A stretch of 64,000 nt of DNA from Thermodesulfobacteriota bacterium (lineage in GTDB: Bacteria > Desulfobacterota > GWC2-55-46), in assembly GCA_030583865.1 (NCBI GenBank), contig CP129479.1, forward strand, positions 2,194,819-2,258,818, in the 5' to 3' direction. A program made the position numbers and the translations under genes. Positions 1-64,000 of this stretch are shown here, piece by piece; the stretch's first letter is position 1, and each line of letters opens with the position of its first letter. The notes below the pieces were generated by a model. That model had not been told where the DNA came from. It ran no database searches and saw nothing but the letters and a program-made list of their open reading frames with translations.

Positions 1-56
1 CGTTCCTTTCCTCAAGCCCGGGGGCTGATGCGGGCCGCCCCCGGCTACTGACTATC

Positions 57-199
57 GGCAACCTCTAAAAATCGATCTTTTCCCCGGACTCTGTGTCAGG
101 CCGTGAATAAAAATGCTCACATATTCCCATATATGCTCCGCTTTTTATTCCCGGCCTTCCTTGATTGCGGGAAAAATCTCTAATTTTTTAGAGGTTGCC
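57..199. repeat. Palindromic repeat family A, copy A1
   Basis: An imperfect ~143-bp palindrome with terminal arms ggcaacctctaaaaa and its complement, enclosing an apical segment related to gcggagcatatat / atatgtgagc. It is inverted relative to the copies at 14241, 47539, 48066 and 51318. It lies about 28 bp beyond the stop codon of the minus-strand membrane-protein gene, so it would form a long hairpin in that gene's 3' end. The rest of positions 1-226 shows no gene. Confidence 0.85.
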
Positions 200-226
200 T
201 TATCTTCGCTTCGCGCGGCGCATCCG

Positions 227-1840
227 TCAAGGGGAAAAGACCCTCCCCAGCCTGCATATTATAAACTGGTCCTCTATGGAGCTGAAAGTGCGGCACTCCT
301 CTTTAACGGCGTACATTTCGAATTTGCCAGCGGTGCTCTCTATCTGCAATATGTTCGGGAAAGGCACCAGGATATATGCCGGGCCGTTATGGTTTTTCAG
401 AAGCTCCCGTATCTCCGCCTGGAATTTCGTGTCCTTGTGCGGGGCGGTAAAATTGCTCTCGACCCTCACGAAACGGACATTCTCCGGGAAATACGGGATT
501 ATATACGAATACGGCCGTATCCCTGCCATTATTACGACCGAACCTTTCTCAATGGCCGCGGGCGGCCTCTCAAGCCCGAACAGTGTCTCCGACCAGCTGG
601 TCCTTCCCCAATCCGGGGCCTTCGCAAACGATATGATGGAAATAAACGCTGCGGCGACCGAGATGTAGAACCACGGCCTGCCTTTTACGATATGGCTCAA
701 AAGCACCGCAATCAGGACCGGGGACAACAACTCCAGCGGCACGATATACCTGTAATACGGCAAATTGACCTGCCAAACAATATAGGAAACCACGAAAAAG
801 ACGGCCATGAATGCGTATTTGTCTCTCGATTGGCGGTCCAGTCCGGCCGGCGTTTCGGCCCTCTTCCTGAAAATATCATACAGGAGCACGGCCGCTGCGA
901 GCACTATCAGGACATATGCCACTGCAAAGCGTATGTCCCTGAAGTGCAGTTCCAGCACCAGGTTGTTGCTCTTCGCGAAATAGAACGGATAGAAAAGCGC
1001 CTGGACTGCTCCTTTCGGGTAAAAGCGCGCGTCTCCTATCTCAACCGGGTCGAAATACGGCGATTTGAAGATGGAATTGAAGAACGGGAAAAACGGGCTT
1101 TCGAACCTTTTCCACAACATGAACATCCAGACGCCGGAGGACAGCAATAGCCCGAAGGCGATGCCGAGTCCCCATGATACAGCGCTTGCAGCGGCCTTTC
1201 CGAGGGCCCTTGACGCGGCAAGCACGGCAATGAGGGCGCCAACGGCATATATCAATAGCGTAAGCTTAAGCCCAACGCCTGCGCCGAGGGCGAGGCCGCT
1301 CAGGAAAACGAGGCATAAGTATGCCCGCCGGTCCTCCTTTTCAAAAGCCAGTAGCATCAGGAGAAATGCTCCCAGCACGAAAATGGCGACGAGGTTGTCG
1401 TTCAAGGTCGTGCCGAGCTCGGCGATGAAGCCGGCGCCAAGGACGCCGACAACGGCAGCGAAGAACGAAAGGGCGCTTCTTTTGAGGCCATCCTCAAATG
1501 TAAACAGCTTCAGGCCTATGAGGTACAACAGCCAGAAATTAATCCCGTGCAGGGCGCCCATGACAAAGCCCGCGCATACCGGTTTCCCGAGGTAATGGAC
1601 GGAGAGATAGAACGGCAAGTCAAGTACCGGGTTCAGATAGTTCTGGAGCTGGGCAGGCCCGAAATCGAAGTCGAGGCGGCCGTTGAGGAAAGCGTACGGG
1701 TTGTAGAAATGGTAGTTCTTCAAGTCCCAGTCTATGACCGGGCCCAGGGCTACGGACAGGGCTCCGAAAAAAAGCATGCTTGAAAAAAGGAGCAGCAGGC
1801 CCTGCGCTCCAGGGGTGAGGAAATGCTTTTTTTGCCCCAT
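227..1840 (-). CDS. Polytopic membrane protein, probable GT-C-type glycosyltransferase
   Basis: 537 residues with about ten or more hydrophobic segments. The first periplasmic loop carries an acidic D37-W-D39 pair in the context IDWDLKNYHFYNPYA, which resembles the DxD-type motif of GT-C enzymes that use lipid-linked sugars (ArnT, PMT and relatives). The C-terminal ~100 residues are soluble. GT-C membership is inferred from topology and this motif; donor and acceptor cannot be told. The ATG at 1840 has a GGAG sequence upstream. It stands alone, separated from the sensor kinase beyond 1977 on the same strand, and ends just before repeat A1. It could instead be another kind of polytopic transferase. 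Confidence 0.6.
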   Translation of the reverse strand: MGQKKHFLTPGAQGLLLLFSSMLFFGALSVALGPVIDWDLKNYHFYNPYAFLNGRLDFDFGPAQLQNYLNPVLDLPFYLSVHYLGKPVCAGFVMGALHGINFWLLYLIGLKLFTFEDGLKRSALSFFAAVVGVLGAGFIAELGTTLNDNLVAIFVLGAFLLMLLAFEKEDRRAYLCLVFLSGLALGAGVGLKLTLLIYAVGALIAVLAASRALGKAAASAVSWGLGIAFGLLLSSGVWMFMLWKRFESPFFPFFNSIFKSPYFDPVEIGDARFYPKGAVQALFYPFYFAKSNNLVLELHFRDIRFAVAYVLIVLAAAVLLYDIFRKRAETPAGLDRQSRDKYAFMAVFFVVSYIVWQVNLPYYRYIVPLELLSPVLIAVLLSHIVKGRPWFYISVAAAFISIISFAKAPDWGRTSWSETLFGLERPPAAIEKGSVVIMAGIRPYSYIIPYFPENVRFVRVESNFTAPHKDTKFQAEIRELLKNHNGPAYILVPFPNILQIESTAGKFEMYAVKEECRTFSSIEDQFIICRLGRVFSP

Positions 1841-1976
1841 TTTTCAAGGCTCCAAGCTGGACTACGGATGACTCAGGCCGGGAATTGCCGGCCCATACTA
1901 TACATCCTTTCGTGTCAGCGCTTCAACGGGGAATTGGCCGGAGGGGAGGCGCTGACGCGTCGCCGGGGCCGGGCTC

Positions 1977-4862
1977 TCAATTCACCAGTTTCGAGACGAC
2001 GCTGCTGAGCTCGTCTATAGTGAAAGGCTTCTTGATGGAAGGCGCGCCCACCCTGGAAAGGAAGGCCTGCGTCTCCGTGTTTATGCTGTCTCCCGATATG
2101 AAGATCATCTTCTTGAGGGCCTCCGGCCTCAGGACCTGCACCTCGTTGTAGAACCCCTTGCCGCCGAGCCCCGGCATCTTGATGTCGCTTATTATGAGGT
2201 CGTAGTCCGAGCCGGACACCTTGACGATGGCGTCCTCGGCGGACGAGCACCTGTCCACCACGAATCCGAAGCCGGTGAGCGAGTCCATGAGGAGGTCAAG
2301 CACTATGGGCTCGTCGTCCACTACGAGGGCCTTCTTGCCGTCCACCTTCAGCTTCTCGGATGCTTCGCCTCCGCTGTAAAAGAGGCCTTCGGAGCCGTCA
2401 CCCGCTACCGGCAGCTCCACGATGAAGGTGGTCCCGTTCCTCCTCCGGCTGGACGCGTATATGTTGCCGCCGTGCTCGTGCACTATGCCGTACGAGATGG
2501 AGAGGCCGAGCCCGGTCCCCTTCCCCACCTCCTTTGTGGTAAAGAACGGGTCGAATATCCTGTTGGCTATCTCCTCGGATATGCCCTTGCCGGAATCCTC
2601 TACGCTTACGACTATCTTCCCGTTGCCGTGCCTGCTTGTTATCCTGATAGTGCCGCCGGAGCCGCCCTCCTTTATCGCGTCGCTCGCGTTGTTTATGAGG
2701 TTCAGGAACACCTGCTGTATCTGGTTGGCGTCCAGCATGGTCCCGGGTATCGATTCGTCAAGGTCGAGGTCGATTTTTATGTTGTCGATCCTCAGCTGGT
2801 ACGCCCTGAAGTCCAGGCTGTCCCTTATTATGCGGTTTACGTCGCCGTACTTCTTCTCCGGCCTCTTCCACCTGGCGAAGGTGAGGAGGTTCTCGATTAT
2901 CTTCTTGCAGCGGTGCGAGGCCTCGTTGATCTTCCGTATCTTGGAGCTTGCGCTCTCGCCGAGCTTGTCCTCGAGGAGGAGCTCGGAGAAGCACATTATC
3001 CCGGTAAGCGGGTTATTGAGCTCGTGGGCGACCCCGGATACGAGCTCCCCGAGAGACGAAAGCTTGTCCGACTGGAGGAGCTTCTGCGTAAGGAGCCGCT
3101 TCTCCGTAACGTCGTGGACGTAGACGACGGCGCTCCCGGGATTTGCCCCGTCCAGCACCGGATAGGACTGCCAGACGAACACCTTGCCGTCCGGGGTAGT
3201 GAACTCCATCTCGGCGGTGGACGAGTGATCTATCGACTTCCTTACCGGGCAGTTCCTGGCCGGCGGCTCAAGCCCGAACGCGGCGTACACGTTCCTGCCG
3301 ACGGCTGCCCGCTCCGTCAGGCCCGTCATCTCAAGGAAAGACCTGTTCGCCTCGACTATCTTGTAATCGCTCCCGACGAGCAGTATGAAATCCCTTATGC
3401 CGTCGTAGATGAGCCGTAGCTTGTTCTTGGCCTTCTTGAGTTCCTCTTCCTCCTTGAGTATTATCCTGTTGGCCTTCTGGAGCTCGGTGTTCTTCCTGTC
3501 CAGGTCCTCGTTAAGGAGCTTCAGCTCCTCGTTAATGGCATGGAGCTCCTCGGTCTGGCTCTGCGTTTCCTCGTACGCGATCTCGAGCTCCTCGTTGGAT
3601 ATCCGGAGCTCCTCGTTCAGGTGGGCAAGCTCGGTGTTCTTGGCCTCTATCTCGGCAAGGTACCTGGCCTTCTCGGCCTCCCTTCCGTCCGCCTCGTCCG
3701 CCATCCTGTTGAACACCTTCGCGAGCACGGCTATCTCGTCCACGGCCTCGGCGTCCTCGACCGCTATCCTGACGCCCTGGTCGCCCCTGCCGTACGCGAG
3801 AAGCTTCTCCTTTACCTCCTTGAGGGGCCTCGTTATCCTGTGGGTCGAGACGAAGGCGGCCATGAGCGCGAAGCTGAAGCCTATGAGGGTTATTACTGCT
3901 ATGACCAGCTGGTTTTCCCTCTGTATGGCCCAAAGCCTCTCCTTGGAGATGCCGACTTGCAGGGAGCCGACTATATTGCCCCTCGAGTCCCTGATCGGCT
4001 CGGACAACGATATCAGCGAAAGCCCTCCTACGGCCATCTCGCCGAGGAAAGACTTGCCTGCCGCAAGCTCCGAATATGCAGTCCCGTTTATGCGCGTGCC
4101 GCGCATATTCCTTCCGTTCTCGTCGGTTATGTTTGTCGATACGCGCACGCCCATGGCGGATATGGTCGTGAAGAACCCGGGGAGCTTCCGGGACACCATG
4201 TCAGGCACGAAGCTGTCGTTATTAAGCACGTCACCGGTTATTATGGTGCCGGTTACCGCGCCGCGCCCGTCCAGCACCGGCGTGACCACCATGAGCGCCA
4301 GCACGCCGGGGGAGTCGCCGCCGGGCGCGCTCGCGTCCGGCGACGCGTTCATGGCAAGCTCCGGCCCTTCGAGCCTCAAGGCCGCCCCGTCGAGGAGCTC
4401 GGTGGAAGTCCGGGCCTCCCTGCCCTCCACGGCCTGCCTGGTAAGCCCGCCGAGGAGGAAGAGGTCGCCGGCGGATGCGCTGTTGAGCCTTGCTATGACC
4501 CTGCCTTCACCGTCGGTAACGGCCCAGATGTCCACATATGGCCTCGCCTTTTTCCAGGATGCCATGCTGTCCCTGAGATACCTGGCGTCCCCCGAGGCGA
4601 CCGCCTCCTGTATCTCGCGCATTGCAGCGGCCTGGAGCATGCCGTAGCGCATCTGGTCGCCGCGGACGTGATACTCGGTCCACGCCGCCTTTATGCCCGT
4701 GGAGACCTGCTCGACCGCGTGCTCCATGAGCCTCGTGTCTATCACCCTGTAGGAGATATAGGCAAGGAGGAACATCGGGACAAGGACGACGGAAAGGAAG
4801 ACGACCGTGAACTTGAAACCCATCGGCCGTCCGTAGAAGTACCTGAGCGGTCTCATGGGCAT
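1977..4862 (-). CDS. Membrane hybrid histidine kinase (sensor-HAMP-PAS-HisKA-HATPase-REC)
   Basis: 961 residues. An N-terminal membrane segment (about 16-38) and a second near 320-342 enclose a ~280-residue periplasmic sensor region of double-Cache character. Then come HAMP, a long heptad-rich coiled coil (repeated NEEL-type segments), a PAS domain, HisKA with its phosphorylatable His in VAHELNNPLTG, an HATPase domain (VEDSGKGIS, GKGTGLGLS) and a C-terminal receiver (VVDDEP, SDIKMPG, KKPF). All key residues of kinase and receiver are present. Its ATG overlaps the end of the upstream cheR-like gene by 10 bp, so the two are translationally coupled. The ligand is unknown. Confidence 0.9.
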   Translation of the reverse strand: MPMRPLRYFYGRPMGFKFTVVFLSVVLVPMFLLAYISYRVIDTRLMEHAVEQVSTGIKAAWTEYHVRGDQMRYGMLQAAAMREIQEAVASGDARYLRDSMASWKKARPYVDIWAVTDGEGRVIARLNSASAGDLFLLGGLTRQAVEGREARTSTELLDGAALRLEGPELAMNASPDASAPGGDSPGVLALMVVTPVLDGRGAVTGTIITGDVLNNDSFVPDMVSRKLPGFFTTISAMGVRVSTNITDENGRNMRGTRINGTAYSELAAGKSFLGEMAVGGLSLISLSEPIRDSRGNIVGSLQVGISKERLWAIQRENQLVIAVITLIGFSFALMAAFVSTHRITRPLKEVKEKLLAYGRGDQGVRIAVEDAEAVDEIAVLAKVFNRMADEADGREAEKARYLAEIEAKNTELAHLNEELRISNEELEIAYEETQSQTEELHAINEELKLLNEDLDRKNTELQKANRIILKEEEELKKAKNKLRLIYDGIRDFILLVGSDYKIVEANRSFLEMTGLTERAAVGRNVYAAFGLEPPARNCPVRKSIDHSSTAEMEFTTPDGKVFVWQSYPVLDGANPGSAVVYVHDVTEKRLLTQKLLQSDKLSSLGELVSGVAHELNNPLTGIMCFSELLLEDKLGESASSKIRKINEASHRCKKIIENLLTFARWKRPEKKYGDVNRIIRDSLDFRAYQLRIDNIKIDLDLDESIPGTMLDANQIQQVFLNLINNASDAIKEGGSGGTIRITSRHGNGKIVVSVEDSGKGISEEIANRIFDPFFTTKEVGKGTGLGLSISYGIVHEHGGNIYASSRRRNGTTFIVELPVAGDGSEGLFYSGGEASEKLKVDGKKALVVDDEPIVLDLLMDSLTGFGFVVDRCSSAEDAIVKVSGSDYDLIISDIKMPGLGGKGFYNEVQVLRPEALKKMIFISGDSINTETQAFLSRVGAPSIKKPFTIDELSSVVSKLVN

Positions 4863-5683
4863 TTCCTGTAGATGTTGAGGCCGCGCGCGAGCGGCTCATA
4901 CCCTGCGGAGTACATGTGCGGCAGCACCTCCGCCTTCCCCATGACCAATATGCCGCCTGGGCGGAGCGCGTAATCGAGCTTCGCGAAGACCTTCTCCTGG
5001 AGGGGCTTGTTGAAATATATGAAAAGGTTCCTGCAGAAGAGTATGTTCACCCCCCTTATGGAAGGGCTCTGGACTATGTCCAGGGTGCCGAACCGCACCA
5101 GGCCCCTCAAGTCCATGCTCACCCGGTAGAAGCCGTCCGCCGGCACGAAGTACTTCTCCCGGAGCGCAGGCGGGACGTTCGCTATAGCTTCCTCCCTGTA
5201 TACGGCCCTCCTGGCCTGGTCAAGCGCGTCGCAATCCATGTCGGTCGCGAAGATACGCGAGCCGGCAAGCGCCTCGGGGCTCATGGCCTCGGCAAAGAGC
5301 GCGCCGAGCGAATAGGCCTCCTCGCCGTAGGCGCACCCGCAGCACCAAGACTTCAACGGCGTATTTCGGAACTCGCGCCTGACGATGCCTTCCAGGACGG
5401 AGAAGACCTCCGGCTCCCTGAAAAACTCGCTTACCTTTATCGTGAGCGTGGAGAAGAGCCTGTGGTACTCGTAAGGGTCTTTTCCGAGGATATGGAGGTA
5501 GTCTTCGCAGGAGCGCGCCCTGGCGGAGTGAAGGAGTTTCGAGACCCTCCGCGAAAGCGTCGACCTCTTGTAATTTCTGAAATCCCAGCCCCGCTCCTCG
5601 TAGACCTTCTCCAGAAGCGAGGAAAGTCCGTCTGAGGAACCGCTCTGGCCGTGCATATGGAGGGTCCCGTGGACAAGATTCAT
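4853..5683 (-). CDS. CheR-type protein-glutamate O-methyltransferase
   Basis: A SAM-dependent methyltransferase of the CheR family, which methylates glutamates of chemoreceptors. Recognisable pieces are the N-terminal helical domain, SEFFREP, the SAM-binding CGCAYGEEAYS, and ILFCRNLFIYF near the C terminus. From the ATG at 5683 it has 276 residues, close to the usual CheR length. A longer form starting at GTG 5752 would run into the hairpin at 5743-5763, and neither start has a clear ribosome site. No chemoreceptor, cheA or cheB is nearby. The partner is a hybrid kinase, so the pair may serve a non-flagellar sensory pathway (inference). Confidence 0.85.
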   Translation of the reverse strand: MNLVHGTLHMHGQSGSSDGLSSLLEKVYEERGWDFRNYKRSTLSRRVSKLLHSARARSCEDYLHILGKDPYEYHRLFSTLTIKVSEFFREPEVFSVLEGIVRREFRNTPLKSWCCGCAYGEEAYSLGALFAEAMSPEALAGSRIFATDMDCDALDQARRAVYREEAIANVPPALREKYFVPADGFYRVSMDLRGLVRFGTLDIVQSPSIRGVNILFCRNLFIYFNKPLQEKVFAKLDYALRPGGILVMGKAEVLPHMYSAGYEPLARGLNIYRKCP

Positions 5684-5742
5684 AAGTTGTATACCAGGAA
5701 GAGGTAAAGGCCTAAATAGCAGGGTTTGAAAACACCCCGCCA

Positions 5743-5862
5743 GGCAATCCACGATGGATTGCCAAATTGCGAAGACTTTCCGAGTCGGGCAATTTGTGAG
5801 GCCTGGACGGATTCATTCCGGCCAGGCCGTAGTTGAAAAAATCCAAGAAGGATTTTTTCAAC
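5743..5862. repeat. Cluster of hairpins between divergent genes (includes family G copy 1)
   Basis: Three inverted repeats in the ~330-bp gap between cheR and the DsrE-like gene: 5743-5763 (ggcaatcca / tggattgcc), 5762-5797 (caaattgc / gcaatttg) and 5832-5862 (gttgaaaaaatcc / ggattttttcaac). The last resembles the hairpin at 7868-7912. No convincing gene is seen here; short reading frames across it look like palindrome translations. Confidence 0.6.
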
Positions 5863-6080
5863 ACCCTGATTGAAGGGAGTTTTGGTTCCGAGTGCCCCCT
5901 CAACCAGAACAGATAGCACAAATCTGTTTTTTTTGCAATAATTTGTTTAGGCCTGACGAACCGACGGTCTAATTTACTCACCCAACCGTGCCTGGGGGCG
6001 CGCTGCCGGGCCAAGCTGGAGGCGAGCGTTTTCCCCGAAAAACCTTGAACATAATGCGGTTTCCGGGGTATCATACCCGT

Positions 6081-6590
6081 ATGGCAACCGGTTTACAAAC
6101 AGCTCCGGCGGAGCCCCGAAAAAGCGTCACAATCGTCCTTTTCAGCGGCGACCTCGACAAGGCCATCGCGGCCTTCGTCATAGCCACTGCCGCCGCTTCA
6201 ATGGGCATGAAAGTCAACATCTTCTTCACCTTCTGGGGGCTTAACGCCATAAAGAGAAAGGGCGGGCTCATAAAAGGGCAGGGCTGGATGCAGAAGATGC
6301 TGAATATAATGAATTACGGCCATGCCAGGAAGCTCGCCCTATCGAAGCTCAACATGATGGGCATGGGCCCGGCAATGCTGAAGACCATGATGTCTAAAAA
6401 GCGGGTGCCGAGCCTCGATGAATTCATAAAGACCGCTTCCGCCCTGGGCGTCGGGTTCTATGCCTGCGAGATGAGCATGACGGTGATGGGCCTCCGGAAG
6501 GAGGACTTCATAGACGAGTGCCGCGACGTCATAGGGGCGGTAAGCTATATTTCCATAGCAAAGGACTCGAACGTCAACCTTTTCATTTGA
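6081..6590 (+). CDS. DsrE/DsrF-like family protein
   Basis: 169 residues of the DsrE_2 type: an N-terminal strand (VTIVLFSGDLDKAIAAF) leads into a small alpha/beta fold, followed by the FFTFWGLNAIKRK segment typical of this family and a Cys in GFYACEMSMTVMG that matches the position of the possible sulfur-carrying cysteine. Such proteins move sulfane sulfur or regulate sulfur oxidation, often with TusA and rhodaneses. A tusA-like gene follows at 6800, separated by repeat B1. The ATG at 6081 was chosen because family members begin close to the first strand; an in-frame ATG at 6054 is an alternative. Confidence 0.8.
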   Translation: MATGLQTAPAEPRKSVTIVLFSGDLDKAIAAFVIATAAASMGMKVNIFFTFWGLNAIKRKGGLIKGQGWMQKMLNIMNYGHARKLALSKLNMMGMGPAMLKTMMSKKRVPSLDEFIKTASALGVGFYACEMSMTVMGLRKEDFIDECRDVIGAVSYISIAKDSNVNLFI

Positions 6591-6651
6591 GGCCGGGTCC
6601 GCCTTGCGGAACGGCACAACCGGCGGACTTCTAACAGCTTGCCGTTTTATT

Positions 6652-6770
6652 CAGGCTGCTCAAAAAGCTCCGGATGCGAGGCCCCGTTGGAACAGGGGAG
6701 CAAGGATGCGGCGTGCTTTTCGTGTACGCCGGAGTGTCAATCGACGCAGATGGGCTTTTTCAGCAGCCTG
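6652..6770. repeat. Palindromic repeat family B, copy B1
   Basis: A ~119-bp element with terminal arms caggctgctcaaaaag and ctttttcagcagcctg and an internal hairpin around the cgtgtacgcc sequence. Other copies are at 37479, 40609 and 61716. This one is diverged in its left half. It separates the DsrE-like gene from the tusA-like gene. Confidence 0.85.
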
Positions 6771-6799
6771 CCTAGCCGTTCAGGAAAAGAGAGGGTATC

Positions 6800-7036
6800 A
6801 TGGAAGAGTTCGCTCCTGACAAGACCCTTGACGCAAGGGGCTTAAGCTGTCCCATGCCGTCCGTAAAGACGGCCCTGGCGCTCGAAGGGATGGTCCCGGG
6901 ACAGGTGCTCCTGGTGCTTACGGACGACCCTGTCTCCCAGAAAGAGCTGCCGCTCTGGGCCGAAGCGACCGGCAACAAGCTCCTGGCCCTCGACCGCGAG
7001 GAGAAGACCATCAGGATATTCCTCAGGAAGGGATGA
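6800..7036 (+). CDS. TusA/SirA-family sulfur-carrier protein
   Basis: 78 residues, the normal length for TusA. The family signature LDARGLSCPMPSVKTA contains the Cys-Pro in which the cysteine carries a persulfide that is passed on in sulfur relay (tRNA thiolation, cofactor synthesis or dissimilatory sulfur metabolism). The ATG at 6800 is preceded by gagaggg. It lies downstream of a DsrE-like gene, as in many sulfur-relay clusters, and 7 bp ahead of the uridine phosphorylase gene. Which acceptor it serves cannot be read from the sequence. Confidence 0.9.
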   Translation: MEEFAPDKTLDARGLSCPMPSVKTALALEGMVPGQVLLVLTDDPVSQKELPLWAEATGNKLLALDREEKTIRIFLRKG

Positions 7037-7043
7037 CCGCCGG

Positions 7044-7832
7044 ATGGCGAAGGCCTACCACCTCGACCTTGACAGGAAAGCGATAAAGGGCGCTGCTATC
7101 GCGCTTCTCCCGGGCGACCCAGGGAGGTCAAGGCCCATAGCCGAGGCAGTCGCCAGGGCCTACGGCACCGATTTCTCCCTCGTCGCATCCAGGCGCGAGT
7201 TCACCACCTGCCTTACGGAGGCCCTCGGCAGGAAGGTGCTCGTAACCTCAACTGGCATAGGCGGCCCGTCCACATCCATAGCGATCGACGAGCTCGCCCA
7301 GCTGGGCGTCACCCATTTCATCCGCGTCGGCACGACCGGGGCAATACAGGACAATATAAAGAACGGGGACTGCGTCATAACCACGGGCTCGGTACGCCTT
7401 GACGGCGCGTCCACGCACTACGCCCCCATCGAATACCCGGCTGTCGCGGATTTTTCGATTGTGGCAGCCCTCGTCCTCGGCGCGAAAGAGGCCGGCGTCC
7501 GGTTCCATGTGGGCGTGACGGCCTCGTCCGACACCTTCTACCCCGGCGAGGAGAGGCCGGACTCCTTCATGAAGTACAAGCTCCGGAGGTTCAGGGGCGC
7601 GACGAGGGAATGGAAGGCGCTCCATGTGCTCAACTACGAGATGGAGTCCTCGACGCTGCTTACGGTTACCTCTGCCCTGGGGTTAAAGGGCGGCTGCGTG
7701 ACCGGGGTCGTGAACAGGGGCAGCACCGGGAAGATAACCGCGAACGCGCTCCGGGCAGGCACGGAGAACGCGGTCAGGACCGCTGTTGCAGCGATAGGGT
7801 TCCTGCTTGAAGGGGAAGGCGGGCTTCCCTGA
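7044..7832 (+). CDS. udp: Uridine phosphorylase
   Basis: 262 residues of the nucleoside phosphorylase-I family. It cleaves uridine with phosphate to uracil and ribose 1-phosphate. Motifs: LLPGDPGR (phosphate binding), TGIGGPSTSIAIDEL, RVGTTGAIQ, and NYEMESSTLLT, whose Glu-Met-Glu contacts the ribose. The SSDTFYPGEERPD stretch fits the uracil-binding region of Udp better than purine phosphorylases. It follows the tusA-like gene closely (7 bp), so the two are probably co-transcribed, although no functional link is obvious. Confidence 0.88.
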   Translation: MAKAYHLDLDRKAIKGAAIALLPGDPGRSRPIAEAVARAYGTDFSLVASRREFTTCLTEALGRKVLVTSTGIGGPSTSIAIDELAQLGVTHFIRVGTTGAIQDNIKNGDCVITTGSVRLDGASTHYAPIEYPAVADFSIVAALVLGAKEAGVRFHVGVTASSDTFYPGEERPDSFMKYKLRRFRGATREWKALHVLNYEMESSTLLTVTSALGLKGGCVTGVVNRGSTGKITANALRAGTENAVRTAVAAIGFLLEGEGGLP

Positions 7833-7867
7833 GTCTCCAGTGCCGTTCAGGTCCCGGCAGTTCTATC

Positions 7868-7912
7868 AGGATGTTAAAAAGTCCTTCCTGGACTTTTCGA
7901 ACCTCCTGACAA
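7868..7912. terminator. Bidirectional hairpin between convergent genes (family G copy 2)
   Basis: Inverted repeat aaaaagtcc-ttcct-ggactttt flanked by cagg...cctg, lying between the converging udp and phosphoesterase genes. Both strands have short T-rich ends, so it may end transcription both ways. It belongs to the same repeat style as 5832-5862. Confidence 0.55.
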
Positions 7913-7919
7913 AAGAGCT

Positions 7920-8339
7920 TCATCCGGAACGGATCACTCCGCGCGGCTTGAGCTTGAGGAGAAGCCAGTTCTTCTCCATGAAGCGGACCAGGGCATATCT
8001 CCCGGAAATCTTCTTGCCAATTAATTCAACGACTATCCTGTCTTTTTCCCAGGCCTCCACGACGTAGGCGCCGAGGTCCCAGACCTCTATCTTGCCTGCG
8101 CCGTACCGCCCTTCAGGTATGGCGCCTTCGAAGCCGAAGTGCTCGAGCGGGTGGTCCTCCACCTCGATTGCCAGCCTTTTTACCCCGGGCTGCCCGGGCA
8201 TTCCCTTGGGGACGGCCCAGCTCTTCAATACCCCTCCCCTTTCGAGCCTCAGGTCATAATGCGGGCGCCTTGCCTCGTGCCAGTGCACGACGAATTTCCG
8301 GTTTTCCCCCAATCCGTCCTCCGGGTTGACAGCTCCCAT
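7920..8339 (-). CDS. Stand-alone DNA ligase D-type 3'-phosphoesterase
   Basis: 139 residues that match only the phosphoesterase module of LigD, the end-healing part of bacterial non-homologous end joining. Signatures are FVVHWHEARRPHYDLRLE near residues 15-32 and DHPLEHFGFEGAIPEGRYGAG near 62-82, which hold the metal- and phosphate-binding His, Asp, Arg and Tyr residues. No ligase or primase domain and no ku gene are in the window. Such solo enzymes remove 3'-phosphates or 3'-ribonucleotides. Its 5' end overlaps the likely promoter of the divergent slp-like gene. Confidence 0.9.
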   Translation of the reverse strand: MGAVNPEDGLGENRKFVVHWHEARRPHYDLRLERGGVLKSWAVPKGMPGQPGVKRLAIEVEDHPLEHFGFEGAIPEGRYGAGKIEVWDLGAYVVEAWEKDRIVVELIGKKISGRYALVRFMEKNWLLLKLKPRGVIRSG

Positions 8340-8353
8340 TTACATGCTATTTT
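8326..8353 (+). promoter_or_regulatory. Likely promoter of slp-like gene
   Basis: TTGACA at 8326-8331, 16 bp, then TATTTT at 8348-8353. It overlaps the first codons of the divergent phosphoesterase gene. Confidence 0.45.
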
Positions 8354-8401
8354 CATTATAGTGGCCGCACTGCGATTACACAACCAGGAAGGATAACGCC
8401 A

Positions 8402-8905
8402 ATGGCCAAGAGGTTCCTCCTGCTTTCAGCGCTTGCAGCCGTTCTATTCTCGGGATGCGCGCCGGTCATCTCAAAGGAAACGCTCGGGACCGTCAACCGC
8501 GGACTCGAGTTCAGCGAGGTCGCATCCAGGCCGGCGGACTACGTGGGCACGTCGGTTGTCTTCGGAGGGACCATCCTCGAGACCCGCAACGAAGAGGGCC
8601 GGACGGTCGTCGAGGTACTCCAGGAGGGTCTCGATTCCAGGCTCAGGCCCTCCGAGCGGGGCGAATCGGAAGGGCGGTTCCTTGTAGAGTTCGAGGGTTT
8701 CAGGGACCCGGCCATATACTCGAAGGGCAAGAGGATAACCGTCGCGGGCGAGGTCATCGGCACAGAGAGGCTCCGCGTCGGCAGGGGCGCATACGACTAC
8801 CCGGTGATACAGCCAAGGGAGCATGCGCTCCTCGACCCCCCTTCGTACGACCCGGGGCCGCGCATCGGCATAGGCATAGGGCTCGGCTACACCCGCGTGA
8901 GGTGA
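8402..8905 (+). CDS. Slp-family outer-membrane lipoprotein
   Basis: 167 residues. A signal peptide ends in the lipobox LFSGC (Cys about 19), followed by CAPVISKETL, which matches the start of mature Slp proteins. The body carries the family pattern VASRPADYVGTSVVFGGTILETRN and GKRITVAGEV. Slp is a starvation- or acid-inducible outer-membrane lipoprotein of unclear mechanism. A ribosome site (aggaagg) precedes the ATG. Its last 19 bp overlap, tail to tail, the end of the HD-GYP gene on the other strand. Confidence 0.85.
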   Translation: MAKRFLLLSALAAVLFSGCAPVISKETLGTVNRGLEFSEVASRPADYVGTSVVFGGTILETRNEEGRTVVEVLQEGLDSRLRPSERGESEGRFLVEFEGFRDPAIYSKGKRITVAGEVIGTERLRVGRGAYDYPVIQPREHALLDPPSYDPGPRIGIGIGLGYTRVR

Positions 8906-11541
8906 CCTGGCCTCCCGTCGACCGTCCTCAGGAATGCCTTGACCACCTCCGGGTCGAACTGCGTGCCCGAGCACCTCTTAAGCTCCCGCAGGATGTTCTC
9001 GATGGGCAGGCCCTTCCTGTATGGCCTGTCGGCGCTCATGGCGTCCACGGTGTCCGCAACTGCCAGTATCCGCGCCATGAGCGGTATCTCGCCGCCCTTG
9101 AAGCCCCCGGGATAACCCGATCCGTCGTATGACTCGTGATGGTGCATTATGGCAGGAACTATCCTTTTCATCTGCCTTATGGGCGAGAGTATGTCCGCGC
9201 CCTTCTGCGGGTGCCTCCTTATGATGGCTATCTCCTCGTCGGTGAGCCTGCCGGGCTTGTCCAGTATGGACTCGTAGGTCCCGAGCTTACCTATGTCATG
9301 GAGGAGCCCCGCAAGCTCCATGTCCTTGAGCTCCTCCGCCGAGAAGGACATCTCGCGCGCTATTTCCATCGCGTATTTCGTGACCCTGTCCGAGTGCCCC
9401 TTTGTCCAGGAGCTCTTGGCGTCGATCGCCTCGGAAAGGGTCTTCACTATGCCGAGGAAAAGCTCGCTCAAGTCGCTTACCAGCCGCGCGTTCTCGAGGG
9501 CCACCCCTATCTGGGAGGCGAGCTTCTCCATGACCGACAGGTCGTCGGAGGTGAAGGCGGCCTTCCTCCTGGCCCCGACCGTAAGCACCCCGACCACCTC
9601 TCCCTTTATCGCGAGCGGGACCCTTAGGTGCGAAAGGAAACCGTCCTTGAACAAGGCCTCCTCGAGGCGCAGCCGGACGGATTCGGCTATATCAGGCACG
9701 AACTGCGGCCTGCCGGCGCTCAATATATCGGTCGTGGTCGTGTCCGAAAACGTGATGAGGCTCCCCTTCTCGAGGGATATTCCGAAGCCCGCCTCGTATA
9801 CGAACCCGCCTTTTTCCCTGTCGACGAGGGCCACGGTGGCCCGGTCGCAGGAGATTATCTTCGAGACCATCCTGGCGGCTATCTCGAGTATCTCGTTGGG
9901 CTCGAGGGTGGAGAGGATGGACTTGTCTATCTCGTGCATGATGCCTATGGTCTCGACCTTCCTTGACAGGTCGAGCGCCCTGTTTATAGAGTCCTGGTAG
10001 AGCTTGGCCTCGTCCAGCGCGGTCGAGACCTGGTAGGATATGCCGCCGAGCACATCCTTGTCCCTCCTTGTAAGTCCCCCGCTGTACTTGCCCGGCGGGC
10101 AGGTATAAAGGCAGAGGAGCACGCCCAGCCATTCGCTTTTACGGACAAGTGGCAGGATTATCGCGGCCTCGGCGCCGCCCGTCCATTCAAGCGCCTCTTT
10201 CCCGCTGCCGCCCCCCTCGAAGACCTCGATGCCCGGGCCGGACTCCATTGCATTCATGATGAACGGCAGGTCGGGCTTAAGGGGGTTTATCCTGAAGAGG
10301 GGGGCCAGGTCGGCCGGGAGCCCCTTCTGGGTCGATGGCTCGAAGACGCCCTTTTCCCTGTCCCAGAGGTACGAAATGCAGCAATCCGCCTCCATTATGG
10401 ATCGAAGGCTCTCGACCACGTGCCCCATGAGCTTGTCTATGTCCGTCGTGTGCTCGGTGGCAAAGGCTATGGCGAGGAGGTGCCTCGTTATCTCCATCTC
10501 CTCTTTCATCCTCTGCGAGGTCTCCTTGAGCTCGCTGAATAGCTTCGCGTTCCTGATGCAGAGGGCCGCGTGGTTCGCAAGGGTCTGGAGGAACGGGACC
10601 TCGTTTTGCGGGAATTCTTCCTTTTCGGAGCAGATGGTAAGAACGGCGATGGGTTTCCCGGCCTCGGTTATGGGGAAAGAGGCCGCGGACCCCGGCCCTG
10701 GTTCCGTACCGTCCGGGACGGCCTTCCACGGGGCCGGGACAACGTTCTGGATCTCCGGGACCCCGCTCCTTACTGCACTCGACGAGAGCCCCTCGGCGTA
10801 CTGCAGATGACCGGAAGGGCCCGATGCGGCCTCGGTTACCGATGGCGGGCGCCCCTCGGAAGCCGTTGCGAGCGTCCTGGACAGTATCTCTCCGGTATCC
10901 GGGTCGAGGAGCCCCACCCAGGCGATGCTGAAGCCGAAACTTACGGCCGTGCCGCATATCCTCTTGAGCCTGAACGCGAGGTCGAGGCTCCCCATGACGT
11001 CCTGCGAGAGCTCGTATACGAGCCGTTCCCTTTCGGTCCTCCTCTTCTCCTCCGTTATGTCCCTGAATATCTGGATGGCCGTGGGCTCGTCCTTTTCGAG
11101 CACATAGAAACTCACATCGTAGACCCTGTCAGGGCCCGCAACCCGTATCTCCTCGGTGCAGGCGTGGTGCTCCCCTTTCCCGATCATCTTCCTGCACGCC
11201 TCGAAGGGCCCGGGCATTTTCGGGAAGACCTCGTAGTACCTCCTCCCTATGATCGCGCTGAACGGCATGCCCGCGGCGTCCTGGTAGGCCCTGTTGCACT
11301 TCAAGACCCTCATGTCGGAATCGTGGATGAGAATGGGGTCGAGTATGCTGTCGAAGGTGGTCTCCCATTCCCTCTTGGATTTCATAATGCCCTCGGCGAT
11401 GGCGGTGTTGTCCTCGAGGAGCGAGAGCATCGCGCGGCGCGTGCTTATGAACTCCTTCTCGCGCTCCCTCGCCCTTTCAAGCTCTTTCCTGAGCTTTCCC
11501 AGTTCCGCTGAGGCGCGGCCGCTTGAGGCGGGTCTATTCAA
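8887..11541 (-). CDS. PAS-GAF-GAF-GAF-HD-GYP protein, predicted c-di-GMP phosphodiesterase
   Basis: 884 residues. In order: an N-terminal coiled coil, a PAS domain (about 60-165), three GAF-like domains (about 175-340, 355-515, 540-690) and a C-terminal HD-GYP domain (about 700-875) with HSDRV, LLHDIGKLG, HHHESYDGSGYPGG and ADTVDAMSADRPYR. The HD metal ligands and GYP loop are intact, so hydrolysis of cyclic di-GMP is expected. No membrane segment is evident, so it should sense cytoplasmic signals. The start is a TTG at 11541, chosen because of the GGAGGAG sequence about 10 bp upstream. Confidence 0.9.
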   Translation of the reverse strand: MNRPASSGRASAELGKLRKELERAREREKEFISTRRAMLSLLEDNTAIAEGIMKSKREWETTFDSILDPILIHDSDMRVLKCNRAYQDAAGMPFSAIIGRRYYEVFPKMPGPFEACRKMIGKGEHHACTEEIRVAGPDRVYDVSFYVLEKDEPTAIQIFRDITEEKRRTERERLVYELSQDVMGSLDLAFRLKRICGTAVSFGFSIAWVGLLDPDTGEILSRTLATASEGRPPSVTEAASGPSGHLQYAEGLSSSAVRSGVPEIQNVVPAPWKAVPDGTEPGPGSAASFPITEAGKPIAVLTICSEKEEFPQNEVPFLQTLANHAALCIRNAKLFSELKETSQRMKEEMEITRHLLAIAFATEHTTDIDKLMGHVVESLRSIMEADCCISYLWDREKGVFEPSTQKGLPADLAPLFRINPLKPDLPFIMNAMESGPGIEVFEGGGSGKEALEWTGGAEAAIILPLVRKSEWLGVLLCLYTCPPGKYSGGLTRRDKDVLGGISYQVSTALDEAKLYQDSINRALDLSRKVETIGIMHEIDKSILSTLEPNEILEIAARMVSKIISCDRATVALVDREKGGFVYEAGFGISLEKGSLITFSDTTTTDILSAGRPQFVPDIAESVRLRLEEALFKDGFLSHLRVPLAIKGEVVGVLTVGARRKAAFTSDDLSVMEKLASQIGVALENARLVSDLSELFLGIVKTLSEAIDAKSSWTKGHSDRVTKYAMEIAREMSFSAEELKDMELAGLLHDIGKLGTYESILDKPGRLTDEEIAIIRRHPQKGADILSPIRQMKRIVPAIMHHHESYDGSGYPGGFKGGEIPLMARILAVADTVDAMSADRPYRKGLPIENILRELKRCSGTQFDPEVVKAFLRTVDGRPGHLTRV

Positions 11542-11685
11542 GAGGTCTTCTCCTCCGGGCGGCCCCTTTTGGCCAAGGGGCCGCCGAATCTCCCTGGAGG
11601 ACGGGATGCGGGTTTCAGGTTGAAGGGAGAACTAATATGAAAGTGAGCGCGAGGTGAATGGCGGGATGGGTGCCGGAATCCGGAC

Positions 11686-12342
11686 TTATGCGGAAGCGAT
11701 CTCTTTTTTCATCTGCGCTATCGTCTTCGCGTAATCGGGGGTTGAGAAGACACCCGAGCCCGAGACGAAGACGTCGGCCCCGGCGGCCGCCACGGTACGG
11801 ATGTTCCCGGCCTTTATGCCGCCGTCCACTTCGAGCTCTATTTTCCTGCCCGTGGACTCTATCATTGCGCGGACCGTCTTTATCTTGCCGAGTGTCGCGG
11901 GTATGAAGTCCTGGCCGCTGAACCCCGGGTTCACGGACATGACGAGGACTAGGTCCACGTCCCCGATTATCGCTTCGAGGGACGACGCCGGGGTGCCGGG
12001 GTTTATCGAAACGCCCGCCCTGAGCCCGTGCCCCTTTATGGCCTGCACCGCTTTGTGGAGGTGGGTGGCGGCCTCGACGTGGACGGTTATGATGGAGCTT
12101 CCGGCCCTGGCGAAATCGTCTATATACCTTTCCGGCTCCTCTATCATGAGGTGCACGTCAAGCGGGAGCTTAGTCCCCCTCCTTATGGCCTCGACGACGA
12201 AAGGCCCTATGGTGATGTTGGGGACGAACCGCCCGTCCATTACGTCCACATGGACGTAATCGGCGCCTCCGTCCTCAAGGGCCTTGAGTTCCTGGCCGAG
12301 CCTGGTGAAGTCGGCCGAGAGTATCGAGGGGGAAATCTTCAT
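11686..12342 (-). CDS. rpe: Ribulose-phosphate 3-epimerase
   Basis: 218 residues, the full length for this TIM-barrel enzyme, which interconverts ribulose 5-phosphate and xylulose 5-phosphate in the pentose phosphate pathway. Signatures: SILSADFTRLG, the metal-binding HVDVMDGRFVPN with catalytic Asp, DVHLMIEEPE, VMSVNPGFSGQ and LEVDGGI. It lies between the nrdJ-like gene (about 100 bp upstream on the same strand) and the HD-GYP gene. No separate promoter is evident. Confidence 0.96.
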   Translation of the reverse strand: MKISPSILSADFTRLGQELKALEDGGADYVHVDVMDGRFVPNITIGPFVVEAIRRGTKLPLDVHLMIEEPERYIDDFARAGSSIITVHVEAATHLHKAVQAIKGHGLRAGVSINPGTPASSLEAIIGDVDLVLVMSVNPGFSGQDFIPATLGKIKTVRAMIESTGRKIELEVDGGIKAGNIRTVAAAGADVFVSGSGVFSTPDYAKTIAQMKKEIASA

Positions 12343-12444
12343 TTTTACCGTCCAATCACGTGGGAGTATGGGTCGCGGGATGCGGAGCTAAGCGCCTCGT
12401 CCCAATTTCTTATCAGAATCGAGGAGCTTTGTCCACCCGTACTT

Positions 12445-14175
12445 TCAGCAATAGAGGGGGCTTTTGCAGGTCAGCACCTGCTCTGCCCTGGTCCCCGACC
12501 TGTAGACGGTAACGCCCTTGCAGCCGAGGCTCCATGCGGCGAGGTAGGCGGCCCTCACGTCCTCGACAGAGGCGTCAGGCGGAAGGTTTATGGTCTTTGA
12601 AACCGCGTTGTCGGTATATTCCTGGAAGGCGGCCTGCATCTTTATATGCGCCTCGGGCGGCAGCTCATAGGCGGCCACGAATATATCCCTTATCCGCTCC
12701 GGCACCTCGTCCCTGTCCCTCAAATCGCCTCCCCTGGCCACGTGCTCGATGAGGCTCTCGTTATGGAACCCCTCTTCCTTCGCGACCTCGGCGACGAGCG
12801 GGTTCACCTCGGGTATCTCGACTCCGTTCAAGACCTGCCTTATATAGCTGAGTGAGAAGAAAGGCTCGATACCCGAGGAGCAGGCGGCTATGATGCTGAG
12901 CGTCCCTGTGGGCGCTATGGTCGTAACCGTCGCGTTCCTTACGGGAGCGGCCCCCGGCTTGTCAAAGACGCTCCCCATTATATTGGGGAAGGGGCCCCTT
13001 TCACGGGCAAGGGCCCTGGAAGCCTCCCACGCCCTCTCGCTTATGAACCGCATGAGCCTGCGCGCGAACGCGATGCTTTCGTCGCTGCCGTACCGGAGCC
13101 GGAGGCGGACGAGGAGGTCGGCAAAGCCCATGACGCCGAGGCCGACTTTCCTATTTCCCTTGGCCATCGCGTCTATCTCGCTCGTGGGGTACTTGCTCAT
13201 CTCTATGACGTCGTCGAGGAAGCGGACGGAGAGGTCCACCGTATTTTGAAGCTTCTCCCAATCAAGGGCCCATGCGCCGCGCTCATCCTTCACCATCTTC
13301 CCGAGGTTTATGGAGCCCAGGTTGCACGGCTCATAGGGCAGAAGAGGCTGCTCGCCGCAGGGGTTCGTAGCCTCGAATGGGCCGAGGCGCGGGGTCGGGT
13401 TCATCCTGTTTATGCGGTCTATGAAGAGGACCCCTGGCTCGCCGCTCCTCCAGGCGCTCCTCGCTATGAGGCCGAAGACCTCGCTTGCGGAGAGCTTCCC
13501 GGCAGGCGCGCCGGTCCTCGGGTTCACGAGCTCGTATGAGCCGCCCTCATCGAGGGCGCGCATGAAAAGGTCGGTGACCGCGACAGAGAGGTTGAAGTTC
13601 CTGAACTCGGCGGGGTCTTCCTTTACGGTTATGAACTGTATTACGTCCGGGTGGTCCACGCGGAGCACCCCCATGTTCGCGCCCCTTCGCGTGCCGCCCT
13701 GCTTTATCGCCTCGGTCGCTGCGTTAAAGACCCTCATGAACGAGACCGGCCCGCTCGCGGCGCCTCCGGTAGAGCTTACGATGTCGTCCGCCGGGCGGAG
13801 CCTTGAGAACGAAAACCCGGTGCCGCCGCCGGACTGGTGTATGAGCGCGGTATTCTTTACCGCCTTGAATATTGATTCGAGGGAGTCGTCGACAGGGATG
13901 ACGAAGCAGGCCGCGAGCTGCTGGAGCCTTCTCCCGGCGTTCATGAGGGTCGGGGAGTTCGGAAGGAATTCGAGCCGGGACATGAGGCCGTAGAAGGCCT
14001 CCCCGTAGCTGGAGGCGTCCCCGGGCCTCCCGAATAGGGCCTCGGCCTGCGCAATATTTTCGGCCACGCGCCTGAACATCCCTTCAGGGCTTTCGACCAC
14101 GCGGCCTGATTCGTCTTTCTTGAGATAGCGCTTCTCAAGGACGGTCATTGCGCCGGGCGAAAGCCGGAGGGCCAT
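12445..14175 (-). CDS. nrdJ: Short class II (cobalamin-dependent) ribonucleotide reductase
   Basis: 576 residues from the ATG at 14175, which has GAGGTG upstream (a GTG at 14184 is possible). It reduces ribonucleotides with an adenosylcobalamin-derived thiyl radical. Present are LEFLPNSPTLMNAGR, HQSGGGTGFSFSRLRP, GTRRGANMGVLRVDHPD and ATNPCGEQPLLPYEPCNLGSIN, which contains the NPCGE catalytic Cys-Glu; cysteines for the active-site redox pair are also visible. Unlike the 792-residue paralogue at 48211 it stops after GVTVYRSGTRAEQVL and ends in CKSPLYC, with no TSCPD-like domain or zinc ribbon. The terminal cysteine pair may take over re-reduction. No NrdR box is seen upstream. Confidence 0.9.
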   Translation of the reverse strand: MALRLSPGAMTVLEKRYLKKDESGRVVESPEGMFRRVAENIAQAEALFGRPGDASSYGEAFYGLMSRLEFLPNSPTLMNAGRRLQQLAACFVIPVDDSLESIFKAVKNTALIHQSGGGTGFSFSRLRPADDIVSSTGGAASGPVSFMRVFNAATEAIKQGGTRRGANMGVLRVDHPDVIQFITVKEDPAEFRNFNLSVAVTDLFMRALDEGGSYELVNPRTGAPAGKLSASEVFGLIARSAWRSGEPGVLFIDRINRMNPTPRLGPFEATNPCGEQPLLPYEPCNLGSINLGKMVKDERGAWALDWEKLQNTVDLSVRFLDDVIEMSKYPTSEIDAMAKGNRKVGLGVMGFADLLVRLRLRYGSDESIAFARRLMRFISERAWEASRALARERGPFPNIMGSVFDKPGAAPVRNATVTTIAPTGTLSIIAACSSGIEPFFSLSYIRQVLNGVEIPEVNPLVAEVAKEEGFHNESLIEHVARGGDLRDRDEVPERIRDIFVAAYELPPEAHIKMQAAFQEYTDNAVSKTINLPPDASVEDVRAAYLAAWSLGCKGVTVYRSGTRAEQVLTCKSPLYC

Positions 14176-14240
14176 CAGGCACACCTCACAAGGATGATTT
14201 TACATGTTTTTAACTTATCAGGCTTTTTAAAGGCTATGAA

Positions 14241-14382
14241 GGCAACCTCTAAAAATTCGAGATTTTTCCCGCAATCAAGGAAGGCCGGGAATAAAAAGCG
14301 GAGCATATATGATAATATGTGAGCATTTTTATTCCCGTAACTACACAGAGTCCGGGGAAAAGACCAATTTTCAGATGTTGCC
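14241..14382. repeat. Palindromic repeat family A, copy A2
   Basis: A ~142-bp imperfect palindrome starting ggcaacctctaaaaattc and ending atgttgcc, with the conserved apical gcggagcatatat...atatgtgagc. It lies in the gap between the tlpA-like gene and nrdJ, about 70 bp past the tlpA-like stop codon. Confidence 0.9.
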
Positions 14383-14450
14383 TGAATAGATTTTAACAGT
14401 GAAGGAAATGAGGCGCAACCGGGCCGGGGAAAACCGGTGGCCGGCTACCC

Positions 14451-15002
14451 CTAAAGATGGCCCTGGATAAGGTCGGAGAGTGTTTTCTGCGTCACCATGC
14501 CGTTAAAGACCTGGAGGACCGTGCCGTCCCTCCCTATGACGTAGGTCATGGGTATGAAGCCTATCTTGTAATCGGAGATTATCCGCCTGTCGGAATCGAT
14601 GCCCGCCGGGAAGGTGACATTGTACCTCTTTATGAACTCACGCGCGTTTGTCTCAGTGTCGTCGACCGCGATGGCCACGAACTCGACGCCGCTGCCCTTG
14701 AACTCGGCCCAGGTCCGCTCAAGCTCAGGGGCCTCCATCCTGCACGGCCCGCACCAGCTCGCGAAGAAATTGACGACCACGAGCTTGCCCTTTAGATCAT
14801 CAAGCCCAAGCTCCCTGCCGTCGAACCCCATTATCTTGAAAGGTATCGCCTTCTGGGGGGCAGCCTCACGGGCGGCATTGGATTTCTCTTCCGTCTTCGG
14901 CCTGTCCTCGACTTTGCCGCAGCCCCAGAGGCCGACAACGAAGGATAAGAGGACTACCGCTATATTGAGCACATGGCCGCGCGGGCCTGCATTAGTTCCC
15001 AT
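14451..15002 (-). CDS. TlpA/ResA-like thiol-disulfide oxidoreductase, lipoprotein
   Basis: 183 residues from the ATG at 15002, chosen because GGAAGG stands upstream and the N terminus then reads as a lipoprotein signal ending at a lipobox (LWGC). The thioredoxin-like domain has FFASWCGPCRMEAPELERTW with the CGPC redox site and the cis-Pro loop FIPMTYVI. Such periplasm-facing proteins reduce disulfides, for example during cytochrome c maturation, but the substrate here is not indicated. trxA lies just upstream on the same strand behind its own terminator. Confidence 0.88.
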   Translation of the reverse strand: MGTNAGPRGHVLNIAVVLLSFVVGLWGCGKVEDRPKTEEKSNAAREAAPQKAIPFKIMGFDGRELGLDDLKGKLVVVNFFASWCGPCRMEAPELERTWAEFKGSGVEFVAIAVDDTETNAREFIKRYNVTFPAGIDSDRRIISDYKIGFIPMTYVIGRDGTVLQVFNGMVTQKTLSDLIQGHL

Positions 15003-15060
15003 CTCAGTGTACCTTCCGGCTTTTTTTGTGATTTTAACCTTATTGGAGGCGCTTTGCAAC

Positions 15061-15095
15061 GGAAAGCAAAAGAGGCAGGCCTTTCGGCCTGCCTC
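15061..15095 (-). terminator. Intrinsic terminator of trxA
   Basis: A 10-bp stem gaggcaggcc / ggcctgcctc with a 4-nt loop (15072-15095), followed on the minus strand by ttttgctttcc. It lies about 90 bp past the trxA stop. Confidence 0.85.
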
Positions 15096-15140
15096 CGGAT
15101 ACCAGACATATTTTGGATAAATCCAGGATTTTCCCAGCTT

Positions 15141-15180
15141 TTCCCGTAACTATGCAGAGTCCGAGGAAAAGATCAATTTT
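15141..15180. repeat. Fragment of repeat family A
   Basis: Forty bases match the right third of family A (cccgtaactatgcagagtcc and gaggaaaagatcaatttt) without the other arm. It lies 8 bp past the trxA stop codon, so it is also at a gene 3' end. Confidence 0.75.
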
Positions 15181-15187
15181 AACTGTA

Positions 15188-15514
15188 TCAAAGCGCCTTT
15201 TCGATGAGCTCTTTTACCTGGTCTTTCGGCACCGCTCCGACAAGCTGGTCAACGACCTTCCCGTCCTTGAAGAGTATCAGGGTAGGTATGCCCCTTACGC
15301 CATACCTGCCCGGGGTGGATGGGTTATCGTCCACGTTCATCTTAGCCACCCTCACCTTGCCGGAATAGGCCGCGGCCATCTCGTCGACGATGGGGGCGAT
15401 AGCCTTGCACGGGGCGCACCAGCTCGCCCAGAAGTCCACCAGGGCCGGGATTTCGGATTTCAGCACCATGGACTCAAAATTGGAATCTGATACGTTTATC
15501 GTGTTCTCGCCCAT
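15188..15514 (-). CDS. trxA: Thioredoxin
   Basis: 108 residues, the standard thioredoxin length. The active site reads WASWCAPCKAIAP, so the usual CGPC is CAPC. The cis-Pro loop (RGIPTLILF) and the GAVPKDQVKELI C-terminal helix are normal. It reduces cytoplasmic disulfides with NADPH via thioredoxin reductase. A strong ribosome site (aggag) precedes the ATG; a near-consensus promoter lies upstream and an intrinsic terminator downstream, so it is a single-gene unit. Confidence 0.95.
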   Translation of the reverse strand: MGENTINVSDSNFESMVLKSEIPALVDFWASWCAPCKAIAPIVDEMAAAYSGKVRVAKMNVDDNPSTPGRYGVRGIPTLILFKDGKVVDQLVGAVPKDQVKELIEKAL

Positions 15515-15598
15515 CTACGGCTCCTTTCAAGGCTATTATGCAGAAAAGCGGCTTTCCAAAGAGAAAATGGAAGATTCCGGGCAATTCAATACTGTATG

Positions 15599-15627
15599 AA
15601 TATAATTCAACTACCCTGGTGTGTCAA
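15599..15627 (-). promoter_or_regulatory. Promoter of trxA
   Basis: Minus strand: TTGACA at 15627-15622, a 17-bp spacer, and TATATT at 15604-15599. The start would be near 15592, giving a leader of about 78 nt. Confidence 0.75.
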
Positions 15628-15741
15628 CTTATTTGTCCGAAGCCCGATAGCATCGTTTAAACCGGGTCAGAAAGGCCGAAGGCGGCCCTGCATAAAAGCG
15701 TATCGGGCTCAATAGCCGGTCGGGCCGGGACCTCTTTTGAC

Positions 15742-15771
15742 TTGACACAAGGGCGCCTTTCCTGGAAAATA
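15742..15771 (+). promoter_or_regulatory. Possible promoter of the 97-residue protein gene
   Basis: TTGACA at 15742-15747, 18 bp, then AAAATA at 15766-15771. The ATG at 15780 is only 9 bp beyond the -10 and has no Shine-Dalgarno sequence, so the message may be leaderless. Confidence 0.4.
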
Positions 15772-15779
15772 TACCGGCA

Positions 15780-16073
15780 ATGAAGGACGAAGCACTACTC
15801 CAGGCACTCGAAGAAGCAGCCGAACGGCTCTCGATAAAGCTCTCGTATGAAGACCTCCGGAAAGGCGAAGTCACCGCCCGTGGCGGCATCTTCCAGCTCC
15901 GGGGCGAGACGCGGATAATCGTACACAGGGGCCTTCCCGTGAAGGACAGGGCCGAAGTGTTGATCGATATCCTCTCGGGGGTGGATACGTCCTCAATACA
16001 CCTTGCGCCCGGAGTGCGGGAAAGGCTTGAAAAAGCAAGGGAAAGGGCCATCCCCAGGGCTGCCGAGGCCTGA
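15780..16073 (+). CDS. Small conserved-type protein of unknown function
   Basis: 97 residues with a charged N-terminal helix (LLQALEEAAERLSIKLSYED), a short beta region (GGIFQLRGETRIIVHRGLP) and a C-terminal helix. The pattern suggests a small soluble alpha/beta protein. I do not recognise a named family with certainty; similar short proteins are common in deltaproteobacterial genomes. It is set apart from its neighbours by gaps of about 265 and 390 bp and has its own possible promoter. It is preferred over the longer antisense frame because that frame is rich in Ser/Arg and has no motif. Confidence 0.6.
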   Translation: MKDEALLQALEEAAERLSIKLSYEDLRKGEVTARGGIFQLRGETRIIVHRGLPVKDRAEVLIDILSGVDTSSIHLAPGVRERLEKARERAIPRAAEA

Positions 16074-16281
16074 TCAGGCCCGGCATGAGCACATGCTCTA
16101 ACCCGGGTCTTTAATTGCTTCTGGAGACTCCTTAAAACCGCATACCCCCAGTTCACGCTCCCGGCTCTAACCAGCGCTCCCGATACTCTTCCAATTGATT
16201 CCGGCTCGTTTCCGGCCTTAAACAAATGCCGGTGTTTATCTGCATTGCCGCCAACAGGCTTTTCTTATCTTCTTTCTTGGA
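16074..16281. other. Non-coding stretch upstream of the TPR gene
   Basis: First part of a ~390-bp gap without a gene I can support. Nothing beyond weak inverted repeats was seen here; the rest of the gap carries the promoter at 16282. Confidence 0.5.
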
Positions 16282-16311
16282 TTGACTCCTGGATATTGCG
16301 GATGGTATCAT
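16282..16311 (+). promoter_or_regulatory. Likely promoter of the TPR-lipoprotein pair
   Basis: TTGACT at 16282-16287, an 18-bp spacer and TATCAT at 16306-16311, about 150 bp ahead of the TPR gene start. Confidence 0.55.
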
Positions 16312-16460
16312 AGGAAGCGGCAGATTTTTGGCCGGAAAAACCCCGGAGATTACGGGGCCCCAATGGAACCAGGCTCCGCCGCCAATGGACCGCGGCACCA
16401 GTCAGGCCTGAAGCGAAGCGCGATTGAGCGCATCTTCGAGGCCGGTTCGGAGGAATAGTC

Positions 16461-18191
16461 GTGAAAGAATCCACCTATTTCAGAAAACTGGTAGTGCCCG
16501 CGCTTGCGGCGCTCCTTCTTGTGCCTTCCTTTGCCGCCAAATCGCACGCCAAGGACAACAAAAGCGCCAAGGTCAGCCTGAAAAAATCCGGAAAGGCGGG
16601 CGACTCCTATTACTACTACATGGCCGCGCAGATGCTCAGGAATAGCGGCGACCTCGCCGGCGCAATAGACCTCTACAAGCGCTCCGTCTCCCTGAACCCT
16701 GGTTCCGCGGTACTGCATTCCGAGCTGGGGAGCCTCTATATAGGCTCCGGAGACGTGCAGTCCGCGAAAAAACACCTCGAAACCGCGATAGAGAAGGACC
16801 CCGGGTACGCGCCCCCGTACGCGCTGCTTGCGGAGATACACTCCTTCCAGAAGGACCTGGCGGGAGCCGCCAGGAACTACGAGAAAGCCATCGAGCTCGA
16901 CCCCTCCGACAGCAAGAGCTACCTGATGCTCGGCTCCATGCATTCCAAATCGAAGGAATACGATAAGGCCGAGGCGGTCCTGAAGAAGCTCCTTTCCGTC
17001 AAGCCGGACTCCGCGATGGCGTATTACTACCTCGCCAAGAACGAGTTCGACAGGGCTGACTACGGCAAGGCCGCCGAGTATTACCAGGGCGCCCTCAACC
17101 TCAACTCGCGCTTCGGGACCGTTTACTTCGAGCTCGGGGTCACCTTCGAGCTTGCCAAGCAGTTCGACAAGGCTATCGAGATATATTCGCAGGGCGTGCT
17201 CCTCATGCCCAACGATACCGGCATGGTAAACCGTCTTAGCACGCTCTACATCCAGCAGAACAGGCTCGATGAGGCGCTGGAGCAGCTCAGGAAGCTCGAG
17301 AACAGGGACGAGACGCGCCTGGACGCGATGGTCAGGACCGGGCTCATCTACTTCGAGAAAAAGAGGTTCGACGACGCCATCGCGAAGTTCAACGACATAC
17401 TCTCCATAAACCCCGAGCTCCACAGGGTCCGCTACTACCTCGGGACCACATACGAGGAGAAGGGGGACCTCGCCAACGCGGCGGCAGAGTTCGTAAAGAT
17501 ACCGGAGAAGGACACGAGCTTCATCGACTCTAAGATACACCTGGCGTACATATACGAGCGCCAGGGAAGGCTCGACAGCACAATAAAGGAGCTGAACGAG
17601 GCCATAAAGGCCCGTGGCGAGAGCGTTGAGCTTCTTAAGCTCCTCGCCACCATATACCGCGACGCCAAGAGGCACACCGAATCGATAGATACGCTCGAAG
17701 TGGCCGTGAAGCTCAAGCCCGATGACCCGGACCTCCTGTTCCTCCTCGGTGTCCTCTACGACGAGGCCAAGGTCGATGACAAGTTCATCCCCACCATGTA
17801 CAGGGTGATCGAGCTTGACCCCAGGCACGCCAACGCCCTTAACTATATCGGCTACACCTACGCCGAGAGGGGCATCGAGCTCGACAAGGCCGAGGAGCTC
17901 ATAAAGAGGGCTTTGGAGGTATCGCCCGAGAGCGGCCACATACTCGACAGCCTCGGCTGGGTCTATTTCAAGAAAGGCGAGATAGACAAGGCCATCGCCG
18001 AGCTCGAAAAGGCCCTTAAGCTCCTTCCAGACGACCCGGTCGTGATAGAGCACCTCGGTGACGCGTATGCGAGCAGGGACACGGAGAGGGCGCTTTCTCT
18101 CTTCGAGTCCGCCCTCGGCAAAGACCCGGAAAACCAGGGGCTGAGGGAGAAAATAGACCGCCTCAGGAAAGAAATGAAGGCCGCCAAGTGA
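16461..18191 (+). CDS. Exported TPR-repeat protein
   Basis: 576 residues. An N-terminal signal peptide (VVPALAALLLVPSFAAKSHA) is followed by an almost unbroken series of tetratricopeptide repeats from about residue 45 to the end, about 13-15 units with the usual A/G/Y/A/P spacing (for example YYLAKNEFDRADYGKAAEYY). TPR arrays act as scaffolds. The GTG at 16461 has GGAGG upstream. Its stop overlaps the GTG start of the lipoprotein gene, so the pair is translationally coupled and likely works together at the outer membrane (inference). Confidence 0.88.
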   Translation: MKESTYFRKLVVPALAALLLVPSFAAKSHAKDNKSAKVSLKKSGKAGDSYYYYMAAQMLRNSGDLAGAIDLYKRSVSLNPGSAVLHSELGSLYIGSGDVQSAKKHLETAIEKDPGYAPPYALLAEIHSFQKDLAGAARNYEKAIELDPSDSKSYLMLGSMHSKSKEYDKAEAVLKKLLSVKPDSAMAYYYLAKNEFDRADYGKAAEYYQGALNLNSRFGTVYFELGVTFELAKQFDKAIEIYSQGVLLMPNDTGMVNRLSTLYIQQNRLDEALEQLRKLENRDETRLDAMVRTGLIYFEKKRFDDAIAKFNDILSINPELHRVRYYLGTTYEEKGDLANAAAEFVKIPEKDTSFIDSKIHLAYIYERQGRLDSTIKELNEAIKARGESVELLKLLATIYRDAKRHTESIDTLEVAVKLKPDDPDLLFLLGVLYDEAKVDDKFIPTMYRVIELDPRHANALNYIGYTYAERGIELDKAEELIKRALEVSPESGHILDSLGWVYFKKGEIDKAIAELEKALKLLPDDPVVIEHLGDAYASRDTERALSLFESALGKDPENQGLREKIDRLRKEMKAAK

Positions 18192-18829
18192 GGAGGCTCC
18201 TTCTGCTTGCCGCCCTTGTCCCGCTCCTTGCGGCAGGGTGCGCGGCAAAACGCCCCCTGACTCTTTCCCCCCCCGAGATAACCCCGGTAACGCTACGCGC
18301 ATACGGGGCCGTCGAGATGAAGCGGGTCTTCACCGTAAGCGGCAGGGCCTTGATACTCGCCAGCAGCCCCGCCTCCTTCAGGATAGAGGTCTACGGGCCC
18401 TTCGGCCAGACCGCCGCGATAATTGCGAGCGACGGAGAGACGGTTTACACCGTTACTGAAGACGGCGCCGAGTCTTTCAACCGCGATGAACCCGGCGTTC
18501 CATATTCGATTAAGCCCGAGGACGTCACATCCTTCCTGCTTGGGAACCCCCGCCCGGCATACGAGCTTTCCGGAAACATGGTCGAGACGGCGATGGACGA
18601 GCACGGAAGGCTCCGGCTCTTTTCCAGGCCGGCTGAAGACGGAGGGCGCGGCCTCAAGGTGCTCCTCGAGGACTACAGGGAGGTGTCGGGGGCCCACATA
18701 CCTTTCAGGATAATCATCGACGACGGCAAAAGGACGGTCACGATAAAATACAATGAAGTCGAGGTAAACCCGGCGCTTCCGGAAGACCTCTTCAGCGCCG
18801 GACAGGCAGCCCGGGAGGCCAGCCCGTAA
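18188..18829 (+). CDS. Lipoprotein, LolB/DUF4292-like
   Basis: 213 residues with a lipobox (LLAAGC, Cys about 19) and a beta-rich body (AYGAVEMKRVFTVSGRALIL ... FRIEVYGPFGQTAAIIASDG) of the kind seen in LolB-like / DUF4292 proteins, which have a half-barrel fold able to hold acyl chains. LolB accepts lipoproteins at the outer membrane. Whether this protein has that role is an inference from fold-like pattern and context. The GTG start at 18188 overlaps the TGA of the TPR gene. Confidence 0.65.
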   Translation: MRRLLLLAALVPLLAAGCAAKRPLTLSPPEITPVTLRAYGAVEMKRVFTVSGRALILASSPASFRIEVYGPFGQTAAIIASDGETVYTVTEDGAESFNRDEPGVPYSIKPEDVTSFLLGNPRPAYELSGNMVETAMDEHGRLRLFSRPAEDGGRGLKVLLEDYREVSGAHIPFRIIIDDGKRTVTIKYNEVEVNPALPEDLFSAGQAAREASP

Positions 18830-18840
18830 AGGCAAAGAAG

Positions 18841-18869
18841 TTGACTATAAAAGACGGATATGTTATAAA
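18841..18869 (+). promoter_or_regulatory. Promoter of the carD-cysS run
   Basis: TTGACT at 18841-18846, a 17-bp spacer and TATAAA at 18864-18869, about 37 bp ahead of the carD-like ATG. Confidence 0.7.
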
Positions 18870-18906
18870 GATAATACCTCTTTTCCCCACATTCTAAAGG
18901 ACCTTC

Positions 18907-19413
18907 ATGTCCAAAATCGTAATAGACATCTTCAAGACCGGCGAGCTTGCCGTCTACCCTGCCCATGGCGTCGGAATGATAATGGGCATCGAGACAAGGG
19001 AAGTATCGGGTGTAAACAAAAACTTTTACATAATCAAGATACTCGACACTGAAGCCACGATAATGGTGCCGACCGACACGGCCGCTGCGGTAGGGCTCCG
19101 CAAGATAGTAAAGAAGTCCCTTGTCCCCAAGGTGTACGAGATATTGAAGGACCGCTCCGAGGTCTGCCTCGACAACCAGACATGGAACAGAAGATACAGG
19201 GACTACACCGACAAGATAAAAAGCGGCTGCGTGATGGAAGTGGCGCGGGTGCTAAGGGACCTCTACATCCTCAAGTACGACAAGGAATTGTCGTTCGGCG
19301 AACGCAGGATGCTGGACACGGCCAAGAACCTCCTTGTAAAAGAGATCTCGATCGCCAAGAAGATAAAGGAAGAGAAGGTCGAGGAAGAGCTTTTCCGCCT
19401 GATGCAGCGTTAA
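18907..19413 (+). CDS. CarD-family RNA polymerase-interacting regulator
   Basis: 168 residues. The N-terminal domain (FKTGELAVYPAHGVGMIMGIE) is the RNA-polymerase-interacting Tudor-like module of CarD/CdnL, and the helical C-terminal region ends in a charged helix. CarD-type proteins bind the polymerase beta subunit and stabilise open complexes, especially at ribosomal and housekeeping promoters. Position at the head of a PIN/TRAM-ispD-ispF-gltX-cysS run is typical for deltaproteobacteria. It has its own good promoter, and a PIN/TRAM gene follows 10 bp later. Confidence 0.9.
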   Translation: MSKIVIDIFKTGELAVYPAHGVGMIMGIETREVSGVNKNFYIIKILDTEATIMVPTDTAAAVGLRKIVKKSLVPKVYEILKDRSEVCLDNQTWNRRYRDYTDKIKSGCVMEVARVLRDLYILKYDKELSFGERRMLDTAKNLLVKEISIAKKIKEEKVEEELFRLMQR

Positions 19414-19423
19414 GGAGGCCGAC

Positions 19424-20470
19424 TTGTATCTCGTAATGCGCTCCCTTCTGGTGATATTCGCTTCGGCCAGCGGGTACTACATAGTCCTCCGGATACTCGG
19501 CGGAAAGTTCGCCCTCGTGGGCCTCGTAAGCGGACTGCTCATTTCCGTCCTCGCCATCTTTTTCGAAAAGCGCGTAAAGAAGACCCCTTTGAGGATCGTC
19601 CTCGGCGGGGCCATAGGGCTCATAATAGGGCTCACTGTCGCTAACCTCCTCACTTATCCGCTGATGCTCAAATCCCAGTTCGGGAGCGAGTACTTCGAGC
19701 TGGCGGTCTACCTCCTTACAAACATAATCATCGGCTACCTGGGCCTTAGCATCGGGATGAAAAAAGGAGACGAGTTCGACTGGCACAAGGCCGTCAAGCT
19801 CTTCACCGAGCACCAGAAGGGCGGAGAGGCGCCGGAAAAGGCCGCCATAAAGGCAAGCCCGCTCGTGATAGACACGAGCGTCATAATAGACGGCAGGATA
19901 GCCGAGGTCACGGAGACCGGCTTCCTGGAAGGCAAGCTCATAGTGCCGCAGTTCGTGCTCCAGGAGCTCCAGCACATAGCCGACTCGGCAGACCCGGTCA
20001 AAAGGGCCCGCGGCAAGAGGGGGCTCGACGTATTGAAGCAGATACAGTCAACGAACAGGACGTCGGTCGAGATATCCGGGAGGGACTTCCCTGAAATAAG
20101 GGAGGTTGACTCGAAGCTCGTGGCGCTCGCAAAGGAGATTTCCGGGAAGATACTCACGAACGACGCCAACCTCAACAAGGTGGCGGAGCTCCACGGCGTG
20201 AGCGTACTCAACATGAACAAGCTCGCGACAGCCATGAAGCCCGTGGTGCTCCCCGGAGAGGCCCTCAACATCCTGGTCCTCAAGGAGGGCAAGGAGCACG
20301 GCCAGGGCGTGGGCTACCTCGAGGACGGGACAATGGTCGTCATAGACAACGGCCGCGAGTTCGTGGGAAAGACCATAGACGTCACCATAACGAGCGTCCT
20401 TCAGACGACCGGCGGGAGGATGATATTCTCCAAGGCCCGGGAGGACTTCAGGAAAGCCGCCTACCAGTAG
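19424..20470 (+). CDS. Membrane PIN/TRAM-domain protein (YacL-like)
   Basis: 348 residues. Three or four N-terminal membrane segments (to about residue 115) are followed by a PIN nuclease domain (about 145-260; VIDTSVIIDGRIAEV, LQELQHIAD, ILTNDANLNKVA hold the acidic ligands) and a TRAM RNA-binding domain (about 275-340). This matches the YacL group, membrane-tethered putative RNases. The start is TTG at 19424: taaggagg ends about 5 bp upstream, which fits better than the later ATG at 19436. Confidence 0.88.
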   Translation: MYLVMRSLLVIFASASGYYIVLRILGGKFALVGLVSGLLISVLAIFFEKRVKKTPLRIVLGGAIGLIIGLTVANLLTYPLMLKSQFGSEYFELAVYLLTNIIIGYLGLSIGMKKGDEFDWHKAVKLFTEHQKGGEAPEKAAIKASPLVIDTSVIIDGRIAEVTETGFLEGKLIVPQFVLQELQHIADSADPVKRARGKRGLDVLKQIQSTNRTSVEISGRDFPEIREVDSKLVALAKEISGKILTNDANLNKVAELHGVSVLNMNKLATAMKPVVLPGEALNILVLKEGKEHGQGVGYLEDGTMVVIDNGREFVGKTIDVTITSVLQTTGGRMIFSKAREDFRKAAYQ

Positions 20471-20653
20471 ACGTTTGCAAAAAGCCCTTCGGCTGTCGGC
20501 CGCGCTATTCCGATTCCCTGTACGATCAGGCAGTACCATCGTCCCCGAAATCCGCTTAAAAATCCTTTAAATCGAGCCGAAATAATATTAAACTGTCCGG
20601 AGCCGTCAAACCTGACGATTCCTTTCATCTCTTTTTGAGCCGCCTTGACTGAT

Positions 20654-21373
20654 ATGAAAAATCCGTGTGAACGGGTTAAAACTCTCGCCATAATACCTTC
20701 CGCCGGCATGGGGCGCAGGATGGGGTCAGGGAAGATGAAGAACTACATCGACCTCCTCGGAAAACCGGTGCTCGCCCGCACGATAGAGCCTTTCGAGGCC
20801 TCGGGCATGGTCGATTCCATCGTCGTCGTAGCGCCCCCGGCAGACGAGAGGTTCTGCAGGGAGCGGATAATAGAGGAGTACGGCTTCCAGAAGGTCATCT
20901 GCGTGGCAGGCGGCGGGGCCGAGAGGCAGGACTCGGTCGAGAACGGCCTCAATGCCGCCGGAGAGGGTTTCGGGGCCGTCATAGTCCACGACGGGGCTCG
21001 GCCCCTCGTCACACCTGATATAATCGAGAAGACCATAAGGGCCGCGCTCGATATCGGCGCGGCCATAGCCGCGGTGCCGGTAAAGGACACTATAAAGGAA
21101 GCGGGCGACGGCATCGTGAGGTCGACCCTTAAAAGGGAAGCGCTCATCGCGGTGCAGACCCCGCAGGCCTTCAGGACCGAGGTGCTCATAGAGGCCTTCA
21201 GGAAGGCGAAGGCAGACGGATTCTTAGGCACGGACGAAAGCTCTCTCGTGGAGAGGACGGGCGCGAAGGTGAAGGTGGTCATCGGCTCATACGAAAACAT
21301 AAAGATAACGACGCCAGGCGACCTCTTGCTCGCCGAATGCATATTGAGGCAGAGGGAGGGGATAACGACATGA
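20654..21373 (+). CDS. ispD: 2-C-methyl-D-erythritol 4-phosphate cytidylyltransferase
   Basis: 239 residues. It transfers CMP to methylerythritol phosphate, the third step of the MEP isoprenoid pathway. Signatures: [18 protein letters not shown] (nucleotide binding), [27 protein letters not shown] and [11 protein letters not shown]. The ATG at 20654 is taken as start; a TTG at 20645 is the only nearby alternative. Its stop overlaps the ispF ATG (ATGA), so the two consecutive-pathway enzymes are translationally coupled. Confidence 0.95.
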
Positions 21374-21849
21374 GGATAGGTTTCGGATACGACGTCCACA
21401 GGCTTGTGGAGGGAAGAAGGCTCGTGCTCGGGGGCGTGGAGGTGCCCTTTGAAAAGGGCCTTGACGGCCACTCCGACGCTGACGTCCTCCTCCATGCGGT
21501 GATAGACGCGCTCATCGGGGCCGCGGGCCTTGGCGACATCGGAAAGCACTTTCCCCCGACGGACCCCGCGTGGAAGGGCGCATCGAGCCTCGACCTCCTG
21601 GCCAGGGCCGCGTCACTTCTTAGGGAAAAGGGCTATACCGTCGGGAACATCGACTCGACCATCGTATGCGAGGCTCCCAAGCTCCTCGGCCACATGCCCG
21701 GCATAGTCAGGAACATCTCGCGGGTGCTTGGCTGCGGCGAAGAGAGAGTGAACGTAAAGGCCAAGACAGAGGAAGGGCTCGGCTTTACCGGGAGCGGGGA
21801 CGGCATAAGCGCCTACGCCGTTGTCCTCATCGAGGGGGGCCGCGGGTAA
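21370..21849 (+). CDS. ispF: 2-C-methyl-D-erythritol 2,4-cyclodiphosphate synthase
   Basis: 159 residues, the usual IspF size. It forms the cyclodiphosphate and releases CMP in the MEP pathway. The metal-binding GYDVHRL (Asp, His) and [12 protein letters not shown] (His) are present, as are [12 protein letters not shown] and [12 protein letters not shown]. The start at 21370 is set by the ATGA overlap with ispD and by family length. Its stop overlaps the gltX start (TAATG). Confidence 0.96.
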
Positions 21850-23225
21850 TGGTCCGGACCAGGTTCGCGCCGAGCCCGACTGGCGCGCTCCACCTGGGGA
21901 ACGCCAGGACCGCGCTGTTCAACTGGCTTTTCGCCCGCCGCCATAAAGGGAGCTTCATACTCAGGATAGAGGATACCGACACCAAAAGGTCCACCTACGA
22001 GGCCGAGAAAGGCATATACGAGGACCTCAAGTGGCTCGGGCTCAACTGGGACGAGGGGCCGGATGCAGGCGGGCCATTTGGCCCATACAGGCAATCAGAG
22101 CGGCTTTCCATTTACAAAGACGAGGCCGAGAGGCTCGTTGACGAGGGCAAGGCGTACAGGTGCTATTGCACTGTCGAGAGGCTTGAAGAGCTCCGCGCGG
22201 AACAGGCCGCAAAGGGCCTGCCCTCGCGCTATGACGGCAGGTGCAGGGAGCTCGACCCCCGGAAGGCGCCTGAGGGCGCGCCTTCTGTCATACGCTTCAA
22301 GGTGCCTGTAAAAGACGTCATGCTCATGGACGCGGTCCACGGGCTTTTGAGCTTCGATTCACGCGCCATAGGCGACTTCGTCATAATGGGCTCTGATGGC
22401 ATCGCGGCCTATAATTTCGCCGCCGTTGTGGACGACTCCGGGATGAGCATTTCCCACGTGATACGCGGTGACGACCACCTCTCGAACACGCCGAGGCAGA
22501 TACTCCTTTTCGAGTCGCTCGGCAGGCGCGCGCCCATATACAGCCATGTGCCGCTGGTACTCGGGCCTGACAGGACGCCCCTCAGCAAGCGCCACGGCGA
22601 CTTCTCACTAAAGGGCCTCCGGGAAGAGGGCTATCTACCCGAGGCAATCGCTAACGCAATAGCCCGGCTCGGATGGAGCCCGGGCGAAGGTCTTTTTACG
22701 CTTGAAGAGATGGCCGGGAGGTTTACGCTTGAGCGGCTCTCGAAATCCGGCTCGGAATTCGATATCGCGAGGCTTAAGTCCTACAGCAAGGTAGCGCTCG
22801 CCAGGAGGTCCGGGGAAGGGCTTGCCTCTCTCGTTGGGATCGAGGGCGCGGATACCAATAAGCTCGTTGAGCTTTCGGACGCGCTCAAGAAGAACGCATC
22901 GACCATTAACGAGCTACGCGCCCTCATGCGTCCGTTCCTCTCAGAACCCGCTCCCGGAGAGGCCGCGCTTTCGGAATTAAAAGAAGAGCGGAGCCGCAGG
23001 GTAATAACGGCGTTCAAGGAAGAGCTGGAGAAGATTACCGGGCCGGAGGATTACGAGGCGATAATAGAAAGGGTCAAGGCCGCCACGGGCGAAAAGGGTA
23101 GGCATCTTCTCATGCCCGCGCGGCTCGCCCTCACGGGCGAGCGCGAAGGCATAGAGCTACCCGGGGTCTTTAGGCTCCTCGGAAAAAGAGAAGCGATAAG
23201 GAGGCTTGAAAAATGGCTTCGATAA
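21849..23225 (+). CDS. gltX: Glutamyl-tRNA synthetase
   Basis: 458 residues. It charges tRNA-Glu (and, in organisms lacking a glutaminyl-tRNA synthetase, tRNA-Gln). The class I HIGH-type motif appears as PSPTGALHLGNARTA and the KMSKS-type motif as PLSKRHGD. The catalytic domain includes RIEDTD and VIRGDDHLSNTPRQ; the helical anticodon-binding part is complete. The ATG overlaps ispF by one base and the gene's end overlaps cysS by 13 bp. Confidence 0.95.
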   Translation: MVRTRFAPSPTGALHLGNARTALFNWLFARRHKGSFILRIEDTDTKRSTYEAEKGIYEDLKWLGLNWDEGPDAGGPFGPYRQSERLSIYKDEAERLVDEGKAYRCYCTVERLEELRAEQAAKGLPSRYDGRCRELDPRKAPEGAPSVIRFKVPVKDVMLMDAVHGLLSFDSRAIGDFVIMGSDGIAAYNFAAVVDDSGMSISHVIRGDDHLSNTPRQILLFESLGRRAPIYSHVPLVLGPDRTPLSKRHGDFSLKGLREEGYLPEAIANAIARLGWSPGEGLFTLEEMAGRFTLERLSKSGSEFDIARLKSYSKVALARRSGEGLASLVGIEGADTNKLVELSDALKKNASTINELRALMRPFLSEPAPGEAALSELKEERSRRVITAFKEELEKITGPEDYEAIIERVKAATGEKGRHLLMPARLALTGEREGIELPGVFRLLGKREAIRRLEKWLR

Positions 23226-24664
23226 GGGTCTTCAACTCCCTCACGGGCGAGAGGGAGGAGTTTAAGCCGAAGGAGCCCGGCAAGGTCTCGATGTACGTAT
23301 GCGGCCCGACCGTCTACGACCTGAGCCACATAGGGCACGCGAGGAGCGCGGTCTCCTTCGACGCCATACAGAAATACTTCAGGTACAGGGGGTACGAGGT
23401 CAAATACGCCCGGAACTACACGGACGTAGACGACAAGATAATCAAGAGGGCCGCTACAGAGGGCATCTCTTCCGAAGCTGTCGCGGAGAAGTACATCAAG
23501 GCCTTTGACGAGGACATGGCCGCCCTCGGCGTGGGCCTCCCGGACCTGAGGCCCAAGGCAACCGAGAGCATAGGGAAGATAATAGAGGTCACGGATTCCC
23601 TCATAAAGAATGGCTTCGCCTATGAGATGGGAGGAGACGTCTACTACTCAGTCAGGAAAAAAGCCGACTACGGGAAGCTCTCCGGCAAGAACATAGACGA
23701 GCTCGAAAGCGGCGCGAGGGTAGAGGTGGACGAGCGTAAGAAAGACCCGCTGGATTTCGCCCTCTGGAAGGCGAGTAAGCCCGGCGAGCCCTCGTGGGAA
23801 AGCCCCTGGGGCAAGGGCCGCCCGGGCTGGCACATTGAGTGCAGCGCGATGGTATTGGAATGGCTCGGAGACACCATAGACATACACGGCGGCGGCAAGG
23901 ACCTCATCTTCCCGCACCACGAAAACGAGATAGCGCAGAGCGAGGCCGCCACAGGCAAAACACCCTATGCAAGTTATTGGCTCCACAACGGGTTCGTGAA
24001 TATCGAAAAAGAAAAGATGAGCAAGTCCCTCGGGAACATCCTTAACATCAGGGACGCGCTCAAGGACCACACGGCAGAGGCCATAAGGCTTTTCCTGCTT
24101 TCGAGCCACTACCGCTCGCCCATAGACTACACGGCGGAGTCGCTACGCGAATCCGAGAGCGCGGTAGAGAGATATTACAAGACCCTCCAGCGCGCGGCAG
24201 CCGAGTACCCGACCATACTCGAGGCCGAGCCTTGCTTAAGCTGTGTGGAGGACAGGCTACACGACGCCTTCAAGCCCATGGACGACGACTTCAACACCGC
24301 CGAGGTCATAGGGAACCTCTTCAAGGAAATAACGCGCATGAACAAGGCCATGGACGAGGCAAGGAGCAAAGGCGAGAAAAAGGGCGTATGGGAGGAGCTT
24401 TCGAACTCGCTCGCGGTCATACGCGAGGCAGCGAAGTTCCTGGGCGTCTTCAACCGCACGCCAGAGGAGTATTACAGGGACAAGAACTCCCGCGTCCGGC
24501 TTGAGCTTTCGGCGGAAGAGATCGAGAGGCTTATTGCCGAAAGGAACGATGCCCGTAAAAGGAAAGACTTTGCCCGGGCCGACGCGATAAGAAAAGAGCT
24601 ATCGGACAAGGGCGTCGAGCTTGAGGACACGCCGAAGGGGACGACGTGGAGCGTGAAGGGGTGA
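23213..24664 (+). CDS. cysS: Cysteinyl-tRNA synthetase
   Basis: 483 residues, full length. Zinc and cysteine recognition are shown by Cys30 in YVCGPTVYDLSHIGHARS (which also holds the HIGH-type motif), HIECSAM and the HHENE pair. KMSKSLGN is present, and the C-terminal DALR-type helical region ends in TTWSVKG as expected. It overlaps gltX by 13 bp and is the last gene of the run. The next gene differs sharply in base composition. Confidence 0.97.
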   Translation: MASIRVFNSLTGEREEFKPKEPGKVSMYVCGPTVYDLSHIGHARSAVSFDAIQKYFRYRGYEVKYARNYTDVDDKIIKRAATEGISSEAVAEKYIKAFDEDMAALGVGLPDLRPKATESIGKIIEVTDSLIKNGFAYEMGGDVYYSVRKKADYGKLSGKNIDELESGARVEVDERKKDPLDFALWKASKPGEPSWESPWGKGRPGWHIECSAMVLEWLGDTIDIHGGGKDLIFPHHENEIAQSEAATGKTPYASYWLHNGFVNIEKEKMSKSLGNILNIRDALKDHTAEAIRLFLLSSHYRSPIDYTAESLRESESAVERYYKTLQRAAAEYPTILEAEPCLSCVEDRLHDAFKPMDDDFNTAEVIGNLFKEITRMNKAMDEARSKGEKKGVWEELSNSLAVIREAAKFLGVFNRTPEEYYRDKNSRVRLELSAEEIERLIAERNDARKRKDFARADAIRKELSDKGVELEDTPKGTTWSVKG

Positions 24665-24728
24665 GGGCCGGCAATGCATTGTTGGGCTACTAAAAGGCTT
24701 ATCAAAATCTTTTCAGAGGAGGACATTA

Positions 24729-25646
24729 ATGCCTCGCTATTGGGTGATTGCTCCTGTCGAATCTAAGCCTTCGGAATTGTTCGATAAGGTCTGGCAGTTT
24801 GATCTTACCAACAAATTAATCTCAATTGGCTGGAAACAGCTTGGCGATGTATCAAAAATGAGTCGAGAGGAGCTTTTTAATGCAATCGCATCAACATATC
24901 CAGATAAGCCACAGGCAACGAAATCGCTTTATGCAAATATGATTTGGGCCTTCTATCATGAAATCAAGCCGGGCGACATAGTTATTGCTCGAAGAGGACG
25001 CAAGATCCTTGCAGCTATTGGAAAGGTGAGCCGATCAGCTTTTTATACTCCAGGAAAAAATCCTATTCACTACCATTCACACTTCATAGAAGTCGCCTGG
25101 CAGGATTTTCCGCGCGACAAGGTCTTCTCCACAGTTGTATTTCCAATGCACACACTCACCGAATTTTCTGAGGAACAATTTCATAATCTCTTAGAAGGAT
25201 CGGGAATTCAATTTCAGCCGGACGTTTCTGCGGCGATTGAGGACCTCAATGCTTTTGTCCTTGAGAAATATCTCGAAGATTTCATTGTAAGTAACTTCGA
25301 CACGATTTTCAAAGGTGAACTGAAGATATACGAGGATGAAGAGGGCAATGATGGTCAGCAATACGCAACGGAAATCGGTCCAATAGATATTTTAGCGGTT
25401 GACCCCACATCAAAGGCGTTCGTAGTCATCGAGTTGAAAAAAGGTCGTCCATCTGATTCCGTTATTGGTCAGGTCCTGCGTTATATGGGTTGGGTCAAGC
25501 AGAACCTTTGCGCAGCAAACCAAGCCGTAAAGGGACTCATCATCTGCCGCGATCCCGATCCCAAATTGTCTTATGCATTGGAAATGACGAAAAACGTGTT
25601 GGTTCGGTATTATAGTGTTTCTTTCAAACTTAGAGAAGTCTCGTAG
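24729..25646 (+). CDS. EVE/PUA-like domain fused to NucS-like PD-(D/E)XK nuclease
   Basis: 305 residues. The N-terminal ~150 residues (MPRYWVIAPVE, HEIKPGDIVIARRGRKILAAIGKV) look like an EVE/PUA-type nucleic-acid reader. The C-terminal half starts with LEKYLEDFIVSNF and carries Asp220, then Glu235-Leu-Lys237 in the D...ExK order of PD-(D/E)XK nucleases of the NucS/DUF91 kind, followed by GQVLRYMGWVKQNL. A nuclease, perhaps a modification-sensing restriction enzyme, is inferred. The gene is clearly richer in A+T than its neighbours and lies between cysS and a field of short repeats, which suggests transfer. A strong aggagg precedes the ATG. Confidence 0.75.
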   Translation: MPRYWVIAPVESKPSELFDKVWQFDLTNKLISIGWKQLGDVSKMSREELFNAIASTYPDKPQATKSLYANMIWAFYHEIKPGDIVIARRGRKILAAIGKVSRSAFYTPGKNPIHYHSHFIEVAWQDFPRDKVFSTVVFPMHTLTEFSEEQFHNLLEGSGIQFQPDVSAAIEDLNAFVLEKYLEDFIVSNFDTIFKGELKIYEDEEGNDGQQYATEIGPIDILAVDPTSKAFVVIELKKGRPSDSVIGQVLRYMGWVKQNLCAANQAVKGLIICRDPDPKLSYALEMTKNVLVRYYSVSFKLREVS

Positions 25647-25647
25647 C

Positions 25648-25730
25648 GTACGCTCCACGCACCAAATCTCATTTTAAAATTTTGTATCCGGAATCAGTCT
25701 CGTAGGGTGGGCACCGCCCACCAAATCGTA
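25648..25730. repeat. Short palindromic repeats, family C
   Basis: Two copies of a gtagggtg-ggcac-cgcccacc type inverted repeat (about 25648-25670 and 25701-25727). Further copies are near 26296, 46216 and 47446. The remaining gap up to 25899 holds no gene I can support. Confidence 0.6.
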
Positions 25731-25899
25731 TTGAAATCGGCACCTCCACCGTGGACAAGTAACCTTCGAATCGCGAAGCGTAACCCAACACAAGGGGTCT
25801 GTGTGACTTTTTCCTGTTGGGTCTGCTTCGCGACCCTAACCTACAAGAAATCTCAAAATGAATGGTGCGCACATCTCACCCTGCGAGCTGAGAGGCCTT

Positions 25900-26229
25900 T
25901 CAGTGCCGCGCCTTCCTATTATGGTAGTGCTTTGTGAGCCCCTCGTCCACGCGCGAGAACTCGACCCCCATCCCGCATTTGGCGATGTGCACCATGCCAT
26001 GCGGGACCTTCTTTGCCCAGGCCACCACGCCCTCGGCCATGTAGTCAACATCGTCTATGGTAATCTTGAGATATAGCTTCGTCCCGACGCCGAAAACCTG
26101 GCTGGCCTTTATGCAGATGCCTGTCTCCGACAGGTCAGTGATGAACGCGAACTGCTCTGGCGGATCGGTCAACCCGTAACGGACGCTTGCGCGCATTTTT
26201 AACCTGGGGCTTTTTCTTTTGTCGACCAT
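25900..26229 (-). CDS. PilZ-domain protein
   Basis: 109 residues, a single PilZ domain. The c-di-GMP-binding RxxxR is present as RKSPR near the N terminus, and the second motif is DLSETGICI. PilZ proteins change partner activity on binding c-di-GMP. A second PilZ gene follows upstream at 26448, and two HD-GYP phosphodiesterases are in the window. Short C-family repeats flank it on both sides. Confidence 0.88.
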   Translation of the reverse strand: MVDKRKSPRLKMRASVRYGLTDPPEQFAFITDLSETGICIKASQVFGVGTKLYLKITIDDVDYMAEGVVAWAKKVPHGMVHIAKCGMGVEFSRVDEGLTKHYHNRKARH

Positions 26230-26295
26230 CGCTTTCTTTTTTTCTGCGAATTCTTACGGCTTATGCGCCTTATACTTGAGGGAGGCCGGACCGTA

Positions 26296-26385
26296 GTCTC
26301 GTAGGGTGCGCTCAACGCGCCAAATCTCACTTAAATATTTTGCATCCGGAATCAAAGCAAACGGTGCCTGAGCGCACCGTACCAC
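26296..26385. repeat. Short palindromic repeat, family C
   Basis: gtagggtgcgctcaacgcgcc at about 26300 and an inverted gtgcctgagcgcaccgtac near 26365, with atttt-catccggaatca between. This is the same arrangement as at 25648-25730. Confidence 0.6.
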
Positions 26386-26393
26386 TTATCCAA

Positions 26394-26427
26394 AAAAAGG
26401 CGGACAGTTTTTCCTGTCCGCCTTTTA
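26394..26427 (-). terminator. Intrinsic terminator of the ftsY-nitroreductase-PilZ operon
   Basis: Stem aaaggcggaca / tgtccgccttt around a loop of about 8 nt, followed on the minus strand by a run of seven T. The plus-strand side has four T, so some two-way activity is possible. Confidence 0.85.
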
Positions 26428-26447
26428 CGATTTCGCAATTAATTTCC

Positions 26448-26813
26448 CTACTGCCTCTTGAGCCACTCCTCTACCGCGTTCTTGCCCGCCTCGTCGAGGT
26501 CCAGGAACTGTATGCCCATGCCCGGCTCCTTTTTCACAAGCGAGTCGTACTCCCTCGACCAGGCGACCACGCACCTGCATTTTATGTCGAGGTCGCCGAG
26601 CTTGAAGGAAATCTCGAACTCCTCGCCGGCTTTTTTCGGGTTTACGGAGGCTATGAACATGCCGCCCCTGCCGACCGTCTTGGCGTAGCCGAAAAAGACC
26701 CCGGCCTTGTCCTCGCCCCTGACCTTGAGGACAAGCAACTGCTTTCGGAGGTTCTTCCTCCTGTCAGACCTCAGGACAACGTAATCGTCTTCCGGGTTCT
26801 TACCATTTCCCAT
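26448..26813 (-). CDS. PilZ-domain protein
   Basis: 121 residues. The N-terminal RSDRRKNLRKQL supplies the RxxxR motif and VGRGGMFI the second PilZ motif, here with Gly-Arg in place of the more usual D/N-x-S. C-di-GMP binding is likely but less sure than for the neighbour at 25900. The start overlaps the nitroreductase gene by 14 bp, making it the last gene of a ftsY-nitroreductase-PilZ unit. Confidence 0.85.
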   Translation of the reverse strand: MGNGKNPEDDYVVLRSDRRKNLRKQLLVLKVRGEDKAGVFFGYAKTVGRGGMFIASVNPKKAGEEFEISFKLGDLDIKCRCVVAWSREYDSLVKKEPGMGIQFLDLDEAGKNAVEEWLKRQ

Positions 26814-27333
26814 TATGGATTATCTCCGAGACGGGTTTTCTGGTCTTGGCCTCTCTTTTGAGCTCGTCCTTAGGGTACCCTATGGCTATGACGGCGACCA
26901 CCTCTATCTTTTCGGGTATTCCGAGCCTTTTCTTTACCGCTTCGGCGTCTATGGCTGCCACCCAGCAGGTGCCGAGCCCTTCGGCGGTCGCGGCCCCTAT
27001 CATCTCAGTCACGGCGATGGTCACGTCCACCCATGAATAATTGATGTTGTCGGTCTTCCTTATCCAGGCCTGGGCGGGGTCCGCGCACGCGACTATCAAT
27101 ACCGGGGCGCGCTTGAAGCCCTCCTTCGTAAAGAGGTCATTTATCCGCCCCCTCCCCTCCTCGTCGGAAAGGACGACGAAGTGCCACGGCTGCCTGTTCG
27201 CCGCGCTCTGGGCCCTGCAGAGGGATATGATCAGCCTCTCAAGCTTTTCGGGCTCAACGGGCCTGTCCGCGAAATCCCGTATGCTCTTTCTCCTCTCGTA
27301 GAGGTCGTAAAAGTCCCTGAGCTTTTCGTCCAC
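26800..27333 (-). CDS. Nitroreductase-family flavoprotein
   Basis: 177 residues. The N-terminal RRKSIRDFADRPVEPEKL and AQSAANRQPWHFVV are the FMN-binding signatures of the NAD(P)H-dependent nitroreductase family, and GLGTCWVAA and AVIAIGYPKDE close the domain. These enzymes reduce nitroaromatics, quinones or flavins; the substrate cannot be predicted. It begins 12 bp after ftsY ends and overlaps the PilZ gene, so co-transcription is likely. Confidence 0.9.
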   Translation of the reverse strand: MDEKLRDFYDLYERRKSIRDFADRPVEPEKLERLIISLCRAQSAANRQPWHFVVLSDEEGRGRINDLFTKEGFKRAPVLIVACADPAQAWIRKTDNINYSWVDVTIAVTEMIGAATAEGLGTCWVAAIDAEAVKKRLGIPEKIEVVAVIAIGYPKDELKREAKTRKPVSEIIHNGKW

Positions 27334-27345
27334 GCTGCCCCTCCG

Positions 27346-28281
27346 CTATATAAGCGCCTCTGCGAACTCCCTGGCGTCGAATTCCTTCAAGTCCTCGACC
27401 GTTTCTCCCACTCCCACGAACCTTACGGGGATGCCGAGCTCCCTGGCTATGGCGATGATGATGCCGCCCTTTGCCGTGCCGTCGAGCTTTGTAAGCGCTA
27501 TGCCGGTTACGCCCACGGCCTCGTTGAAGAGCCTGGCCTGGTTGAGGGCGTTCTGCCCGGTTGAGGCGTCGAGCACGAGGAGGTTTTCATGCGGCGCGCC
27601 GGGGAGCTCCCTTGCAGCCACACGCGTTACCTTCTTAAGCTCCTCCATGAGGTTTACTTTCGTATGGAGCCTTCCGGCGGTGTCGAGAAGCACCACGTCC
27701 GCCCTTCTGGCTGCCGCGGCCTTCATGGCGTCGAAGACGACCGCCCCAGGGTCCCCGCCCTGGGCCTGCCTTATCACGGGGCAGCCTGTGCGCTTGCCCC
27801 AGCCTTCGAGCTGCTCGATCGCGGCCGCCCTGAAGGTGTCGCCTGCCGCGAGGACCACCGACCTGCCCTCGGAGGAAAGCCTGGACGCGAGCTTCCCTAT
27901 GGTCGTGGTCTTCCCCACCCCGTTCACCCCGAGGACCATTATCACGAACGGGCTTGTGGTTATCTCAAGCGGCTTCTCCACCTTTTTGAGTATTTCATAT
28001 ACCGAGTCCCTCAGGTGTTTCCTGAGCTTCTCCTCGTCCTTGCCGACAAGGACTTCTCTCATTTTATCGACGATCTCGGTCGAGGCTGTAACGCCCACGT
28101 CCGAGAGGATGAGCGATTCCTCGAGAGATTCGAGGATGTCCTCCCTTGATTTACCGGTAAAGGCGGCCTCGACCCCGCCCATTATCGCGTTATGGGTCCG
28201 GGCGAGCCCGGCCTTAAGGCCCTCGAAGCCGGCCTTCAGCTTTTTAAACATCCTGTCTTCTTTCCCTTTCGATTCGTTCAT
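27346..28281 (-). CDS. ftsY: Signal recognition particle receptor FtsY
   Basis: 311 residues. The SRP GTPase NG domain is complete: GVNGVGKTTTIGK (P-loop), DTFRAAAIEQLE, DTAGRLHTK and TKLDGTAKGG. The acidic N-terminal A domain found in E. coli is almost missing, as in many deltaproteobacteria. FtsY docks ribosome-SRP complexes at the membrane for co-translational insertion. The ATG at 28281 is used; an in-frame ATG at 28251 (MFKKLKAGFEG) is an alternative. Confidence 0.95.
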   Translation of the reverse strand: MNESKGKEDRMFKKLKAGFEGLKAGLARTHNAIMGGVEAAFTGKSREDILESLEESLILSDVGVTASTEIVDKMREVLVGKDEEKLRKHLRDSVYEILKKVEKPLEITTSPFVIMVLGVNGVGKTTTIGKLASRLSSEGRSVVLAAGDTFRAAAIEQLEGWGKRTGCPVIRQAQGGDPGAVVFDAMKAAAARRADVVLLDTAGRLHTKVNLMEELKKVTRVAARELPGAPHENLLVLDASTGQNALNQARLFNEAVGVTGIALTKLDGTAKGGIIIAIARELGIPVRFVGVGETVEDLKEFDAREFAEALI

Positions 28282-28503
28282 GTTCTTTTAGCACAAAAAA
28301 CTTATTATTTGAAGTTTTTTAAGCCCGCGCCACTGAAACGCCTCTCACATGATTATAACCCAAGCGGTTTCCGCTTGATTTGGGCTCCCGCGAAATGTTA
28401 GATTCCATAAACAGGCAGTTACCTCACCTCGGAAACTCACCAGGCCACATTCCCAGGGCTTCACCTCGACAGAGCATCCCAGTCTGGCCCCAAAAGGGCA
28501 CGT

Positions 28504-29271
28504 ATGTCAGTACGCAAACTCACAATCATTTCCGCTTCTGGCCTTGCGCTCTCGGCTATTCCGCTTCTTTTATATTCGGCATGGCTGGGCGGCTTTACGT
28601 TCTTCCTGTTTGTATTTGCGGCCATCTCCCTGTCAGGAGCTTTGGCCGCGTGGTGGGCGATGCGGAGTCTAAGCAGGCCGCTTTTACTGGCCTCTTCCGG
28701 TCGGTTGAATGCCTGTCCGAAAGGGATTCCGCGAGAGATGAAGGTAATAGCCGGGCGCATTGTCGAGGGCACAGCGGCCCGGGAGGCGATAACGAAAGAG
28801 GTGCTGGACTCGCTCCCCGACCCTGTGATCGAGACCGATAGCGCGGGCCGTATCGTCTTCGTCAACAAGGCCGCTCTCCTCGCGTCCGGCTCTGATGCAG
28901 AGGCGTTCGGAAAACAGTGCACGGAGTTCCTGACGGCGGCAGCCCGCTCTCTTTCTCGGCATGAGACTTTCGAGGCGCCTCTTTTGATAGAGGACGGGAG
29001 CACGCGTTTTTTCGAGTTCAAATCAGCAAGGCACGGGAACGGCTCGATATTCATAGGCAGGGACTCGGATGAGAGGAAGCGCATCCTGGATGAGCTTACC
29101 ACGGCCCGGACGCAGGAGGTCGAGGCCTCGACAAAGCTCAAAAAAACCATAAGCGACCTCGAGGAGTTCGCCCTTCTCGCGATACGGAGGGAGCTTAAGA
29201 TGCAGGAGCTCAGGGAGCGCTTCGTAAGTCTCAAGGAGGAGCATGAGATTACTAAAGACTTCCCGGGCTGA
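28504..29271 (+). CDS. Membrane-anchored PAS protein, sensor half of a split kinase
   Basis: 255 residues. Two membrane segments (about 7-28 and 32-52) are followed by a linker, one PAS domain (about 95-200; VLDSLPDPVIETDSAGRIVFVNKAA) and a C-terminal coiled coil. There is no kinase domain. It overlaps the next gene, a soluble PAS-HisKA-HATPase kinase, by 29 bp in another frame. Either the two proteins form a complex, or a frameshift has split a single membrane kinase. No repair site is obvious. Confidence 0.7.
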   Translation: MSVRKLTIISASGLALSAIPLLLYSAWLGGFTFFLFVFAAISLSGALAAWWAMRSLSRPLLLASSGRLNACPKGIPREMKVIAGRIVEGTAAREAITKEVLDSLPDPVIETDSAGRIVFVNKAALLASGSDAEAFGKQCTEFLTAAARSLSRHETFEAPLLIEDGSTRFFEFKSARHGNGSIFIGRDSDERKRILDELTTARTQEVEASTKLKKTISDLEEFALLAIRRELKMQELRERFVSLKEEHEITKDFPG

Positions 29272-30433
29272 TGCGGAAGGCGCGCGCACAGTTGAGCCGG
29301 CCTGGCCCGGAGTGATAGCATCGAGCCCGCTCCCGGCCGCTCTCCTCTTTCCTGACCGCTCCATTGCCGAGCCAAGCGAGGGGCTTATGCTGCTTACGGG
29401 CTTCACCTGGAGCGAGCTTGCCGGCATGCCCCTTTGCAAGCTCCTTGAGGAGGGTGAGCCCCGGACAGATGCCGGGCATTCCGGACGGCTCCTGACGAAA
29501 AGCCGGGGGAAGGTCCCTGTGGCGGCGTATCTGTCGGAAGCGCCCGGACCAACGCTCGCAGCCTTCCACCCTCTCGAAAACGAAATGACGCTCGCAAGTG
29601 AGCTTAAGGCCGCAAAGGAGAGGCTCACGGCGCGAGAGAGATATATAGAGGACTTCAGGACCGGGGTCTTCAGGATGATAACCGACCTTGACAGGAGCGA
29701 GAGCGAGCTCAAGGGGGCGCTTGAGAGGCTCGGCGAGACACGGATGCAGCTTGTGCAGTCGAGCAAGCTGACCGCGCTTGGCGAGCTCGCAGCCGGGCTC
29801 GCCCACGAGGTCAGCCAGCCGCTAACAGTGATAAAGGGCCTTTCCCTGGGCATGCTCCGCTCGCTTCCGGAGGGCTCTCCGTATCTTGAAAAACTGAGCC
29901 TCGTAGCCGAGGCCTCGAAGAAGATGGAATCCATAGTCAAGCACCTCCGGGCGTTCACGAGGTCAGAGCCTCCTGTAATGAAGACAGTGGACCTGAACTC
30001 GGTCGTGAGGGACGCCTTCCTGATACTCCGCGAGACGCTGAAATCTCATTCGATAGGAACGGCCATCGAGCTAAGGGAAGTGCCTGCCATATCAGGCGAC
30101 CCGAACAGGCTCGAACAGGTCATAATAAACCTGGTCGCGAACGCCAAGGACGCCATGCCCGGGGGAGGGTCGCTCAGGGTCTCGACCGGAACAGTGGAAA
30201 TAACGGGCAGGAGATACGCAAGGCTCGTTGTCGAAGACACGGGCGAGGGCATTCCCAGCGAACTTGTCGAAAAGGTATTCGACCCTTTTGTAACGACCAA
30301 AGAGGCCGGAAAAGGGACGGGCCTGGGCCTCTCCATAACGAGCGGTATAATAAAGGAGCACCGGGGCGAGATAACGGTCGATAGCGAGCGCGGCAGGGGG
30401 ACGGCCATCACCATCACCATCCCGTCCGGCTGA
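29243..30433 (+). CDS. Histidine kinase (PAS-coiled coil-HisKA-HATPase)
   Basis: 396 residues. A PAS-like region (about 25-110), a coiled coil (112-170), HisKA with the phosphorylated His188 in AAGLAHEVSQPL, and an HATPase domain (NLVANAKDAMPGG, VEDTGEGIP, GKGTGLGLS). It resembles NtrB-like soluble kinases. No membrane segment is present; the preceding gene provides two. No response regulator is adjacent. Confidence 0.88.
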   Translation: MRLLKTSRADAEGARTVEPAWPGVIASSPLPAALLFPDRSIAEPSEGLMLLTGFTWSELAGMPLCKLLEEGEPRTDAGHSGRLLTKSRGKVPVAAYLSEAPGPTLAAFHPLENEMTLASELKAAKERLTARERYIEDFRTGVFRMITDLDRSESELKGALERLGETRMQLVQSSKLTALGELAAGLAHEVSQPLTVIKGLSLGMLRSLPEGSPYLEKLSLVAEASKKMESIVKHLRAFTRSEPPVMKTVDLNSVVRDAFLILRETLKSHSIGTAIELREVPAISGDPNRLEQVIINLVANAKDAMPGGGSLRVSTGTVEITGRRYARLVVEDTGEGIPSELVEKVFDPFVTTKEAGKGTGLGLSITSGIIKEHRGEITVDSERGRGTAITITIPSG

Positions 30434-30479
30434 GAAGGTATTGAACTCGCCTTCCTGAAATGATAGAAATCGCAGAAGC

Positions 30480-31181
30480 GTGCTGAAGGCCTTACTGGAC
30501 ATATTGCTCCCCCGCCTCTGCCTCCTCTGCGCATCCGACGCAGAGGACGATGGCCTTTGCCCCGGGTGCGCCGACCTCTTCATGGAAAAAAAGATTGGCC
30601 CGCCCGTGTGCAGCGTATGCGGGGAGCCCTTTCCGGACTCGGCGGGGCCTGACCGCGAGTGCGGCGCGTGCATCTCGAAGGCCCCGCCCTTCATCTCGGC
30701 CCGGAGCGCCTATCTGTATGAAGGGGCCGTGCAGGACGCGGTGCACAGGCTCAAGTACGCGGGAGAGGTGGGGCTTGCAAAACCGCTGGGAAGGCTCCTT
30801 TCCCGGCTCCCGATGCAGTACATCCCGCATAAGGTCGTGCCGGTCCCTCTCCATCCGGGGAGGCTCAGGGAGCGCGGCTTCAACCAGTCGCTCCTGCTTG
30901 CAGGGGCGCTCTGCAAAGGGCTCGGGCTCCCTCTTGCCAGGGCCGGGCTCGAAAGGACGAGGGACACGGAAAAGCAGACCGGCCTCGGGGCCGACGAGAG
31001 AAAAAAGAACGTCGCGGGAGCCTTCAGGGTGAGAGGGCCCGGCTCATTCAAGGGGATGCGTGTGCTCCTCGTAGACGACGTATACACTACGGGCGCTACC
31101 ATAAGGGAGTGCGCCAGGGCGCTAAAAAAGGACGGGGCCGAGGTCATGGTCCTGACCCTTGCGAGGGCAAAAAGGGTATGA
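30480..31181 (+). CDS. comF: ComF-family phosphoribosyltransferase-like protein
   Basis: 233 residues. An N-terminal zinc-finger region (CLLCASDAEDDGLCPGC, then CSVCGEP and CGAC) precedes a PRTase-like domain with VPVPLHPGRLRERGFNQS and the PRPP-loop VLLVDDVYTTGATIRE. ComF proteins support DNA uptake and processing in competent bacteria; the enzymatic reaction is not settled. The GTG at 30480 is taken as start, since family members begin just ahead of the LLDILLPRLC segment. It ends close to the rfaE2-like gene. Confidence 0.88.
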   Translation: MLKALLDILLPRLCLLCASDAEDDGLCPGCADLFMEKKIGPPVCSVCGEPFPDSAGPDRECGACISKAPPFISARSAYLYEGAVQDAVHRLKYAGEVGLAKPLGRLLSRLPMQYIPHKVVPVPLHPGRLRERGFNQSLLLAGALCKGLGLPLARAGLERTRDTEKQTGLGADERKKNVAGAFRVRGPGSFKGMRVLLVDDVYTTGATIRECARALKKDGAEVMVLTLARAKRV

Positions 31182-31207
31182 TAACCTCTTCAGGAAAAGG
31201 GGTACGC

Positions 31208-31702
31208 ATGGGAAAATTGATAGCCCGGTCGATGCTCGCAAAAGAGCTTGCCGGAGCGCGAAGAAAAAAGAAAAAGATCGTCTTCACGAACGGCTGCTTC
31301 GACATCATCCACGCCGGACACGTAAGGTACCTTAAAAAAGCAAGGTCCCTGGGAGACGTGCTCGTCGTGGGCCTGAATAGCGACTCATCGGTGCGTTCGA
31401 TAAAAGGCGACAAGCGGCCCATAGTCCCGTGCAGGGAGCGCGCCGAGGTGCTCTCCGCGCTCGGGTGCGTCGACTATGTGGTCGTATTCAACGAAGACAC
31501 CCCCTTGAGGCTCATCGAGGCCGTGAGGCCGGACGTCCTCGCCAAGGGCGCGGACTGGGCCGCGAAAGACATAGTCGGCGGGGACGCGGTCAGGAAGGGC
31601 GGCGGAAGGGTCGCCAGGATAAATCTCGTCAAGGGCAAATCCACCACCAACATAATAAGAAGGGTGCTCGAGCTCCATAAGGGGCGCAGCCGTCAGGCAT
31701 AG
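31208..31702 (+). CDS. rfaE2: D-glycero-beta-D-manno-heptose 1-phosphate adenylyltransferase
   Basis: 164 residues. It activates heptose 1-phosphate with ATP to ADP-heptose for lipopolysaccharide core synthesis. The nucleotidyltransferase motif FTNGCFDIIHAGHVRYL (HxGH) is intact, as are GLNSDSSVRSIKG and GKSTTNIIRRV. It is the stand-alone adenylyltransferase half of HldE. The ATG at 31208 has aggaaaagggg upstream; an in-frame ATG at 31178 overlapping the comF stop is also possible. Confidence 0.92.
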   Translation: MGKLIARSMLAKELAGARRKKKKIVFTNGCFDIIHAGHVRYLKKARSLGDVLVVGLNSDSSVRSIKGDKRPIVPCRERAEVLSALGCVDYVVVFNEDTPLRLIEAVRPDVLAKGADWAAKDIVGGDAVRKGGGRVARINLVKGKSTTNIIRRVLELHKGRSRQA

Positions 31703-32124
31703 GGCCGCCTGTTGAAGCATACCCAGTACTCGCAGGCTGCCCTTATCATCCTCGTGTACTCGTCATAGTCGAGCGGCTTCACGAGGAAGCTGTTCGCCCC
31801 GAGCCTGTAGGCCGTCTCCATGTCGCTTTTAAGCTCGGATATGGTCAGCATCACGACGGGGACCATCGAAGTAAGCCTCTCGGCGCGTATCTTCTGAAGC
31901 GCCTCGAAGCCGCTCATGCCGGGAAGCCGTATGTCCATGAGCACGAGCTCCGGCCTCCTTGCCGGGTCCCTTCCGGCGTATTTCCCTGTCCCGGAGAGCC
32001 ATTCCAGCGCCTCTTCGCCATTTCTCGCAATCACCAGCTCCGCCTGTACCGGACAGCCCGAGAAGGCGCCCCTTGTCAGCGTTATCGATTCGGGGCTGTC
32101 CTCGATCAAGAGTATCGTCGCCAT
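31693..32124 (-). CDS. Single-domain response regulator (Rcp1-like)
   Basis: 143 residues, only a receiver domain. Acidic pocket EDS, phosphoacceptor Asp in LVLMDIRLPGMSG and Lys in VKPLDYDEY are all present. The inserted stretch between the first helix and third strand is typical of Rcp1-type regulators, which take phosphate from phytochrome-like or large PAS kinases. Its ATG overlaps the stop of the upstream kinase by one base (TGATG), so it is almost certainly that kinase's partner. It ends 10 bp inside the convergent rfaE2-like gene. Confidence 0.93.
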   Translation of the reverse strand: MATILLIEDSPESITLTRGAFSGCPVQAELVIARNGEEALEWLSGTGKYAGRDPARRPELVLMDIRLPGMSGFEALQKIRAERLTSMVPVVMLTISELKSDMETAYRLGANSFLVKPLDYDEYTRMIRAACEYWVCFNRRPYA

Positions 32125-35100
32125 CAGCCTTCTCCCTTCTGGAGGGTGAAATAGAAGGCGGCCCCCCTGCCCGGCTCGCCCTCGGCCCAGACCCTGCCGC
32201 CGTGCCTCTGGATTATCCTCTGCACCGTAGCGAGTCCTATTCCGGTGCCCGGGAACTCATCGGATGGATGGAGCCTCTGGAAGGGATGGAAGAGCCTGTC
32301 CGCGTGCTTCATGTCAAAGCCCGCCCCGTTGTCCCTGACATGGAGTATCATCCTGCCGTCCTCATGGCCCGTGACTCCCAGCTCTATCCTTGGTGCCGGG
32401 GTCTTCGATGTGAACTTCCACGCGTTCCCCAGAAGGTTCTCAAGAACGAGCTTCAGGAGCTTCTCGTCGCCCCTGGCCTTGAGGCCTTCTTCTATGTGGA
32501 ATGACGCGATCCTCTCGGGCTCGGCCTTCACGAGGTTGCCCGCTATGGACCTGGCAAGGCCGCTCAGGTCCACGCCCTCGTAGGCTATCTCCGCCCTCAT
32601 AACGTACGAAAGGTTAAGGAGGTCGTCGATGAGCTCCCCCATGCGCTTGACGGCCTCCCGTATCCTCATTATCTGGTCCTGGGCGTCCTTGTCGAGCTTC
32701 TCCTTCTGCTTCTTCACGAGGAGCATGCTGAAGCCGTCCACGAGCCTCAAGGGCGAGCGGAGGTCGTGCGCGACCGAATATGTGAAAGTCTCTATCTCCC
32801 TGTTGGCCGCCGAGAGGCCCTCCATCGCCGTCTTGAGCTCCGCCGTCCTCTCCTCCACCCGCTTCTCGAGCTCGATGTTTAATTTCCTGACCTCCTCCTC
32901 GGCCCTCTTTCTTTCGGTTATATCGAGGATTATGCCCGTCATGCGGGTCGGCCTGCCTTCCTTGTCGAGAATGCACTCCGCCTCGGAATGTACTATCCTC
33001 TCCTCGCCGCCGGGCCTCAGTATCCTGTAATCTATGGAGTAGGGCCTGGCCTCGTTAAGGAGCCCCCTCATGGCCTCCTTAACCCTTTCAAGGTCGTCCG
33101 GGTGGACGGCGCTTGTGAAGTCCATCAGGTTCTCAAGCTCACCTTTTCCCCTGCCGGATATGCGGTAGACCTCGTCCGAGATATACAGCATGTCGGTTGT
33201 GACGTCGTGCTCGAAATTTCCGAGGTGGGCGATACGCTGCGCCTCTCGGAGGCTCGCCTCGCTCCGCCGGAGCGCATCCTCCGCGCGCTTGAGGGATGTT
33301 ATGTCGGTCACGACCCCGCACATGGCGTACTTTTTGCCGTCCTTGTCCCTGAGCGTGAACTTTGTAGTAAGGGCGTAATGCAGCCCGTCCGGGAGCGGGA
33401 CCTCGTCTTCGAACTGTATGGGCTCGTCCGCCTCCATCGCCCTCAGGTCGTCTTCATGCAGTTCTTTCGCTACTTCAGGCGGGAATATGTCGAATACGCT
33501 CTTTCCGTAGGCCTCTTCCGGCTCAAGCTCAAGGCTGGAAAGGAAAATCCTGTTCACGAACAAGAACTTTCCATCCATGTCCTGTATAAAGACAGGGTTC
33601 CCCATGCCTTCGAGTATTGCCCTGAGCCTTTTCTCGCTTTCCCTCAAGGCGTCCTCGGCAAGCCTCTTTTCGCTTGTGTCGATTAACCCGGTGATTGAGC
33701 CCCTGTACTCGCCGCCTTTCATCAAAGGCGCCGCCGCGACAGTCACATAGAGCGCCCCTCCGTCTTTTTTCAGATACTCCGAATCGAAGTTCTGGGTTAT
33801 GCCCTGTCTCCTGCGTTCGAGCCTTTCCCTGGCCCTTTCAGACTCAGCCCTGTCCATGAACTCGAAGAGCGGCCTTCCCATCATATCCTGCACCGTGTAT
33901 CCGAGCATCTCCGCCATCCTCGGGTTCACGTAGACGATGTTGTCATTTTCATCCAACGCAATTATCCCTTCCTGCAAGTTCTCTACGAGCGTCCTGTATC
34001 TCAGCTCGCTCTCTTCGAGCGCCCTTTCGACCCGCCTGTGCTCGGTTATATCCTGCACTGTCCCGGACATCCTGGCCGGGTTCCCGCTTTCGTCTTTCAC
34101 TACCTCGGCCTCCTCATGTACTATCCTTTCCGTCCCGTCCGCGCGTATGATCCTGTGCTCATGGGAATAGTGCCCACCATTTTGGAGCGCCTCGCTGACT
34201 TTCCTTTCCAGCGTCTCCCTGTCATCCGGGTGCGCAAAGGACAGGAAACCCTTGTAATCCGGGGCCGGGGCCGAGGTTTCCAGGCCGAATATCCTGTAAG
34301 TCTCCTCAGACCAGGTCGCTGCATCGTTAACAATGTCCCACTCCCAGCCCCCCAGCCGCGCTATCCTCTGGGCGTTCGCGAGGGTCTCGCGCTCTTTCCT
34401 AAGCTCGCTTGTCCTCGTCTCTATGCTCGCGGCCATCGCGTTGAAAGCCCCTGTGAGGGCGCCCATCTCATCCCTGCTACGGACAGGCACCCGAACTCCG
34501 TAGTCCCCGGAAGCGACCGCAGTTGCCCCGGCCATGAGCCTTCGGACCTGGGCGATGACTGCCATTAAAAAATAGAGCACAAGCGCCCCGATAAAAAGCA
34601 ACACGACTATTATCAGGACGATTATGTTCTGCTGAAAGCCGCGGACAGGCTCAAAGACATCAAACGTGTTCACCTCGGTGACGAAGGTCCACCCGAGGGA
34701 GGGCAGGCACATTGAGGCGCCAGCAACCTCGACGCCCCTGTAATCTCGATAAATTTCCGCTATCTCCCTGCCCTCCTCAAGACAGGCCCTGACCGGCGGC
34801 GTATCAACCCGTTGCTTGAGGACCGCATCAGGCGTAAACACGGATTCCGTAATCATGAGCTTGTCCCTGTTCACTATATATATCTCCATTGTTTCCCAGG
34901 GAGGGGGGCTCCATGAGAGCGCGCCGAGCCCCTTTATGAATTCGCCTGTGAAGAGCTCACCGAACCTCTCAAGGTCCATGAAGCCGGTTATTACCCCCAG
35001 GAGCCTGCCGCCGTTGCGCCTGCTGTAGATGGGGGCCGAGAATGCCAGTTCGGGCATGTCGTCAGGGCCTATTACCTCCACCACGGAAAGACCCTTGCTG

Positions 35101-35531
35101 CCCTGCAGAAAAAACTCTTCATGTGAAAAATCCATTCCTTCGAAGCCAGGGAGAGTGGAGGCCAACACTATTCCATCAGGGGCCGTAAGCACGCTTAAGC
35201 GGTACATTTGCCTCAAAACAGGCAGCTTGTGACGGCTTATGTAATCCGAAAGCTCCCGCCCGCCCGCCTCCCTGCCCTTGATGTCCTCAAGGGCGTTCAC
35301 TATGGTGCCGTCAGTGGAGAAGTCCTGTATCCTGTTCCTGCTCATCTCGATATACATGAGCACATAGGCCTGTCGCTCGTCGGCTATACGTTTAAGTGTG
35401 CTGAAAAATTCTTTTCGGAGCTCGTTCCTCTCCTGGATGAATAGCGCGCTTATTGCCATGAATATTGGGACGAGGATGAGGAGAAAGGCTATAAGCACCT
35501 TTTGTATAAGGGTCAGGCCGGTTTTGGACAT
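32124..35531 (-). CDS. Large membrane histidine kinase (Cache-HAMP-4xPAS-HisKA-HATPase)
   Basis: 1135 residues. A first membrane segment (about 10-30), a double-Cache-like periplasmic sensor (35-300), a second membrane segment (305-330), HAMP, four PAS/PAC units (about 395-885, each ending in a DITE- or DITS-like tail), HisKA with His in YSVAHDLRSPLR and an HATPase domain (HVRDNGAGFDM, GTGIGLATVQRII). The HisKA/HATPase type with VRDNGAGF is that of phytochrome-like kinases, which fits its coupled Rcp1-like regulator. A ggagag sequence precedes the ATG. Ligand unknown. Confidence 0.92.
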   Translation of the reverse strand: MSKTGLTLIQKVLIAFLLILVPIFMAISALFIQERNELRKEFFSTLKRIADERQAYVLMYIEMSRNRIQDFSTDGTIVNALEDIKGREAGGRELSDYISRHKLPVLRQMYRLSVLTAPDGIVLASTLPGFEGMDFSHEEFFLQGSKGLSVVEVIGPDDMPELAFSAPIYSRRNGGRLLGVITGFMDLERFGELFTGEFIKGLGALSWSPPPWETMEIYIVNRDKLMITESVFTPDAVLKQRVDTPPVRACLEEGREIAEIYRDYRGVEVAGASMCLPSLGWTFVTEVNTFDVFEPVRGFQQNIIVLIIVVLLFIGALVLYFLMAVIAQVRRLMAGATAVASGDYGVRVPVRSRDEMGALTGAFNAMAASIETRTSELRKERETLANAQRIARLGGWEWDIVNDAATWSEETYRIFGLETSAPAPDYKGFLSFAHPDDRETLERKVSEALQNGGHYSHEHRIIRADGTERIVHEEAEVVKDESGNPARMSGTVQDITEHRRVERALEESELRYRTLVENLQEGIIALDENDNIVYVNPRMAEMLGYTVQDMMGRPLFEFMDRAESERARERLERRRQGITQNFDSEYLKKDGGALYVTVAAAPLMKGGEYRGSITGLIDTSEKRLAEDALRESEKRLRAILEGMGNPVFIQDMDGKFLFVNRIFLSSLELEPEEAYGKSVFDIFPPEVAKELHEDDLRAMEADEPIQFEDEVPLPDGLHYALTTKFTLRDKDGKKYAMCGVVTDITSLKRAEDALRRSEASLREAQRIAHLGNFEHDVTTDMLYISDEVYRISGRGKGELENLMDFTSAVHPDDLERVKEAMRGLLNEARPYSIDYRILRPGGEERIVHSEAECILDKEGRPTRMTGIILDITERKRAEEEVRKLNIELEKRVEERTAELKTAMEGLSAANREIETFTYSVAHDLRSPLRLVDGFSMLLVKKQKEKLDKDAQDQIMRIREAVKRMGELIDDLLNLSYVMRAEIAYEGVDLSGLARSIAGNLVKAEPERIASFHIEEGLKARGDEKLLKLVLENLLGNAWKFTSKTPAPRIELGVTGHEDGRMILHVRDNGAGFDMKHADRLFHPFQRLHPSDEFPGTGIGLATVQRIIQRHGGRVWAEGEPGRGAAFYFTLQKGEG

Positions 35532-35786
35532 TTTTCTCCCTCTCGGGGGATGGAGCGGAAAAGGCTCTGATTCGAGTCTACTTTAAGGAAGGGTGTTGTC
35601 AACGGGGAGGGCGGGCGGCTTTTGCTATATGATTTTGCAGCGCCTTTCCGCTAATCGCAGGCAGCCTGCTAAGTTCAAAAAAAAACTCAAGACGCAAATG
35701 AGCCTAAAAATGTGGGATGAAAACCGGAAGAGATGAAAAAAGGAGCTGCGCCGGGTCAATGGGGAGGGTTTTAGGGCAGTTATCAA

Positions 35787-35825
35787 AGAGAGAGCCCCGC
35801 GCAGAACTGCGCGGGGCTCTCTTAT
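35787..35825. terminator. Strong hairpin, probable terminator of glnA
   Basis: A perfect 16-bp stem (agagagccccgcgcag and its complement) with a 2-nt loop. It lies about 220 bp beyond glnA on the minus strand and in the ~515-bp gap ahead of the large kinase. T-runs are short on both sides. Confidence 0.65.
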
Positions 35826-35870
35826 TTCAAGCTATGGTCGGCTGAAAGTCCAGCCGGACACAACACGGTC

Positions 35871-35963
35871 GTCATTGCGAGGGACTTTAGTCCCGAAGCA
35901 ATCTCAGGTATTTCTGATAAGCCCTATTGAGATTGCCACGGCGCTAAAGCGCCTCGCAATGAC
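35871..35963. repeat. Palindromic repeat family D
   Basis: Terminal arms gtcattgcgag and ctcgcaatgac, with inner hairpins gggactttagtccc and ggcgctaaagcgcc and the core gaagcaatctca / gagattgcc. This resembles a repeat seen in many environmental bacterial genomes. A half copy with gtcattctgagg lies at 46252-46290. The rest of 35532-36045 shows no gene. Confidence 0.8.
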
Positions 35964-36045
35964 AGACACCGCCCCACAATCTTTAAATCTTCGCCCGGAA
36001 GCCGTAGGATTTTACGCTCCAGTCGCGAGACGGTCAGGGATTTCC

Positions 36046-37458
36046 TTAGCAGTCATAGTAAAGCGCAAACTCAAACGGCACCGGCCTTAGCCTGATGGGA
36101 TCAAGCTCGGCCTTTTTCTTGTACTCTATCCAGGTGTCGACCACGTCCTGCGTGAAGACGTCGCCCTTAAGGAGGAACTCGTGGTCTTTCTTGAGCGCGT
36201 CAAGGGCATCTTCGAGGGAGCCGCAGGCAGAGGGCACCTTTGAGAGCTCCTCGGGCGAGAGGCCGTAGATGTCCTTATCGAGCGGCTCGCCGGGATGTAT
36301 CTTGTTCTGTATGCCGTCGAGCCCGGCCATCAACATGGCCGCGAAGGCGAGGTAGCCGTTGCAGGACGGGTCCGGGAACCTCACCTCTATCCTCTTGGAC
36401 TTGGGAGATGGCGAATACATGGGGATCCTGATGGCTGCGGAGCGGTTCCTTGAGGAGTAGGCCAGGTTAATGGGCGCCTCGTAGCCGGGAACGAGCCTCC
36501 TGTAGGAGTTGGTGCCCGGGTTGCAGAAGGCGTTCAATGCCCTCGCGTGCTTCAGGATGCCGCCTATGTAATAGAGGGCCATCTCGCTCATGCCGCCGTA
36601 CTCGCTTCCGGCGAAGAGGGGCTTGCCGCCCTTCCAGATGGACTGGTGCACGTGCATGCCGCTCCCGTTGTCCCCGAATATGGGCTTGGGCATGAAGGTG
36701 ACGGTCTTCCCCCACCTCTTGGCCACGTTCTTGACGATATACTTGAACCACATGAGCTTATCGCCCATCCGAAGGAGGCTGTCGAACCTCATGTCTATCT
36801 CCGCCTGTCCGGCTGTGGCGACCTCGTGGTGCTGCCTCTCCACCCTTATGCCGACCTGCTCCATCGCGAGGCACATCTCGGAGCGGATGTCCTCCTGGCT
36901 GTCTGTCGGCGGGACCGGGAAGTAGCCCTCCTTGTGCCTGGGCTTGTAGCCGAGGTTCGGGCATTCCTCCCTGCCGGTATTCCATATGCCCTCGACCGAG
37001 TCGATGTGGTAGAAGCCCTGGTTCGCGCTCTGGCTGTACCTGATGTCGTCGAATATGAAGAACTCGGGCTCGGGGCCGAAATACGCGACGTCGCCTATGC
37101 CCGTGGATTTCAGATAGGCCTCGGCCTTTGTGGCGATGTTCCTCGGGTCCCTCGAGTAGGGCTCCTTGGTTATGGGGTCGACTATGTTGCATATGATGCT
37201 CAGGGAGGGTGTCTCGTGGAACGGGTCCATTATGGCGGTCGTGGGGTCGGGCATCACCAGCATGTCGGATGCGTGTATGGGCTGCCAGCCCCTGATGCTC
37301 GAGCCGTCGAAGCCGAGCCCCTCCTCGAATATATCCTCGGAGAGCTCGCTAACGGGCACTGAGAAGTGCTGCCATATGCCCACGAAATCGAGGAACTTGA
37401 AATCCACCATCTTCGCGTTCTTTTCCTGTGAAAACTTAAGTACGTCCTTCGGCGTCAT
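36046..37458 (-). CDS. glnA: Glutamine synthetase, type I
   Basis: 470 residues. It makes glutamine from glutamate, ammonia and ATP. Motifs: [33 protein letters not shown], and the Tyr in DIYGLSPEE that corresponds to the adenylylation site of GSI-beta enzymes. The start at 37458 (MTPKDVLKF) has aaggaggg upstream and gives family length. The PII gene lies upstream on the same strand, with repeat B2 between them, so both form one nitrogen-control unit. Confidence 0.96.
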
Positions 37459-37478
37459 TACAGTAACCCTCCTTTTAA

Positions 37479-37602
37479 CAGGCTGCCGAAAAAGCCCAAT
37501 CTGCTGTGTCGTCTTCAAAGTTGGACACTCCGGCGTACGATAAAAGTACGCCTCATTCCTCACTTTTCGACTCCTTGCATCTTTAGCTTTTTGAGCAGCC
37601 TG
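37479..37602. repeat. Palindromic repeat family B, copy B2
   Basis: A ~124-bp element with caggctgccgaaaaagccc and gctttttgagcagcctg ends and an inner hairpin around gtacgcc. It is inverted relative to copies B1, B3 and B4. It sits inside the glnB-glnA unit, ending 20 bp ahead of the glnA ATG. Confidence 0.9.
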
Positions 37603-37658
37603 AATGTGATTTTGAGTTTTTCAGCAACCTGTTAATAATCCGTGTCGCAAAACGCGGC

Positions 37659-38111
<453 letters not shown>

Positions 38112-38283
38112 TTACATTGTTTAGCAATATCCATGCCGCCATATTACTAATAAAAACCGGCTATTTTCATGCTCCGGAAATGCCCGGAAGGTCAAAAAAG
38201 ATGCAAGGGCGGGAGGTGCTGCACACTTTTTAAGCAGATACGGATATCTATGTTGTATAAAGCCGTTCGAAACTCATTCCAGT

Positions 38284-38576
38284 AAGGCCATTATCGCGCT
38301 GCCGCGCTCTTTTCGAGGGTAAGGGCTCGCTTGTTAGCCGCCCACCCACCCCTTGAACACACAAAAACGAGCAGAGACCCCGAGTTTTGTCGGGGTCGAG
38401 CGAGCGGATGTAAATCCGGAAATCTTCCTCTTGCGTTGGAGATTCCCGGCGGAATGCCGGGAATCTCCAACGGGCCCCTGAAGTCGCTCCTCTGCTGCTT
38501 TCTCGGCCCGTTCACGTTCTTCCTCCCTTATGCAGCGCTCGCCTTACCCTCCGGTGTTTGATAAAGACAAAAAAAT
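38284..38576 (-). repeat. Structured repeat family E, copy E3
   Basis: Arms gagggtaagg (38315-38324) and ccttaccctc (38542-38551) close a ~215-bp interior. The outer tail (gcgctgccgcgctctttt) matches copies E1 and E2 in reverse orientation. The interior differs: it has hairpins near 38377-38398 (gaccccgagttttgtcggggtc) and 38435-38471 (arms gttggagattcccgg and its complement). Confidence 0.65.
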
Positions 38577-38610
38577 GCAAGAGTAGCGCGATTGCGTTTT
38601 TGTTTCTATC

Positions 38611-38763
38611 TTTCAAAACAACCCCGGGCATAAGGCGGAGCGAACATATGGATGGGGGAAAGCCGAGCGAGCGACATAAGGGCCGAGCCCGGAGGGAGGA
38701 GGCGGAAAGGGCGCGAGCCTTATGCCCGAAAAGAGCGCGGCAGCGCGCAAAAGGCCTTTTGGG
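38611..38763 (+). repeat. Structured repeat family E, copy E1
   Basis: Arms gggcataaggc (38626-38636) and gccttatgccc (38717-38727), an inner gccgagcga...taagggccgagcccgg segment, and a tail aaaagagcgcggcagcgcg followed by aaaggcctttt. Together with E3 it fills most of the ~860-bp gap between glnB and the NYN gene. No protein gene is supported here. Confidence 0.75.
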
Positions 38764-38822
38764 ATGAGTTATAAATAGAACTCAAATATTTGCTTTCATA
38801 AACATGCATACGCCCGCGTGCC

Positions 38823-38852
38823 TTCAAATCCGCACCCTATCCGGTGTATAAT
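38823..38852 (+). promoter_or_regulatory. Promoter of NYN gene, probably leaderless
   Basis: TTCAAA at 38823-38828, an 18-bp spacer and a perfect TATAAT at 38847-38852. The ATG at 38859 is 6 bp beyond the -10 and no Shine-Dalgarno sequence fits between them, so transcription should begin at about the start codon. Confidence 0.6.
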
Positions 38853-38858
38853 ATCAAA

Positions 38859-39359
38859 ATGGCCCTGAACCTTATCATAGACGGGTATAACCTCATAGGT
38901 TCCAGAAGGGGCGGCCTCGGCGACATAGAAGAAGAGAGGCGGTGCCTCCTCGAAACCCTTGTAATCTATAAGAGGCTCAAGAAGGCCAGGATAACCGTCG
39001 TATTCGACGGCCCGGCAATGACATATCCGGGCTCGCATCCCGCAGGGCTCGAGGTCGTCTTCTCAGCCGGAAGGCAGGCTGACGCGGTTATAAGGGATAT
39101 GGTCGCCCGGAAGGGCTCCGGCGCTACCGTAATCACATCCGACAGGGAAATAGCCGGGTTCGCGAAGGCGCGGGGCGCGGTGGTCCTGGGCTCGGATGAG
39201 TTCAGCGCATTTCTTGACGATGCGCTTTACGAAGATATGAAAGGGGTAGCCGCTGAAGAGGAGGACGCGTCCGGCCCGGCCAGGAAAGGCCCTTCACGGA
39301 GGCTCCCGAAAGACGAGAGGAAGAAACAGGGCAGAATAAGGAAGCTACGCGGAAAATGA
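38859..39359 (+). CDS. NYN (YacP-like) domain protein, predicted RNase
   Basis: 166 residues. The NYN/PIN-like fold shows LNLIIDGYNLIGS with the first Asp, VVFDGP, and VITSDREIAGFAKARG with the distal acidic pair. YacP-type proteins act in rRNA or mRNA processing in some bacteria. The C-terminal ~40 residues are charged and probably disordered. The ATG at 38859 directly follows a TATAAT promoter. It stands alone. Confidence 0.85.
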   Translation: MALNLIIDGYNLIGSRRGGLGDIEEERRCLLETLVIYKRLKKARITVVFDGPAMTYPGSHPAGLEVVFSAGRQADAVIRDMVARKGSGATVITSDREIAGFAKARGAVVLGSDEFSAFLDDALYEDMKGVAAEEEDASGPARKGPSRRLPKDERKKQGRIRKLRGK

Positions 39360-39365
39360 ACAACT

Positions 39366-39491
39366 CCGCTGCAAGCAGCGGGGTATCTTTTAGACTTCCC
39401 CTCCCCGAATTTAATCAGGCAGGAGGGGACAAGAGGGGAGGGTGAAATTTTCTTCACCCCCTCCCAGCCTCCCCTATCAAGGGGGAGGAGT
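39366..39491. repeat. Terminator-like hairpin plus family F repeat
   Basis: Hairpin ccgctgc-aa-gcagcgg followed by ggtatctttt at 39366-39391, a possible terminator of the NYN gene. It continues into cccctcccc / ggggaggagg palindromes. The same composite occurs inverted at 47938-48056, and the second part at 46155-46200. Confidence 0.6.
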
Positions 39492-39536
39492 CAAGGCAAA
39501 CACCCGCAAGGAGCGGGTTTCAGACCCTAAGAGAGA

Positions 39537-40565
39537 ATGAAGGCAGCCGCGATCATAACAACCACGGCCATTATGCTTCTGGCCTTATCCCCCTTCATCC
39601 AGTGCATTGCCGCGGAGGAACTGTCCTTGAGTAAAGCGCCCGTTGACAAGGACGGCAGGTTCTACAACCCCTGGGCAGGAGAGGCCGGGGGCTCGTTCCT
39701 CGATCTCCTCAGATGGAAGCTCTCCAGGAACCCTTATGCCGAGGAAAAGAAGAGGCCGGTCTCTTTTCCGGTTGCGCGGCCCGACTTCGACCATCTCAAC
39801 ACATTGAACGGCGACTGGTTCGTCTGGCTCGGCCACTCTACCGTGCTCATGAGGGCCGGAGGCTCGACCATCATCACCGACCCCGTTTTCTGGGACGTGA
39901 ACTTCCTCGTAAAGAGGAAGACCCCGTTCCCCGTAGACCCTGCGGAACTGCCGAAGATAGGCATCGTACTCATATCACACGGCCACTACGACCACCTTGA
40001 CACCAAATCGATAGAGTTCCTTCGGGACAGGGACGACCCGCTATTCATAACCGGCCCCGGCTACGCGGACTATTTCGAATCGCTCGGCATTAAAAAGCAT
40101 GCCTCCTTGAACTGGTCAGAGGTCTATGCCGCGGATGGGCTCGTGATAACCTCGCTTCCGGTGCAGCACTGGTCCAAGAGGACGCCCTTTGACGGGAACA
40201 GGAAGCTTTGGTGCAGCTTCCTTGTCGAACACTCGGATAAAAAATACCTCTGGATAGGTGATTCCGGCTATTTTTCGGGGTTTGGCGAAATAGGAAGGAA
40301 ACACGGCCCCATGGACGTGGTCTTCGCTCCCATAGGGGCCTATGAGCCGAGATGGTTCATGAAGAAGAACCACATGAACCCGGAAGAGGCGCTAAAGGCC
40401 GCGGCAGACCTCCGTGCCCGCGTCTTCGTTCCCATACACTGGGGGACCTTCGACATTACAGACGAGCCGCTCTGGCTTCCCATCGAGCGGCTGAAGGAGG
40501 TCTATAATAACGGCTCGGAGCCGGTCCTCAGGATACTCGGCCACGGCGAGCACCTCATACCCTGA
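39537..40565 (+). CDS. Exported MBL-fold hydrolase, NAPE-PLD-like
   Basis: 342 residues. A signal peptide (cleavage near residue 25, QCIAAEE) precedes a metallo-beta-lactamase fold: WLGHSTVLM, TDPVFWD, the metal motif SHGHYDHLD (HxHxDH), IGDSGYFSGF and VPIHWGTFD. The arrangement is that of N-acyl-phosphatidylethanolamine phospholipase D-like and UlaG-like hydrolases. A lipid phosphodiester substrate is possible but not shown. It stands alone; repeat B3 lies between it and the convergent plsY gene. Confidence 0.87.
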   Translation: MKAAAIITTTAIMLLALSPFIQCIAAEELSLSKAPVDKDGRFYNPWAGEAGGSFLDLLRWKLSRNPYAEEKKRPVSFPVARPDFDHLNTLNGDWFVWLGHSTVLMRAGGSTIITDPVFWDVNFLVKRKTPFPVDPAELPKIGIVLISHGHYDHLDTKSIEFLRDRDDPLFITGPGYADYFESLGIKKHASLNWSEVYAADGLVITSLPVQHWSKRTPFDGNRKLWCSFLVEHSDKKYLWIGDSGYFSGFGEIGRKHGPMDVVFAPIGAYEPRWFMKKNHMNPEEALKAAADLRARVFVPIHWGTFDITDEPLWLPIERLKEVYNNGSEPVLRILGHGEHLIP

Positions 40566-40608
40566 CCTGAAGTGGCTTCAGAATGCTGAAAAAACTCAAA
40601 ATCACATG

Positions 40609-40731
40609 CAGGCTGCTCAAAAAGTCCAAGATGCAAGGAGTCGAAAAATGAGGAATGAGGCGTACTTTTTAGTACGCCGCAATGACGAATTTTGAAGACG
40701 ACACAGCAGATTGGGCTTTTTCAGCAGCCTG
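40609..40731. repeat. Palindromic repeat family B, copy B3
   Basis: A ~123-bp element, arms caggctgctcaaaaag and ctttttcagcagcctg, inner hairpin gaggcgtac...gtacgccgc. Its last base touches the plsY stop codon (tca at 40732 on the plus strand). Confidence 0.92.
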
Positions 40732-41334
40732 TCAGCCCTTCTTCCCGCCTATCCTGTTCTCCGTCCCCGAGGCGAGCCTTTTGATGTTGTCCTTGTGCTT
40801 GAGTATTATGAGGACGGCTATGGAGAGGCCGAGGGGCGCGTATTCCCTTACATCCTCCAGCATATAAAGAAAGGCCGGCATTGAGGCAGCCGAGAGCATC
40901 GAGGCGAGCGAGACATACCTCTTAAGGGCTGCGGCAATTACGAATACTGCGGCGCTCAAAAGAGTTGCCAAAGGGCTTATTACCGCGAGCACGCCACAGG
41001 CCGTTGCGACCCCCTTCCCTCCCCTGAAGCCGAGGAAGACGGGGAGGAGGTGGCCGATGAAGGCAGCAAGGCCGACCAGGCTTATGAGAAGGGGCCCGCC
41101 GCCGAGCCAGAAAGCGGCAAGCACCGGGAGCGCGCCCTTCAGGATGTCGCCGATGAGCGTAAGCGCGCCCGCGAGCTTCCCGGAAGTGCGGCTAACGTTT
41201 GTTGCGCCGATATTGCCGCTTCCGGCCTTTCTCGGGTCGACCCCGCCGAAGGCCCTGGTGACAAGCACCCCTGTCGGTATTGAGCCGAGTAGATAGGCGA
41301 GAGGCACGAGCGCGTAAAATATATTATTATCCAA
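40732..41334 (-). CDS. plsY: Acyl-phosphate--glycerol-3-phosphate acyltransferase
   Basis: 200 residues with five or more membrane segments. PlsY moves an acyl group from acyl-phosphate to glycerol 3-phosphate, the first step of phospholipid synthesis. Motif 1 YLLGSIPTG with SGNIGATNVSRT, motif 2 FRGGKGVATACG and motif 3 near LKHKDNIKRL are present. The start is TTG at 41334 with ggaagg upstream. Repeat B3 begins immediately at the stop codon. Confidence 0.94.
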   Translation of the reverse strand: MDNNIFYALVPLAYLLGSIPTGVLVTRAFGGVDPRKAGSGNIGATNVSRTSGKLAGALTLIGDILKGALPVLAAFWLGGGPLLISLVGLAAFIGHLLPVFLGFRGGKGVATACGVLAVISPLATLLSAAVFVIAAALKRYVSLASMLSAASMPAFLYMLEDVREYAPLGLSIAVLIILKHKDNIKRLASGTENRIGGKKG

Positions 41335-41460
41335 ACCAGGCGTCCTTCCGAGAGCATCCCGGAAGAGTAAACGTCAATCCCTTCCGGCCCAAGGCCCGGG
41401 ATTATACCATCCTGCCGCCATCAGGCAAAGGATAGAATAGCGGAAGGGCAGGTCAGGAAT

Positions 41461-42642
41461 TCAGCCCGGCCCGCTGGCGCCGTCCCGGGGCACGTCCTCA
41501 AGCTCCCTCACCCGGTCGCGGAGCATCCTCACTTCCTCCCTCAGCTCCTCCATCCTCAACTCCCTCCCTACCATCAGCCGGTTCATCCGTTCCAGGTCTT
41601 CGATATTCCGCCTCAGCTCCTCTTCGAGGAGCTTCCGGGCTGTTATGTCCCTGATTATGCCGACGGCGTTCCATTTACCGTCCAGGTTGAACGCGGCAAG
41701 CGATACCTCTACAGGGAACTCCGAGCCGTCGCGCCGCATGGATTCGACCTCGACGGTCCTGCCCAGCATGTCGCCTTTGCCTGACCTGAAGAAATCGTTA
41801 AGGCGCTTCCGCGCCTTTTCCCTGTAACGCAGAGGCACGATGAGCTCGTGCATCTCGCTTCCCACCGCCTCCGAGGCCGGATAGCCGAACATCTCCTCGG
41901 CCTTCCGGTTCCAGATGTAAACCCTGTCCCTGGGGCCGAGACAGACGATCGCGTCGCTCGCTGTCTCCAGCACGGCCCTGAACCTCTCCTCGCTCCCCCG
42001 GAGCGCAAGCTCCGCCGCCTTCCTTTCCAGGACCTCGGCGCTCAGCGCCGAGGTCCTCTCCCTCACCATGTCCTCGAGCCTCTCGTTAAGGAGCTTAAGC
42101 TCCTCCTGGGCCCTGCATAACTCCTTATTCTGCAATACCGCGTTCTCGTAGGTGGAAAGGAGGAACCTCACGGTCTGGGCCCTTCCGGCGTTCACGGAGA
42201 AATGCATGCCGCCGTACTCGAGCTCCATCCTCTTTTCATCTCGGTTATTCTGCACCAGGGGCCCGTTTGAAAGGAGCGACGCTATCCTTGAGAGCACGAA
42301 TTCCGGATTGAAGGGCCTGGTTATATACCCGTCCGCCCCGCAGTCCAGGCCCTTCAATATGTCCTCGAGGTCCGAAAGCTCCGTGGCGAGCACTACAGGG
42401 ACGCCGCTTAGCGACGGGTCTGCCTTGAGCTCCCTGCATACGCTCAAACCGTCCATATCGGGCAAGAACATCTCGCTAAGCACAAGGGACGGCCTCTTCT
42501 TTCGCGCGCCTTCAATGGCCTCTCTCCCGTTCCGGGCGACAAGCGTGTCATATCCGTTCTTGCCGAGCATGGACTTCAGGGAAAGCGCCTGCGGGGCGCT
42601 GCCCTCCACTATTAAAATCGTCTTTTTGCCGGTTCTCTTCAT
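41461..42642 (-). CDS. Degenerate receiver-PAS protein
   Basis: 393 residues. An N-terminal receiver-like domain (about 8-122), a coiled coil (165-230), a PAS/PAC domain (235-350, FRAVLETASDAIVCLG ... GIIRDITARK) and a second coiled coil. In the receiver the phosphoacceptor Asp is replaced by Glu57 (LVLSEMFLPDMDG), the acidic pair is Glu-Gly (VEGS) and the usual Lys-Pro is Arg-Pro (TRPF). It is therefore probably not phosphorylated, or mimics a phosphorylated state. There is no output domain other than PAS. The ATG at 42642 is chosen because it falls just before the first strand. Confidence 0.85.
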   Translation of the reverse strand: MKRTGKKTILIVEGSAPQALSLKSMLGKNGYDTLVARNGREAIEGARKKRPSLVLSEMFLPDMDGLSVCRELKADPSLSGVPVVLATELSDLEDILKGLDCGADGYITRPFNPEFVLSRIASLLSNGPLVQNNRDEKRMELEYGGMHFSVNAGRAQTVRFLLSTYENAVLQNKELCRAQEELKLLNERLEDMVRERTSALSAEVLERKAAELALRGSEERFRAVLETASDAIVCLGPRDRVYIWNRKAEEMFGYPASEAVGSEMHELIVPLRYREKARKRLNDFFRSGKGDMLGRTVEVESMRRDGSEFPVEVSLAAFNLDGKWNAVGIIRDITARKLLEEELRRNIEDLERMNRLMVGRELRMEELREEVRMLRDRVRELEDVPRDGASGPG

Positions 42643-42787
42643 TGTGCGGAAATTCCCCGAATAGCCGGGCTGGACGCTCGGGATGAACGCTTTAAGGTTG
42701 ATTGCGATGGATGGAATATCGAGATGAGGGATTCGGCCCTTGGGCCGCAATGGACAACCCGGGCAGGACGCCCGGGATTGATAGATT

Positions 42788-44607
42788 CTACTCTACAGTG
42801 ACGCTTTTTGCAAGGTTCCTCGGCTGGTCCACGTCAGTGCCCTTGAGTACGGCTATGTGATAGGCCAGGAGCTGAAGGGGCACGGCCATCAGGACCGGCG
42901 TAAGATAGGCCGATGCCGCTGGTATTGAGACGATGTCGTCCGCCTTTGTCCCGGCTTCGGTATCGCCCTCGGTGACGACCGCGATTATCCGGCCCCCGCG
43001 CGCCTTCACCTCCTCGATATTGCCGAGCATCTTCGGGTAGCTCGCGTCCCTCGGGGCAAGGGCCACCACCGGCATGTCCTCGTCTATGAGGGCGATGGGG
43101 CCGTGCTTCATCTCACCGGCGGCGTAGCCCTCGGCGTGTATGTACGATATCTCCTTGAGCTTAAGCGCGCCTTCGAGAGCTATGGGGTAGTTAAGCCCCC
43201 TGCCGAGATAGATGAAATCCCTGTAGTGGAAATATTTTTTCGCGAGCGACTCTATTCCCGACGCGCCGTCGAGCACCCTCTCGACCTTCTTTGGGAGCCT
43301 TACCAGCTCCTGTATGAGGGCCACCCCCTCTTCCTGCCCGATCCTACCGGATTTCCTGCCCATGTAGAGGGCTATGAGGTAAAGGGCCACGAGCTGGGTT
43401 GTGAAGGCCTTTGTCGATGCAACGCCTATCTCGGGGCCCGCGTGCGTCATGAACGACCAGTCGGTCTCGCGCGTAAGGCTCGACTCCATGACGTTGCATA
43501 TGGAAATCGTCCTTCCGCCGCACCTCCTTACCTCTTTGATCGCGGCGAGAGTGTCTGCGGTCTCGCCCGACTGCGAGATGGATATGACGAGGCAGTCCTC
43601 GTCGATGAGCGCGTTCCTGTAGCGGAACTCGCTCGCGAGGTCCACTTCAACCGGGACCCTGAAGAAGTCCTCGATGAGCGATCTCCCACGAGCCCGGCGT
43701 GCCAGGAGGTGCCGCAGGCGACTATGTATACGCGCTTTACCTTGTCGAGCGGTATGTCGAAGCCGTTAAGGTAGACGTCCCCGCTTTCTTCGAGTATCAA
43801 GCTCCTGAAGGTGTCGGTGAGGGCCCTCGGCTGCTCGAATATCTCCTTGAGCATGAAATGCCTGTAGCCGCCCTTTTCGGCCATGACCGGCGACCAGTTT
43901 ATGACGCTCGGCTCTCTCGTGACCTTCTTCCCGTCGAAGGTCGTTATCTCGGCACCGTCGTCCGTGATGGTGACTATCTCGCCGTCCTTGAGGAATATGG
44001 CCTCCCGCGTTATGTCCAGTATGGCCGGTATGTCGGATGAGAGGATGGACTCGCGCTCGCCTATGCCGAGGATGAGGGGGCACTCCATGCGCGCGCCCAC
44101 GACCTTTCCCGGCTCGCTCTCGCATATCGCGGCCAGGGCATATGTGCCCTTAACGAGCCGCACGGCGGCCCGTACCGCCCCGGCGAGGTCGAGCCCTTTT
44201 TTCATCTCGCGGCATATGAGGTGGCTGAGTATCTCGGTATCGGTTTCGGACTTGAAGCTCGCGCCCTCTTTAAGGAGCTCTTCCTTGAGGGTAAGGTAGT
44301 TCTCGATTATCCCGTTATGGACGACCGCAACGCCGCCCTCTATATGGGGGTGCGCGTTCTGCTCGGACGGCCTGCCGTGGGTCGCCCAGCGCGTGTGGCC
44401 TATGCCGACGTTCCCGACGAGGGGCCTCTTCACGAGCTCTGCGGCGAGCTTCTCAAGCTTGCCGACGCTTCTACGTAGCTCGATCTTGCCTTCCTTGAAG
44501 ACCGCAAGGCCCGAGGAGTCGTAGCCCCTGTATTCGAGGCGCTTCAACCCCCCCATGAGTATCCCGACCGAGTCCTTCGGCCCGACATATCCTACGATGC
44601 CGCACAT
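42788..44607 (-). pseudogene. glmS: Glucosamine-6-phosphate synthase, interrupted by a frameshift
   Basis: GlmS makes glucosamine 6-phosphate from fructose 6-phosphate and glutamine for cell-wall and LPS synthesis. The glutaminase part (MCGIVGYVG with Cys2, HTRWATHG, HNGIIENY) and the first sugar isomerase domain up to [13 protein letters not shown] read in one frame from 44607. From about 43677 the frame changes and continues as [20 protein letters not shown] through [10 protein letters not shown] to the normal end LAKSVTVE. One missing base near 43674-43680 would restore a full-length ~606-residue enzyme. Since glmS is essential in most bacteria, a sequence error is as likely as a mutation. 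Coupled to glmU by a TGATG overlap. Confidence 0.9.
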
Positions 44608-46001
44608 CAGCCCTTACCCCCGGACTTCTTTTTCCTCTCGGCCCAGCCCTCGATGACCTTCTCTGGCGCCCTCGTCACCACGAGCGCGCCCGGAGGCACG
44701 TCTTTGGTTACCGTCGTCCCGGAGCCCACATAAGCGCCCTTGCCGACGGTTACGGGCGCGACGAGCTGGGAATCGCTCCCTATGAATGCGCCGTCCTCGA
44801 TGACGGTCCGGTGTTTATTCACGCCGTCGTAGTTGCAGGTTATGGAGCCAGCGCCGATGTTAACGCCTTCGCCGACGGTCGTGTCGCCTATGTAGCTCAA
44901 GTGGTTTGCCTTGCTCCCCTTGCCGATGGCGCTCTTCTTTATCTCCACAAAATTTCCCACCCGGGCCTGGTCGCCTATGGAACTTCCGGGCCGCAGGCGC
45001 GCAAAGGGGCCTATGCATACGCCCTTTCCTATCTTCGAGTCCTCGATTACGGACGAGCTTTTTACGACTGTCCCGTCCCCGATTTCAGCCGACTCTATCA
45101 CGCAGTTGTCTTCGATTAAGCAGCCGGAGCCTATGGAGCTTTTCCCCGTAATTCGCGTTCCGGGGTATATGACCGTATCAGATCCGGCTGCAACGCCGTA
45201 ATCCACATATGTGGCCGCAGGGTCGACTACCGTCACCCCGGAGAGCATGAGTGTTTCGAGTATCCTGGAGCGCATGTTGGCCTCTGCCCTCGCAAGCTCT
45301 ATTCTGTTATTTATTCCCATGACCTCGACCGGGTCAGGCGCTATAAGCGCCTCTACGCGCCCGCCCTGGGTAACGGCAAGCTGAACGAGGTCAGGCAGAT
45401 AATACTCGCCCTGTGCGTTATTCTTCCCGATCTTTCTTATGTTCTTTGAAAGAAAGCCGCTTTCCGCGAGATAGATGCCGCAATTAACCTCTTTTATGGC
45501 CTTCTGGAGCGGGCTTGCGTCCTTGTCCTCGACTATCCGCGTGATATGGCCGTGCTCGTCGCGGACGATGCGCCCGTACCCGGCAGGGTTATCGACGACT
45601 GTCGTTACAAGCGAAAGGACGGCCTTTTTCCTGCCCTTCCCGTGGAGGCTTGCGAGCCCCGAAAGGGTCTCTTTTTTGATGAGCGGCACGTCCCCGGAAA
45701 GGATGAGCACGTCGCCCTCAAAGCCCTTGAGTTCCTTTAAGGCGCACATTACCGCGTGCCCGGTGCCGAGCTGCTCCGTCTGATGGACGAACGCGGCCTT
45801 CTCGCCATCAAAGGCCTTCCGTATCCCGTCCGCGCCGTGGCCCACGACCACGAGCACCCTTCCGGCCTTCAATTCCTTAAGGAGTTGAAGGGGATAAAAA
45901 AGCATAGGCCTGCCGGCTATGCCGTGCAGGACCTTGGGTGTCCTGGATTTCATCCTCGTGCCTTTGCCCGCGGCGAGCACGATTGCCGCTAAATTCCTCA
46001 T
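44607..46001 (-). CDS. glmU: Bifunctional GlmU acetyltransferase/uridylyltransferase
   Basis: 464 residues. It acetylates glucosamine 1-phosphate and then forms UDP-GlcNAc. N-terminal: AAIVLAAGKGTRMKS, QTEQLGTGHAV, LSGDVPLI. C-terminal left-handed beta-helix of hexapeptide repeats with the catalytic NHLSYIGDTTVGEGVNIGAG. The start at 46001 gives the family N terminus; no Shine-Dalgarno sequence precedes it, and a promoter ends 8 bp upstream. The stop overlaps the glmS ATG. Confidence 0.95.
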   Translation of the reverse strand: MRNLAAIVLAAGKGTRMKSRTPKVLHGIAGRPMLFYPLQLLKELKAGRVLVVVGHGADGIRKAFDGEKAAFVHQTEQLGTGHAVMCALKELKGFEGDVLILSGDVPLIKKETLSGLASLHGKGRKKAVLSLVTTVVDNPAGYGRIVRDEHGHITRIVEDKDASPLQKAIKEVNCGIYLAESGFLSKNIRKIGKNNAQGEYYLPDLVQLAVTQGGRVEALIAPDPVEVMGINNRIELARAEANMRSRILETLMLSGVTVVDPAATYVDYGVAAGSDTVIYPGTRITGKSSIGSGCLIEDNCVIESAEIGDGTVVKSSSVIEDSKIGKGVCIGPFARLRPGSSIGDQARVGNFVEIKKSAIGKGSKANHLSYIGDTTVGEGVNIGAGSITCNYDGVNKHRTVIEDGAFIGSDSQLVAPVTVGKGAYVGSGTTVTKDVPPGALVVTRAPEKVIEGWAERKKKSGGKG

Positions 46002-46008
46002 AGGTTCA

Positions 46009-46037
46009 AAGATATATGAACCGCTCTGGTTCGTCAA
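46009..46037 (-). promoter_or_regulatory. Promoter of glmU-glmS, probably leaderless
   Basis: Minus strand: TTGACG at 46037-46032, 17-bp spacer, TATCTT at 46014-46009. The glmU ATG begins at 46001, 7 bp past the -10, so transcription should start at or one base ahead of the ATG. Confidence 0.6.
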
Positions 46038-46154
46038 GGAGTTTGATAGTGGTTGAAATATAAAGATATTTTATTTGTATAGTCAACGGTCGGGAAGGGT
46101 CCGGAAACTGGCAGGACAGGACGGCTTAGTGTTTATTTGAGGGTATTTACAATC

Positions 46155-46290
46155 TCCCCTCCCTTGATGGGAGGGGATGAGAGGGGAGGGTGAAAGGAAC
46201 TTTACAAATTGAGGAGGTAGGGTGTGCTCCGCGCACCAGAGTTTTTCCTCTGTCATTCTGAGGGAACGCAAGCTCCCGAAAGAATCTCAT
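46155..46290. repeat. Repeat field: families F, C and half of D
   Basis: cccctcccttgatgggaggg at about 46157 (F), gtagggtgtgctccgcgcacc at about 46217 (C), and gtcattctgagg...gaatctcat at 46252-46290 (half of D). The glmU to HEPN-gene gap of ~550 bp is made almost entirely of repeats, and short reading frames in it look spurious. Confidence 0.65.
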
Positions 46291-46306
46291 AGAGCAAGGC
46301 CTGTAG

Positions 46307-46497
46307 CAAAAGGCCCTTTAACGCGCTGCCGCGCTCTTTTTGGGCATAAGGCTCCGCTCTCTTTCCGCCTCCATCCTCCGGGCTCGGCCCTTAAGTCGCT
46401 CGGCCTTGGGCCTCGCTCCTACAGCCCCGCCTCGCCCGCCCCTCCCCCAACCCTATGTTCGCTCCGCCTTATGCCCCTGGGTTGTTTTTAAGACAAA
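46307..46497 (-). repeat. Structured repeat family E, copy E2
   Basis: Inverted relative to E1. Arms gggcataaggc (46342-46352) and gccttatgccc (46466-46476), the shared tail gcgctgccgcgctcttttt, and an interior ~35 bp longer than in E1. It ends 56 bp before the AT-rich gene pair. Confidence 0.75.
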
Positions 46498-46552
46498 ACT
46501 ATGAGGATGTGGCGCGCACGGCGCGCCCTGCCGGGCTGCCGGGCTAGCCATC

Positions 46553-47020
46553 TCAGGCCAAAAAATCTCCCTCAATATTTAAGCACTCTGCTTCTACTAA
46601 TCGAGACAGAATCTCACGACATGCATGTTCTAAATCTAAGAATTTATCCTGTCCCAAAAATGTACACTCATGAACAAGTATATGTCTGTATTCGATAGCA
46701 TACAAAAAGTTTTCCCAAATTTTATCTCCGAAAAAAAATTTAGGCTCTGGCAATCCTTTTGCTCTTAGATACAATTCAATCAAACAAATAGGATTTTTAT
46801 ATTTATATTCATTGTATATTTTAGATAGTTCTTCCTTCGCTTCTGCTTTTTGGTGCATAGCAAGCGCGCGAGCAAAGCCTTCCACGGCAGAAACATAAAT
46901 CACAAGGACATCAGGGCCATACCCAAGTTCAATTCTTTGACGAATTATATGCAATCGCTGCTTAATACTTGCCTCAATATAAAATTTTCTTAAATCACCT
47001 ATATGCTGCCTGTAATCCAT
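46553..47020 (-). CDS. HEPN-like protein in an AT-rich island
   Basis: 155 residues, largely helical. Near the C terminus EYRHILVHE contains Arg112 and His117, the Rx4-6H motif of HEPN RNases, which often act as toxins or in phage defence. I do not recognise a closer family. Base composition is much richer in A+T than the flanks. It starts 4 bp from the end of a secreted-protein gene upstream on the same strand, so the two were probably acquired together. No nucleotidyltransferase (MNT) antitoxin gene is adjacent. Confidence 0.6.
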   Translation of the reverse strand: MDYRQHIGDLRKFYIEASIKQRLHIIRQRIELGYGPDVLVIYVSAVEGFARALAMHQKAEAKEELSKIYNEYKYKNPICLIELYLRAKGLPEPKFFFGDKIWENFLYAIEYRHILVHECTFLGQDKFLDLEHACREILSRLVEAECLNIEGDFLA

Positions 47021-47024
47021 TTAT

Positions 47025-47411
47025 TTACTTACCCCTATAGATTGACAATATTTCTCCTGATGATTTTTCAACAAAAATTCCTAAATCGCCCCCTAAAATT
47101 ATATTGGTATCTCCTATGTTATGAAAAAAATAAATTAAATAATAAGATTTATTTTTTAATTTTTTTTGCCTTTCTAAAACATATTCAGATTCTGAATCTT
47201 TTGGCAACAGATTATTCCAAGGAGTTGTATATTCATAAATCTCAACTTCCATGACATTTATATCACAACCAAGCTCGTTTGCTTTTATTTGAGCTATATT
47301 CAAAGCTTTTTCGTGTGGTATTTCCATTTCTGCATATGAATTAAGTGGAACTAGAATTATTAAAAGTATCAGAAACCTAAGCATACTCATTTTACTCACA
47401 ATTAGCTTCAT
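47025..47411 (-). CDS. Small secreted protein of unknown function, AT-rich
   Basis: 128 residues. The signal peptide (LRFLILLIILVPLNSYA, cleavage near residue 27) is followed by EKALNIAQIKANELGCDIN and a C-terminal GGDLGIFVEKSSGEILSIYRGK-like end. That last pattern resembles the beta-hairpin of PepSY-like or NTF2-fold 'immunity' proteins, but the similarity is weak. The upstream gene of the AT-rich pair. Confidence 0.55.
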   Translation of the reverse strand: MKLIVSKMSMLRFLILLIILVPLNSYAEMEIPHEKALNIAQIKANELGCDINVMEVEIYEYTTPWNNLLPKDSESEYVLERQKKLKNKSYYLIYFFHNIGDTNIILGGDLGIFVEKSSGEILSIYRGK

Positions 47412-47538
47412 CGGACACCAAGTTGTTGTTTTGCCAGTCGCAATAGGGTGCGCTCCGCCTCATAATGATTGTTTCTCCAAATCCATCTAATCTTATTCCC
47501 CTCAAAACAAGAAAGGCGCCTTCCGCGCCTCTCTTTAA

Positions 47539-47681
47539 GGCAACCTCTAAAAATTAGAGATTTTTCCCGAAATCAAGGAAGGCCGGGAATAAAAAGCGGA
47601 GCATATATGAATCATATGTGAGCATTTTTATTCCCGGCCTGACACAGAGTCCGAGGAAAAGATCAATTTTTTGAGGTTGCC
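47539..47681. repeat. Palindromic repeat family A, copy A3
   Basis: A ~143-bp palindrome, arms ggcaacctctaaaaatt and aattttttgaggttgcc, apical gcggagcatatatg...catatgtgagc. Its last base is the first base of the zinc-ribbon gene's stop codon complement, so the element begins inside that stop codon. Confidence 0.92.
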
Positions 47682-47899
47682 TATAGCTTTATCTTGTTCT
47701 CTGCCAGATACCTGGCCCCGGGCAGTCGTTCCGGCGCGCCGGACTCGTCCCCGTCCGTAAGCGCCCTTTCGCTTCTCATTAAAAGGGCCGTGCCCGAGCA
47801 GAACGGGCATTTCACGGCCCTCCCGTGTTCCATCTCAAGGAAGCTCTTGGTAAAGAGCCAGCCGCAGTCGCGGCACTCGAAATCCATCTCTATGTCCAT
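47681..47899 (-). CDS. Small zinc-ribbon protein
   Basis: 72 residues from the ATG at 47899, chosen for its aaaggggaa ribosome site (an ATG at 47929 is in frame). Two pairs of cysteines, CRDCGW near the N terminus and CPFC 25 residues later, form a typical zinc ribbon like those of FmdB/zinc-ribbon regulators. The rest is short and charged. Function unknown. The stop codon overlaps repeat A3. Confidence 0.65.
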   Translation of the reverse strand: MDIEMDFECRDCGWLFTKSFLEMEHGRAVKCPFCSGTALLMRSERALTDGDESGAPERLPGARYLAENKIKL

Positions 47900-47937
47900 T
47901 GCTTCCCCTTTCGTCTCCAGCTGCATCATTTGCTTTT

Positions 47938-48056
47938 GCCCCCTCCCCCTTGATGGGGGAGGCTGGGAGGGGGTGAAGAGATTTCACCCTCCCCTCTCAT
48001 CCCCTCCCATCAAGGGAGGGGACGTTTAAAGATACCCGGTTGCTTGCGGCGGGGCA
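47938..48056. repeat. Composite repeat, family F with terminator-like hairpin (inverted)
   Basis: ccccctcccccttgatggg and its inverted partner near 47995-48020, followed by gtttaaagatacccgg and ttgcggcgg. It is the inverted form of 39366-39491. Confidence 0.6.
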
Positions 48057-48065
48057 GTCTATTCA

Positions 48066-48207
48066 GGGTGCCTCTAAAAAATAGATATTTTTTCCGAGGT
48101 CGAGGCAGCGCGAAAATAAAGAGCGGAGCATATATAAGAATATGTGAGCATTTTTATTTTCGCGCTAACGAAGAGATCGGGAAAAAGAGCATTTTTTAGA
48201 GGCGCCC
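48066..48207. repeat. Palindromic repeat family A, copy A4 (diverged)
   Basis: Arms gggtgcctctaaaaaat and attttttagaggcgccc. The stem sequence differs from the other copies in both arms at matching positions, while the apical gcggagcatatat...atatgtgagc is kept. It begins 3 bp past the nrdJ stop codon. Confidence 0.9.
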
Positions 48208-48210
48208 GGC

Positions 48211-50589
48211 TTAGCCGCACTCGCTATACCCGCACCCCCTGCACACCAGGCACCCGTCCGAATGCTCGACCGCGCTCCCGCAATCGGGGCATGCGCCGCG
48301 CTTAAATACCTCGGGGCCCATCGTGAACTGCTTGGGGAGCGTCGAGAGCGCGTCCCTGTCCGCGGTTATGCACCCGGTCTGCCTCTTGTAGCCGAGATAC
48401 CAGTCCATTGCCTGGGCCATCGCGTCGGCGCATGACATGACCCTTCCCGCGCCGAAGCCCACGGGCAGGTGGCAGCTTATGCCGCGCATCTGCTTCACTA
48501 TCTCGTGGGGCTCCACACCGCTACGGAGCGCAAGCGATGTCATCCTGCCCATAGCCTCGCACTGGGATGCAACGCACCCGCCGGCCTTGCCTATCTGCGT
48601 GAATATCTCGAAGGGCCTGCCTTCCTCGTCCTCGTTTATCGTGATGTAGAGGTTGCCGCAGCCGGTCTTAATCTTGCGGGTTATGCCGAAGGCCACCTCG
48701 CCCCTGGGCTTGGGCCTTGCGGCGTGCTCCATCGCAGGGGCCTGCTCTGCCCTTGCTTCTGCCGCTACTTCCGCCTTTGCCTGCTTTTCGCTCCCCTTGG
48801 TGAGGACCTGCACGTCCCTTGAGCCGTCCCTGTAGACGGTGATGCCCTTGCAGCCGAGCTTGTAGGCCAGGAGATACGCGGAGGCCACGTCATCTTCGGT
48901 AGCCTCGTTCGGGAAGTTCACGGTCTTGGAGACGGCGTTGTCGGTATATTTCTGGAACGCGGCCTGCATCTTTATGTGCCACTCCGGCGAGATGTCGTGC
49001 GCGGTAGTAAAGACCCGCTTCGCCTCGTCCGGGATGCCCTCGACGTCGTGGAGGGTGCCTTTGTTCGCGACCTCTTTCATGATCTCGGGGCTATCGAAGC
49101 CCATCTCCTTGGCGTACTCCTCGAATAGGGGGTTCACCTCAAGGAGCTCGGTCCCTTCCATGACGTTTCTGGTGAAGGCGAGCGCGAAGAGCGGCTCTAT
49201 GCCCGACGAGCAGCCCGCTATTATGGAAATGGTGCCGGTCGGCGCTATGGTAGTAACGGTAGCGTTCCTCGGGGGCTTGCCTTTGCCGTCGTATATGGAG
49301 CCCTTGAAGTTGGGGAAGGTCCCTCTTTCCGTTGCCAGGTCCCTGGACGCCTGCCTGCCCTTCTTCTGTATGAAGGACATTATCTCCTCGGCGAGCGAGA
49401 TGGCCTCTTCGGAGTTGTACGGGATGCCCAAGCGGATGAGGAGGTCGGCAAAGCCCATTACGCCGAGGCCTATCTTCCTGTTGGATTTGGTGACCTTCTC
49501 TATCTGCTCAATCGGGTACTTGTTCATCTCTATGACGTTGTCGAGGAAGTGTACGGACTTCTTTACCGTCTCCTCGAGCCGGGCCCAGTCGAACTCGCAC
49601 CCCTCTTCGCCCTTTACGACCATGCGGCTCAAATTTATGGAGCCCAGGTTGCAGGACTCGTAAGGGAGAAGAGGCTGCTCGCCGCACGGGTTGGTGGACT
49701 CTATCTGGCCCACGTGCGGGGTGGGGTTGTCGGCGTTCATGCTGTCTATGTATATGATGCCGGGGTCGCCGTTCTTCCAGGCCATCTTGACTATCTTGTC
49801 GAAGACCTCGCGTGCCCTGAGCGCTCCCACGGGCTTCCCGTCCCTCGGGTTCTTGAGGTCGAATTCCCCGTCCTCCTCGACCGCCTTCATGAATTCCTCG
49901 GTGAGGCTAACGGAGATGTTGAAGTTATTGAGCTTGGAGTTGTCCTCCTTGCAGGTTATGAAGTTCATGATGTCCGGGTGGTCTACCCGGAGTATGCCCA
50001 TGTTAGCGCCCCTTCTCGTGCCGCCCTGCTTTATGGCCTCGGTCGCGCTGTCGAATACGGTCATGAAGGATATGGGGCCTGAGGAGATCCCGGAGGTAGA
50101 GCCGACGGAATCCCCGGAGGGGCGGAGCCGCGAGAACGAAAACCCGGTGCCGCCGCCGGACTTGTGTATGAGCGCCGTATGCTTAACTGCCTCGAAGATG
50201 GACTCCATCGAGTCCTCGACCGGGAGGACGAAGCAGGCCGATAGCTGCTGGAGTTCCCTGCCCGCGTTCATGAGCGTCGGGGAGTTGGGCAGGAACTCGA
50301 GCGAGGCCATCATCCCGTAGAACTCGTCCGCCACGGCCTCGACGTTTGCGTTGGGGTCGAAGAACCTTTCGGCCTCGGCTATGTTCGAGCTCACGCGCCA
50401 GAACATTTCCTCGATCGTCTCTACGGGGTTGCCGAGCACGTCCCTCTTCAAATACCTCTTCTCAAGGACCCTGCGCCCGTTCTCGTTCACCTCTATCCGG
50501 GGCTTTGCATGGGCGCCACCCCGTTTCGATGCCTTAGCGGCCGTCTCGGCGGTCAATAAGCGGCTGTAAATGTCACTGTCCATTCCCAT
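48211..50589 (-). CDS. nrdJ: Full-length class II (cobalamin-dependent) ribonucleotide reductase
   Basis: 792 residues. It has the same barrel signatures as the gene at 12445 (LEFLPNSPTLMNAGR, HKSGGGTGFSFSRLRP, STNPCGEQPLLPYESCNLGSIN) plus a C-terminal extension with a TSCPD-type domain (GCGNLYITINEDEEGRPFEI ... GGCVASQCEAMGRM) and a zinc-ribbon end (CPDCG ... CLVCRGCGYSEC). The aggggggt upstream of the ATG at 50589 fits. An apparent NrdR-box promoter lies about 230 bp upstream. It is probably the main enzyme for deoxyribonucleotide supply. Confidence 0.95.
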   Translation of the reverse strand: MGMDSDIYSRLLTAETAAKASKRGGAHAKPRIEVNENGRRVLEKRYLKRDVLGNPVETIEEMFWRVSSNIAEAERFFDPNANVEAVADEFYGMMASLEFLPNSPTLMNAGRELQQLSACFVLPVEDSMESIFEAVKHTALIHKSGGGTGFSFSRLRPSGDSVGSTSGISSGPISFMTVFDSATEAIKQGGTRRGANMGILRVDHPDIMNFITCKEDNSKLNNFNISVSLTEEFMKAVEEDGEFDLKNPRDGKPVGALRAREVFDKIVKMAWKNGDPGIIYIDSMNADNPTPHVGQIESTNPCGEQPLLPYESCNLGSINLSRMVVKGEEGCEFDWARLEETVKKSVHFLDNVIEMNKYPIEQIEKVTKSNRKIGLGVMGFADLLIRLGIPYNSEEAISLAEEIMSFIQKKGRQASRDLATERGTFPNFKGSIYDGKGKPPRNATVTTIAPTGTISIIAGCSSGIEPLFALAFTRNVMEGTELLEVNPLFEEYAKEMGFDSPEIMKEVANKGTLHDVEGIPDEAKRVFTTAHDISPEWHIKMQAAFQKYTDNAVSKTVNFPNEATEDDVASAYLLAYKLGCKGITVYRDGSRDVQVLTKGSEKQAKAEVAAEARAEQAPAMEHAARPKPRGEVAFGITRKIKTGCGNLYITINEDEEGRPFEIFTQIGKAGGCVASQCEAMGRMTSLALRSGVEPHEIVKQMRGISCHLPVGFGAGRVMSCADAMAQAMDWYLGYKRQTGCITADRDALSTLPKQFTMGPEVFKRGACPDCGSAVEHSDGCLVCRGCGYSECG

Positions 50590-50788
50590 TCAATACCCCC
50601 CTAATACATTTTTAAACGTCGCATTTTTGAATAACGGATTTTTTTGAGGTGCTTTTATAGAAACCGGAGGCCAGAATCCCGCCCGGAAATAAGTACCTTT
50701 CATCTCATATCCAGGGGACCTGAAAGCCCTGCCTTAGGCCCGGATTTACGGAAAAGGCGTCCGGCGTACAACTCATTGATTTACTTGA
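50590..50788 (-). other. Leader region of nrdJ
   Basis: About 200 bases between the NrdR boxes and the ATG. No gene or known riboswitch was recognised. If the promoter at 50818-50846 is used, this is most of a ~220-nt 5' leader. Confidence 0.4.
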
Positions 50789-50846
50789 ACAATAGCCTAT
50801 GTTGTAGGATGAGAGGCAGTAAACCACAATATATTGTGCCTGTCAA
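50789..50846 (-). promoter_or_regulatory. NrdR-controlled promoter of full-length nrdJ
   Basis: Minus strand: TTGACA at 50846-50841, a 17-bp spacer, TTTACT at 50823-50818. The spacer contains the perfect palindrome CACAATATATTGTG (50825-50838), which matches the NrdR box. A second, weaker half-matching box (TATGTTGT side, about 50792-50807) lies 32 bp away centre to centre, the spacing known for paired NrdR sites. Confidence 0.78.
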
Positions 50847-50908
50847 GGGGAAATACCGGGGCGGGCCCAAAAAAAATCGGAAAAAAGATAACCAGTGGCG
50901 AGGGGCCG

Positions 50909-51250
50909 TCAGTCCGCCTTCCGGCCCCTGTAGGCGAATACCTTTACCGGCTCGATGGTTATGAGTCCTTCGCCAACCATCCTGTCGAGGACCGGGAGAA
51001 AGGCCTCGATGCGCTCGGCCCTGTCGACAAGCTCGACGATCATCGGAAGGTCCTCGGATATCCGGAGCACCTTGGCCGTATGGAGGCGGCTGTGGACCCC
51101 GAAGCCCATGAGACCCCTTAAGACCGTCGCGCCGGCAAGTCCGAAGCCGCGCGCCTCTTCCACGATGGCCTGGTAAAGGGGGCGGCCCTCGAATCTATCG
51201 CTCTCGCCTATGAATATTCTGACTGACTGCGCCTCTTCCGGAAGCCGCAT
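50909..51250 (-). CDS. DUF190 (PII-like) protein
   Basis: 113 residues of the DUF190 family, small PII-like ferredoxin-fold proteins: VRIFIGESDRFEGRPLYQAIVEEARGFGLAGATVLRG is the family signature. DUF190 genes often sit beside crcB, as here (crcB is the next gene upstream at 51601, with repeats between). A regulatory role for the fluoride channel is an inference from that linkage. Confidence 0.88.
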   Translation of the reverse strand: MRLPEEAQSVRIFIGESDRFEGRPLYQAIVEEARGFGLAGATVLRGLMGFGVHSRLHTAKVLRISEDLPMIVELVDRAERIEAFLPVLDRMVGEGLITIEPVKVFAYRGRKAD

Positions 51251-51317
51251 CTCTCACCTCCAGCTTGATGAACCACCCCGCCGCAAGCGGCGATTTATTC
51301 AACCCTTGGAGATTAAA

Positions 51318-51601
51318 GGCAACCTATGAACCTCTCCCGGGCCTGAAGGCCGGGGTATCGGGAAACCGTGAGGCGATATTGCCTCCGCTACGCCAGCTTA
51401 CGCTGGCTTCGCTACGGGCGGCCATTCATCCCCGGCCTTGAAAGGCCGGGGGTTTCTGACCGTTTCTCTAAAAATTAGAAATTTTTCCCGCAATCAAGGA
51501 AGGCCGGGAATAAAAAGCGGAGCATATATGACAATATGTGAGCATTTTTATTACCGTAACTACACAGACTCCGGGCAAAAGATCAATTTTGAGAGATTGC
51601 C
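51318..51601. repeat. Palindromic repeat family A, copy A5, split by an insertion
   Basis: The left tip ggcaacct (51318-51325) is separated from the rest (ctctaaaaattagaaattttt onward, 51466-51601) by ~140 bp of unrelated palindromic DNA. The right end attgcc overlaps the crcB stop codon complement at 51601. Confidence 0.85.
51326..51465. mobile_element. IS200/IS605-like end relic (no transposase)
   Basis: About 140 bp with three hairpins: gcctgaaggccgggg near 51341, gccagcttacgctggc near 51390, and ccccggccttgaaaggccgggg near 51430, bracketed by ggcgatattgcctccgctac and gggcggccattcatc. The order resembles the non-coding ends of IS200/IS605-type elements, and no transposase gene is present. 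It lies inside repeat A5, so it entered after A5. A reference comparison was not possible here. Confidence 0.5.
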
Positions 51602-51975
51602 TAAAGGAGCCTCCCCAATGCAAGGCCCAGGAAAAGAAAGATTATGCCCGTGACGTTCTGAAGGGCGATGTTACCGATGGCAAGCGCCCACTGGGAGTCC
51701 CGCATGAGCGCTCCGGTCTCGAACATGAGGGTCGAAAACGTCGTGAACGCGCCGAAAAACCCGATAAAGACGATTGCCCGCGCCTCGCCGCTGAAGGAGA
51801 GCCTCTCCTCGGCAAGGGCCCAGACGAGCCCGAAAAGGAAGGTGCCGCTTATGTTCACGGCAAAGGTGCCCCAGGGGAAGGGCCCGCCGTAGAGCTTCTG
51901 GACGATGCCTCCAAGAAAATAACGCGAGAGGGTGCCTGCGGCGCCAGCGGCAGCCATGAGGAGGAGCTTGGTCAT
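51601..51975 (-). CDS. crcB: Fluoride exporter CrcB
   Basis: 124 residues, four membrane segments. CrcB (Fluc) exports fluoride as a dual-topology dimer. Signatures: AGAAGTLSRYFLGG near the N terminus, FPWGTFAVNISGTFLFG (the Asn of the pore), and GFFGAFTTFSTLMFE with the phenylalanine box. The stop codon overlaps repeat A5, and the DUF190 gene follows beyond the repeats. No fluoride riboswitch was recognised upstream. Confidence 0.95.
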   Translation of the reverse strand: MTKLLLMAAAGAAGTLSRYFLGGIVQKLYGGPFPWGTFAVNISGTFLFGLVWALAEERLSFSGEARAIVFIGFFGAFTTFSTLMFETGALMRDSQWALAIGNIALQNVTGIIFLFLGLALGRLL

Positions 51976-52098
51976 ATTTTACACCGGATTCGGAAGTTGG
52001 TAAGCGTATTCGCGTATTCTATTTTAAACGCGGTCCCAAGGCAAACCTTTTCTCAATTGATTTCCGCGCGAATCCCGCGCCGAATTTTCCGATGTTGA
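51976..52098. other. Gap between crcB and the tol operon
   Basis: No gene supported. The divergent promoter area holds a possible tol promoter (52099-52127) and a gccttccggaaggc palindrome just before tolQ (52201-52214). Confidence 0.4.
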
Positions 52099-52127
52099 TT
52101 GACTACGGGAAATAATGATGTTATTTT
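52099..52127 (+). promoter_or_regulatory. Possible promoter of the tol-pal operon
   Basis: TTGACT at 52099-52104, a 17-bp spacer and TATTTT at 52122-52127, about 109 bp ahead of tolQ. Confidence 0.4.
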
Positions 52128-52235
52128 TGAGGAATGTGCGCGTGAGCGAATAAAAGTCACGGAAACACCCCACCTTATGGGCTATAACGTTTTTTCCGAA
52201 GCCTTCCGGAAGGCAATAAAAAAGGAGAAACTCGT

Positions 52236-52934
52236 TTGGAAACGCCTCTGGCTGCCGTAAACTCCGGTCTCTGGGAAATGGTCTGGAGCGCCGGACCAAT
52301 GGTCAAATTCGTAATCCTTATCCTCGTCCTTTTCTCGGTCGTCTCGTGGGCCATCATAGGCTACAAGGTCATGGTATTGAGAAAGATCGAAAAGGAATCG
52401 ACCGCTTTCCACGACCTTTTCTGGGAAAAGCGCCAGTTCGCGCACGTCTTCAACGCTGCCAAGAACTATAAGAACACGCCCCTTGCAGGCATATTCGCCG
52501 CCGCTTATAACGAGATAACGGGCCTTAAAAAAGCGGCCGAGGGCGGCGAGTGGCTGAGGAAAGAGGACCTCGAAAGGTTCGAGAGGATACTTAAGAAGGC
52601 GATGGACTCGGAGACGGCCAAGCTCGAGTACGCGGTCGGGTTCCTGGCCACTACCGGCAACACCGCCCCTTTCATCGGCCTTTTCGGCACGGTCTGGGGC
52701 ATAATGACCTCGTTCAGGGACATAGGCGCAAAGGGCGCGGCCAACCTCGCCGTCGTCGCGCCAGGCATCTCGGAGGCCCTTGTGGCCACCGCGATAGGGC
52801 TCGTTGCCGCGATACCGGCGGTTATGGGTTATAATCACATACAGATCAGGATAGGGCGCATCTCCACGGAGATGGGCAACTTTTCGGCTGATATTATGAA
52901 CGTACTTGAGAAGCAGGCGGGCAAGAAGGGTTAG
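52236..52934 (+). CDS. tolQ: TolQ proton-channel protein
   Basis: 232 residues with three membrane segments (about 22-43, 135-158, 172-195). TolQ and TolR form the proton-driven motor that energises TolA. Family motifs: ATTGNTAPFIGLFGTVWGI and GISEALVATAIGLVAAIPA. The start is TTG at 52236; the aaaggag ahead of it fits and no ATG is near. It opens a close-packed tolQ-R-A-B-pal-cpoB unit ended by a terminator at 57203. Confidence 0.95.
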   Translation: METPLAAVNSGLWEMVWSAGPMVKFVILILVLFSVVSWAIIGYKVMVLRKIEKESTAFHDLFWEKRQFAHVFNAAKNYKNTPLAGIFAAAYNEITGLKKAAEGGEWLRKEDLERFERILKKAMDSETAKLEYAVGFLATTGNTAPFIGLFGTVWGIMTSFRDIGAKGAANLAVVAPGISEALVATAIGLVAAIPAVMGYNHIQIRIGRISTEMGNFSADIMNVLEKQAGKKG

Positions 52935-52937
52935 CCG

Positions 52938-53354
52938 ATGGAGACCGGAGGCGGGCGCAACACCAGGCTCATGTCCCAGATAAACGTCACGCCCTTCGTG
53001 GACGTGATGCTGGTGCTCCTCATCATCTTCATGGTAACGGCCCCGATGATGCAGGAGGGGCTCGATGTCGACCTGCCGCAGGTCGAGGCGGGCGCGATAA
53101 GCTCGGCGGACGAGCCGCTCGTGGTCACTATTGACAGGAAAAAGCGCATATTGCTCAACGACAGGGTGATGAGCGAGAAGGAACTCGGGGCCAAGCTCAA
53201 GGCCATAGCCGCAGAGAACGCTGCGCGAATGGTCCTTTTAAGGGCCGACGAATCGGTCCCGTACGGGTTTGTCGTCAGCACCATGAGCGCCATAAGAAAG
53301 GCTGGAATAAGCAAGGTGGGCATGGTCACCGAGCCCCCCGGTCGGGGTAGATGA
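52938..53354 (+). CDS. tolR: TolR proton-channel protein
   Basis: 138 residues. One N-terminal membrane segment with the essential Asp22 in INVTPFVDVMLVLLIIFMV, followed by a periplasmic domain (EADEPLVVTIDRKKRILLN-type). It overlaps tolA by 4 bp. Confidence 0.95.
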   Translation: METGGGRNTRLMSQINVTPFVDVMLVLLIIFMVTAPMMQEGLDVDLPQVEAGAISSADEPLVVTIDRKKRILLNDRVMSEKELGAKLKAIAAENAARMVLLRADESVPYGFVVSTMSAIRKAGISKVGMVTEPPGRGR

Positions 53355-54256
53355 CCCGCTACCGCATGAAGGGCTTCGGCAGGGTCGTGTGGGTCTCGGC
53401 GCTCCTGCACGCGGGGGTCGCCGTAGCCGTCGCGCTCCTCTTCAACTCCGAGCCCGGCAGGGTCTTCATCAACCCTGTACAGATGGTGGACCTGGTCGCG
53501 GAGCCTGGGCCCAGGCAAGCAAAGCCCGCTCCCCAGGCCCCTCCAAAGGCGGAGAAGGAGAAGCCCCCTGCCCCGGCTGAACCGGAAAAGGCGCCTGAGG
53601 AAAAGCCCCGGCCAGCGCCGAAGCCGGAAGAGGCCGCAAAAATTGAGACGCCGAAGGAGAGCCCGGCCCAGAGCGTAAAGATAAAGGAAAAAGAGGCCCC
53701 GAAGCCCCCGGACGCTTCGATAGACGACACCTTGCGGAGCATAACCGAGAGCGTAAAGAAAAGAGAGGACAAGGCGTCCGTCAGCTCGAAGGTGGACGAG
53801 ATAAAGAAGAAGCTCGAAGAGGATGAGGCGCGGAAAGACAGGCTTAAGAAGCTCAGGGCCGAGATAGCTTCCCGAGAGAGCAGAAAGCCCCCTGAACCGA
53901 GCGCCCAGGCGGGGCCGGCGCCTGCGGAGGGACGCCCGTCCGGCGGGTCGGTAAAGACCTTCGAGGACAAGTACCCGGCGTATTACACGATAATAAAGGC
54001 CCGGATAGACGACAACTGGACGTACCCGCAGGCATTGAGGGAGAGCAGGGTATCTCTCATAGTCGCGATAAAGATTGCACGCTCCGGGGAGCTCGTGAGC
54101 GCCTCCGTCGAGGTAAGCTCCGGCAACCCGGTCTTTGACGAATCTCTCGTCAGCGCCGTGTGGAGGGCAGCTCCCTTCCCTCCGCTACCGGCTGATTTCG
54201 AAGGGAATTTCCTGGAGACGGGCTTGAGGTTCTGTCCTGGATGCACCCAAAGATGA
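53351..54256 (+). CDS. tolA: TolA periplasmic bridge protein
   Basis: 301 residues. An N-terminal membrane anchor (about 10-31) is followed by a Pro/Lys/Glu-rich and then helical spacer (about 50-205) and a C-terminal TonB/TolA-like domain (about 210-300; YYTIIKARIDDNWTYPQAL). TolA bridges the inner-membrane motor to Pal and TolB. The start overlaps tolR (ATGA). Confidence 0.92.
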   Translation: MTRYRMKGFGRVVWVSALLHAGVAVAVALLFNSEPGRVFINPVQMVDLVAEPGPRQAKPAPQAPPKAEKEKPPAPAEPEKAPEEKPRPAPKPEEAAKIETPKESPAQSVKIKEKEAPKPPDASIDDTLRSITESVKKREDKASVSSKVDEIKKKLEEDEARKDRLKKLRAEIASRESRKPPEPSAQAGPAPAEGRPSGGSVKTFEDKYPAYYTIIKARIDDNWTYPQALRESRVSLIVAIKIARSGELVSASVEVSSGNPVFDESLVSAVWRAAPFPPLPADFEGNFLETGLRFCPGCTQR

Positions 54257-55584
54257 CCATCAGAGCATTCGCCTTCGCAGCCGTTTTTCTGCTCCTCCAG
54301 ACCGCGCTTTCCTCTGCAGCCTGGGGCAAGGTCTATATAGACCTGGCAGGACCCGCTTTCAAGAAGCTCCCAATGGGAGTGCTGGAGTTCAAGGACCTCG
54401 GCCCGGCCCCGCGCTCGGCCGAGGAGCGCGCCCTGAGAGAATCGATTAAAAAAGAGCTCCTTGACGCGGCGCTCACGGACTTGAGGTTCTCCGGCTTCTT
54501 CACCATTATCGACCAGAAGGCATACATAGAAGAAGCCGGCAGCGCCGGCCTTACCGCCGGGGAGACCAACTTCAGGAACTGGCGGACCATAGGGGCCCAG
54601 GCGCTCCTCAAGGGCGGGTTCCTCGTCGAAGGCGAAAAGCTCACGGTCGAGGTCCGCTTCTTCGATACGGCCACTGAAAAGCAGGTAATCGGGAAAAAGC
54701 TCTCGGGGTCTGTGAAGAACCCCCGGAGGGTCGTCCATTACTTCTCCGACTCCCTCTACGAGGAGCTTACGGGGAGCAAGGGCATATTCACCACCAAGAT
54801 ACTCTTCGTCTCCGGGGTTGGCGGCAACAAGGAGATATACGTCGCGGACTACGACGGCAAGAACGCCGTGAAGCTCACCCGGAACAGGTCCATAAACCTC
54901 TCTCCCCAGTGGTCGCCGGACGGGAAGAAGGTGCTCTATGTCTCCTACAAGAAAGGAGCGCCGTCCCTGTATCTCCTCGACCTCTCGACCGGCAGGGACG
55001 AGCCGCTTTCGGCAAAGCCCGGCATAAACATCTCGGGGAGGTTCTCGCCCGACGGCACGAAGGTTGCGCTCACCATGAGCGGCGACAATTCACCCGAGCT
55101 GGTGCTCCTGGACTTGAGGACGATGGAGTACAGGAGGCTTACGAGCAACCACGGCATAGACGTCTCGCCTTCGTGGTCGCCGGACGGAACGAAGCTCGCC
55201 TACGTCTCCGATAGCGCTGGAAACCCGCATATCTATGTGTTAGACTTGCTTTCTGGAAAATCAAGGAGATTGACCTTTTCCGGGAGGTACAATTCGAGCC
55301 CGGCATGGTCGCCGGACGGGAAACTCATTGCATTCGCCCGCTCCGACAAGTCTTTCAACATATGGGTGGTAAGGCCCGACGGCGAAAAGCCGACTCAGCT
55401 TACATTCAGCGGGGACAACAGGAACCCCTCGTGGGCCCCTGACGGCAGGCATATCGTCTTCAGCTCCACGGAGAAAGGTGTCGCATCGCTCAAGATAATA
55501 CGCTCGGACGGGACCGAGGCAATGAGGCTTAATACGGGGATTGGCGGCGAAAAGGCACCGTCCTGGTCGCCATACCTAAAGTGA
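54241..55584 (+). CDS. tolB: TolB beta-propeller protein
   Basis: 447 residues. Signal peptide (about 1-28), an N-terminal domain that binds TolA (PMGVLEFKDLGPAPRSAEER-type), and a six-bladed propeller with repeated WSPDG motifs (SPQWSPDGKK, SPSWSPDGTK, SPAWSPDGKL, NPSWAPDGRH). TolB links Pal to TolA in the periplasm. It overlaps tolA by 16 bp. Confidence 0.95.
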   Translation: MHPKMTIRAFAFAAVFLLLQTALSSAAWGKVYIDLAGPAFKKLPMGVLEFKDLGPAPRSAEERALRESIKKELLDAALTDLRFSGFFTIIDQKAYIEEAGSAGLTAGETNFRNWRTIGAQALLKGGFLVEGEKLTVEVRFFDTATEKQVIGKKLSGSVKNPRRVVHYFSDSLYEELTGSKGIFTTKILFVSGVGGNKEIYVADYDGKNAVKLTRNRSINLSPQWSPDGKKVLYVSYKKGAPSLYLLDLSTGRDEPLSAKPGINISGRFSPDGTKVALTMSGDNSPELVLLDLRTMEYRRLTSNHGIDVSPSWSPDGTKLAYVSDSAGNPHIYVLDLLSGKSRRLTFSGRYNSSPAWSPDGKLIAFARSDKSFNIWVVRPDGEKPTQLTFSGDNRNPSWAPDGRHIVFSSTEKGVASLKIIRSDGTEAMRLNTGIGGEKAPSWSPYLK

Positions 55585-55625
55585 CAATGTACCATGAACA
55601 TTCAAGCACAGGAGGGGGTAAAAAA

Positions 55626-56231
55626 ATGAAAGGGTCTCTCAGGACACTGCCGGTCATATTACTTATATTCCTGCTTGCGGCCGGATGCGGCAAAAGGATA
55701 GCAACAGAGGATTTTGCCGGGGAGGCCGCAGCGCCTGGCGCAGTCACCGAATCAACGGTGGTCGCCCCCGAAGAGGGCGTGGTCTCAGGCGACGTGACCG
55801 CCGAGGACATACTCGGCAACGCAGACGCCAGGGTCGGCGGCAGGTACGCCTCGCTCTCGCCCGACGACGAGCTCACGAGGAAGGCCGCCGAAAAAGGGCT
55901 CCTCTACACCATCTACTTCGACTATGACAGGTATACGGTGAGGGACACGGACCTCGACAACCTCGGGAAGAACGCCAAATGGCTGGGGCTCAACGCCAAC
56001 GTAAAGATACGCATCGAGGGGCACGCCGACGAGCGCGGCGAGACGGAATACAACCTCGCGCTCGGCGACAAGAGGGCCAGGAGCGTAAAGAAGTACCTCG
56101 AAGACCTCGGCGTCAAGACCGACAGGATGGAAGTGGTGAGCTACGGCGAGGAAAAGCCTGCTGTCGCCGGCTCCAACGAGGAGGCCTGGTCCAAGAACAG
56201 AAGGGCCGAGTTCGTAATAATAGCCAACTGA
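55626..56231 (+). CDS. pal: Peptidoglycan-associated lipoprotein Pal
   Basis: 201 residues from the ATG at 55626, preceded by aggaggggg. Lipobox LLAAGC (Cys about 21), a linker, and an OmpA-like domain with YFDYDRYTVRD and the diaminopimelate-binding GHADERGETEYNLALGDKRA. It ties the outer membrane to the wall. Confidence 0.95.
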   Translation: MKGSLRTLPVILLIFLLAAGCGKRIATEDFAGEAAAPGAVTESTVVAPEEGVVSGDVTAEDILGNADARVGGRYASLSPDDELTRKAAEKGLLYTIYFDYDRYTVRDTDLDNLGKNAKWLGLNANVKIRIEGHADERGETEYNLALGDKRARSVKKYLEDLGVKTDRMEVVSYGEEKPAVAGSNEEAWSKNRRAEFVIIAN

Positions 56232-56235
56232 CGAG

Positions 56236-57180
56236 ATGAAAAGACATTCGGCTTTCATAGCTCTTCTTTTCCTTGCGATGGCCATTCCGGCCTGCGGCCC
56301 TGGTTTTCCCATAATGACGGGCGAGCAGGAAAAGTTCATGAACGACGTGGACAGGCTCGTGAAGGACAACGAGGAACTGAAGCGCAAGGTCGCCGTGCTC
56401 GAGGGCTCAGGGGGCCTCTCAAGCCTCAGGACCGAGGTCGACGGGCTTAAAAGGAGCCTTGCCGAGTCCAACATCGGCCTTGACAAGCTCAGGCAGGACA
56501 TGGCCTTCGTGAGGGGCGCTGTCGAGGAAGGCACGCATGAGAAAGAGGAGATACTCGACGCCGTCAGGGCGGCGGACACCAACTCGGCGGACCTCGTGAG
56601 CAGGCTCGCGGCCATAGAGTCCTCCGTAAGGTCAGTCCAGGACGGCCTCGCGTCGATGGAGGTATCCCAGCAGTATAACGACTCCCGCTTTAGCGAGCTC
56701 AAGGACGAGGTCGCCGCGCTCAATAAGCAGGCGTTGATGCTTGAGCAGGCGGTCGCCGGGGCCAGGACCGAGGCGGCGGGCCTCAAGGAGGGCGCGGAGG
56801 GGCCAGGCGGCGCAGAGGACCTCTATAACAAGGGCTTCAGGGAGACCACGGCCAAGGACTATTCGAGCGCCATACAGTCTTTCCAGAAGTTCCTTTCCGC
56901 GCACCCCGAACACAAGCTCGCTGGGAACGCCCAGTACTGGCTTGGCGAGATATACTACGCCAAGGGCGACATGGAGATGGCGATCCTCGAATTCGACAAG
57001 GCCCTGAAAAAATACCCGGGGAGCGAAAAGACCCCGGCATCGCTCCTCAAGCAGGCCTTCGCCTTCGAGAAGCTCGGGGCCAAGAAAGAGGCCAGGGTGC
57101 TCCTCCAGGAGGTCATACAGAAATACCCTAAATCCGGAGAGGCAGGCCTCGCGCGTAAAAGGCTCGATGCGCTAAAGTAG
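56236..57180 (+). CDS. cpoB: CpoB/YbgF cell-division coordinator
   Basis: 314 residues. Signal sequence with a likely lipobox (IPACG), an N-terminal coiled coil (about 30-180) and three TPR-like repeats in the last 120 residues (AEDLYNKGFRETTAKDYSSA, AQYWLGEIYYAKGDMEMA). It coordinates Tol with PBP1B in E. coli and is the standard last gene of this operon. Confidence 0.92.
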   Translation: MKRHSAFIALLFLAMAIPACGPGFPIMTGEQEKFMNDVDRLVKDNEELKRKVAVLEGSGGLSSLRTEVDGLKRSLAESNIGLDKLRQDMAFVRGAVEEGTHEKEEILDAVRAADTNSADLVSRLAAIESSVRSVQDGLASMEVSQQYNDSRFSELKDEVAALNKQALMLEQAVAGARTEAAGLKEGAEGPGGAEDLYNKGFRETTAKDYSSAIQSFQKFLSAHPEHKLAGNAQYWLGEIYYAKGDMEMAILEFDKALKKYPGSEKTPASLLKQAFAFEKLGAKKEARVLLQEVIQKYPKSGEAGLARKRLDALK

Positions 57181-57202
57181 CCCAAGCCGGACCAGCCCAT
57201 CA

Positions 57203-57243
57203 AAGCCGGGGCGCGCCAAGGCCGCGCCCCGGCTTTTCTTTTC
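57203..57243 (+). terminator. Terminator of the tol-pal operon
   Basis: Stem agccggggcgcg / cgcgccccggct with a 7-nt loop, followed by ttttctttt. It lies 23 bp past the cpoB stop. Confidence 0.93.
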
Positions 57244-57301
57244 CCTTTAAAACCCATTCCGGACGGCAACAATAGTAATCCTCTGGCTCAGGCGCGCGGA
57301 C

Positions 57302-57330
57302 TTGCCCGGAACGGGTTTATCTGCTATCTT
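57302..57330 (+). promoter_or_regulatory. Promoter of the adenosine-specific kinase-family gene
   Basis: TTGCCC at 57302-57307, a 17-bp spacer and TATCTT at 57325-57330 with an extended -10 (TGC just ahead). Confidence 0.55.
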
Positions 57331-57376
57331 CAGTATCGTCGGGCTGCACGAATAGTCCGGACCAGGGAGGCACGGC

Positions 57377-57859
57377 ATGGAGCTTCAAGCCGTTGAGGTC
57401 GATATACCCGAGGGCTCTAACGTAATACTCGGCCAGGCCCATTTCATAAAGACCGTCGAGGACCTGTATGAGATAATACGGACTACCGTGCCGGAGGCGG
57501 GCTTCGGCGTCGCGCTCGCCGAGGCATCGGGCCCGTGCCTTGTGAGGGTGGAGGGGAACGACGAAGCGCTCATGAAGGCCGCGGCCGGGAACGCGGTGGC
57601 GATAGGCGCGGGGCACCTGTTCATCATTATCCTCAAAGGCGCTTACCCCATAAGCGTCCTCAACCAGATAAAGAACTGCCCCGAGGTCTGCTCGGTCTGG
57701 TGCGCTACAGCCAACCCGCTTCAGGTGATCGTCACGAGGACCGGACAGGGGAAAGGCGTAGTGGGCGTAATCGACGGGTTCAGCCCGCTCATGGCCGAGG
57801 GGGAAAAGGACAGGCTTGAGCGGAAGCAATTCCTGAGGAAGATAGGCTACAAGCTCTAG
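57377..57859 (+). CDS. Adenosine-specific kinase-family protein (DUF355)
   Basis: 160 residues matching the family annotated as adenosine-specific kinases: GSNVILGQAHFIKTVEDLYEII, FGVALAEASGPCLVR, GHLFIIILKGAYPISVLNQIK, VCSVWCATANPLQVI and GRGVVGVIDG-like end. The fold and ligand are known for an archaeal member; the reaction in bacteria is not well established. gggaggcac provides the ribosome site. A fragment of repeat B follows (57862-57910). Confidence 0.85.
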   Translation: MELQAVEVDIPEGSNVILGQAHFIKTVEDLYEIIRTTVPEAGFGVALAEASGPCLVRVEGNDEALMKAAAGNAVAIGAGHLFIIILKGAYPISVLNQIKNCPEVCSVWCATANPLQVIVTRTGQGKGVVGVIDGFSPLMAEGEKDRLERKQFLRKIGYKL

Positions 57860-57861
57860 CA

Positions 57862-57910
57862 GGCTAGCCTTGGATGCGTCGTCTTCAAAATGAACACTAG
57901 GAGTTTTTCA
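57862..57910. repeat. Fragment of repeat family B
   Basis: caggctagcc followed by gcgtcgtcttcaaaatgaac and gtttttcagc matches pieces of the B element with large losses. It lies right after the adenosine-specific kinase-family gene. Confidence 0.55.
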
Positions 57911-57979
57911 GCTTTTAAGAAAAGAACCGGGCTTACCTTCCAGCCACATGGTGACCGGGCGGAACGTCCCGGGTTCACG

Positions 57980-59053
57980 CTAATCCCTGTAGATCTCGAA
58001 TATTTCGTTGAAGTCCGCGGAAGCGTCCAGAAAGGCCTCGAGCACGCGCGGGTCGAAGTGCCCGGGGCTAGTCCTTGCGTTCCCCTTGCTTATGACCTTC
58101 ACGGCCTCTTCATGGCCCATCGCGTCCTTGTAAGGCCTCTTGCTCCTTAACGCGTCATACTGGTCCACTATCATGACTATCCTGCCCTCGAGCGGGATGT
58201 CCTCGCCCCTGAGCCCGCCGGGGTAGCCGGAACCGTCCCATCGCTCGTGGTGGGTCCTCGCTATCACGGCCGCGGTCTGGATGGAAGGGTAAGGAGAGTC
58301 GAGGAGCATCCTCTCGCCCATGAGAGTGTGCCCCTTCATGGAATCGAACTCCCGGCCGGTGAGCGCCCCCGGCTTGAGGAGGATGACGTCAGGGATGCCC
58401 ACCTTGCCTATGTCGTGCATGGGGCTTGCGAAGGTTATGCTGTCCACGAAGTCCTCGGACGCGCCGAGCACCCTGGCGAGCCTACCGGAGTAGAGCCCTA
58501 TCCTCTTTATGTGCGCCCCGGTGTCGCTGTCCCTGAACTCGGATATCCTCATTATCCGGTGGACGAGCTCCTTGCTCGTCTCTTTTATCATCTGGAGCGC
58601 GTCCGCGAGCTCCGCCGTCCTTTTCCTTACGTCCTCCTCGAGGCGGTGCTTGTAGTTCCTCTCCATCTGGACGAGCCTCGCGTACTTGACGGCCTTCTCT
58701 ACCGCGTGGACGAGGTGCTCGGGCTTGTAGGGCTTTATTATGAAGTCGAAGGCGCCCTTCTTGATGGCGTCCACGACCACGTCTACATCCGCGTAGGCGG
58801 TCATGAAGATGACCGGGACTTCCTTGTTCGTGGTCCGTATCCTGTCGAGGAGGTCGAGCCCCGAGAGCCCCGGCATCTTGATATCAGTGAGGACCGCGTC
58901 CGGCGCACCTCCCCTCAGGGCCTCGATCGACTCGCGCGCGTCCCTGCAGGGGGTTACCTTGAACCCCAGGCCGGAAAGGAGGAGGACCGTGCTCTCCAGC
59001 ACGAAATGGTTGTCATCCGCGACCAGTATGTGAGCGGGACTTTGAGGTGTCAT
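57980..59053 (-). CDS. RpfG-type response regulator (REC-HD-GYP)
   Basis: 357 residues. Receiver domain (about 8-125; VADDNHF, phosphoacceptor Asp in VLTDIKMPGLSG, KPYKPEHL), a short coiled coil and an HD-GYP domain (about 160-335) with HIKRIGLYS, HDIGKVGIPD and HHERWDGSGYPGG. It should degrade c-di-GMP when phosphorylated. The ATG at 59053 gives the normal N terminus. No partner kinase is adjacent. Confidence 0.92.
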   Translation of the reverse strand: MTPQSPAHILVADDNHFVLESTVLLLSGLGFKVTPCRDARESIEALRGGAPDAVLTDIKMPGLSGLDLLDRIRTTNKEVPVIFMTAYADVDVVVDAIKKGAFDFIIKPYKPEHLVHAVEKAVKYARLVQMERNYKHRLEEDVRKRTAELADALQMIKETSKELVHRIMRISEFRDSDTGAHIKRIGLYSGRLARVLGASEDFVDSITFASPMHDIGKVGIPDVILLKPGALTGREFDSMKGHTLMGERMLLDSPYPSIQTAAVIARTHHERWDGSGYPGGLRGEDIPLEGRIVMIVDQYDALRSKRPYKDAMGHEEAVKVISKGNARTSPGHFDPRVLEAFLDASADFNEIFEIYRD

Positions 59054-59261
59054 CTGTCCAGGCCCTTTCCATTCACGCCCCCGGCATTGATTCATGCCCG
59101 AACCGATTACGCGGGGCGCATTCTCGCTACGCCTTGCAGCCGGAACCGCCCCCCTTCTCTTATCGGCGTTTATCGAGCGATATTGAGCTATTAAGCCCGG
59201 CAAGCTTAGGAGTGGAAAGGACAGGCTGAAAGGCGGCTTGAGGACTTCCGCTTAAAAGTCC

Positions 59262-59822
59262 TCATGGCGTTTCGCAGGTATATGCGTATGAGACCTCCTC
59301 GACCCACCCCTTTGCCGCCCCTACCCTGGCTATGAAGCTTACACAGGGCCCGAGCTGGGCACGGTACTCGACCGTGTGCCTGTCCCGGTAGGTCTCGGCG
59401 ATGCCCGGATATTCCTTGAGGAGGTCTTTTTCCGAGAGCTTCCCGAGCTCTTTCAATTCGGAGACCATGACGAGCCGCTTGCCCTCGTTAAAGTAGAGCG
59501 AGTACATCGTCTGCCAGGGGTTGTAGACGAACTTGAGCTCAGGCAGGCCGCCGGGGGCGGAGGGGTCCTCCTCGGCCTGGCGAACGTCGCCGTCGTAAGG
59601 CTTGAAGGGCGCCTCCGGGTGCATCCTCATGGCCTCATCGAGCGTGGTCATTCCGAGCACGAGTGCCCCGGCCTTTTTTCCGTTAGTGAGGAATGACTCG
59701 ATGACGTACTGCGCGGCCTGGGCCTTTTCCGGCTGCCCGGCCAGGGCCCGGAAATCGGTAAAGATGAACATCCAGGCCAATGGAGCTATTGCGGAGCCTA
59801 CAGCCAACTTCCTTAGATTCAT
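59262..59822 (-). CDS. Exported protein of unknown function
   Basis: 186 residues with a signal peptide (cleavage near residue 29) and no domain I recognise. The mature part has a conserved-looking VLGMTTLDEAMRMHPEAPF and two cysteines near the C terminus (C168, C183), which could pair in the periplasm. It lies between two regulators on the same strand, with no tight linkage. Confidence 0.6.
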   Translation of the reverse strand: MNLRKLAVGSAIAPLAWMFIFTDFRALAGQPEKAQAAQYVIESFLTNGKKAGALVLGMTTLDEAMRMHPEAPFKPYDGDVRQAEEDPSAPGGLPELKFVYNPWQTMYSLYFNEGKRLVMVSELKELGKLSEKDLLKEYPGIAETYRDRHTVEYRAQLGPCVSFIARVGAAKGWVEEVSYAYTCETP

Positions 59823-59971
59823 TTCAGTTTTTCCCGGGAAAAGGTTTTGAGAGCGGTCTATGAGTCATATTTACACCTTTTTCCAAAACTTTTCAACGGG
59901 ATAGAATGGAGGCGGGGGCAAAACCGGAGCCGGAAGGCACCAAATGCGCGGAGTAGGGCTTTTGAGGCTCT

Positions 59972-60850
59972 TCAACCCTTCCCTGAATTGACGATCTCCC
60001 GGACCCTCAGCCTGATTACGTTTATCGGGGCCGGTTTTCTGAGTAACTTCAAATCCCGTCCCATTATGAACCTGACGCTTTCAGGATCGGCTGAGGCGGT
60101 GATAAAGACGAACCTCGACTTATAGCAAGGGGACACCTCGACGGCCTTCAGGTAGAGCTCTATCCCGTTCATCCCAGGCAGGTCGACGTCGGATACTACC
60201 GCCGCGAACGGGGGGCCGGATTCGATGGCCTTAAGCGCGTCTCGGCCGTTCGTCGCGGTCTCGATAATCCCCTCTCCGGCCAGCACCGCCCCGAGGAGCT
60301 TGAGGTTCATCTCATTGTCCTCAACGAGGAGTATCCTTTCCCTTGCCACCCTCGGCAGCCTCAGGGCCCTCTCCAGAAGCGCATCAAGCCCGGGCCTTCC
60401 GGAAAGGAACTCCCTTATGTGGTCCTTGTGCCCGTTCATTTCCCGTGCGACCGAGCTGAACTCTTCCGGCGACCTTTCCCTGAGGACGTCCATGAAATAA
60501 AGGAAGATGTCGTTGAACTCGGAAAACTCAATGGTTATAATGTGGCCGAGGAGCTCTTCCCTGGAGAGTGTGCCGCTCTCAAGCCCTGAAGAAAGCTCCT
60601 GGAACGGCTTCTCGACCCTCTGCCTGGTCTCCGGGTCGAGGGAGACTACCAGGCCGTCTTCCCGTCCGGAGAGTGCATCTCCGGCGCGGAGTACCAGCTC
60701 ATGGTGCGTCCTCTCTTCATCCGATAGATGCCTGAGGAGGCCCGCGAGCTCGCTATCGTCCTCAAAGGCGGCTGCCGCGGCTGCGTAGACCTTCGAGGCC
60801 GTGTCCTCGACCGATGCGACCCAGTTTATGATCTCTTTTTGATTTTCCAT
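59972..60850 (-). CDS. Ferritin-like domain fused to a receiver domain
   Basis: 292 residues from the ATG at 60850 (MENQKEIINW). Residues 1-150 form a four-helix, rubrerythrin/ferritin-like domain: Glu15, Glu46-x-x-His49 (EERTHHE), Glu108/Glu111 (TIEFSEFND) and His141/His144 (NGHKDH). The fourth-helix ligand pattern departs from the usual ExxH. Residues ~170-292 form a receiver with EDN, Asp in VVSDVDLPGMNG, and LRKP. A metal or oxygen sensing regulator is inferred; no output domain is present. Confidence 0.8.
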   Translation of the reverse strand: MENQKEIINWVASVEDTASKVYAAAAAAFEDDSELAGLLRHLSDEERTHHELVLRAGDALSGREDGLVVSLDPETRQRVEKPFQELSSGLESGTLSREELLGHIITIEFSEFNDIFLYFMDVLRERSPEEFSSVAREMNGHKDHIREFLSGRPGLDALLERALRLPRVARERILLVEDNEMNLKLLGAVLAGEGIIETATNGRDALKAIESGPPFAAVVSDVDLPGMNGIELYLKAVEVSPCYKSRFVFITASADPESVRFIMGRDLKLLRKPAPINVIRLRVREIVNSGKG

Positions 60851-60946
60851 CGTCTTCTCGCGAGATTCCGGCCATACGGGATTCAGGCCATTCTTCAACT
60901 ATAGCATACGAAAGCCGGGCGGCAATCGGCCGGCCCAGGGAGGAAT

Positions 60947-61663
60947 ATGGGAATACCTGCCAAGGTTACGGCCCTTGCGGCCCTTTTTATCTGGTTCGCG
61001 GGCTGCGCGGCCATATCGCCCGTTGAGCCGAACACGTTTACGACGGATACGGTTTCCTACTCCATCGGCCAGGTGCATGAAAGGAATACCGGCGAGGCGA
61101 TCGCCGTGGAGGAGAGGCTCATGGTCCGGCAGGCCCTTGTAGCCATCTCTGATTTCAAGCCCCCCCGGCAGGCCGGGGCCGAATACCCTTCCATAAGGAA
61201 AGGGATGGAGCTTAAGCCTTACGGGAAACTGCCTGGCGGCGGTGTGCTTTACACAAACGGGAAGCTCAGGCCCAGGACATCGCTCGGGAGGCCTGCGACA
61301 TGGGAATACTGCATCGCGGTTGACGAAAAAGGCGCGGCCTACGGCGACGCAGCCTGCGCCCTCGGGCTGGTAAGGGTTTGGGAGCCGAAACCGGATGGGG
61401 TCCTCAAGATGAAAACCATTTATAAAAGAGGGTCAATAAGGCGCGAGCTTTCCTACAGCGGCAGGCAGGGGAATTCCATAAGGATGGCCTACCGCGAGTA
61501 CCGGAGGGGAATGGATGCACCTTCAGTATCCGAAGAACTGGTCTACGACCTCCCCGGCCAGGGGCTCGTCCGCTTCAAGGGCATGGAAATAGAGGTGCTG
61601 GAGGCGACGAGGAACGGGATACGGTATGTCGTAAGGTCCAGGATGGACGGGTCGGGGAAGTGA
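60947..61663 (+). CDS. Lipoprotein of unknown function
   Basis: 238 residues. A short signal with lipobox (WFAGC, Cys about 20), then a beta-rich body with no family I recognise (YSIGQVHERNTGEAIAVEERLMV). It contains two cysteines (C122, C137) that could pair. Aggaggaat precedes the ATG. It is divergent from the ferritin-like regulator with about 96 bp between the starts, and repeat B4 follows. Confidence 0.6.
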   Translation: MGIPAKVTALAALFIWFAGCAAISPVEPNTFTTDTVSYSIGQVHERNTGEAIAVEERLMVRQALVAISDFKPPRQAGAEYPSIRKGMELKPYGKLPGGGVLYTNGKLRPRTSLGRPATWEYCIAVDEKGAAYGDAACALGLVRVWEPKPDGVLKMKTIYKRGSIRRELSYSGRQGNSIRMAYREYRRGMDAPSVSEELVYDLPGQGLVRFKGMEIEVLEATRNGIRYVVRSRMDGSGK

Positions 61664-61715
61664 GGCGGGCCCGACTCAGTCCTCGAACAACTTGCTGAAA
61701 AACTCCATTTTTATT

Positions 61716-61838
61716 CGGGCTGCTCAAAAAGCTCCAGATGCGAGGCGTCGAGGAGCGAGGAATGAGGCGTACTTTTCGTGTACGCCGCAGTGACGAGCGA
61801 CGAAGACAACGATGCAGATGGACTTTTTCAGCAGCCTG
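61716..61838. repeat. Palindromic repeat family B, copy B4
   Basis: A ~123-bp element with cgggctgctcaaaaag and ctttttcagcagcctg ends and inner hairpin gaggcgtacttttcgtgtacgcc. It ends directly at the stop codon (tta at 61839) of the cytochrome b gene. Confidence 0.92.
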
Positions 61839-62576
61839 TTAATCGACCGGCTTTTTCCCGAAGACCTTCCGCCCGGTAAACATGGCGGAGATTATGCCGT
61901 TTCTTTCCCGTATCTCGGTCACGACTGCGCCGGCTATATGCGCGGCTATTAGGGCGAGAAGGACGTAGTAGAGCGTTTCGTGCGTCGTTATGAACGGCTT
62001 CCTCAAGGCCCGCATCTCGTTGAATCTGGCCTCGTTCACGTTCTCTTTCGAGTAGGGCCTTATCACCTCAAGGTTGGACCGGTCTTCGGCTATCCATGAT
62101 TTCATGCTCCCGCCGAAAGGCGGATAGTAGATATCCGTCCCGGCGAGCATGAGGCCCGACCCTCCCATCGCAAGGAGGACCGCGAAGAGGGCCGCGACCA
62201 TGAGCTTTCCTATCGGGTTATGCCCGAGCCAGCCGGGGGCGTCGCCCATCCTGAAGCCTGCCGAGTATTCCCTCAAATCGGCCATATAGCCCCTGCCGAA
62301 GGGCAGCACGGCCCTCCACCTCGCGTAGCGGTTGCCGATGAAGCCCCAGACTATCCTCCATGCGAGGTTCACGACAAAGACATAGCCCGTGAGCACGTGG
62401 ACGGTCTTAAGGAGCACCTTGCCGTCGTTCCCGATCCCCAGCTCCTTGCTGAAGAGTATGACCGTCCCGAGGACGATAAGCCCAAGGACGGATGCGAAGT
62501 TTATCCAGTGGAACCAGCGGACCGTGCGGTCCCAGACATGATATTCCTTGAGGTCAGCCTTTGCGATATGCCCCAT
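61839..62576 (-). CDS. Cytochrome b561-type membrane protein
   Basis: 245 residues from the ATG at 62576, preceded by aggag. Four hydrophobic segments with paired histidines, for example RTVRWFHWINF, TVHVLTGYVF and LYYVLLALIAAHIAGA, which fit a di-haem cytochrome b of the bacterial b561 / hydrogenase-b type. It exchanges electrons between quinone and periplasmic partners. It is the downstream gene of a membrane protein - FMN-binding protein - outer-membrane protein group, all on the minus strand. Confidence 0.85.
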   Translation of the reverse strand: MGHIAKADLKEYHVWDRTVRWFHWINFASVLGLIVLGTVILFSKELGIGNDGKVLLKTVHVLTGYVFVVNLAWRIVWGFIGNRYARWRAVLPFGRGYMADLREYSAGFRMGDAPGWLGHNPIGKLMVAALFAVLLAMGGSGLMLAGTDIYYPPFGGSMKSWIAEDRSNLEVIRPYSKENVNEARFNEMRALRKPFITTHETLYYVLLALIAAHIAGAVVTEIRERNGIISAMFTGRKVFGKKPVD

Positions 62577-62674
62577 ATCGACTCCTGAAAAAAATAAATC
62601 ACACGACGCTTCAACCGTCATTTTATGCCGGACAAAGCGAAAAGTCAATACTGGTTTTTTCTAATTGATTGAAT

Positions 62675-63226
62675 TTACTTGCTTTTTCTGGCAGGCGCAG
62701 GATGACGTCTTTCGACGTGGCCTTCGGGTTTCCTGCCTGACGGCGCGCCGTTTTTCGCGACCCTCAACGACAGGAAGGCCGCGATAAGAAGCAGGGCGAA
62801 GGAGACCTCGAACAAGGTGAGCGAGGCGATCTTCAAGTAGGCGAATTCTTCCGATACATAGACTATGAGCCAGCCTGAGAGCGCATCCGTAAGGCCGGAC
62901 GCGATGGGCAGGAGCACGAGCAGGTACTTGGCGGCCATGGAAATCGGCAGGGCAGCCGCGAGATGGCCGGCAAGGAGTATGGCTATGCCCATGGAGAACA
63001 TGTGCATGTGCGTAATCTCGAGGAGCCCCTGGAATGAGACGGGGTTCTTGAACGCCTCCTCCGAGCCGAGGTAATGGGTCACCACCGCTTCATAGCTCCA
63101 CCCTATCCTTTCGGCGTGTATTACTATGCCCGACAGGTGCGAGAAGGCGAGATAGAGGAGCCCGGCAAAGAGGACGACCTTCAAGAGATTCCCCTGCGGA
63201 GCCTCCCCTTTTCCAAGGTACTTCAT
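62675..63226 (-). CDS. Multispan membrane protein of the cytochrome module
   Basis: 183 residues with four hydrophobic segments. ITHMHMFSMGI and LLAGHLAAAL hold several histidines that could bind haem or metal. The C-terminal tail is short and basic. I do not recognise a named family. It overlaps the FMN-binding protein gene by 4 bp and precedes the cytochrome b gene, so it probably belongs to the same electron-transfer unit. Confidence 0.65.
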   Translation of the reverse strand: MKYLGKGEAPQGNLLKVVLFAGLLYLAFSHLSGIVIHAERIGWSYEAVVTHYLGSEEAFKNPVSFQGLLEITHMHMFSMGIAILLAGHLAAALPISMAAKYLLVLLPIASGLTDALSGWLIVYVSEEFAYLKIASLTLFEVSFALLLIAAFLSLRVAKNGAPSGRKPEGHVERRHPAPARKSK

Positions 63227-63840
63227 CTCATGCCTCCGGGGACGGCTATCTCCATTGTGGCGAGCGTCTTCCTTACTTCCCTCGTTAGTCCGAACGCGGT
63301 AAGCGTCGCCCCGGTTATTGCCTGTATGTCCCTGTTTATCCAGAGGCTTTCGGAAAGCCTTTTACCCCTGAACTGGTCGAGCCACCTCTTGGAGGGTATG
63401 TATTCGAGCGGCTCGTAGAAGGCGAGTATCTCGACATAGCGGAGCTCCCCTCCTGGACTTATAACGGCCATGTACGCCTCGGGCTTGGTCCTGACTACAT
63501 GGCTCTCTATTACCGCGTAGCCTTCTATGCCGGCTTTTCCTCGGGCCGCGTAATAGGTGAAGAGCTTTGAGCCCGGCCTCACCCCTGAGGCCTTCTCGAT
63601 CTCATCGAGGTCCGAGTCCTTGAGGAAGACCGATTCTTTTTGTATCTCAAGGCCGGGGAAGGCCCTCGCCAGGGCCTCGTCCCTCGTCGAAAATACCTTC
63701 GCATCGAGGGGCAAGGCCCAGACGAGGAGCGCCGCAAGGACCAGGAAAACCGACCACGCCTTCAATGCGGACGCCCTGGCCGTATTGAAGCGAAGGAGGA
63801 AGAGAGGTCTTTTTTTCTGTCCCATGCAGGCGCCTTTCAT
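63223..63840 (-). CDS. FMN-binding domain protein
   Basis: 205 residues. One N-terminal membrane anchor (about 28-46) and a periplasmic FMN-binding domain like NqrC/RnfG, with DIQAITGATLTAFGLTR: the Thr in TGAT-L-T is the residue that carries covalent FMN in that family. It likely passes electrons between the membrane cytochrome b and a periplasmic partner. Its stop overlaps the next gene (ATGA). Confidence 0.85.
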   Translation of the reverse strand: MKGACMGQKKRPLFLLRFNTARASALKAWSVFLVLAALLVWALPLDAKVFSTRDEALARAFPGLEIQKESVFLKDSDLDEIEKASGVRPGSKLFTYYAARGKAGIEGYAVIESHVVRTKPEAYMAVISPGGELRYVEILAFYEPLEYIPSKRWLDQFRGKRLSESLWINRDIQAITGATLTAFGLTREVRKTLATMEIAVPGGMR

Positions 63841-63841
63841 C

Positions 63842-64000
63842 TTAGAATATGAAGCCGACTCCCAGGTTGAACTGGTCTATCTTGTTCTCGTCGAGCCCGG
63901 TCCCCTTGCCTTCCGGCAGGCCGGAAGCGGTGTCCCTTATCTGGTAGTCCGCCTTTATGACGACGTTATGTATGGGCTTGTAGCCGACGCCTATGGTCGT
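63842..64000 (-). CDS. Outer-membrane beta-barrel protein, C-terminal end (runs off window)
   Basis: The last ~52 codons are present. They alternate hydrophobic and polar residues (TTIGVGYKPIHNVVIKADYQ) and end in QFNLGVGFIF, with terminal Phe, the signature for BAM-assembled barrels. The porin family cannot be named from this part. It lies one base upstream of the FMN-binding gene on the same strand. Confidence 0.75.
   Translation of the reverse strand, partial: TTIGVGYKPIHNVVIKADYQIRDTASGLPEGKGTGLDENKIDQFNLGVGFIF

Follow-up and report, generated by a model that had tools for sequence, protein, structure and literature searches.

A ferritin-like domain with nearly invariant putative metal ligands fused to a C-terminal receiver: a candidate diiron sensor of an apparently undescribed family

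The locus described here raises the question of what a protein that joins a ferritin-like helical domain to a phosphorelay receiver would sense or do, and whether its helical domain is likely to bind metal. The gene lies in a window (the whole stretch of DNA that was analysed, 64,000 nucleotides) of a closed 2.75 Mb genome placed near uncultured 'Deltaproteobacteria' of groundwater and sediment (H5_GWC, GWA2_54_12, GWA2_55_10); the positions of the features are given in Table 1. A sequence-only reading of the window had described the product as a helical domain preceding a receiver with all phosphorylation residues, and Pfam, AlphaFold2 and a check of the residues agree with this description. 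Response_reg (PF00072) matched residues 173-280 with an E-value of 7.3e-11 (42.7 bits against a cut-off of 30.2), and the residue set of the receiver is complete, with the acidic pair Glu177/Asp178, the phospho-acceptor Asp221, Thr251 and Lys272. Rubrerythrin (PF02915) matched residues 13-73, that is, helices A-B only, with an E-value of 1.6e-5 (25.8 bits against a cut-off of 22.8), and at E 0.01 it matched 22 of 58 family members. Hemerythrin (PF01814) gave no match to the window protein at E 1 and matched one of the 58 members (E 2.7e-4). The receiver is C-terminal and is not followed by an output domain, and the protein departs from the canonical response regulator order of an N-terminal receiver and a C-terminal output. 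Pfam likewise found no rubredoxin domain at the C-terminus, the place it takes in classical rubrerythrin and at which the receiver is located here; a classical rubrerythrin is present elsewhere in the same genome (L200). Since the dN/dS values against three same-genus orthologues were about 0.19, 0.18 and 0.23, we take the fusion gene to be real and under purifying selection.

Table 1. Positions in the window of the fusion gene, its domains and putative ligands, and its downstream neighbours.
Feature	Position	Strand	Remarks
Ferritin-like/receiver fusion gene	59972..60850	(-)	292 aa + stop, ATG at 60850
Ferritin-like domain, residues 1-165	60356..60850	(-)	AlphaFold2, VIA-align, Pfam Rubrerythrin (helices A-B)
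Receiver domain (REC), residues 170-290	59981..60343	(-)	Pfam PF00072; best PDB matches are receivers, Z about 20
Putative ligand Glu15, helix A	60806..60808	(-)	E15 in 49/55; Tyr22, seven residues on, in 54/55
Putative ligands Glu46-x-x-His49, helix B	60704..60715	(-)	E46 in 54/55, H49 in 49/55
E108-x-S-E111-x-N113 signature, helix C, two putative carboxylate ligands	60512..60529	(-)	E108 in 55/55, E111 in 52/55, N113 in 52/55
Putative ligand His141, helix D	60428..60430	(-)	H141 in 54/55
Orphan gene, 186 aa, signal-peptide-like start	59262..59822	(-)	downstream, co-directional; no Pfam match
REC-HD-GYP gene, predicted c-di-GMP phosphodiesterase response regulator	57980..59203	(-)	downstream, co-directional; Response_reg 1.3e-28, HD_5 5.6e-30

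The whole window protein was modelled by AlphaFold2 with a pLDDT of 89, and because both Foldseek and VIA-align returned receivers only when given this full-length model, the N-domain was modelled by itself. Structure prediction, the check that the sequence-only reading had proposed for its helical domain, gave a ferritin-like helical bundle (pLDDT 89.9, pTM 0.87, 58 sequences) with predicted helices at residues 4-28, 33-60, 73-92 (a crossover), 97-110/114-126, 128-149 and 156-163; the break predicted in helix C, at 111-113, falls exactly on E111-N113. The top VIA-align match of the N-domain was TM1526 (1vjx; Z 13.0, rmsd 2.9, 142 of 149 residues), followed by YciF (2gs4; Z 12.9) and by the N-terminal 180 residues of 3ezu from Geobacter sulfurreducens (Z 11.6, rmsd 2.9, 141 residues). 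Foldseek also placed 1vjx first and ferritins next, with E-values that were all weak (best 0.053). TM1526, the closest structure, is a putative ferritin-like diiron-carboxylate protein that stands alone, unlike the domain studied here, and the likeness is one of structure alignment. As Z values near 13 between helical bundles are not proof of kinship and may reflect a common arrangement only, the family claim rests on sequence, namely the Pfam match and a profile match to 2fzf (E 3.4e-6). The model predicts with good confidence that the N-domain is a four-helix bundle of the ferritin-like superfamily with a crossover connection.

The residues that the sequence-only reading had named as the likely metal site, Glu15, Glu46-x-x-His49, Glu108, Glu111, His141 and His144, are all present in the open reading frame. 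Their conservation was counted over 76 full-length members of the family or over 55 representatives less than 60% identical to each other, the latter being the basis of the counts in Table 1. Among the representatives, conservation reaches 90% or more in 20 of the 290 columns, those of the N-domain being W10, Y22, L39, L42, E46, E108, E111, N113 and H141; because columns conserved to this degree are so few and yet include E46, E108, E111 and H141, the ligand pattern goes beyond chance. The pairing of His141 with His144 held for its first half only: His144 occurs in 7 of the 76 members and was rejected as a ligand, so that only His141 is a likely one. The same reading was right that the fourth helix lacks the usual ExxH. 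At residue 138, where helix D would carry the Glu of this motif, 68 of the 76 members have I, M, V or L instead, and the second ExxH of the rubrerythrin family, with its bridging Glu, is absent.

The putative site can be compared with that of sulerythrin, in which the metal is bound by E20, E53 (bridge), H56, E92, E126 (bridge) and H129, and in which E95 touches the dioxygen species with Y27 nearby (PMC9589262). From the sulerythrin spacing we infer the ligand assignment of the window protein, which shares E15 with a Tyr at +7, E46xxH49, E108 with E111 at +3, and H141, whereas a counterpart of E126 is absent, so that one bridging carboxylate would be present; nothing else is missing from the ligand set. 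Compared with rubrerythrin and sulerythrin (PF02915) more generally, the window protein has the same ferritin-like bundle and the same order of residues (E, Tyr at +7, ExxH, E with E at +3, helix-D His), but it lacks the helix-D Glu and rubredoxin and has instead the crossover helix 73-92, the break in helix C and the receiver. In alignment, the helix-D His lies 33 residues from E108, as against 32 from the helix-C Glu in genomic rubrerythrin-like proteins. Local profile alignment with these proteins covered helices A-B only, none was obtained with classical rubrerythrins, and global profile alignment set E108 on the helix-C Glu with low confidence (35% probability). The register of E108 and E111 is uncertain, as a Tyr at +7 of E111 could make E111 the canonical helix-C Glu.

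An engineered sulerythrin variant lacks the equivalent bridge. SulE E126A contains 100% high-spin diferrous iron in a fully loaded, hydroxo-bridged site; O2 oxidises it slowly (11.4 per M per s vs. 3.1 for the wild type), and it stabilises a cis-mu-1,2-(hydro)peroxo species (PMC12851003). Since this variant keeps its diiron site, the loss of the helix-D Glu is no argument against such a site in the fusion protein. The sequence-only reading had called metal binding uncertain on account of the fourth helix; the helix-D Glu is indeed absent, but binding is likelier than that reading allowed, because the six-residue set is conserved throughout the family and sulerythrin without the same Glu still forms a diiron site. 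By analogy, H49 and E111 appear to be the counterparts of two sulerythrin positions, which would give a ready conformational switch. The same site could in principle report on metal availability, with reversible binding of Fe(II), Mn(II) or Zn(II) and occupancy, not O2 or redox state, as the signal. Carboxylate/His sets of this kind do bind other metals, sulerythrin as isolated having contained both Fe and Zn (PMC9589262), and the lack of one bridging ligand could weaken binding, but we regard such a sensor as quite unlikely given that all six residues are conserved, including E111, the presumed counterpart of E95, which contacts dioxygen and is not a ligand of the resting metal, and given the oxidase genes in the neighbourhood.

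A one-off fusion or an assembly artefact is ruled out by homologues. The genome itself contains four fusions. Besides the window gene, they are a paralogue at 890 kb whose receiver is intact, one at 1,729 kb whose receiver is degenerate in part, and one at 1,373 kb in which neither half is free of degeneration. The N-domain profile matched 42 of 63 genomes of the class (E 1e-5) and, in the wider phylum, 23 of 395 genomes at E 1e-8, ten of them outside the class, of which three are weak matches to short proteins. In the phylum of a Nitrospirae MAG there were 13 matches in 245 (E 1e-10), about six of them receiver fusions and the rest mainly of a cold-shock type, and the phylum of Ferrimonas gave a single match among 398. 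Many matches (L057-L091) from a scan of genome contigs with an 8-row alignment cover the receiver only. A tail of receiver length, about 120 aa, is found on nearly every strong member, the exceptions being disrupted genes; L052 and L055 are fusion genes broken up by frame breaks. One apparently tail-less member, L190, was rejected as such, its receiver lying downstream in another frame past a disrupted stretch. The fusion had been called unusual, which holds in general and fails within this lineage, where the architecture is a widespread multi-paralogue family. Among open-licence papers, we found none that joined 'rubrerythrin domain' with 'receiver domain' or described a ferritin-like/response regulator fusion. 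The ferritin-like/receiver fusions make up a large family that is apparently undescribed and whose putative metal-ligand residues are nearly invariant.

The same N-domain also occurs in other architectures. In the phylum of the Nitrospirae MAG, a cold-shock-like domain of roughly 70 residues comes after it in L236, L244, L239, L233, L237, L240, L241 and L243; in four of these that were tested, Pfam CSD matched with E-values of 1e-4 to 0.012, under the curated cut-off. The ligand positions are the same in six of the eight, with Gly at the E111 position in the other two. This fusion is a second architecture, possibly directed at nucleic acids. Standalone or differently extended relatives (L234, L235, L238, L242, L141), in which no partner domain was recognisable, also keep the E/ExxH/ExxE/His set, with Asp at the E111 position in L238. 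Because it is kept in most of the cold-shock-fused and standalone relatives, the ligand signature is not tied to the receiver.

In the receiver, 46 of the 55 representatives of the fusion family have D178, 51 have D221, 44 have T251 (6 have Ser at this position) and 52 have K272. Loss of the ligand set goes with loss of receiver residues (55/10/4/7, Fisher p 0.0017, without a tree correction for relatedness), and ten members keep all six ligands with an incomplete receiver set. Both kinds of loss are seen in the paralogue clade of L005, L138, L143 and L195, in which E15, H49 and E111 are gone, D221 is replaced by Glu and T251 by Tyr. As an observation in its own right, the change of the phospho-Asp to Glu in L005 (1498-2346) and its orthologues L138, L143 and L195 is possibly phosphomimetic. 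That L005, a paralogue from the same genome, and its orthologues are still retained in several species after losing their ligands would suit a bundle that is metal-free or only structurally metallated and serves as a dimerisation or docking scaffold to localise the receiver. We consider this improbable for the family, as the ligand set has persisted through deep divergence in the other members, and is retained by most of the cold-shock-fused and standalone relatives too.

The neighbourhood was read from open reading frames picked mechanically as the longest, not from an annotation. Of the two downstream genes in Table 1, the orphan belongs to cluster c2 and adjoins the fusion in 7 loci of its closest clade, and the REC-HD-GYP gene is a conserved neighbour of fusion orthologues. 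Two sister species (G002 and G025) encode, downstream of the fusion and between the orphan and the REC-HD-GYP gene, a large hybrid kinase of the histidine type with Cache, HAMP, PAS, HisKA, HATPase and REC domains, and in G003 the start of a hybrid histidine kinase is found at a contig end. The kinase is absent beside the window gene, and its best match in the same genome is 38% identical and not a clear orthologue. A histidine-kinase-like open reading frame at 33618-35522 (-) of the window (G000 2228436-2230340) shares 34% identity with the hybrid kinase of the sister species over the N-terminal sensor part of the latter. Upstream of the window fusion are a cytochrome b561 gene and an FMN-binding gene (Pfam sub-threshold) and, just beyond the window edge, SCO1 and COX1-3 genes. 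The SCO1, CtaB and COX genes near fusions were confirmed by Pfam. Four separate clades of the family tree have a fusion with a COX1-family gene no more than 12.7 kb away, and in three clades the distance is about 3.2 kb or less; the probability of the latter by chance is 0.002-0.017 (a rough Poisson estimate that varies with the number of clades counted), and most clades are without COX proximity. At L161 5217-5684 and L167 8076-8582, inspection of the sequence by eye pointed to MsrA-like (methionine sulfoxide reductase) genes, which are near fusion genes that also have SCO1/COX genes nearby. In addition, an MCP chemoreceptor gene is located directly upstream of a second fusion paralogue (L149 6754-8928 in G000, L172 8166-10373 in G001), and in L036 and L037 relatives of this MCP are found about 4 kb or less from fusion genes. 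All these gene-neighbour links are associations with the fusion, not proof of a pathway. The suggestion of the sequence-only reading that iron or oxygen state is linked to a phosphorelay is plausible, and the terminal oxidase genes, the hybrid kinase and the REC-HD-GYP context add to its plausibility.

Signal flow through the protein could run in either direction. If the receiver were the input, phosphorylation of Asp221 would switch a catalytic ferritin-like domain (a peroxidase, ferroxidase or oxygenase), as in enzyme-type response regulators. Such a switch would explain the complete receiver residues of most members, the domain is akin to peroxide-reducing rubrerythrins, and the COX and msrA-like neighbours suit stress physiology. 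In enzyme-type response regulators, however, the receiver usually comes first, whereas in the fusion it comes last; the protein carries neither rubredoxin nor another domain that would donate electrons; and in the ten members with six ligands and an incomplete receiver the ferritin-like part would be independent of phosphorylation. We therefore hold this direction to be unlikely. An input role for the ferritin-like domain is favoured because the order of sensor then REC, without an output domain, fits it.

The likeliest role, to which we give about an even chance, is that of a diiron sensor of O2, peroxide or redox state whose target is the C-terminal receiver, which in turn would signal in trans; here we infer iron as the metal, O2, peroxide or redox state as the signal, the direction of signalling and the partners. 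The fusion would be a cytoplasmic signalling protein made of an input part and a transfer part, in which the N-terminal domain would bind an erythrin-type dinuclear iron via E15, E46, H49, E108, E111 and H141, the second bridging Glu being lacking. When the diferrous site reacts with O2 or peroxide, or when it gives up its iron, the helical bundle would change, and this change would pass through the linker (149-170) to the C-terminal receiver and alter its acceptance or retention of the phosphoryl group, or its binding of a partner. As it has no further output domain, the receiver would act in trans: it might carry phosphoryl groups in the manner of CheY or Spo0F, drain them as a phosphate sink, or serve as a docking module. 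In the clade of the window gene, the circuit would likely include the hybrid histidine kinase (in sister species; absent here) and the REC-HD-GYP phosphodiesterase, near the terminal oxidase genes. The joint loss of ligands and receiver residues speaks for this role; the uncertain register of E108 and E111, the weak Foldseek E-values, the lack of the hybrid kinase beside the window gene, the want of COX proximity in most clades and the slow reaction of SulE E126A with O2 speak against it. More tentatively, at somewhat less than an even chance, the N-domain may represent an undescribed ferritin-like sensory domain family (E..Y / ExxH / ExSExN / lone His), a natural counterpart of 'second-bridge-less' sulerythrin whose diiron site would be tuned so that a peroxo or oxidised state persists as the signal, and which serves as an interchangeable input for receivers and cold-shock-like domains or stands alone.

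The ODP protein has a flavodiiron/beta-lactamase-type fold and is a separate protein, not a receiver fusion. In Treponema denticola it is a diiron O2/Fe(II) sensor for the chemotaxis phosphorelay that is said, in a title cited in PMC10653840, to act by stabilising an iron-peroxy species, and it resembles the window protein in being a diiron protein (putative here) that serves a phosphorelay. Hemerythrin diiron bundles fused to signalling domains exert O2 or redox control in VcBhr-DGC, in Ferrovum Bhr-HD-GYP and in the DcrH chemoreceptor (PMC8846402, PMC13401364). These sensors share with the fusion protein a non-haem diiron (putative here) helical bundle joined to a signalling domain, but they belong to another fold family with other ligands, and their outputs are GGDEF, HD-GYP or MCP; a hemerythrin-receiver fusion is not mentioned in the review PMC9388753. 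The GGDEF protein of G. sulfurreducens (3ezu) also has a helical bundle before a signalling domain, GGDEF and not a receiver. The fusion protein would work like the diiron helical-bundle sensors but is not a hemerythrin, and it is without the helix-D ExxH and the rubredoxin of classical rubrerythrin.

Diiron sensing of O2 or redox state in bacteria is known mainly from hemerythrin domains and ODP. The missing bridging ligand is the one removed in an engineered sulerythrin variant with characterised chemistry, so the idea is directly testable. If it is true, the direct coupling of a rubrerythrin-type site to a phosphorelay receiver would be a solution separate from these. The family is abundant in an uncultured lineage of deltaproteobacterial type, with several paralogues per genome, and recurs near terminal oxidase genes.
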